In this document: piece by piece, positions 1-20,643 of the stretch
Numbering within the stretch: the first letter of the stretch is position 1
Layout of the letters: the number at the start of each line of letters is the position of its first letter
Virus record (IMG/VR): IMGVR_UViG_3300037343_000165
Span: 1 to 20,643 of that record
Length of the DNA stretch: 20,643 nucleotides
Reading direction: 5' to 3' (one strand)
DNA from: a virus
The notes under the pieces: generated by a model
Databases searched by the model: none
Seen by the model: only the letters and a program-made list of their open reading frames with translations
What the model was told of the DNA's origin: nothing
Program-made: the position numbers and the translations under genes

Positions 1-79
1 ATTCCCCGCCAGGTCAACACCCTATTGCGCCGATGCGAAAAATAATGCACGTTGGCTGTGTTGGGTGGTTCTTCCGGTC

Positions 80-101
80 CCGGCGGGTGGTCACCCGCCG
101 G
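80..101. repeat. GC-rich hairpin overlapping the polymerase stop codon
   Basis: A perfect 10-base inverted repeat, CCGGCGGGTG and CACCCGCCGG, is separated by only two bases. The leftward polymerase stop codon lies inside it. In the direction of transcription no T-run follows, so it is not a classical intrinsic terminator. It could stabilise the mRNA 3' end or assist Rho-type termination; that role is inference. I see no convincing gene in positions 1-90. Confidence 0.5.
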
Positions 102-2031
102 TGCTGAGAACCAGATCCCAAGCGGCCCGCGCATAAAAGCCCCGGTCCAGCAACGCCCAATCAAAATGATGCAGATCATTGCACATCATAACCATGTGGT
201 CCTTCAGGATCGCCTGGGGCCGGTCGTGCATTGGCAGCTTGCGCAGGGGAGCCATGATCTTCCACAGCGCCGCGCCGCCCGTGTGAGTGACGTAGAAACG
301 GCCTGTCCGCTGTTGCGCCACGCCCCCGCTGTGCAGCTTGCGCTTGAACGGGCGCCCCTTGGCGTCTGGTGGCGTCCATTGGCATTCATAGTCGGAGAGC
401 GCCCCGCCCAGCATCACCCTGTCGCCGCGCTGGACCTTCAGCGTGTGCATGAACGAATAAGCGTCGGTGCAGGCCTCCACGGTCTCGGCCACCGGCACGC
501 CGCGGACGAGATACGCTTCAGCCGCCATGGCCACGATTTTACACGATTGATTTTTGTGCCAGCCGTCGCCATAGCCAAGACCGTGCTGATATTCAAACGC
601 GCCTTTGCATTTTACGGTCCCGCGCGCATCAATACACAAATAAGAATTTACGTCCCGCTGGTGGAAGCTGGCATAATCGTCTGATTCCAGTTCCAGCCCG
701 GTCAGCTTTTCCCAGTCAGCCGACACCGCGTCGCACTCCGCCATCCTGTCACGATCAACGATATACTCTACGCCGTCAGTGTTGACCTGTATCAATTCGA
801 GCGATGGGATAGCGGCCAGCCGTTCGGCCAACATGCAAAGCAATAATTGACCATTGATTGTGATTGTCATGGTGTATTGTGGATCGTAGAACGGGCTGAA
901 CGTGCTGTTGCTGTTGCCGTAGGTCGCGTTCAGGGCCAACTTCAGCGCCTTGTTGCGCGGGTCGCTCTTGGGCAGGCTGATCCGCTGATCGTAAACGTCT
1001 TTGTAAATATCGCAAAACACGTCGCTCAGATGCGCCGGGTAGACTCGGTTGGCGATGGCGAGGTTGGGGTAATAGCTGCGCACGTCCCGGCCCTGCACCA
1101 CGCGGTCGGGCGTGCTGCGCCAGGTGGTGCCGTCCTGAGCGCCGTGGATACCTCCGGTGCCAAACACAAACGTCAGGCCGTGGCAGGTGGCCGTCAGGTC
1201 ATCAAACGCACCCTTGGTGCGGGTGATCGTCTTGGCGCGCAGATAGGCCAAGACGATGTTGAACTCCGGCGTCTGGAATTGCACATATGGAAAGATGCAG
1301 TCGGCCAGCGGGATGCGCGCGCGGGGCGTTTGCCGCCACGATCCTGACTTGCCGCATATTCCAGGCTGTGCCGCGTTCAGGCGCGAGATGAAAACTTTCG
1401 AGCCGATGCTGCTGTCACTGGCGTTGGTCAGGTCCGCGTCCAGTGCGGCCGACATCTCATCCCGAAACGCCAGCGCAGCCTCGGACTGCTGGTAGAATTG
1501 AAGCGTGGCGGCCACGTCGTGCCGGTTGTATCCAAGCAACTGGGGGATCTGTTCGGGCGTCAGGACCGTGCCGGGCGGGAATGGCAGGTCCGCGACGTGC
1601 GCAAGCTGAAGGGCAATTTCTATCTGCTTCAGGCTGGTCAGCCGCGCTTGGTTATCAAAGTGATGAATCTTAAACAGATCGACTTGCGGCACGATCATAT
1701 CAGACGCCCAGACGGTATTGCGGAACCGATCGTTCCAAGGCGTTTCAATGATTCCCATAGATACTTGGTATGCGTCAGCGGCGGTAAAGGAGTCGAACCG
1801 CAACAGGGCGTGCAGTAGCGGGTAATCATAGCCGATGTTGTTATAGCCCACCATTCGATTGCCGGGATATTGACCGAGAGCATGAATAAAATTGAGCAAC
1901 TGGCGGGACTGGTTCAGCCGGTCAGATACTTCAAATATCCATTCGGTGCCGCTGGCAGCGTGAACGATCACGGCCGAAAACACGTTCGGATAGCATTCCA
2001 AATCGTAGGCAAAATCGTTCCACTGTTTCAC
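91..2031 (-). CDS. Phage family B DNA polymerase with 3'-5' exonuclease domain
   Basis: This 646-residue protein should replicate the phage genome. The N-terminal half is a DnaQ-like proofreading exonuclease: YDLE (Asp10, Glu12), a GYNNIGYDY block around 62-70, and YNRHD (Tyr168, Asp172). The polymerase half carries motif A, DVRSYYP (316-322); motif B, KLALNATYG (364-372); and motif C, QVNTDG (415-420). Motif C has NTD where most family B enzymes have DTD; the central Asp419 remains. I chose the GTG at 2029-2031 because it overlaps the upstream gene's stop as GTGA and the recognisable protein begins there (MKQWNDFAYDLE). A longer reading from 2301 adds about 90 residues of shadow sequence that overlaps the neighbour. 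It is the last gene of the leftward replication block. The polymerase call is firm; the subfamily is less certain. Confidence 0.9.
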   Translation of the reverse strand: MKQWNDFAYDLECYPNVFSAVIVHAASGTEWIFEVSDRLNQSRQLLNFIHALGQYPGNRMVGYNNIGYDYPLLHALLRFDSFTAADAYQVSMGIIETPWNDRFRNTVWASDMIVPQVDLFKIHHFDNQARLTSLKQIEIALQLAHVADLPFPPGTVLTPEQIPQLLGYNRHDVAATLQFYQQSEAALAFRDEMSAALDADLTNASDSSIGSKVFISRLNAAQPGICGKSGSWRQTPRARIPLADCIFPYVQFQTPEFNIVLAYLRAKTITRTKGAFDDLTATCHGLTFVFGTGGIHGAQDGTTWRSTPDRVVQGRDVRSYYPNLAIANRVYPAHLSDVFCDIYKDVYDQRISLPKSDPRNKALKLALNATYGNSNSTFSPFYDPQYTMTITINGQLLLCMLAERLAAIPSLELIQVNTDGVEYIVDRDRMAECDAVSADWEKLTGLELESDDYASFHQRDVNSYLCIDARGTVKCKGAFEYQHGLGYGDGWHKNQSCKIVAMAAEAYLVRGVPVAETVEACTDAYSFMHTLKVQRGDRVMLGGALSDYECQWTPPDAKGRPFKRKLHSGGVAQQRTGRFYVTHTGGAALWKIMAPLRKLPMHDRPQAILKDHMVMMCNDLHHFDWALLDRGFYARAAWDLVLSTGG

Positions 2032-2246
2032 AGCAACACCGCGTCGCAGGATTTGGTGCATGCCTCCTGTTCGGCCGATGTGGTGCAGGTGCATGCGTCG
2101 TCCTGCGCGATCAGTGTGCAGTCCGCGGCGAGGCGCCCGTAACCTGACCCGAAAGGCGTCACATAGGAGCCGTAGACCACGGCCAGCGTCCATTCCTCGC
2201 CGGTCGGGTTGTGGCGCACTCGGTCGCCTAGTTGAAATGCGGTCAT
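2028..2246 (-). CDS. Small phage protein, GDRVRH type, Cys-rich tail
   Basis: This 72-residue protein starts MTAFQLGDRVRHNPTGEEW. The GDxVRHxxTGEEW opening resembles a small beta-rich protein common beside phage replication genes; no function is known to me. The C-terminal third has Cys43, 52, 54, 63 and 67, including a C-x-C-x8-C-x3-C arrangement that could bind metal (inference). The ATG at 2244-2246 is preceded by a good GGGGAG ribosome-binding site about nine bases upstream, which argues against the in-frame ATG at 2348. The stop overlaps the polymerase GTG start by four bases, suggesting translational coupling. The 180 bases upstream (2247-2426) hold no supported gene. Confidence 0.65.
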   Translation of the reverse strand: MTAFQLGDRVRHNPTGEEWTLAVVYGSYVTPFGSGYGRLAADCTLIAQDDACTCTTSAEQEACTKSCDAVLL

Positions 2247-2426
2247 GGCATGGCTCCCCTGTTGATGTGCGGGGTCTCTCCCTCCTGTCACCGCCTGCCA
2301 CCCGTCAGGATTTGCGGTTCTACCTTTTGTCACGGTGGCTTGAGCCATTCATAGCGCGGATCAGTCAGGCATTGCTTTGTCTATCCGTCTTGGGAGAGTT
2401 GCCGCGCAGCAAACCTCTGTGACGCG

Positions 2427-3293
2427 TTACGCGCCGGGCATGCCGCCGCCCGGCGGGGGTGCCATGTATCCGCCGTAATTAGAAGGGGATGCAGTCGCCC
2501 CACCGGGTGAACTGGGCGGTGGCTGCGTCGTCCCATGTCCGTTTCCCACCGGCATCCCAGACGGCGCCGGTGCGGGGCCGGGCATCCCAGACGGGACCGG
2601 TGCGGGGGCGGGCATACCGGACGGGGGCGGTGCAAGCTGAGGGGCGCCACCCGGAGCCTGTGGCGTCTTGGTCATGCCTGCGGGCATGTAGGCGCCCGGA
2701 CCGGCGCCAAGCTGCTGTTCAAGCGTCGGGCCGCCGACGATCTCCGGGCCATAGCCGACCAGACAGATCGTCTGAGGGTTCAAATAAACCCCCGCCGTAT
2801 GGTCTTGATTGCCGTTGGCCGAGGTCGAGAACGGGACGGTGACGTAATACCCCCTCTTGATCTCGGACGGGTCGCAATAGGTCGGGACGGCGCCGTGGTA
2901 TTTCGCCGACGCGATCGGCAGCGTGGTCGAGAATTTTGCGATCCAGCACCCTGCCCCGTGCTTCCATCGCAATTCCTGCTGGCCGCTCGTCGGATTGGCG
3001 CGCATTTCATCGCCATCAACCACCTTCCACGAAAACGCCGCGGCGGCCAATCCTGTGTTGATCTGCGCCATGATGTGCGGGGCGTTGGCGTATCCGGCCT
3101 GAGCGGCCTTGAAAAGCAAGCCGAGCATTTCGTTCATGCCGGGGGCGTTCTTTTCGATCGCCACGGCAAACCAATATGACTGCTTTTCCTCGGAGATCGG
3201 GCGGTTGTTCTGGTCGGTGGTCTGCTTGGTCCACGGATCGCCTGAGATGAGGCGGCCGACCGGGGAATTTCCGTATTCTGTGTGGCGTGACAT
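2427..3293 (-). CDS. Phage ssDNA-binding-like protein (DUF2815-type) with Pro-rich repeat tail
   Basis: This 288-residue protein has a folded part at about 1-200 and a long proline/glycine/methionine-rich tail. KRGYYVTV (146-153) followed by AGVYLNPQ (167-174) and a GYGPEI block (180-185) matches what I recall of phage single-stranded-DNA-binding proteins of the DUF2815 group, which coat ssDNA during replication and recombination. Residues about 218-248 are three 10-residue units ending in PSGMP, followed by PPP and GGG stretches. Unlike T7 gp2.5 or bacterial SSB, the C-terminus (GGGMPGA) is not acidic, so the usual protein-recruiting acidic tip is missing. The ATG shares one base with the TAA of the GapR gene upstream. 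The family call is by recognition only; the location between polymerase and nuclease genes supports it. Confidence 0.65.
   Translation of the reverse strand: MSRHTEYGNSPVGRLISGDPWTKQTTDQNNRPISEEKQSYWFAVAIEKNAPGMNEMLGLLFKAAQAGYANAPHIMAQINTGLAAAAFSWKVVDGDEMRANPTSGQQELRWKHGAGCWIAKFSTTLPIASAKYHGAVPTYCDPSEIKRGYYVTVPFSTSANGNQDHTAGVYLNPQTICLVGYGPEIVGGPTLEQQLGAGPGAYMPAGMTKTPQAPGGAPQLAPPPSGMPAPAPVPSGMPGPAPAPSGMPVGNGHGTTQPPPSSPGGATASPSNYGGYMAPPPGGGMPGA
2551..2640. repeat. Three tandem 30-bp repeats inside the ssDNA-binding-like gene
   Basis: Three consecutive 30-base units begin at 2551, 2581 and 2611. The first two differ at only a few positions and the third is more diverged. Each encodes ten residues containing PSGMP on the minus strand. 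Unit number could change by replication slippage without shifting the frame. Confidence 0.85.
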
Positions 3294-3580
3294 TAGTGGT
3301 CTCCGTCATTGGTTGGGTGGCGGGGTCCGGTAGGCATTTTGATCGCTTCCCGGTATAGATCGAGAATGGCGGCCTCTTCGGCCACATCCTCAGCGCTGCG
3401 CCTGCGTTCGCTGATCAGCTTGCGCAGGATCTTGGCGTCATAGCCTCGCCCTTTGGCTTCGGCATAAACCTCCTTGACCAGATCGGCGACTTCGGACTTT
3501 TCTTTCTCAAGTCGCTCGATGCGTTCAATCACTTGCAGGATTTCGTCCCCTGCAATCGAGTTGTGTCCGGCGCCGCTCAT
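3293..3580 (-). CDS. gapR: GapR family DNA-binding protein (DUF2312)
   Basis: This 95-residue protein has the DUF2312 signature: an IERIERLEKEKSEV coiled-coil start, then KEVYAEAKGRGYD and KILRKLI, ending in EEAAILDLYREA. Host GapR in Caulobacter is a nucleoid-associated protein that binds overtwisted, AT-rich DNA and aids topoisomerases during replication. A phage copy in the replication block probably supports phage DNA replication or chromatin takeover (inference). The ATG overlaps the TGA of the DUF2800 gene as ATGA. A short polar tail (PTGPRHPTNDGDH) follows the conserved part. Confidence 0.85.
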   Translation of the reverse strand: MSGAGHNSIAGDEILQVIERIERLEKEKSEVADLVKEVYAEAKGRGYDAKILRKLISERRRSAEDVAEEAAILDLYREAIKMPTGPRHPTNDGDH

Positions 3581-4650
3581 CCTGTTTTCCCCCTGTTGAG
3601 TTGCCGGGCCAAGATGTCTTGATCCAGCGGGGCCAGCTTGTGCCCCGTGCTGGGCCTTTCGGTAATAACGGATAATTGCACGGCGGTCAACCCTGCAAGT
3701 TTGAGGTCTGCAATCCCCATCGGCACGGTCTTGGTCGCATCCTTTCCGGTCAACGCCTTGATGATGGCAGGTGGGAATTTCACGCGGGTGTTGCCCTGCC
3801 GGGGCATCAATCCCCAGCCCGGCAGGCGCTCGCCACGCTTGGCCCGCGCCTCGGCCTCAACCTCGGTGGCCTTGGCCGCTGCTGTGATGATCTCCAAGGC
3901 GTCGCGGTAGAAGTGCAACGCTTGGGACAGTTCTTCAGGCGACCGATCGCGGTGGCCGGTCATCTCGGCAATGGCCAGCGCGGTGGCGGTGGTCTGTTGC
4001 AGCGCCACGCAGCCTGACGCCCCGTCGCAATACAGGCAATGCGCGCCAGGCGTGGCGATCGGGTCAGGCTTGTAGCACTCGTCAGCCCGTTGGACGATCC
4101 ACTCGGCTTTGTCGCGGATCTGGTCAGGCGTCCAATCGATCCACCGGCGCGGGCCGTCCTGATGAAAACCGCGCGGCTGATAGATTTCCGTGCGGATCGT
4201 GTGGATTCGCTTAGGCGGCGCGCTCAAAATGGCCGCGGCATAGATGATCAGTTGCGGGCTGTCTGGCGCCACGAGCCGAAACCCGTATTTCAGATCGCGC
4301 ACGGTCAGCAGCCCGTCTGCCAGCGTCACGCAGTCGGGCGTTCCGGCGATGTGACGCCGCAACTCGACCAGTGTTTCGACCCACAATTCGCCGCCATCCG
4401 CGCGGCAAATCTCGGCATATTCCCGCATGTGGTCAATCATGGCGGCGTCGGCTTCCCAGCCGTTTTCGTGCGTCATGCCGACCTCCACGGGCTGATCGGT
4501 AAGCATCAACTCGGCGATCCATGCCGCGCAGGTGCCCTCCCGCGCGGCATCGCTGGACGGCTGCGGCCCGGCGCGGCTGGCAAACAACGGCGCCGCGGAG
4601 CATTTCGTCCAGCGATGCGCCGCGCTGGGCCGGGTCTGGATGTCGGTCAT
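3577..4650 (-). CDS. DUF2800 Cas4-like PD-(D/E)XK nuclease with putative Fe-S cysteines
   Basis: The protein has 357 residues. The nuclease core is visible as GTPD (103-106), VRDLKYG (117-123, Asp119 and Lys121) and SPQLIIYA (131-138, Gln133 and Tyr137), matching the D...DxK...Q...Y pattern of RecB/Cas4-type nucleases. Cys17 near the N-terminus plus Cys205, Cys208 and Cys214 (C-x2-C-x5-C) is the one-plus-three layout that holds a 4Fe-4S cluster in Cas4 and AddB-like nucleases. The likely role is end processing during phage replication or recombination, working with the adjacent ssDNA-binding protein. Stop and start overlap both neighbours by ATGA. The DUF2800 call is confident; the Fe-S cluster is inferred from cysteine spacing. 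Confidence 0.8.
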   Translation of the reverse strand: MTDIQTRPSAAHRWTKCSAAPLFASRAGPQPSSDAAREGTCAAWIAELMLTDQPVEVGMTHENGWEADAAMIDHMREYAEICRADGGELWVETLVELRRHIAGTPDCVTLADGLLTVRDLKYGFRLVAPDSPQLIIYAAAILSAPPKRIHTIRTEIYQPRGFHQDGPRRWIDWTPDQIRDKAEWIVQRADECYKPDPIATPGAHCLYCDGASGCVALQQTTATALAIAEMTGHRDRSPEELSQALHFYRDALEIITAAAKATEVEAEARAKRGERLPGWGLMPRQGNTRVKFPPAIIKALTGKDATKTVPMGIADLKLAGLTAVQLSVITERPSTGHKLAPLDQDILARQLNRGKTG

Positions 4651-4865
4651 GACTGCACCTGACGGGCTGCAATCATTGCGTCGGCGACGAGATACGCTAT
4701 TGTCGCAATTTCGTTCAACGTAGGTCGATAGGCGTTATCGGACCGCGCCATGTCAATCGCAAGCGCCTGCCCGGCAAAGTAATCGCGCAAGGTCATGCCG
4801 CTCGGGTGGTGCTTGGGGTCATGGTGCGGCGGATATGCTGGCCCGCCTGTGTTGTCGTAAATCAT
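4647..4865 (-). CDS. Small phage protein with GMTLRDYFA motif
   Basis: This 72-residue protein contains GGPAYPPHHD near the N-terminus, GMTLRDYFAGQAL in the middle and a C-terminal helix ending VADAMIAAR. I recognise this pattern from many small phage proteins encoded beside replication genes, but know of no function. The histidine-rich segment PPHHDPKHHPSG precedes the conserved motif. The stop overlaps the ATG of the DUF2800 gene as ATGA. The ribosome-binding site is weak (AGGGAT about ten bases upstream). Confidence 0.65.
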   Translation of the reverse strand: MIYDNTGGPAYPPHHDPKHHPSGMTLRDYFAGQALAIDMARSDNAYRPTLNEIATIAYLVADAMIAARQVQS

Positions 4866-4891
4866 GGTCGTTTATCCCTGTCATGTGTAAG

Positions 4892-4914
4892 GGGCGGGCC
4901 GCAACAGCCCGCCC
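4892..4914. repeat. GC-rich hairpin between two leftward genes
   Basis: The arms GGGCGGGC and GCCCGCCC (8 bp, perfect) enclose a seven-base loop in the 57-base gap between the Pro/Ala-rich gene and the small GMTLRDYFA gene. No T-run follows on the minus strand. It may act as a transcript-stabilising or partial termination structure that sets the ratio between the first gene and the rest of the block (inference). Confidence 0.5.
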
Positions 4915-4922
4915 GGTGCGTC

Positions 4923-5597
4923 TCAGTCGGCGCTCATGGCGTGCCGGACGCATTGATCATGGTCGTCGCCCTCATCCACCGCGTCCATGTAGGCGCTGAG
5001 GCGTGCGATGTTGGTCTGGTTCGTGTCGAGGTCGTCGTAGCTGATCGACAGTGCCGCATAGATCGTCTCGTAATCTGCCGGCAGCCCGTTGGGGTCTTGC
5101 ATCTTGGCGACAAACCGTTCCGCCATCGCCTTATACTCGATCGGCTCGGGCGGCGTGGCAGGGGCCGGTGCGGCCGGGATCGGCGTGGGCATCACGCAGA
5201 CGGGGGCCGTCTCAGGCATGGCAGGCGCCGCGCCCTTCGCGGCGACCGCAGCATCATACGCCTCCTTTTGCCCGCGCCGCGCCCGATACGACCCGTCCGC
5301 GTTCAGGCTGGGCGGGCTGCTGTGGATGGAGTCATCATGCGCCATGCCGTGACAGTCCAAGGCGCCGGCCGGTGCAGGTGCGGGGGGCGTGTCGGGTTCG
5401 GGCTGCACTGGTGCGGCGGGTTCGGGCAGGGGAGCAATGGTGACGGTGCGGGGGGCGGGCTGTGCTGGTGCGGGAGGCGTGTCGGGTGTCCATACCCCGG
5501 TCGCTGAGTCAAGCTGCGCTGTGCCAGCGGTGGTTCCAAGCAGGCGGGCGATCGTGGCGCATTCCTGGACGTTGTGGGGGTCAAAGGTGATTTGCAT
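4923..5597 (-). CDS. Pro/Ala-rich phage protein with conserved D-x-x-G...IH...DG block
   Basis: This 224-residue protein is probably first in the leftward block. A short N-terminal region (1-35) is followed by a Pro/Ala-rich linker (40-78). A compact block at 80-109 begins LDCHGMAHDDSIH and ends DGSYRARRG. A second Pro/Ala linker follows, then an acidic C-terminal helical region (about 150-224). The central block resembles the D-x-x-G-x-P-W-D-x-R-I-H...DG-x-W-x-x-RRG motif of phage proteins encoded near ssDNA-binding and nuclease genes. Here Ala-His replaces the usual Pro-Trp. Function is unknown. The ATG is preceded by GGAGA at good spacing, in the divergent promoter region. Low-complexity linkers suggest a flexible adaptor. 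Confidence 0.65.
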   Translation of the reverse strand: MQITFDPHNVQECATIARLLGTTAGTAQLDSATGVWTPDTPPAPAQPAPRTVTIAPLPEPAAPVQPEPDTPPAPAPAGALDCHGMAHDDSIHSSPPSLNADGSYRARRGQKEAYDAAVAAKGAAPAMPETAPVCVMPTPIPAAPAPATPPEPIEYKAMAERFVAKMQDPNGLPADYETIYAALSISYDDLDTNQTNIARLSAYMDAVDEGDDHDQCVRHAMSAD

Positions 5598-5706
5598 TTT
5601 CGTCTCCGGTGCGGGTTGATATTATCTGTTAATAGCCCGCGCCGGGGCTGTTGTAAATAGCTATTATTACCTTGACGCCTGCGCGCGGCGCGGCCTAGGG
5701 TTGGGC
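5598..5706. promoter_or_regulatory. Divergent early control region with AT-rich dyads
   Basis: This is the only gap separating the leftward and rightward blocks, so it should carry both early promoters. Visible elements are a dyad TATTA-5 bases-TAATA (5620-5634), a 10-base palindrome AATAGCTATT (5656-5665), and GGGTTGAT (5614-5621), which matches the core of the 12.7-kb repeats. A plausible rightward promoter is TTGACG (5672-5677), 17 bases, then CTAGGG (5695-5700). Its -10 match is weak and lies within about ten bases of the ATG, so it may be leaderless or wrong. Confidence 0.45.
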
Positions 5707-6477
5707 ATGAAAAAATCAAACCCAGCCCCCGACAGCAACATTGTAGTGTGGTTTTCCAACGGTGCTGCCAGCGCCATCGCTTGGAAAGAAACCGTCAGGC
5801 GTTACGGCAGTCAATGCAATGTGATCGCCGTAAATAATCCTGTGGCAGAGGAGGACGCGGACAACGAGCGGTTCGCTTTAGACGTTGCAGAATGGGTGGG
5901 GCAACCCCTCATTCATTACAAAAATCCAAAGTGGCCTGAAGCGTCCGCAGAAGTTGTGTGGGAAAAGCGTAAAGGAATGTCATTTCCGAATGGGGCGCCA
6001 TGCACTGTTGAACTCAAAAAAAAGGCCAGAGAGCATTTTGAGCGTGAAAATCGTGTGGACTGGCATGTTTTGGGCTTCACGTCCGACGAAAAGAAGCGGT
6101 CAGATCGCTTTATGTTGACGGAGCGGGAAAACGTCCTGCCAGTTTTGATCGAAGCTGACATATCAAAACTGGAATGCTTTGAATTGATCGCTGCGGCGGG
6201 CATCGCATTGCCAGCCGTCTATTTGCGCGGATACCCGAACGCAAATTGCATAGGGTGTGTCAAGGCAACCAGCCCGACATACTGGAACCACGTCCGCACT
6301 GCGGACCCTGAGGTTTTCCTGAGACGCGCTGTGCAGTCTCGCGCGTTAGGTGTGAGATTGGTCAGGGTCAAGGGCCAAAGGTTGTTTCTTGACGAACTGC
6401 CAGCGGATGCGATCGGCAGGCCGATGAAAAACCTAGTCTTTGAATGCGGTATATTTTGCGAAGAGCCTGAGCAGTGA
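5707..6477 (+). CDS. PP-loop / PAPS-reductase-like enzyme (adenine nucleotide alpha-hydrolase fold)
   Basis: This 256-residue protein has VVWFSNGAASA at about 13-23, the pyrophosphate-binding loop of the PAPS reductase and ATP-pyrophosphatase superfamily. Asn sits where the classic SGG loop has Gly. Downstream cysteines appear in APCTVELKKKA, NANCIGCVKA and a C-terminal ECGIFC. Such cysteine-bearing phage homologues may activate a substrate with ATP and transfer sulfur, or act in DNA or nucleotide modification; the true substrate is unknown. The first ATG (5707) fits the fold better than the TTG two codons earlier. The gene is visibly richer in A+T than its neighbours, hinting at separate acquisition. 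Its stop overlaps the next GTG start. Confidence 0.7.
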   Translation: MKKSNPAPDSNIVVWFSNGAASAIAWKETVRRYGSQCNVIAVNNPVAEEDADNERFALDVAEWVGQPLIHYKNPKWPEASAEVVWEKRKGMSFPNGAPCTVELKKKAREHFERENRVDWHVLGFTSDEKKRSDRFMLTERENVLPVLIEADISKLECFELIAAAGIALPAVYLRGYPNANCIGCVKATSPTYWNHVRTADPEVFLRRAVQSRALGVRLVRVKGQRLFLDELPADAIGRPMKNLVFECGIFCEEPEQ

Positions 6478-6710
6478 ACCATATGCCCCCAGCACCCCGC
6501 AAATTTTACGTCACCGCCATTGATGGGCCGCGCGTCCATTTTCTGGCGGGGCCGTATGACACTCTCCTTTTGGCTGAGGCGCAGGTTGATACCGTGCGCA
6601 CATTGGCCTGTGATTTTGAGCAAAATGCGAGCGCCGGTCGGGCGCATTTTATGGCGTATGGCGTGACCCGCACGACCGGTGACCATAAGACGGCTCTGGG
6701 GGTGAAATGA
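6474..6710 (+). CDS. Small phage protein (YVTAIDGPR...LAGPYDT type)
   Basis: This 78-residue protein contains FYVTAIDGPRVHFLAGPYDTLLLAEAQ. The pattern recurs in small conserved phage proteins beside helicase genes; I know no function. The start is either the GTG at 6474, coupled to the PP-loop gene as GTGA, or the ATG at 6483, which removes three residues. Neither has a strong ribosome-binding site. The stop overlaps the helicase ATG as ATGA. Confidence 0.6.
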   Translation: MNHMPPAPRKFYVTAIDGPRVHFLAGPYDTLLLAEAQVDTVRTLACDFEQNASAGRAHFMAYGVTRTTGDHKTALGVK

Positions 6711-8335
6711 CCCTCACGCTCCGCCCGTATCAAACGCAACTGATCGAGGACATCCGCGCCAAGTGGCACAGCGGGGCGCGCAACGTGCTGGCCGTCATGC
6801 CGACCGGCGCCGGAAAAACTGTGGCGTTTGCCGCGCTGAACGCTGATGGCGAGCGGTCCTGCACCATTGTCCATCGGCAGGAATTGGTCGGTCAGATCAG
6901 CAAGACCTATGCGACGATGGGAACCTACCACAACATCGTCGCGCCTCAATCGGTGATCAACTTTTGCATTCGGCTGCACATCGCGGCCACGGGGCGCAAT
7001 TTTTACGACCCTCGCGCCGCCGTGAGCGTGGCTGGTGTCGATACGTTAATCCGCCGGTTCAAGCCGGGCGACGCATGGTGCAACTCAGTCCGCCGATGGA
7101 CGCTGGACGAAGCGCACCACGGGCGACAGGACAACAAGTGGGGAATTGCCGCCGCGTTGTTCCCAAACGCCAAGGGCCTCGGTGTCACGGCGACGGCGTG
7201 CAGGGGCGATGACAAATCGCTGCATGCTGATCAAGGCGGCCTGTTTCACGAATTGGTCCAAGGGCCTGGTATGCGGGACTTGATCGACGCAGGCAGCCTG
7301 GCAGATTATCGCGTGTTCGCACCTCAGGTCGGCATTGACGAAGCGCTTTTGCAGATAGGCAAGACCGGCGATTTCACGGCAAATTCTGCCAAGGCCGCGC
7401 AAAAAGCCGAGATGATCGGTGACGTGGTGGAAAGCTATTTGACCCACATCCCGGGCAAGCAAGCGATCGTCTTTGCGTCAGGGGTGCAGGACGCAAAAGA
7501 CATCGCGGAGCAATTCAGGGCACGCGGCGTGCCCGCCACGGCGCTGGACGGTACGAACAATGATGGGCACAGGATGGACCAAGTTGCGCGGTTCGAAACA
7601 GGCGAAACGCGGATCTTGACGAACGTCGATCTGTTTGGTGAGGGCTTCGATGTGCCAGCGTGCGAGGCTGTCATAATGGCCCGCCCCACGGCAAGCTTCG
7701 GCCTGTTCGTGCAGCAATTTGGCCGGGCGCTGCGACCGTTTGAGGGCAAAAGTCATGGGGTGATCATCGACCACGTGGGCAACGTGGTGCGCATGGCGGC
7801 CAAGCATGGCCTGCCCGATACGCCACGCACCTGGACGCTCTGGCAGGACCAGACCCGCAAGACCGCTGGCAACCCCGACGCGGTGCCGGTCAGGGTTTGC
7901 CCGGAATGCCTGCTGACATATGAAGCTGTCGTGTTCAAATGCCCCTATTGCGGCGCCGTCCACGTCCCTGCCGGGCGATCATCGCCTGACCAGGTGGACG
8001 GGGTGCTGTCGGAAATGTCGCTGGAGTTGCTGGCGACGTTGCGGGCAGGAGCGGACAAAATCCAAGCGGCTGAGCCTGCCATCCCCTACGGCGCGTCGGC
8101 GATCGTGGCCGCGGGGATCAAGGCGCGACACCGCCGGAACCAAGCGGCGCAGGCGTCGCTATCCGACGCGATGCAGCGGTGGGGCGGGATGCGCCTGGCC
8201 GCGGGTGACTCTGATGCGGCTATGCAGGCCCGGTTCCTTTTCAGGTTCCAAGTGGATGTGATGAGCGCACAAGGGCTGGCCGAGCGGGCGGCGCTTGAAT
8301 TGAGGGACGCAATTATGGAGGCGACACGCCAATGA
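6707..8335 (+). CDS. SF2 DEAH-box helicase with C-terminal zinc ribbon
   Basis: The protein has 542 residues and complete superfamily 2 helicase motifs: motif I, MPTGAGKT (31-38); motif II, DEAH (134-137); motif III, TATA (161-164); a motif V region, TNVDLFGEGFDVP (305-317); and motif VI, QQFGRALRP (336-344). After the second RecA-like lobe comes C-P-E-C (398-401) and C-P-Y-C (412-415), a four-cysteine zinc ribbon. Residues 420-542 form an Ala/Arg-rich helical tail. It should use ATP to unwind or remodel DNA in phage replication, in the manner of phage UvsW/RecG-like or type III restriction-like helicases. The ATG has a strong GGGGGTGA ribosome-binding site and overlaps the preceding stop. 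Exact biological role is unknown. Confidence 0.9.
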   Translation: MTLTLRPYQTQLIEDIRAKWHSGARNVLAVMPTGAGKTVAFAALNADGERSCTIVHRQELVGQISKTYATMGTYHNIVAPQSVINFCIRLHIAATGRNFYDPRAAVSVAGVDTLIRRFKPGDAWCNSVRRWTLDEAHHGRQDNKWGIAAALFPNAKGLGVTATACRGDDKSLHADQGGLFHELVQGPGMRDLIDAGSLADYRVFAPQVGIDEALLQIGKTGDFTANSAKAAQKAEMIGDVVESYLTHIPGKQAIVFASGVQDAKDIAEQFRARGVPATALDGTNNDGHRMDQVARFETGETRILTNVDLFGEGFDVPACEAVIMARPTASFGLFVQQFGRALRPFEGKSHGVIIDHVGNVVRMAAKHGLPDTPRTWTLWQDQTRKTAGNPDAVPVRVCPECLLTYEAVVFKCPYCGAVHVPAGRSSPDQVDGVLSEMSLELLATLRAGADKIQAAEPAIPYGASAIVAAGIKARHRRNQAAQASLSDAMQRWGGMRLAAGDSDAAMQARFLFRFQVDVMSAQGLAERAALELRDAIMEATRQ

Positions 8336-8625
8336 AACGACTCTTATCACCCGTAGCGGATGCGGTTTATGCCTACGTCGTCCAGCATCCCGGCGCCACA
8401 GTGCGGGACGTGGCGGGTGCGCTCTTTCCGAACCATGCGAACGGGGGCGTTCCGGCCGCTCAAGGCTCGCTGTCATGGCTGATGGCACGCAGGCGGATCG
8501 TCCGGGAGTCGTTCGGGCCGAACATCGCCGCGCGCTACACGGCCCGAACGGAACGGCCAGTTTGCGCCTCAATCAACGTAAACGGCGTCAGTCTGGCGCG
8601 CGCACCATGGGAGAAAATAGCATGA
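8332..8625 (+). CDS. Small winged-helix-like protein
   Basis: In this 97-residue protein, residues 5-70 read like a winged helix: ADAVYAYVVQHPGATVRDVAGALF, then a helix with SLSWLMARRRIVRES and a beta wing ending in ARYTA. That suggests DNA binding, perhaps as a regulator or replisome accessory. It resembles the C-terminal domain of the primase-helicase only at the level of general fold; I do not see residue-level homology. The gene overlaps both neighbours by ATGA, so it is co-translated with the helicase. Confidence 0.6.
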   Translation: MKRLLSPVADAVYAYVVQHPGATVRDVAGALFPNHANGGVPAAQGSLSWLMARRRIVRESFGPNIAARYTARTERPVCASINVNGVSLARAPWEKIA

Positions 8626-9068
8626 CCATCGACAAGCAATTCCGGGCCAGTTTCGTCCGCCGCTGGCACACCAACCCCGATCTGGCGCAGACCGTTGACA
8701 CGCTCGCGGGACACGGCGGGCGGGTGGCGCGCCTGATCTTGAAGCTATGGCCCGATGCGTCCCGCGCCCTGCTGCACTGGGCGTTGGTGCATGACGACGG
8801 GGAATCGGTGGTCGGTGACGTGCCATCCGCGATAAAGGGTGCAACGGTGATGGACCGGCAAGAGCGGACCGCGCTGGACCGTATCTGGCCGGGAATGCCA
8901 GACCTAACGCCAGATGAATATGACCGGCTGAGATTTGCCGATCGGCTGGACGCCTATATGTGGGCGCAACATCATGCGCCTCACACGCTGACCGGTGACG
9001 GCTGGCCTGAGTGCCGCCGCTGGATCTTTGCACAGGCTGAGGCGCTGGGCGTGTCGGTGTCGGTATGA
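8622..9068 (+). CDS. HD-domain phosphohydrolase, YfbR-like
   Basis: This 148-residue protein contains LVHDDGESVVGDVPSAIK (55-72), the hallmark of YfbR-type HD nucleotidases. Candidate metal ligands are His31 (AGHGGRV), His57, Asp58 and Asp107 (FADRLDAY). YfbR removes phosphate from deoxyribonucleoside 5'-monophosphates; phage versions may tune nucleotide pools or clear one dNMP to support modified DNA (inference). I chose the ATG at 8622, which forms ATGA with the preceding stop; the reading frame is open further upstream but there it runs through the neighbour. It sits directly before a methyltransferase-like gene. Confidence 0.75.
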   Translation: MTIDKQFRASFVRRWHTNPDLAQTVDTLAGHGGRVARLILKLWPDASRALLHWALVHDDGESVVGDVPSAIKGATVMDRQERTALDRIWPGMPDLTPDEYDRLRFADRLDAYMWAQHHAPHTLTGDGWPECRRWIFAQAEALGVSVSV

Positions 9069-9661
9069 GGGTCTTGATCGCCTGCGAGTTCAGCGGCACC
9101 GTGCGCCGCGCCTTCACCGCGCGCGGTCACGATGCGTGGTCTTGCGATCTGCTACCCGCCGAGGACGGATCGAACCGGCACATCGTCGGCGACGCGCGCG
9201 ACCTACTGAATGACGGGTGGGACTTGCTTATGGTCGCGCACCCGCCTTGCACGCGCCTCTGCAACAGCGGCGTGCGGTGGCTCACCAAGGCCCCGCCAGG
9301 TCGCACGCTCGCAGATATGTGGGCGGAGCTTGAGACGGGCGCCGCGCTGTTCTCCGCGTTTTGGAATGCGAAAATCCCGCGTATAGCTGTTGAGAACCCG
9401 GTAATGCACCGGCACGCGAAGGCGTTGATAGAGGACTACGCGCCGCCCGCTCAGAGCGTCCAGCCGTGGCAGTATGGTCATGGCGAGGTCAAGCGGACTT
9501 GCCTGTGGTTGCGCGGCCTGCCGGTATTGACGCCGACCGATGTGGTCGAGGGCCGTGAGGCGCGCGTGCATCGGATGCCGCCAGGGCCGAACCGTGGCAA
9601 AGAGCGCAGCCGCTTCTTTTCAGGAATTGCCGAGGCAATGGCGGACCAGTGGGGTTCTTGA
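9065..9661 (+). CDS. Compact C5-cytosine-methyltransferase-like protein
   Basis: This 198-residue protein has a recognisable but reduced C5-methyltransferase plan. CEFSGTVRRAF (7-17) stands for the SAM-binding motif I, and GHDAWSCDL (21-29) for motif II. AHPPCTRLCNSG (58-69) resembles the catalytic PC loop with Cys62, and IAVENPVMH (107-115) matches the ENV motif. The protein ends without a clear target-recognition domain or QRR motif, and is about half the usual length. It could be a methyltransferase with relaxed or no sequence specificity, or a related nucleotide-modifying enzyme. Such short versions are common in phages and are often simply called DNA methyltransferases. Start overlaps the HD gene stop by ATGA. 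Confidence 0.65.
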   Translation: MRVLIACEFSGTVRRAFTARGHDAWSCDLLPAEDGSNRHIVGDARDLLNDGWDLLMVAHPPCTRLCNSGVRWLTKAPPGRTLADMWAELETGAALFSAFWNAKIPRIAVENPVMHRHAKALIEDYAPPAQSVQPWQYGHGEVKRTCLWLRGLPVLTPTDVVEGREARVHRMPPGPNRGKERSRFFSGIAEAMADQWGS

Positions 9662-9668
9662 CACCCAA

Positions 9669-9688
9669 GGCAATAAATGGCAATAATG
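9669..9688 (+). repeat. Two 10-bp-spaced GGCAATAA direct repeats
   Basis: GGCAATAA occurs at 9669-9676 and 9679-9686, one helical turn apart, in the 46-base gap before the small HTH gene. It could be an operator or chance. The gap also carries the downstream gene's ribosome-binding site, AAAGGAG. Confidence 0.35.
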
Positions 9689-9707
9689 CCCCAAAGGAGT
9701 CTGAACA

Positions 9708-9923
9708 ATGGCTGAACGAGTGAGAATGTCGCGGGATGACCGGCGCGGTGTGATAATCCGGGCGGCGGTCGCCTTGACGCGGGCGGCGTCAGGCTGTGTC
9801 AATTCTTGGACGCGCAACGACGTGGCCCAGAAATGCTCACCCCCTACCAGCATCGACACCGTGAAAAATTATTTCACGATGCCGGAGTTGCGCGAGGCGG
9901 TGCGGGTGGTGCTGAGGGGTTGA
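9708..9923 (+). CDS. Small TetR-N-like HTH protein
   Basis: This 71-residue protein has a helical layout, RRGVIIRAAVALTRAASG then WTRNDVAQKC then TSIDTVKNYF then LREAVRVVL, which matches the three-helix DNA-binding part of TetR-type regulators without a ligand domain. It is likely a small transcription factor. The ATG follows AAAGGAG at good spacing. It lies directly upstream of the dyad-containing control region and a Cro-like gene, so the pair may form a switch (inference). Confidence 0.6.
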   Translation: MAERVRMSRDDRRGVIIRAAVALTRAASGCVNSWTRNDVAQKCSPPTSIDTVKNYFTMPELREAVRVVLRG

Positions 9924-9956
9924 CTTGTTCCCGCGGGTTAAGCACACTGCTAAACC
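9915..9956 (+). promoter_or_regulatory. Putative promoter and operator for the Cro-like gene
   Basis: TTGACT (9920-9925) can serve as a -35 box; 17 bases later lies CACACT (9943-9948), only a 3/6 match to a -10. The -10 position is covered by an inverted repeat: GGTTAAGC (9936-9943), five bases, GCTAAACC (9949-9956), matching 7 of 8. That is the size and placement expected of an operator for a small HTH dimer. AGGGGTTGACT (9915-9925) is also repeated at 12947-12957. Confidence 0.5.
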
Positions 9957-9980
9957 TAAAGCAACCGCGCAGGGGACACC

Positions 9981-10166
9981 ATGGAAAAGCTGAACGACTA
10001 TTTGAAGGGTAAGACCGCCCGCTATTTGGCTCGCACCGTGGGCGTTTCAGACGCTCATATGTCAGACTTGCGGCACGGAAAGCGCCGGCCATCGCTTGCG
10101 TTGGCGCGGCGCATAAAGGAAGCGACTGCTGGCGCTGTGGATTATGACGCTTGGGGCTTGGCATGA
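9981..10166 (+). CDS. Small Cro/CI-like HTH regulator
   Basis: This 61-residue protein is essentially one helix-turn-helix domain: LARTVGVSDAHMSDLRHGKRRPSLALARRIKEAT (about 16-49) has the lambda-repressor/Cro pattern, with the recognition helix around SDAHMSDLRHG. It probably binds the inverted repeat immediately upstream and represses its own transcription and that of the primase-helicase. GGGGA precedes the ATG. Its TGA overlaps the next ATG (10163) as ATGA. Its presence hints at temperate ancestry or timing control, but no integrase is visible in the window. Confidence 0.7.
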   Translation: MEKLNDYLKGKTARYLARTVGVSDAHMSDLRHGKRRPSLALARRIKEATAGAVDYDAWGLA

Positions 10167-12607
10167 CCCCGCTCTGCACAGGCTTCGGGCAATATGACAC
10201 GAACGGCAAGACGGGAGCGACCTACACAGGCGTGACCGAAGCTGACATCATGGCCATGGTGCTGAACCCGCCAAGCGTTCACAAAGACGATGCGCAATGG
10301 TTCATCCCGTCTGACTATCTGGCGCATGATGCCCGCGAACACGAGGCGCAGCGCCAGCACGGTCAGTTTTGGGCCATCCCGCTTGACCTAGACGACAACA
10401 GCCCGCCCTTAGCGGTTGTGGGCAACGCGCTGAGGCGCGTGATGGGCAACACGGCCCATGTGGTTTTTTCCAGCCGATCAGCCAAGCCTGACAACCTGAA
10501 ATGGCGCGCATTGTGTTGGCTGGAAACCCCGATCGCTGGCGCGGATTACGCCGATACGGTTGAGGCGTTCAACGATCTGATCGCTGGGCAGCTTGTGCCG
10601 GACAGGGCGTTGCAGCGCACAGGCCAGCTTGTCTTTTTGCCGAACCGAGGCGAGCATTACGAGTGGGATGTGCAGGTCGGCCCCCGCACAAGCCTCGCAC
10701 CGAACCATCCCGTCATTGTGAGGCGCGAACAGACCAGGCGCAGCCGTGCCGATGCTCAGGCCAAGGCGGCGGCATGGAAGGCGCGCAAGGCGGCTCTGAC
10801 GCCCTCTGACGCAACGAACGTGGTCGATGCCTTCAACGCGGCGCATGTCGTGGCTGATCTGCTGCAACGCTACGGATACCAGCATGCCCGGTCTGGTGAC
10901 AACTGGAAAAGCCCGATGCAGTCCGGGGGCAGTTATGCCACGCGGGATTATGGCGACCACTGGATCAGCCTGTCAGGCTCGGACGGCGCCGCGGGGATTG
11001 GCACAGACACCAAGACCGGGCAGCGATTCGGCGATGCGTTCGACCTGTTCGTGCATTTCGAACATGCTGGCGACTTCAACGTCGCGGTGCGCACGTATGG
11101 CGCCCTTCACAGGCTGATGACCATGCCTAGCCCATCGCATGTCCCGGCCGGGATGCTTGCCGCCCCTGCCATGCCCAGCGCGCCGCGAGCGGCCAGTGTG
11201 GTCGATCTGATCTGTGCGCGGGTTAAGGACAACCCTGACGATGCGGTTCACACTTTGGCCGGGGAAATTGCACGGCTTGGGCCGCTTGATCGTGAGACGG
11301 TGTTAGATGCCTGCAAAGATTATGGCGTCAAGATCAAGATGCAGATCGCGGTCAAGGAATCCATCGCCGACGCCAGAAAAGCGGCCATGGACTTGCGCGG
11401 ACTGATTGCCGACAAGAACGGCGGCCCTGTCCCGAACATGACCAACATCAAGCGGGTGCTTTGCACCGAAGAAGGCTGGACCGGGACGTTTGCCAAAAGC
11501 TTGTTTGACGATGCGGTTTGGCTGCGCCGACCTGACACCCGGCAGTTGAATGACGATGACGTGCTGAAGGTCATGGAGATCATGCAGAGCGACCTGTTTC
11601 CGTCCATCGGGGTCGAGACGGTCCGGCACGGCGTCCAGGCGGCAGCGGCTGGCAATACGTTTCACCCGGTCAGGGAATATCTGGAAAGCCTGCCGTGGGA
11701 CGGGGTGAGCCGGGCCGGGTGGCTGTTCACCGCATATTTTCCGTGCGCGTCCGAAGATCCTGAATATCTGAGCGCGGTCGGTGAAAAATTCCTGGTCGGC
11801 GCCGTGGCCCGCGTGATGCACCCTGGCTGCAAGGTCGATACGATGCCTGTCATCGCGGGCAACCAAGGGCAGAAAAAATCAAGCGGTCTGGCCGCGCTGG
11901 TCGGCGATCAATGGTATGGTAATGACATGCCTGACATGACCCAGAAAGACGCCAAGGAATGGTTGCGCGGCAAGTGGGTGGCGGAGATCGGCGAGTTGTC
12001 CTCCATGCGCGGCAAGGACATTGAACACGTCAAGAATTTTCTTTCCACCACGACCGACAGCTACCGCAAATCTTACGGGCATGTCACCCAAACCTATCCG
12101 CGCCAGACGGTGTTTGCAGGGACCGTCAACGGCAATGAATATCTGTCGGACGAGACGGGCAACCGGCGGTTCTGGCCCCTCCAGATGATCGAGGGGGCGA
12201 CCGTTGATGTCGCGGCGATCGAACGTGACAGGGGCCAGCTATGGGCTGAGGCGCTGCACCTATACCGCAACGGCACGGCGTGGTGGTTTGATGAGGGCGA
12301 GTCGGCGACCCTGTCCGCACAGCAGGCAGCGGCCCGATCGGTGGACATTGACGAGACCCGTGTCGCTGACTGGCTGCGCGGACAGGATGGGCCTGTGACG
12401 GCTGGCGGTGTGGCCCTAGCGCTCTTTGCGGATGCGCCCGGCAACAAGTCGCTGTCGATGCGGGTGGCCCGCTATCTGCAAGGTGCGGGGTGGCGCGTGT
12501 CCAAAACGGTAAGGGGATCGAAGCACTGGGACAGGGGGCGTGGGGCGGAACCTTACGTCTCCCCGTCGTGCGGGGGGAATGTGATGCCTCTGATACCGCG
12601 CCGATAA
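10163..12607 (+). CDS. Primase-polymerase / VapE-type helicase fusion with C-terminal winged-helix-like domain
   Basis: This 814-residue protein is probably the replication initiator. The N-terminal part (1-180) looks like an archaeo-eukaryotic-type primase: PLDLDD with paired aspartates, SSRSAKPDNLKWRALCWLE, and TGQLVFLPNRGEHY. The central-to-C-terminal part is a virulence-associated-E family ATPase: a P-loop-like AGNQGQKKSS around 565-574 (Lys571/572, lacking the usual GKS), AEIGELSSM, and a GTVNGNEYLSDETGNRRFWPL block. Residues 728-790 form a separate domain that is duplicated in the gene at 13058. The ATG at 10163 overlaps the HTH gene stop; a TTG four codons upstream lacks support. A strong terminator follows directly. 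Confidence 0.85.
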   Translation: MTPLCTGFGQYDTNGKTGATYTGVTEADIMAMVLNPPSVHKDDAQWFIPSDYLAHDAREHEAQRQHGQFWAIPLDLDDNSPPLAVVGNALRRVMGNTAHVVFSSRSAKPDNLKWRALCWLETPIAGADYADTVEAFNDLIAGQLVPDRALQRTGQLVFLPNRGEHYEWDVQVGPRTSLAPNHPVIVRREQTRRSRADAQAKAAAWKARKAALTPSDATNVVDAFNAAHVVADLLQRYGYQHARSGDNWKSPMQSGGSYATRDYGDHWISLSGSDGAAGIGTDTKTGQRFGDAFDLFVHFEHAGDFNVAVRTYGALHRLMTMPSPSHVPAGMLAAPAMPSAPRAASVVDLICARVKDNPDDAVHTLAGEIARLGPLDRETVLDACKDYGVKIKMQIAVKESIADARKAAMDLRGLIADKNGGPVPNMTNIKRVLCTEEGWTGTFAKSLFDDAVWLRRPDTRQLNDDDVLKVMEIMQSDLFPSIGVETVRHGVQAAAAGNTFHPVREYLESLPWDGVSRAGWLFTAYFPCASEDPEYLSAVGEKFLVGAVARVMHPGCKVDTMPVIAGNQGQKKSSGLAALVGDQWYGNDMPDMTQKDAKEWLRGKWVAEIGELSSMRGKDIEHVKNFLSTTTDSYRKSYGHVTQTYPRQTVFAGTVNGNEYLSDETGNRRFWPLQMIEGATVDVAAIERDRGQLWAEALHLYRNGTAWWFDEGESATLSAQQAAARSVDIDETRVADWLRGQDGPVTAGGVALALFADAPGNKSLSMRVARYLQGAGWRVSKTVRGSKHWDRGRGAEPYVSPSCGGNVMPLIPRR

Positions 12608-12621
12608 ATTGCCGTTAAATT

Positions 12622-12657
12622 AAAGCCCCGCTCCATTAAATTGTGGCGGGGCTTTTT
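12622..12657 (+). terminator. Intrinsic terminator after the primase-helicase gene
   Basis: A perfect 10-bp stem, AAAGCCCCGC (12622-12631) with GCGGGGCTTT (12646-12655), encloses a 14-base loop and runs into TTTTT and CTTT. Its position 15 bases past the stop codon makes it a clear rightward terminator that splits the plus-strand genes into two transcription units. The A-rich 5' arm also makes it usable in the opposite direction, though no leftward gene abuts it. Confidence 0.9.
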
Positions 12658-12675
12658 CTTTGTGGGGTGTTCCAT

Positions 12676-12970
12676 GTCAACCCTGATTGATTAGGTCAAC
12701 CCCGCCTTAAAGCATTGATTTTGAAAGACGATGCGGTAAGGTTGACTAGGGTTGATCTATCTATAGAGTTATGGACAGAAAAAAGAATAGGGTGGTCTAT
12801 AATTGCTATAATTTATAGAATGGTAATAGCATTATTTTTCTATGGTAGCCCTCCAAGGAAATTGCGATTAGATCAACCCTGCTCAACCCTCGCTCGCTAA
12901 AACGTTGGCATCAAAGGATTTTTCCTCGTGGTTGACCTGTTTTCTCAGGGGTTGACTCGACCCTGTTGAC
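12676..12970. other. Candidate replication origin: phased TCAAC(CCT) repeats around an AT-rich core
   Basis: Nine copies of a TCAAC-centred element occur in 295 bases. Plus orientation: GTCAACCCT 12676, GTCAACCCC 12695, GATCAACCCT 12871, GCTCAACCCT 12881. Minus orientation (read as GTTGA): within 12739-12746, 12747-12757, 12929-12936, 12947-12956 and 12965-12970. Spacings of 10, 10, 19 and 20 bases put several copies on one face of the helix. Groups alternate in orientation and flank 12758-12870, whose left 90 bases are only about a quarter G+C by eye and include two CTATAATT units nine bases apart. Iterons beside an unwinding region next to the initiator gene are the classic origin plan. A repressor operator array is the main alternative. 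Confidence 0.6.
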
Positions 12971-12994
12971 AACGATGGTGGTGCGGGGTAAAAG
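12966..12994 (+). promoter_or_regulatory. Putative promoter for the 13-kb gene block
   Basis: A perfect -35 TTGACA (12966-12971), 17 bases, then TAAAAG (12989-12994, 4/6). It lies downstream of the terminator and upstream of the first gene of the next block, where a promoter is required. The -35 box coincides with the last TCAAC element, so whatever binds the array could regulate it. Confidence 0.55.
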
Positions 12995-13057
12995 AAGCGG
13001 GCGCGGGAGGTGTTCAGACCTCGACCGCGCCCATACCAGCGAAGAGGATTTCGCCAG

Positions 13058-13429
13058 ATGTCAATCTCAATACGCCAAATTCCCGTCAAGGGCAACACAG
13101 ACTACATCGCACTTGAAAAGGTTTGTGATGATCTGCGTGACGCTCACAAGGCGGCGCTTCGTGCATTGGAAAATGCCAGACGAACCTTGGACGATCCTTC
13201 TACTTACCCGCCATCAGCCCCGCCGCTGAACATGGACGAAATCCGCGTCCGGCATTGGCTGCGTGACAAGCATGGCCCCGTCACGGCGGCACACGTTGCT
13301 GACATGCTGTTTGGAAATCGTATTCCAAGCAAATCGCTTTCAATGAGCGTGGCCAAGTGTCTCAAAGCTGCTGGATGGCAACGTCTGAAGCGGGTGCGAG
13401 GCACTCAATACTGGGCGCGGGTGTCGTGA
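13058..13429 (+). CDS. Small protein with duplicated initiator-type winged-helix-like domain
   Basis: This 123-residue protein has an N-terminal region (1-55) that appears helical (YIALEKVCDDLRDAHKAALR). Residues 58-120 align without gaps to residues 728-790 of the primase-helicase, 32 of 63 identical, including RV..WLR, GPVTA, KSLSM, AGW and VRG. The domain looks like a winged helix, so DNA binding is likely. It lies just beyond the TCAAC array, with the primase-helicase on the other side, suggesting a regulator or origin cofactor that recognises the same DNA as the initiator (inference). The ATG at 13058 follows AGAGGA; an in-frame GTG at 13010 has poorer support. Stop overlaps the next start as TGATG. 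Confidence 0.75.
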   Translation: MSISIRQIPVKGNTDYIALEKVCDDLRDAHKAALRALENARRTLDDPSTYPPSAPPLNMDEIRVRHWLRDKHGPVTAAHVADMLFGNRIPSKSLSMSVAKCLKAAGWQRLKRVRGTQYWARVS

Positions 13430-13755
13430 TGCAGATGCCCCGGAACAAATTCGATACGCACGCCGCCTGCGCGCGGATGGACGCAGACAGCACGCTCCAT
13501 CACCGGGAACGCTGGCCAAGCCTCGCCTTTGTTTGGGACGAGTTGGACGACCTGCGGGCCGAGTCTCAAACGGCAGTCGACTCTAAAGACCACGCTTCGG
13601 TCGAAAACGAACTCAAAGAGGCGTTGGACGAAATTGATGAATTCGACGCCATCACAGATCAGCGTGACGCGCTATCAATGGCGGTCAAGCTGTTGCTGGA
13701 ACCGTGGCCCGACAAAGACAAAATCGAAAACATTTTGATGGGGGGAGGGGCATGA
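13429..13755 (+). CDS. Acidic helical protein of unknown function
   Basis: I do not recognise this 108-residue protein. The middle is strongly acidic and helical (WDELDDLRAESQ, ENELKEALDEIDEFDAITDQRDAL), compatible with a short coiled coil, and is followed by LLLEPWPDKDKIENIL. The ATG at 13429 overlaps the previous stop (TGATG) and the TGA overlaps the next ATG, so it belongs to a coupled cluster. An open reading upstream to 13357 runs through the paralogue gene and is rejected. Confidence 0.55.
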   Translation: MQMPRNKFDTHAACARMDADSTLHHRERWPSLAFVWDELDDLRAESQTAVDSKDHASVENELKEALDEIDEFDAITDQRDALSMAVKLLLEPWPDKDKIENILMGGGA

Positions 13756-14054
13756 CGTTGCTGGCGCGGGATTGCAAATGGTGTGGTGCATCGATGGAGG
13801 GCAAGCGAAGCGATGCGATCTTTTGCTCACGGAAATGCTACGCAGTGTCATATCGAAAAACCAACCCTGAGTATCAGCGTAAATACCAGCGTAAACACAA
13901 CCGAGACAACCCCGACTATCAGCGTGAATATCAGCGCAAATACCTCCAAGCCAACCCAGACTATCATAGCAATTACCGCCAAGCTAACCGCGAACGGATT
14001 GCTGAACGGGATCGTGTCAAACGTCACGCGCTCAAACAGGAGACAGATCAATGA
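13752..14054 (+). CDS. Zinc-finger protein with basic NPxY 15-residue repeats
   Basis: This 100-residue protein has an N-terminal zinc-binding pattern, Cys8-x2-Cys11 and Cys25-x3-Cys29 (CKWCG, FCSRKC), typical of small zinc ribbons in HNH-like and DNA-binding phage proteins. From residue 38 three 15-residue units start NPEY, NPDY and NPDY and contain YQRxYQRK runs, giving a very basic, aromatic tail that ends in an Arg/Lys-rich helix. The design suggests nucleic-acid binding; no HNH catalytic residues are visible. ATGA couplings join it to both neighbours. Confidence 0.6.
   Translation: MTLLARDCKWCGASMEGKRSDAIFCSRKCYAVSYRKTNPEYQRKYQRKHNRDNPDYQREYQRKYLQANPDYHSNYRQANRERIAERDRVKRHALKQETDQ
13863..13997 (+). 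repeat. Three 45-bp coding repeats in the zinc-finger gene
   Basis: Units start at the AAC codons at 13863, 13908 and 13953. The first two are closely similar in DNA and protein; the third is diverged after its first 15 bases. Inside each of the first two, a shorter TATCAGCGT-like unit is itself repeated. Confidence 0.75.
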
Positions 14055-14245
14055 TGCCCGCACCCCGCCCCGTGGCGCCCGTTCAGGACATTACCATGTG
14101 GAACAGCCCTGACGGTCAATGGTTGGCCCTGCTGAAATATAACGGGGTTTTCACGCATGTGATCCGTGATGATCACGACGAGGCCCAGGCAGCCGCCGTT
14201 AAATTCTGGCGCGAGCATACCAGGGAAGGGAGGAACTCAAAATGA
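14051..14245 (+). CDS. Small hypothetical protein
   Basis: This 64-residue protein is not recognised. The visible sequence is ITMWNSPDGQWLALLKYNGVFTHVIRDDHDEAQAAAVKFWREH, which looks like a small beta-sheet followed by a helix. The ATG overlaps the zinc-finger gene stop and its TAA overlaps the next ATG's region, so position in a coupled cluster is the main evidence that it is translated. It contains no membrane segment or signal peptide. Confidence 0.5.
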   Translation: MMPAPRPVAPVQDITMWNSPDGQWLALLKYNGVFTHVIRDDHDEAQAAAVKFWREHTREGRNSK

Positions 14246-14643
14246 CGTTTGACCCCGTGACGCGCGCCGCGCATTACAACGATGGCCCGATCGAGGTGAT
14301 CCACCTTTCGCGCCGCCTCGGCGCCCATCTCTCGCAAATCGTGCAATACGCGGCCCGTGCCCATCTCAAAGGGGATGAGGTGCGGGATCTTCGCAAAGCA
14401 TTATTTTGGGCGGATGACCTGCTCAAGACGATGGCGAACAAGTCGGTAAATCTCGCCTGCATGGCTGAGCCGGATTTTACGTCGACCGAGTTTACGCGGC
14501 AAATGCGCGAGGGGCGCGGTCGGATTATTCGCATGGCATGGCGGGCTGCGTGGGCGCGTGACGCCAGGATAGCGATACGGTGTGTGCAGGATATGCGAGA
14601 CACCATCGCGGCGGAAATTGCGCGGATGGAGGACGAGGCATGA
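14242..14643 (+). CDS. DUF3310 family protein
   Basis: In this 133-residue protein the segment HYNDGPIEVIHLSRRLG...IVQYAARAHLKG..VRDLRKALFWADDLL (about 11-62) matches the DUF3310 pattern of phage proteins, sometimes labelled nucleotide-kinase-like. The biochemical function is not established. The remainder (70-133) is basic and helical (RGRIIRMAWRAAWARDARIAIR). An excellent GGGAGG ribosome-binding site precedes the ATG at 14242, and the TGA overlaps the methyltransferase ATG as ATGA. Confidence 0.75.
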   Translation: MTFDPVTRAAHYNDGPIEVIHLSRRLGAHLSQIVQYAARAHLKGDEVRDLRKALFWADDLLKTMANKSVNLACMAEPDFTSTEFTRQMREGRGRIIRMAWRAAWARDARIAIRCVQDMRDTIAAEIARMEDEA

Positions 14644-16199
14644 TGCCGACTGCACCGAAGGGAAATAATTTTCCCGAGTATAAGACGGTTTTGACCGCCA
14701 GCCTCGTGCCATATGCGCGCAACGCTCGCACGCACAGCCCCACCCAGGTCGATAAGATCGCCGCCTCGATCCGGGAGTTTGGCTTTCTCAACCCGATCAT
14801 CACGGACGGGCAGAACGGGATCATCGCCGGTCACGGGCGCGTCATGGCGGCCCAAAAGCTGGGGCTTGATACACTACCGACCATTGACGCGGCACACCTG
14901 AGTGAAGCGCAGAGGCGCACTTACGTGCTGGCAGACAACCGTATGGCGCTGGACGCCGGATGGGACAATGACCTGTTGCGGATCGAGTTGCAGGATCTGG
15001 AAAGCGCAGGGTTCGACCTTTCTCTGACCGGCTTTGACTTGGGCGAGATCGCTGCGCTGACGCTGGACGCCACAGAGGGCCTGACCGATCCCGACGATGT
15101 GCCTGACGCGCCTGCCGTGCCCGTTACGGTCTTGGGCGACGTGTGGTTGCTGGGGCGGCATCGTTTGATGTGCGGGGACTCTACCAGCATTGACGCGGTG
15201 GAGCGGCTGATGGATGGGCGGAAGGCTGCATTACTCCACGCTGATCCACCTTACGGAATGGGTAAAGAAGGCGAAGGGGTCGCAAACGATAATTTGTATC
15301 AAGACAAGCTAGACGCATTCCAGATGGAATGGTGGACGACGTTCAGGCGTGTTCTTGAGGATAACGCCAGCGCGTATATATGGGGCAATGCACCTGACTT
15401 GTGGCGGCTTTGGTATAATGGCGGATTGTCTGGTTCGGAGCGGATGACAATGCGAAACCAGATTGTTTGGGACAAGAAACACGGGCAGGGAATGAGTAGC
15501 GAACGGCACCGAATGTTTCCGACTGCCACCGAGCATTGCCTTTTCTTTATGATGGGCGAACACGGCTTCAATACTAATTCGGATAACTACTGGGACGGGT
15601 GGGAGCCGATCCGGTTGTATCTTGAAACGGAAATGAACAAATGTGGCGGACAAAATAAATGGAAAGCCGCTTTAAGTAATCAAATGGGTAGTCACTACTT
15701 TACAAAAAGCCAGTGGTTACTCCCTACAAAAGAGGCTTACGAAAAATTGCAGGCGTTTGCAAAAGGTAACGGTTTCAAGCGCGACTATGACGAACTCAAG
15801 CGCGACTATGACGAACTCAAGCGCGACTATGACGAACTCAAGCGCGAATTTTATGCAACGCGGGCATATTTTGACAACACCCATGACAACATGACCGACG
15901 TGTGGGGGTTTGGGCGCGTGACCGGAGAAGAACGGCACGGTCACGCAACACCCAAACCGGTTGAAATGATGCAACGGGTAATGCGTTCAAGCCTTGCAGC
16001 TGGTGGATTGTGCGTGGAGCCGTTCGGAGGGTCTGGCTCAACACTGATGGGTGCGGAAAAAACGGGAAGGGTGTGCTATTCAATGGAGTTGCAGCCCAAG
16101 TATTGCGACGTGATAATCCAACGCTGGCAAAATTTCACGGGCCAGACCGCCACCCTTGAAGCCACGGGCCAGCCGTTCGAGGCGCCTTGTCATCTATAA
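14640..16199 (+). CDS. ParB-like nuclease domain / DNA methyltransferase fusion
   Basis: The protein has 519 residues. Residues 15-100 form a ParB/Sulfiredoxin-type domain with SLVPYARNARTHS, IREFGFLNPI and GIIAGHGR. The methyltransferase follows: LLHADPPYGM (198-207) is catalytic motif IV, and EPFGGSGST near 460 is SAM-binding motif I. That order places it in the beta class, which methylates adenine N6 or cytosine N4. Between them lies a specificity region that includes nearly four RDYDELK heptads (about 379-403), presumably helical. It probably protects phage DNA from restriction or marks it; the ParB-like part may bind or nick DNA. The ATG at 14640 is coupled to the previous stop. The catalytic half is visibly poorer in G+C than the ParB half. 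Confidence 0.9.
   Translation: MMPTAPKGNNFPEYKTVLTASLVPYARNARTHSPTQVDKIAASIREFGFLNPIITDGQNGIIAGHGRVMAAQKLGLDTLPTIDAAHLSEAQRRTYVLADNRMALDAGWDNDLLRIELQDLESAGFDLSLTGFDLGEIAALTLDATEGLTDPDDVPDAPAVPVTVLGDVWLLGRHRLMCGDSTSIDAVERLMDGRKAALLHADPPYGMGKEGEGVANDNLYQDKLDAFQMEWWTTFRRVLEDNASAYIWGNAPDLWRLWYNGGLSGSERMTMRNQIVWDKKHGQGMSSERHRMFPTATEHCLFFMMGEHGFNTNSDNYWDGWEPIRLYLETEMNKCGGQNKWKAALSNQMGSHYFTKSQWLLPTKEAYEKLQAFAKGNGFKRDYDELKRDYDELKRDYDELKREFYATRAYFDNTHDNMTDVWGFGRVTGEERHGHATPKPVEMMQRVMRSSLAAGGLCVEPFGGSGSTLMGAEKTGRVCYSMELQPKYCDVIIQRWQNFTGQTATLEATGQPFEAPCHL
15776..15847 (+). repeat. Tandem 21-bp repeats (3.4 copies) in the methyltransferase gene
   Basis: Three identical 21-base units run 15776-15796, 15797-15817 and 15818-15838, followed by the first nine bases of a fourth. 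Each encodes the heptad KRDYDEL in cyclic order. Perfect identity implies recent slippage expansion, and the 21-base unit preserves frame whatever the copy number. Confidence 0.95.
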
Positions 16200-16221
16200 T
16201 TGCCAGCGCTATATTGGGCAG

Positions 16222-16635
16222 ATGATGGAAATGCCGAAAGACCCCCGCGGACGTAAACCCCACGCGCCAAGCGATGCGCAGCGCAAGCTGGTGCAGCTTC
16301 ACGCGACGGTTGGAACGACGCAGGAAATGATCGCCCGCGTGATAGGCATCGACGAAAAGACATTGCGCCTGCACTACCGCGACGAACTGGACCTGTCGAT
16401 GGCGCTGGCAAACGCCACAATCGGTGGCGCGCTGTTCAACAAAGCCAAGGGTGGCGACACGGCGTCCATGACGTTTTGGCTGAAAACGCGAGCAAGGTGG
16501 CGCGAAACGGCGGATGTGAACCTGATCAGTGAGGACGGCAGCATGTCGCCCAAGGCCGCGCTGGACATGTCCCGCCTGTCACCCGAAGCACTTGCAGAAA
16601 TTGTGGCGCTTGGCGATGCACCTGACTCCGCTTGA
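16222..16635 (+). CDS. Probable terminase small subunit
   Basis: This 137-residue protein would recognise phage DNA for packaging. Residues about 25-60 form a helix-turn-helix (TTQEMIARVIGIDEKTLRLHYRDEL), followed by ALANATIGGALFNKAKGGDTASMTFWLKTRARWRE, a pattern common in small terminases and related phage HTH proteins. It overlaps the large terminase gene by 20 bases, the standard arrangement. The start is uncertain: ATGs at 16222, 16225 and 16231 are all possible and none has a strong ribosome-binding site. It starts 22 bases after the methyltransferase stop. Confidence 0.75.
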   Translation: MMEMPKDPRGRKPHAPSDAQRKLVQLHATVGTTQEMIARVIGIDEKTLRLHYRDELDLSMALANATIGGALFNKAKGGDTASMTFWLKTRARWRETADVNLISEDGSMSPKAALDMSRLSPEALAEIVALGDAPDSA

Positions 16636-18016
16636 CATAATTGCCGCTGAAAAGGAATTGTGCCGTCGATCGCTGGCGTATTACGCAAGGCGCGCATGGC
16701 ACGTCCTAGAGCCGTCCACACCGCTCAAGTGGGGCTGGGCGCTGGACGCCATCTGCACGCACCTAGAGGCCGTCACGCGCGGCGACATCAACCGTCTGCT
16801 GATGAACGTGCCGCCTGGCACCATGAAGTCGCTGCTGACCGGTGTGATCTGGCCGGCTTGGGAATGGGGGCCAAAGGCGTTGCCTCACATGCGGTTCCTC
16901 GGCACGGCTCATAAGCAAGACTTGGCCGTGCGGGACGCAATGAAATGCCGTCGCCTGATACAATCTGACTGGTATCAGACACGCTGGCCGATGAACCTGA
17001 TGGCCGACAATAACGCCAAGCTGCGGTTTGAGAACGATAAGACCGGGTTCCGGGAGGCGATGGCGTTTGAAGGCATGACCGGATCGCGCGGCGACAGAGT
17101 GTTAATTGACGATCCGCACAGCGTTGCGGACGCCAACAGCGTGCAGAAACTTGCCACAGGCGTTGCGACATTTCGGGAAGCCCTACCGTCCCGCGTCAAT
17201 AATGAAGATTCGGCTATTGTGATCATCATGCAGAGATTGCACGAGTCCGACGTTTCCGCCGTGGCGATTGATCTGGGATACACCCATCTTTGCCTGCCGA
17301 TGCGGTTTGAAGCGGACCGCTGCTCTCCCGTTGACCCGCGCACGATCGAGGGCGAACTGTTATTCCCGGATCGGTTCCCAGAACATCAGGTTGCGCAGCT
17401 TGAAAAGACCATGGGGATCTATGCCAGCGCCGGACAGCTTCAGCAAAGGCCCGCACCCCGCGGCGGCGGTATGTTCAAGCGGTCGGATTTTCGCGTGGTG
17501 CGGGCCGAGCCTGCGGGCTATACGTGGGTGCGCGGATGGGATTTGGCCGCAACGAACGATCCAGCCGCAGCCCGGACGGCTGGCGTCAAGGTCGGCATCG
17601 GCCCTGACCGGCGTATCTGCATCGCCCATGTCGTGAAAGACCAGGTGAACGCGGCCGGGGTTGAACGGTTGCTTGCCAGCACGGCGGCCGCGGATGGGCG
17701 CGCGGTCCGCGGATCGATCCCTCAAGACCCGGGCAGCGCTGGCAAGTCCTGGGCATTGCACCTTCTCAAATCGGCTCTGATGGGGTATAGCTACACGTCA
17801 AGCGTCGAGACTGGCGACAAAGAAACCCGCGCAATGCCACTCGCGGCACAGGTCGAGGCCGGGAACGTGGACATTGTGGCAGGCGATTGGAATGGTGATT
17901 TCTTGGACGAGGCCGCAACGTTCCCGATGGGTAAATTCAAAGATCAGATCGACGCCGCAACCCGCGCGTTTGACATGATCGCGGGCGTAAATAATTCGTG
18001 GGCTGGAACAATATGA
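16616..18016 (+). CDS. terL: Terminase large subunit
   Basis: This 466-residue motor ATPase and nuclease packages DNA into proheads. The ATPase P-loop is VPPGTMKS (65-72) and Walker B is VLIDDP (162-167), followed by VIIMQRLHESD (coupling region). The C-terminal RNase H-like nuclease begins near RGWDLAAT (Asp309), with later acidic residues including KFKDQIDA near the end. The length is normal for the smaller phage large terminases. The ATG at 16616 lies within the small-terminase gene and starts the recognisable N-terminus (MHLTPLDIIAAEKELCRRS). The stop overlaps the portal ATG as ATGA. Confidence 0.9.
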   Translation: MHLTPLDIIAAEKELCRRSLAYYARRAWHVLEPSTPLKWGWALDAICTHLEAVTRGDINRLLMNVPPGTMKSLLTGVIWPAWEWGPKALPHMRFLGTAHKQDLAVRDAMKCRRLIQSDWYQTRWPMNLMADNNAKLRFENDKTGFREAMAFEGMTGSRGDRVLIDDPHSVADANSVQKLATGVATFREALPSRVNNEDSAIVIIMQRLHESDVSAVAIDLGYTHLCLPMRFEADRCSPVDPRTIEGELLFPDRFPEHQVAQLEKTMGIYASAGQLQQRPAPRGGGMFKRSDFRVVRAEPAGYTWVRGWDLAATNDPAAARTAGVKVGIGPDRRICIAHVVKDQVNAAGVERLLASTAAADGRAVRGSIPQDPGSAGKSWALHLLKSALMGYSYTSSVETGDKETRAMPLAAQVEAGNVDIVAGDWNGDFLDEAATFPMGKFKDQIDAATRAFDMIAGVNNSWAGTI

Positions 18017-19302
18017 GCATCATGGACGGCCTGCGGAACATCGTCGCCAATCTCGGCACTGACCGGGACAAGGCATCCCACACCCAATATTTCAACACAG
18101 TGGTTGACGATGATCAGCTTGTCGCAATGTATCGCACAAGCGCTGTCGCCCGCAACGTGGTGGACCTGCCCGCTGAGGACGCAACCCGCGAATGGCGGGA
18201 ATGGCAGGCTGATGCGGAACAGATCACCGCGTTGGAGGCTGAGGAAAAGCGGCTCGGGCTGCAAGGCAAGACGATGCAAAACCTCAAGCGCGCGCGGCTG
18301 TTCGGGGGCGCCGCAATTTATATCGGCACGCGCGATCTGGACGCATCAAAACCGCTGGACCCTGCCAAGATCGGCAAGGGGGGCTTGCAATATTTGGCAG
18401 TTCTCAACCGCTCGGAAGTGACTGCCGGCCAGATACAGCGCGACCCGCGGCTTCCCGGCTTTGGCATGCCGGTAAGCTACCGCCTCAATCCTGCCACGGG
18501 CGCGTCGGTGGAGATCCACCCCTCACGGCTCGTCATTGCCACTGGTGAGGAGGTGCAGGACGATCGGTATTCGGCACACCCCGGATGGGGCGACAGCACT
18601 CTGAACGCCACGATCAGCGCCGTGCGGAACCTTGACGCCACCATCGCCAACGTCGCGTCTCTGGTGTTCGAGGCAAAGGTGGACGTGATCGGAATCAACG
18701 GCTTCAACGATGGGTTGCGTTCGGGCGGCACTGCATACGAGACAATGGTTCTCGCCCGGACAAGCCTGACCGCGCGCGGCAAGGGGATCAACGGCGCGTT
18801 GCTGATGGATTCTGAGGACACATACGACCAAAAAACTGCCAGCTTTGCCACGCTGCCAGACATTATCGACCGGTTCATGCAAATGGTGGCGGCGTCCGCT
18901 GGCATTCCTATGACCCGCCTGTTCGGAATTGCTGCGGCGGGAATGAACGCCACGGGGCAGGGCGATGAAAAGATTTATTTCGACCGCGTCCGGGTCATTC
19001 AAACGCTGGAACTCGACCCGGCAATGGAAATTTTGAACGAGTGTCTGATCCGATCGGCGCTGGGCAATCGCCCGCCTGAACTGCATTGGACGTGGCGCCC
19101 GCTGTTCCAGGTTAGCGCGAAAGAGCGGGCCGATATGGGCAAGGTTCTGGTTGACAGCGCGAAAGTGCTGTATGATATGGATATCTTGCCACAAGAAGCG
19201 ATAGCGGCTACAATCGTGAACATGTTGACCGAGTCCGGTGCATTTCCGGGGTTGGAGGGCAGAGTGGCCGAGTTCACTGAAGGCGAAGGAGCGGACGAAT
19301 GA
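18013..19302 (+). CDS. Portal protein, DUF1073 family
   Basis: This 429-residue protein forms the dodecameric ring at the capsid vertex through which DNA passes. DUF1073 hallmarks visible are VVDDDQLVAMYRTSAVARNVVDLPAEDATREWREW near the start, RLFGGAAIYIG, and ASAGIPMTRLFGIAAAGMNATGQGD in the second half, then WTWRPLFQ. Gene order (large terminase, portal, protease) agrees. Some database entries name this family after the anti-CBASS protein Acb1, so that label could be misapplied to this portal; I see no reason here to call it an immune inhibitor. ATGA couplings link both ends. Confidence 0.85.
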   Translation: MSIMDGLRNIVANLGTDRDKASHTQYFNTVVDDDQLVAMYRTSAVARNVVDLPAEDATREWREWQADAEQITALEAEEKRLGLQGKTMQNLKRARLFGGAAIYIGTRDLDASKPLDPAKIGKGGLQYLAVLNRSEVTAGQIQRDPRLPGFGMPVSYRLNPATGASVEIHPSRLVIATGEEVQDDRYSAHPGWGDSTLNATISAVRNLDATIANVASLVFEAKVDVIGINGFNDGLRSGGTAYETMVLARTSLTARGKGINGALLMDSEDTYDQKTASFATLPDIIDRFMQMVAASAGIPMTRLFGIAAAGMNATGQGDEKIYFDRVRVIQTLELDPAMEILNECLIRSALGNRPPELHWTWRPLFQVSAKERADMGKVLVDSAKVLYDMDILPQEAIAATIVNMLTESGAFPGLEGRVAEFTEGEGADE

Positions 19303-20402
19303 AACTGACAGATTTCGCTTCGCTTGACACCGTTCGGATCACCGACGAGGGGTATCTGGTCGCAAACGTCCGCACCGCCCGGATCGGAACGCAGGATTAT
19401 CTCGGCGCGGAATTGAACCGGCCCGACCTTGACCGGGTGACAGTTTACCGCGACGAATCCGAGGTGTTCCTGAAGTCCAGCCTCCAAACATTTGGCCTGT
19501 TGCCAGTCACTGATGATCACCCCGCCGATCTGGTGACGGCCGACACGGCTCGCATGGTGTCAGTCGGAACCACGAACGAGGAAGTCCTGCGCGACGGTGA
19601 GTATCTGCGCATCGGGATCAAGTTGACCGATGCCGCCACGATCCGAAAAGTGCAGGACGGCAAACGTGAGTTGAGCGTGGGCTACGTGTCCGAACTGGTC
19701 TGGGGCGACGGGATTGCGCCGGACGGGACGGCGTATCAGGCGCGACAGACCAACATCGTCGGCAACCACATCGCCATTGTGGCCGCCGGACGTGCAGGGC
19801 CAATGGCCCGCATCGGTGACGCCATTGCGCGGTGGGGCGCATCCCCCATCACAGACGAAAAGGACGCAATCATGGCCGATGCCATTCAGACGCGGACGGT
19901 CCTGATCGACGGCCTTTCCGTCGTCACGACCGATGCAGGCGCGCAGGCGCTTGAAAAGCTGCAAAAAACCATCACCGACATGACCGTTGCCGAAAAGAAG
20001 GCAATGGACAAGAAGGACGGCGAACTGGCCGCCAAGGATGCCGAACTGGCGGCCATGGCCAAGGCGGTCTTGTCCGATGCCGACCTTGACGCCAAGGTGG
20101 CGGCCCGTGCCGACCTGATCGGCAAGGCCAAAGCGATTGCCAAGGATCTGGCGACGGCCGGTCTGTCCGACGCCGCCATCCGCCGCGCTGCTGTCGTGTC
20201 GCGCTTGGGTGACGCGGCCCTGATCGGCAAATCCGAGGCATACGTCGATGCGCGGTTCGACATCTTCTCTGAGGACGCGGTCAAAGGCGACCCGGTGGCC
20301 GATGCGCTCAAGACGGGCGTGGCTGTTGTGATCGATGCTCGTGCCGAATACGTCCAGCGCCTCAGCACGGCCTATCTGAACTCTGCTGGCAAAGGAGCGT
20401 AA
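19299..20402 (+). CDS. Prohead protease (DUF2213) with scaffold-like C-terminus
   Basis: The protein has 367 residues. The N-terminal 175 residues match DUF2213, a phage head-maturation protease family: TDDHPADLV (His74), GKRELSVGYVSE (Ser126) and GNHIAIV (His157) are the likely active-site elements. Residues 190-300 are Ala/Lys/Asp-rich and strongly helical, with alternating charge (KKAMDKKDGELAAKDAELAAM), as in internal scaffolds. The fusion suggests one polypeptide both organises and then cleaves the prohead core. It is coupled to the portal stop as ATGA. Confidence 0.8.
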   Translation: MKLTDFASLDTVRITDEGYLVANVRTARIGTQDYLGAELNRPDLDRVTVYRDESEVFLKSSLQTFGLLPVTDDHPADLVTADTARMVSVGTTNEEVLRDGEYLRIGIKLTDAATIRKVQDGKRELSVGYVSELVWGDGIAPDGTAYQARQTNIVGNHIAIVAAGRAGPMARIGDAIARWGASPITDEKDAIMADAIQTRTVLIDGLSVVTTDAGAQALEKLQKTITDMTVAEKKAMDKKDGELAAKDAELAAMAKAVLSDADLDAKVAARADLIGKAKAIAKDLATAGLSDAAIRRAAVVSRLGDAALIGKSEAYVDARFDIFSEDAVKGDPVADALKTGVAVVIDARAEYVQRLSTAYLNSAGKGA

Positions 20403-20404
20403 TC

Positions 20405-20643
20405 ATGCCGATTCAAGACGCATTCGGGGCCGCAACGGCGGTCATGCCCCTTGGCTACGCCGGAATGGTCGCCGAGGGCCAGCAAGTCAAGGACGTGGCG
20501 TCCAAGCGCGTCACGACCGCCGTCATCCCGTTCGGGCGTGCGGTCGGTGCCAGCGGCACCACGCCGGGCACGGTTCGCCTCGGCGGAGTCGGCTTTGAGG
20601 GCATCGCAGTCGCGGACAAGAGCCGCGCCGATGATCTCTACAT
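20405..20643 (+). CDS. Capsid cement/decoration-like protein, partial
   Basis: The gene starts at ATG 20405 after a strong AAAGGAG and runs off the window, giving 79 residues: MPIQDAFGAATAVMPLGYAGMVAEGQQ, then VIPFGRAVGASG. The opening and the position straight after the protease resemble structural cement proteins (phage gp24-like or DUF2190-like), which stabilise the head lattice before the major capsid gene. The C-terminus is unseen, so the family call is tentative. Confidence 0.6.
   Translation, partial: MPIQDAFGAATAVMPLGYAGMVAEGQQVKDVASKRVTTAVIPFGRAVGASGTTPGTVRLGGVGFEGIAVADKSRADDLY

Follow-up and report, generated by a model that had tools for sequence, protein, structure and literature searches.

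Eight copies of TCAACC, present in both orientations, flank an AT-rich core of ~110 bp directly 3' of a VapE-type primase-helicase gene in the stretch of viral DNA analysed here (20,643 nucleotides, hereafter the window). The array probably constitutes the replication origin of the phage, used by its own initiator encoded upstream (probability about 0.88). This reading of the sequence draws on the array, its geometry, the homology of the initiator, the covariation of repeats and initiator, and a natural module swap. A sequence-only reading had named the region as a candidate phage origin, and the proposal gained support from the conserved layout, from a repeat word that tracks the wing of the initiator and from the VapE-type helicase gene upstream. 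The features of the region are:

10151..12607, + strand: primase-helicase initiator, VapE-like, 818 aa (PF05272, 2.7e-74; PHROG DNA helicase/primase)
12341..12538, + strand: C-terminal winged-helix domain of the initiator, proposed iteron reader (codons ~731-796; AF2 and covariation)
12494-12532, + strand: wing of this domain (codons 782-794)
12625..12657, + strand: intrinsic terminator of the primase gene, stem-loop and T5 (fold, alignment)
12676..12684, + strand: iteron 1, GTCAACCCT
12695..12703, + strand: iteron 2, GTCAACCCC
12738..12746, - strand: iteron 3, GTCAACCTT
12748..12756, - strand: iteron 4, ATCAACCCT
12757..12868, no strand: AT-rich core, proposed unwinding element, with a TATAATTGC/TATAATTTA repeat
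12872..12880, + strand: iteron 5, ATCAACCCT
12882..12890, + strand: iteron 6, CTCAACCCT
12928..12936, - strand: iteron 7, GTCAACCAC
12948..12956, - strand: iteron 8, GTCAACCCC
12966..12994, + strand: promoter-like TTGACA-N17-TAAAAG of the next gene, ORF2 (sequence)
12999..13032, + strand: stem-loop in the 5' leader of ORF2 (-31.5 kcal/mol, z -4.5)
13058..13429, + strand: ORF2, 123 aa (tblastn, alignment, AF2)

TCAACC forms the densest 6-mer cluster of the 20.6-kb window, with eight copies within 275 bp; in 60 local dinucleotide shuffles, the most strongly clustered 6-mer reached five to seven copies. A 37.8-kb relative (the contig containing locus L007) likewise has TCAACC as its densest cluster, with eight copies against a next best of six. 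A second TCAACC cluster was found in neither of these two sequences, both possibly incomplete. All nine TCAAC pentamers listed by the sequence-only reading were found at their positions and in their strand order (+ + - - core + + - - -), and the extended word GTCAACCC matches eight of them. Its count of nine repeat elements holds for these eight and fails for the ninth (12965-12969), which lies in the -35-like box TTGACA of the promoter-like sequence. This box is kept whatever the iteron word, and because it persists in L002 and L012, whose iterons differ, the ninth pentamer was rejected as an iteron. The spacings of 10, 10, 19 and 20 bases given for the array were recovered: the inner pairs (iterons 3-4 and 5-6, beside the core) are spaced by 10 bp in the window and by 9-10 bp in relatives, and the outer pairs by 19 and 20 bp. 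The inner pairs make up a 20-nt inverted repeat around the core, 90% complementary, with arms 109 bp apart. The array begins 69 bp past the initiator stop codon, beyond the terminator, in agreement with its described placement directly after an initiator-like primase-helicase gene (10151..12607, PF05272 match).

The AT-rich nature of the core was likewise borne out by a GC minimum of 0.25 in 60-nt windows, and the core sequence is conserved in relatives that bear other iteron words. A match to the core pattern in L044 was discarded as a chance hit in an unrelated AT-rich contig. The stretch 12605-12665, which includes the terminator, folds at -23 kcal/mol (z -4.1). In the alignment the terminator is kept in relatives of both C-terminal types of initiator (see below), the stretch 12605-12657 lies outside the array, and the exact terminator core is present in 44 contigs. 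The stem-loop in the ORF2 leader has a similar fold in L002 and L012, though loop and stem length differ. A consensus promoter scan did not list TTGACA-N17-TAAAAG, the second hexamer of which matches at 4/6 positions. The best match to a DnaA box, TTATGGACA at ~12768, has one mismatch to the consensus and is lost in relatives, and it was rejected. The cumulative GC skew that the sequence-only reading had proposed as a check gave no transition at the array, neither in the window nor in its 37.8-kb relative. This counts in part against an origin, although skew is a weak test for a small phage.

The initiator consists of an N-terminal primase region, an SF3-type helicase and a C-terminal winged helix. 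Its helicase part matches PDB 7pds ('Similar to D. nodosus vapE') with E=2e-39 over profile positions 441-690, and by sequence it is homologous to SaPI-type Rep. In the AF2 model, the C-terminal domain has three helices and a two-strand wing (pLDDT ~71-87), with low confidence outside the domain; a structure search with this model returned generic winged-helix matches only, none at E<=0.001. The window also encodes a portal protein (E 3e-116), a DNA polymerase (1.6e-174), a Gp2.5-like ssDNA-binding protein and a further helicase, and therefore belongs to a tailed phage and not to a satellite.

Three other genes of the window deserve mention. Positions 14580-16199 encode a ParB-like/DNA methyltransferase fusion that carries a tandem, heptad-like insert (LKRDYDE) at ~15780-15850, and positions 13704-14054 a small protein that opens with a zinc-finger-like CxxC...CxxxC motif and contains repeated units resembling NPDYQREYQRK. 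The gene at 5701-6477 resembles by eye the phosphoadenosine phosphosulfate reductase type, with no Pfam match at E<=0.1.

Relatives of the initiator are carried by 28 viral contigs, which were aligned behind the stop codon; the close relatives are all metagenome contigs, and a scan of genome contigs with the initiator yielded none. Terminator, AT-rich core and element positions are preserved among the relatives, and the element word switches as a set. The word is GTCAACCC(T/C) in the window, L005-L007 and L009, GTCAACCTAG in L025, GTCCCCCTAG in L010 and L011, GTGCCCTAG in L002, and GTGGCACAAG, with GTGCCAC variants, in L004, L013, L016, L021, L024 and L026. Mixed arrays, partly degenerate, occur in L012 and three near-identical contigs; at ~3290-3460 of L012, two words stand in nested mirror order, GTGGCACAAGG inside and ATACACAATGACA outside. 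The array of the L083 group is also mixed or degenerate; an automatic motif finder gave no single word, and by eye TGCCCGGAT and GCGTCAC sites alternate. Downstream of the L083 terminator, too, there are seemingly two different words in nested mirror order. The arrays of L012 and L083 look as though each served two proteins, or two modes of binding.

The changes of word follow the initiator. Over their C-terminal 148 residues, the initiators of the relatives are 81-99% identical to that of the window, and the differences that best track the word fall within ten residues (VSKTVRGSKH, VSKTVRGSKQ, VSKTVMGKKQ, VSKKVMGTKQ, PVRRVSGTKQ). A ranking of the 46 variable residues between 548 and 818 placed 786, 788, 790, 785, 784 and 783 on top, all of them in the wing; the relatives hardly differ in the likely recognition helix (765-778), and the word-tracking residues form the wing of the model. 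Distances between iteron words and between wings correlate with Mantel r=0.59 (p=2e-4, 14 loci) and with r=0.57 (p=2e-4) given helicase DNA distance, p values that are indicative since the test models shared ancestry only partly and there are five wing types. For the rest of the C-terminal part examined, the correlation with the word was r 0.22 (p=0.10), and -0.10 after the wing was removed. On these grounds we propose that the wing sets the word read by the C-terminal domain of the initiator. The conservation in relatives that the sequence-only reading had pointed to as a check was thus found, and in a stronger form than had been asked, with position and phase kept and the word changing together with the initiator wing, which argues against an unrelated repressor as the sole binder.

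Beside the array lies ORF2, whose C-terminal half duplicates the initiator's winged-helix domain (74 aa aligned at 47% identity). Its AF2 model (pLDDT 75) consists of one long N-terminal helix of 33 residues followed by the winged helix. ORF2 has no family match and no match in GenBank phages. It is part of a cassette of ~470 bp, absent from the 37.8-kb relative (the closest long one), and many relatives have the full array without it. It occurs beside the array in three lineages (the window, L002 at 6989-7375 and L012 at 3616-4002), and a scan for further relatives returned the same three types and nothing more. By its sequence, ORF2 is a possible replication regulator. It could add a titration control to the origin, acting on the iterons as a helicase-less competitor or partner that limits or times initiation. 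Its build, an N-terminal helix plus winged helix, and its place next to the array in three lineages are consistent with such a role. Taken together, the ORF2 wings are more like those of their own initiators than like the others (9/18 matches at six specificity residues, counted by hand from the alignment), the best of six pairings with p=1/6, a value set by there being just three ORF2 sequences. However, this small number and the weak wing match (2/6 in the window) leave the proposal tentative, at somewhat below even odds. Titration by ORF2 supplements the origin reading and does not replace it.

The repeats might instead be sites of a transcriptional regulator, the product of the small HTH gene at 9981-10166 or of ORF2, that controls the downstream genes, with no origin present. 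The promoter-like sequence of ORF2 does adjoin iteron 8, and ORF2 bears a copy of the same DNA-binding domain, but many relatives possess a complete array and no ORF2, and it is the primase-helicase's own wing that the word follows. The symmetry about an AT-rich core of nearly fixed length, the position downstream of a terminator and the arrays found at the same place in other phages of this initiator class also speak for an origin, and a purely regulatory array appears very improbable. Linkage in place of recognition, whereby word and wing would covary merely through their proximity (~180 bp) and joint movement by recombination, is a poor and equally improbable explanation: the DNA of the core and that of the C-terminal tail show a weak correlation with the word (r 0.31 and 0.32, p 0.02), which is lost once the wing is removed (0.14 and -0.07, not significant), whereas the wing keeps r=0.54 and 0.53 (p=7e-4) given core and linked tail DNA, and all iterons change while the intervening core changes little.

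Recognition of the iterons by the initiator may follow a modular code, to which we assign slightly less than even odds. Two to three wing residues would each pick a half-word, origins would rapidly split into incompatible types with core and layout fixed, and some members would add a helicase-free copy of the domain that competes, or aids assembly, at the iterons. Within such a code, T786 would correspond to TCAAC, K786 to CCCC, P783-V784-R785-R786 to GGCAC and M788 to the CTAG end. L025 has T786 like the window, M788 like L010 and a hybrid word, TCAAC plus CTAG; its GTCAACCTAG comprises the first half of the word of the window and the second half of that of L010. As a counter-case, L002 shares the wing of L010 and L011, yet its word is GTGCCCTAG, related to but not identical with GTCCCCCTAG.

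A second C-terminal type provides the module swap. L019, L020 and L022 have an N-terminal primase closely similar to that of the window and a different helicase and C-terminus, and their arrays are composed of TGGACAG iterons in a layout similar to that of the window, so that the helicase-plus-C-terminal part was swapped together with the iterons. A search with the terminator sequence retrieved 44 contigs, and nearly all of the new ones carry this second type, with TAGCCGGGCC and other words beside TGGACAG. Here a hairpin motif, GYRH[TS]xRC[NHI], and the word change together (TGGACAGATAG, CGGCCCGGACAG, GCTAGC(C/T)GGGG, TAGCCGGGCCAGC); wing and word correlate with Mantel r=0.53 (p=3e-4, 19 loci), and the best single columns lie 22-32 residues past GYRH. 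The inner pairs are spaced by 9-10 bp in most of these loci. In L033, a type II C-terminus occurs together with a GTGGCAC array of type I, the junction being at the shared terminator. Because the initiator gene carries a frameshift, and the contig may be chimeric or a defective recombinant, this mismatch was set aside.

The association extends to the wider class of initiators. In ten of 16 sampled phages and satellites with a related primase-helicase, the DNA just past the gene is enriched (P<=0.01) in a 6-mer that occurs in mixed orientation and differs in nearly every one of the ten. Their hosts are Marinobacter, Pseudomonas, Bacteroides, Corynebacterium, Staphylococcus, Paenibacillus, Ruegeria, Streptococcus and Roseobacter, in addition to an aphid-symbiont phage. 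Among the remaining six, two were borderline and four lacked an array.

Taken as an origin, the array suggests the following course of initiation. The C-terminal winged helix of the initiator would bind the eight GTCAACCC iterons, and the wing would determine which sequence is read. Because the two halves of the array are oppositely oriented, a pair of helicase rings would be loaded face to face on either side of the AT-rich core; the core would then melt, and the two primase-helicases would begin bidirectional (theta) replication at the array.

The arrangement had not been recognised from any described phage origin in the sequence-only reading; the layout is, in fact, already described for PICI and SaPI origins, where an AT-rich region with an iteron set on each side directly follows the 3' end of the initiator gene (PMC6092414, PMC7581432) and the C-terminal domain of Rep reads the iterons (PMC7581432). 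The array of the window is hence best explained as an origin of the SaPI/PICI Rep-ori kind, served by an initiator-helicase that the tailed phage itself encodes, and not as an origin of unknown type. As in the rep-ori of SaPIbov1, SaPI1, EfCIV583 and EcCICFT073, the predicted origin lies immediately 3' of the initiator-helicase gene, two iteron sets flank the AT-rich region, and the helicase is homologous to 7pds. In contrast to the PICI satellites, the window is a phage with portal and DNA polymerase genes, and unlike SaPI and PICI, its lineage has a natural allelic series of words following the wing and an optional downstream duplicate of the DNA-binding domain.

Other known systems are less similar. 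Iteron plasmids (RepE, TrfA, RepA) also have repeated initiator sites beside an AT-rich region, but these are direct repeats on one side, and the initiator lacks a helicase and recruits DnaA and DnaB. In the window, the elements occur in both orientations on both sides of the core, and the DnaA-like match TTATGGACA is unconserved. The alpha protein of phage P4 is a single primase-helicase and origin-binding protein with a C-terminal DNA-binding domain and iterons (ori1); its helicase is of another subfamily, and P4 additionally requires crr, a second site in cis. No second array was seen in the window or the 37.8-kb relative, both possibly incomplete; the primase-helicase with a C-terminal DNA-binding domain and the iterons are shared (partly PMC6092414). 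In SCCmec, the isolated C-terminal domain of Cch2 binds short AAGTG repeats just downstream of the gene (PMC7581432), which compared with the window are just three direct repeats without symmetric halves. Among geminiviruses, close relatives with different iterons and a specific iteron-Rep interaction are described (PMC12548392); the rolling-circle Rep of these ssDNA plant viruses is unrelated to the initiator in protein and mechanism.

The novelty lies in the occurrence of this layout throughout a lineage of tailed phages and in phages related to them, in the natural wing-word series, and in the optional gene that bears a copy of the initiator domain; searches of open-licence papers turned up none that describes the tailed-phage occurrence, the wing-word series or an ORF2-like gene. 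In this natural series, about eight sites per origin have changed together with a handful of wing residues, which makes it testable how an initiator and its many sites switch specificity with function retained. The relatives offer sets of origins predicted not to cross-react, and ORF2 is a candidate case of a duplicated DNA-binding domain that controls replication.

Follow-up and report, generated by a model that had tools for sequence, protein, structure and literature searches.

A length-variable heptad repeat beside an exchangeable module in predicted phage DNA methyltransferases

The methyltransferase gene and its 21-bp array

The window analyzed here (the whole stretch of 20,643 nucleotides from one virus record) carries on its plus strand a gene that, judging from its motifs and profile matches, is a predicted phage beta-class DNA methyltransferase. 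In the residue numbering used throughout, the Gly codon at 14637–14639 is residue 1 and the ATG at 14640 is residue 2; an alternative upstream start (GTG at 14580) is possible. The features of the gene are listed below.

14640–16199, + strand: DNA methyltransferase gene, 519 aa, with a ParB-like N-terminus and a beta-class N6/N4 methylase
14673–15077, + strand: ParB/Noc-like N-terminal domain, residues about 13–147 (VIA Z 15.7 to Noc 7ng0)
15243–15254, + strand: DPPY, catalytic motif IV, residues 203–206 (from sequence)
15474–15533, + strand: V1, small exchangeable patch, residues about 280–299 (differs in 40 of 97 gene pairs)
15600–15773, + strand: V2, exchangeable module, putatively helix-turn-helix-like, residues about 322–379 (differs in 42 of 97 gene pairs)
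15775–15847, + strand: heptad rod, 3.5 perfect 21-bp copies (TRF and sequence; helix predicted at residues 384–407)
15840–15905, + strand: conserved return segment following the rod, KREFYATRAYFDNTHDNMTDVW, residues 402–423 (from conservation)
16017–16040, + strand: EPFGGSGS, motif I/AdoMet site, residues 461–468 (from sequence)

The Pfam profile PF01555 matches residues 199–493 with 103.1 bits (cut-off 26.7), phrog_498 (DNA methyltransferase) matches with E=2.9e-119, and the fold matches those of MboIIA and M.BceJIV (Z 24.8 for each). The beta class is defined by DPPY, then a recognition region, then the F-G-G motif I. That order is found here, with DPPY at residue 203, an insert at about 280–423 and EPFGGSG at 461. 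The methylase region contains an insert of about 115 aa. Among 68 aligned sequences, D203, P204 and P205 are invariant, as are F463 and G465 of EPFGGSGS and R409, F412 and W423 of the return segment. The ParB-like N-terminal fold was recognized by fold matching (rmsd 2.5 over 130 residues to Noc 7ng0; Z 15.6 to ParB 7bnr, VIA), and Pfam ParB_N scored 25.8 bits, just below its cut-off of 26.3. This N-terminus (residues 2–145, 14640–15071) is also mosaic among genes whose methylase backbones are at least 90% identical, with 14–46% of 74 pairs below 70% identity per 12-residue bin.

In the window, the methylase lies upstream of genes for the terminase small and large subunits, portal and head protease. 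It adjoins the terminase small subunit gene here (14640–18016) as well as in a Streptococcus phage (L268) and a Faecalibacterium phage (L277), while one or a few small ORFs separate the two in Staphylococcus phages L269, L271 and L274, and the genes are not side by side within the stretch seen in an Acinetobacter phage (L275) and a Vibrio phage (L276). The methylase frame is broken, by an in-frame stop or into several annotated ORFs, in Staphylococcus phage records L273, L274 and L278, and is intact in the Staphylococcus relatives L270–L272.

The original prediction described three perfect 21-bp tandem copies and a partial fourth at 15776–15847, encoding heptads within the methyltransferase and forming an arm between its catalytic motifs. 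The array is as described and its end is correct, but it begins one base earlier, at 15775. TRF reports period 21, 3.5 copies, 100% matches and a score of 146, the highest of the 18 arrays listed in the window. In an exact-run scan of periods 4–119, the longest period-21 run was 52 bases, starting at 15775; the runner-up was period 42 (31 bases, in the same 15775–15847 array), and every other period gave runs of at most 14 bases. The array translates in frame to three KRDYDEL units (15777–15797, 15798–15818 and 15819–15839) followed by KREF, and it does lie between the DPPY and EPFGGSG motifs.

Chance or codon bias as the origin of the repeat was ruled out: when the gene was shuffled 200 times among synonymous codons, the maximum length of a period-21 run had a mean of 11 bases and never went beyond 32, and given the codon usage of the gene, agreement at all 14 codon pairs has a probability of 9e-6. 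A DNA- or RNA-level element at the rod is disfavored because rod codons vary between genes while the heptad pattern stays. A sigma-70/terminator scan of 14000–16700 found nothing within the 21-bp repeat; one promoter-like match starts at the repeat edge (15877–15848, minus strand), among four promoter-like matches in the scanned region compared to 1.7 expected by chance.

Other repeats and genes were observed in the window. ORF 13704–14054 (+), which has a weak HNH endonuclease match (phrog_8660, E=5e-5), contains a 45-bp repeat at 13862–13966 (2.3 copies, 81% alike) that encodes basic YQRKYQRK-type repeats following a cysteine-rich stretch. A 30-bp repeat at 2551–2633 (2.8 copies) encodes a Pro/Met-rich PSGMPxPAP linker in gene 2427–3293 (−), and in the gene for the head maturation protease, KDAELAA heptads are encoded by another 21-bp repeat at 20013–20055 (two copies, 86% alike). 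A PAPS-reductase-like gene (5701–6477, phrog_424) and a second methyltransferase-like gene (9065–9661, phrog_757) had no Pfam match at E≤0.1.

Heptad number and homogenization among relatives

Relatives were collected with a protein scan of viral contigs (447 matched, 80 kept) and a degenerate two-heptad DNA pattern (110 stretches matched, 108 used as loci). The methylase was found in 185 of the 188 sequences compared (187 loci and the window), the other three being contig-edge fragments of that protein. Across 119 distinct genes, a set that includes the window's gene (L081) and one member of another family (L138, left out of the homogenization, tree and cassette analyses), canonical heptads numbered two in 49, three in 44 and four in 5 (98 of 119 with two to four), none in 7 and one in 14 (21 of 119 with none or one); heptads were counted by a regular expression that under-counts degenerate units, for example in L043, L047, L066 and L106. 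On these counts, the heptad repeat is a family trait.

The units vary between genes (KREHDEL, KREYDDL, KRDYDEL, KKDYDAL, KQNYDEL and others), and neighboring heptads within a gene share 96.5% of their residues. Over 147 adjacent heptad pairs (110 genes with at least one heptad, 96 with at least two), codons were identical at 971 of 993 same-residue positions, compared to 48% expected from gene codon usage. Part of this family and all of the second family described below were found through the rod pattern, which partly imposes the heptad residues but not the codons; in the subset of 62 genes found without using the rod, 485 of 495 codons were identical, compared to 50% expected. When last heptads are compared between family-1 genes, codon identity at same-residue positions is 58%, and the pattern [KR][RK][DE][YH][DE]x[LF] is kept although the codons differ. 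Additionally, the tree requires a minimum of 16 switches at the Tyr/His position, and only 3 of 96 genes are mixed, which indicates that the copies change together. By their codons, then, the heptads are young, homogenized copies. In L106, the rod and following residues (KRDFYALKRDFYATR) contain a 7-residue duplication in another register, across the junction of rod and return segment, as if slippage could also begin at that junction.

Copy number was not invariant across related phages. Flanks were clustered by single linkage, with short-flanked loci excluded, and in 6 of 21 clusters with at least 98% identical flanks the copy number was polymorphic, while it was single in the other 15; pairs within clusters are not independent. 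Two pairs (L140 and L165; L056 and L068) share 600 identical flanking bases and stand one 21-bp unit apart, and L013 (three heptads) and L024 (one) are two units apart on flanks that are 99.7% identical. The comparison bears out the earlier proposals that perfect identity reflects recent expansion and contraction and that arm length varies between near-identical relatives, as read from their sequences. In 68 aligned proteins, the stretch from the core to V2 (residues 303–326) is always 24 or 25 residues long, V2 itself differs by a few residues (35–41), and the length from W360 to W423 is 43 or 44 plus a multiple of seven in 55. In its neighborhood, judging from the alignment, the rod alone varies much in length, mostly in 7-residue steps.

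A second pattern, EY[DE]xLRR twice followed by PF, matched 74 contigs, and all 74 loci were in frame; most read '..QW.LPT..Y..LR..EYLRREYEDLRREYEDLRRPF'. These loci are other, diverged phage methylases with the same type of rod (two to five EYEDLRR units), and the nine sequences seen in part gave no sign of a ParB part. In 63 distinct genes of this family, adjacent heptads share 938 of 988 codons (48% expected), while rod codons compared between genes are 51% identical. None of its seven near-identical clusters was polymorphic in copy number. V2 was below 60% identity in 28 of 49 pairs with at least 80% backbone identity, a comparison that used only frames of at least 300 aa.

Six isolate phages belong to the branch of this second family, including MAR, N15, phiKO2 and mEp460. 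Their heptads are not identical, and those following the recognition module end in LRRPF in five phages and LRRYF in mEp460. The mEp460 gene matches in 1,255 of 5,426 E. coli genomes, and among the 60 matches listed the 43 full-query rows are all exactly 1053 bases. Length thus varies where heptads are identical and is constant where they have diverged, in the branch examined, a pattern that fits slippage.

The rod-bearing relatives examined are metagenomic contigs or metagenome-assembled genomes, and the isolate phages examined that have the insert carry non-identical heptads. Among relatives from bacterial genomes (80 kept of 150), 69 were without the insert, with only 159–172 residues between DPPY and motif I. 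The RRPF pattern was found in none of 369 genomes in the class of the genome that holds L251 (G001), nor in a further set of three genomes that included G001. A tblastn search with a 44-residue rod query gave no match at E≤1 in 50,697 phage records, where low-complexity filtering may hide matches, and a whole-gene DNA search of phage isolates returned 16 records, none covering 80%.

Exchangeable cassettes and the predicted rod

When near-identical genes are compared along their length, identity drops abruptly. Over 97 pairs with at least 90% backbone identity, V1 (about 280–299) and V2 (in this comparison about 330–379) average about 69–76%. With a cassette counted as different below 75% nucleotide identity, V1 differed in 40 and V2 in 42 of these 97 pairs, which are not independent: 34 pairs differed in neither, 23 in V2 only, 21 in V1 only and 19 in both. 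V2 identity was bimodal, with 40 pairs below 60%, none at 60–70%, 5 at 70–80% and 52 at 80% or above. In these comparisons V2 is replaced wholesale, and V1 independently, on near-constant backbones. Of the 19 backbone clusters with at least two genes, 12 were mixed for V1 type, 9 for V2 type and 12 for copy number. In total, 116 genes (two with gapped backbones were excluded) comprise 29 V1 types, 22 V2 types and 63 V1×V2 combinations, and 12 V2 types are found on more than one backbone cluster. The window's own cluster has six genes: L001 differs from the window in V1 type only, while L002–L004 and L043 differ in V2 type only. Canonical heptads number three in the window and L001, two in each of L002–L004, and one in L043 (two if a degenerate MRDYDEL is counted). 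Since V2 and V1 are exchanged wholesale between near-identical genes, a change of target is likely, whether or not rod length matters.

The position of the V2 border was seen in identity profiles of two-residue bins, for which only pairs with the N-terminus present were used (74). In the 15 pairs in which V2 differs and V1 is kept, mean identity is 18–63% over residues 322–377 (one bin reaches 86%), residues 382–387 appear as a gap, and identity is 78–100% from residue 388, the second heptad, onward. The return segment (residues 402–419) shows 88–98% mean nucleotide identity per bin in V2-different pairs. Because identity returns at the second heptad when V2 differs, the rod is, in these alignments, a near-constant 3′ border of V2.

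Several explanations for this arrangement can be considered. The reading that we favor, by a modest degree, is that a length-variable helical spacer joins an exchangeable target-recognition module (V2) to the methylase catalytic core. Neutral length drift is a serious rival to the idea of the rod as a ruler. It is possible, with a lower probability than the favored reading, that the rod is a tolerated, hypermutable linker that merely connects V2 to the core and drifts by slippage between about one and five copies, leaving the methylated motif unaffected. The weak phylogenetic signal of copy number agrees with such drift (at least 36 changes on the 111-tip tree, compared to a mean of 48 and a minimum of 40 in 300 label shuffles), as do the relatives with none or one canonical heptad (21 of 119) and the 18 of 55 V2-same pairs in which copy number nevertheless differs. 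However, copy-number differences are more common in V2-different pairs (27 of 42, with the under-count of degenerate units also affecting this comparison), 7-residue steps are mostly held (55 of 68 proteins), and the heptad pattern is kept despite 58% codon identity between genes, so that the heptad itself looks constrained.

It is unlikely that the main reason for keeping the perfect repeat is its use as a homology block for V2 crossover, with length change as a by-product. The return of identity at the rod in V2-different pairs, and the more frequent copy-number differences in those pairs, are what such a recombination joint would produce. However, 58% of rod codons in family 1 and 51% in family 2 are identical between genes, a level that would make for poor homology between distant donors; conservation at the protein level suggests selection on the helix; and in the window TRF found no tandem repeat bordering V2 on its 5′ side.

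The claim that the arm is helical agrees with the full AlphaFold2 model, in which the rod is a helix at residues 384–407 (block pLDDT 96/91/82); the rod is thus an alpha helix by prediction only. With five of the seven residues of KRDYDEL charged, the model contains a long, charged, partly helical linker of the kind described for M.EcoGII. V2 precedes it as three helices (320–335, 339–346 and 365–375); counting helices of at least four residues before the rod gives three in the full model and four in a module-only model of L033. The best fold match of V2 is the enzyme MPnS (6b9s, Z 5.0, VIA, module-only search), followed by weak matches (Z 3.4–3.8) to repressor-type domains from phages and bacteria (TP901-1 MOR, Lp1 prophage protein 11 and SinR). 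A module-only Foldseek search gave no match at E≤0.001, Pfam and NCBIfam gave the window's V2 module no name at E≤0.01, and HTH_3 matched the mEp460 enzyme at E=0.043 only. V2 is described here as a putative helix-turn-helix-like recognition module. In the L033 model, which has one more heptad, the helix is not longer; the extra heptad is non-helical (block pLDDT 66). In addition, the core-to-V2 link has a constant length, and for a longer rod to move V2 outward some part of the structure would have to bend. Both the constant link and the L033 model count against a rod that positions V2, and the geometry given for it below is provisional.

Another improbable explanation is that the rods of two subunits, or a rod and a partner, pair as a coiled coil through a Tyr/His and Leu stripe, with rod length setting the distance between active sites. 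According to the available text of its report, M.EcoGII elutes as a dimer, but its predicted dimer surface comprises residues 97–110 and 116–140 rather than the linker (PMC11551740). In the heptads themselves, Y/H and L/F stand in 3-4 spacing, and a Pfam leucine-zipper profile matched weakly (HALZ, E=3.3e-4, below cut-off). The rod was also considered as a non-specific DNA binder; heptad net charge is −1 in 194 of 257 units and 0 in 59, so that a basic DNA-binding stripe is unlikely.

An assembly artefact is already disfavored and very improbable; it would mean that short-read assembly had collapsed or expanded the repeat, or attached V2 to a foreign backbone. The rod-bearing sequences are metagenome contigs or metagenome-assembled genomes, and chimeras tend to arise in shared sequence. 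However, identical constructions are seen in more than one dataset (L024 and L025; L002–L004; L041 and L128), the 116 genes hold 63 V1×V2 combinations, and 12 of the V2 types each occur on at least two backbone clusters. The flanks of V2-different pairs average less than 100% identity, so that long exact shared words should be uncommon, and the 73-base array is shorter than ordinary sequencing reads.

Proposed mechanism and comparison with known systems

Under the favored reading of a spacer between V2 and the core, slipped mispairing within the perfect 21-bp repeat, or unequal recombination there, would add or remove heptads, and repeated turnover of the 21-bp units would keep them alike. Seven residues make two helical turns, about 1 nm in length with about −20 degrees of rotation, so the rod helix would keep its phase. 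From helix geometry, each heptad would move the recognition module about 1 nm and turn it by only about 20 degrees. We would expect the rod to determine where V2 sits with respect to the active site, and to be readjusted when V2 changes; a new V2 could be refitted to the core in heptad steps, and target spacing or preference may change. We infer a change of specificity through which the phage would diversify the sites it methylates, most plausibly against host restriction. More tentatively, V1 and V2 patches together with a heptad ruler that retunes the distance between reader and active site could form a combinatorial system that arose in parallel in at least two families. If that were true, phages could alter the sites masked from restriction within very few generations.

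A swappable DNA reader and a stretchable rod may thus let phages change which DNA sites are protected. Some natural variants are distinguished by heptad number alone and others by V2 alone, and they constitute ready allelic series for tests of how methylases read DNA and of phage methylation diversity against host restriction. The enzymes may also serve as a modular scaffold that allows V1, V2 and spacer to be altered individually.

The closest worked example for the proposed rod mechanism, by analogy, is the TAEL repeat of EcoR124, in which two versus three repeats give a gap of 6 versus 7 bp, according to the available text of the reports (PMC3874165; also PMC10030836). The Type IC HsdS subunits of EcoR124I and EcoR124II have a short in-frame tandem repeat that forms a helical spacer of varying copy number, with exchangeable recognition domains beside it. 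HsdS differs in being a separate subunit with two target-recognition domains, no catalytic site and a 4-residue unit, whereas the window enzyme is a single chain with its own methylase core and 7-residue units, and its effect on the target is a proposed one. The gene does not encode a separate subunit without methylase motifs and with two recognition domains and helical regions, as a Type I HsdS would be; the window enzyme may work like HsdS, but it is not HsdS.

Among experimentally known enzymes, the most similar layout is that of the prophage methylase M.EcoGII. For this enzyme the available text describes an AlphaFold2 model with a Rossmann core, a four-helix recognition domain that includes a helix-turn-helix, and a linker that is long, charged and helical in part; the site-specific M.PflMI is without this linker (PMC11551740). 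M.EcoGII is described as non-site-specific (PMC11551740), so V2 and a linker need not mean sequence specificity. M.EcoGII and its lambdoid-prophage relatives (mEp460, N15, phiKO2 and the VHML-like MAR) share with the window enzyme a beta-class methylase with an inserted module and a linker, the module being HTH-containing in M.EcoGII, as far as that report's available text goes, and putatively HTH-like in the window enzyme, but they have no ParB-like domain and their heptads are not identical. The plan of the window enzyme is similar, with an additional ParB-like domain, and linker length varies among its relatives, whereas in the mEp460 type it is constant in the 43 full-length rows among the 60 E. 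coli matches listed. The mEp460 enzyme is taken here to be close to M.EcoGII, and its length (350 codons) and layout fit that assumption. Neither repeat copy number nor cassette exchange is described in the available text of the M.EcoGII paper (PMC11551740).

Exchange of recognition domains at flanking repeats is described for the specificity genes of Type I and Type IIG systems (DOMO; available text of PMC3077401). In DOMO, the domain relocates from one to the other of two sites within a single S gene, unlike the window family, in which the dissimilar patches V1 and V2 are each replaced at their own site and the rod is found on the 3′ side of V2 only. M.BceJIV, MboIIA, CcrM and RsrI have the same catalytic fold (Z 20.8–24.8) but chains of 249–366 residues, which should be too short for a ParB-like domain and a V2–rod insert. 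In searches of open-access papers, none on the rod peptides was found, nor one describing exchangeable recognition domains and repeat-length spacers united in single-chain phage methylases. Swappable recognition domains and repeat-length spacers are each already known; what appears to be new is their union in single-chain phage methylases, where both lie adjacent to each other in orphan phage methyltransferases.
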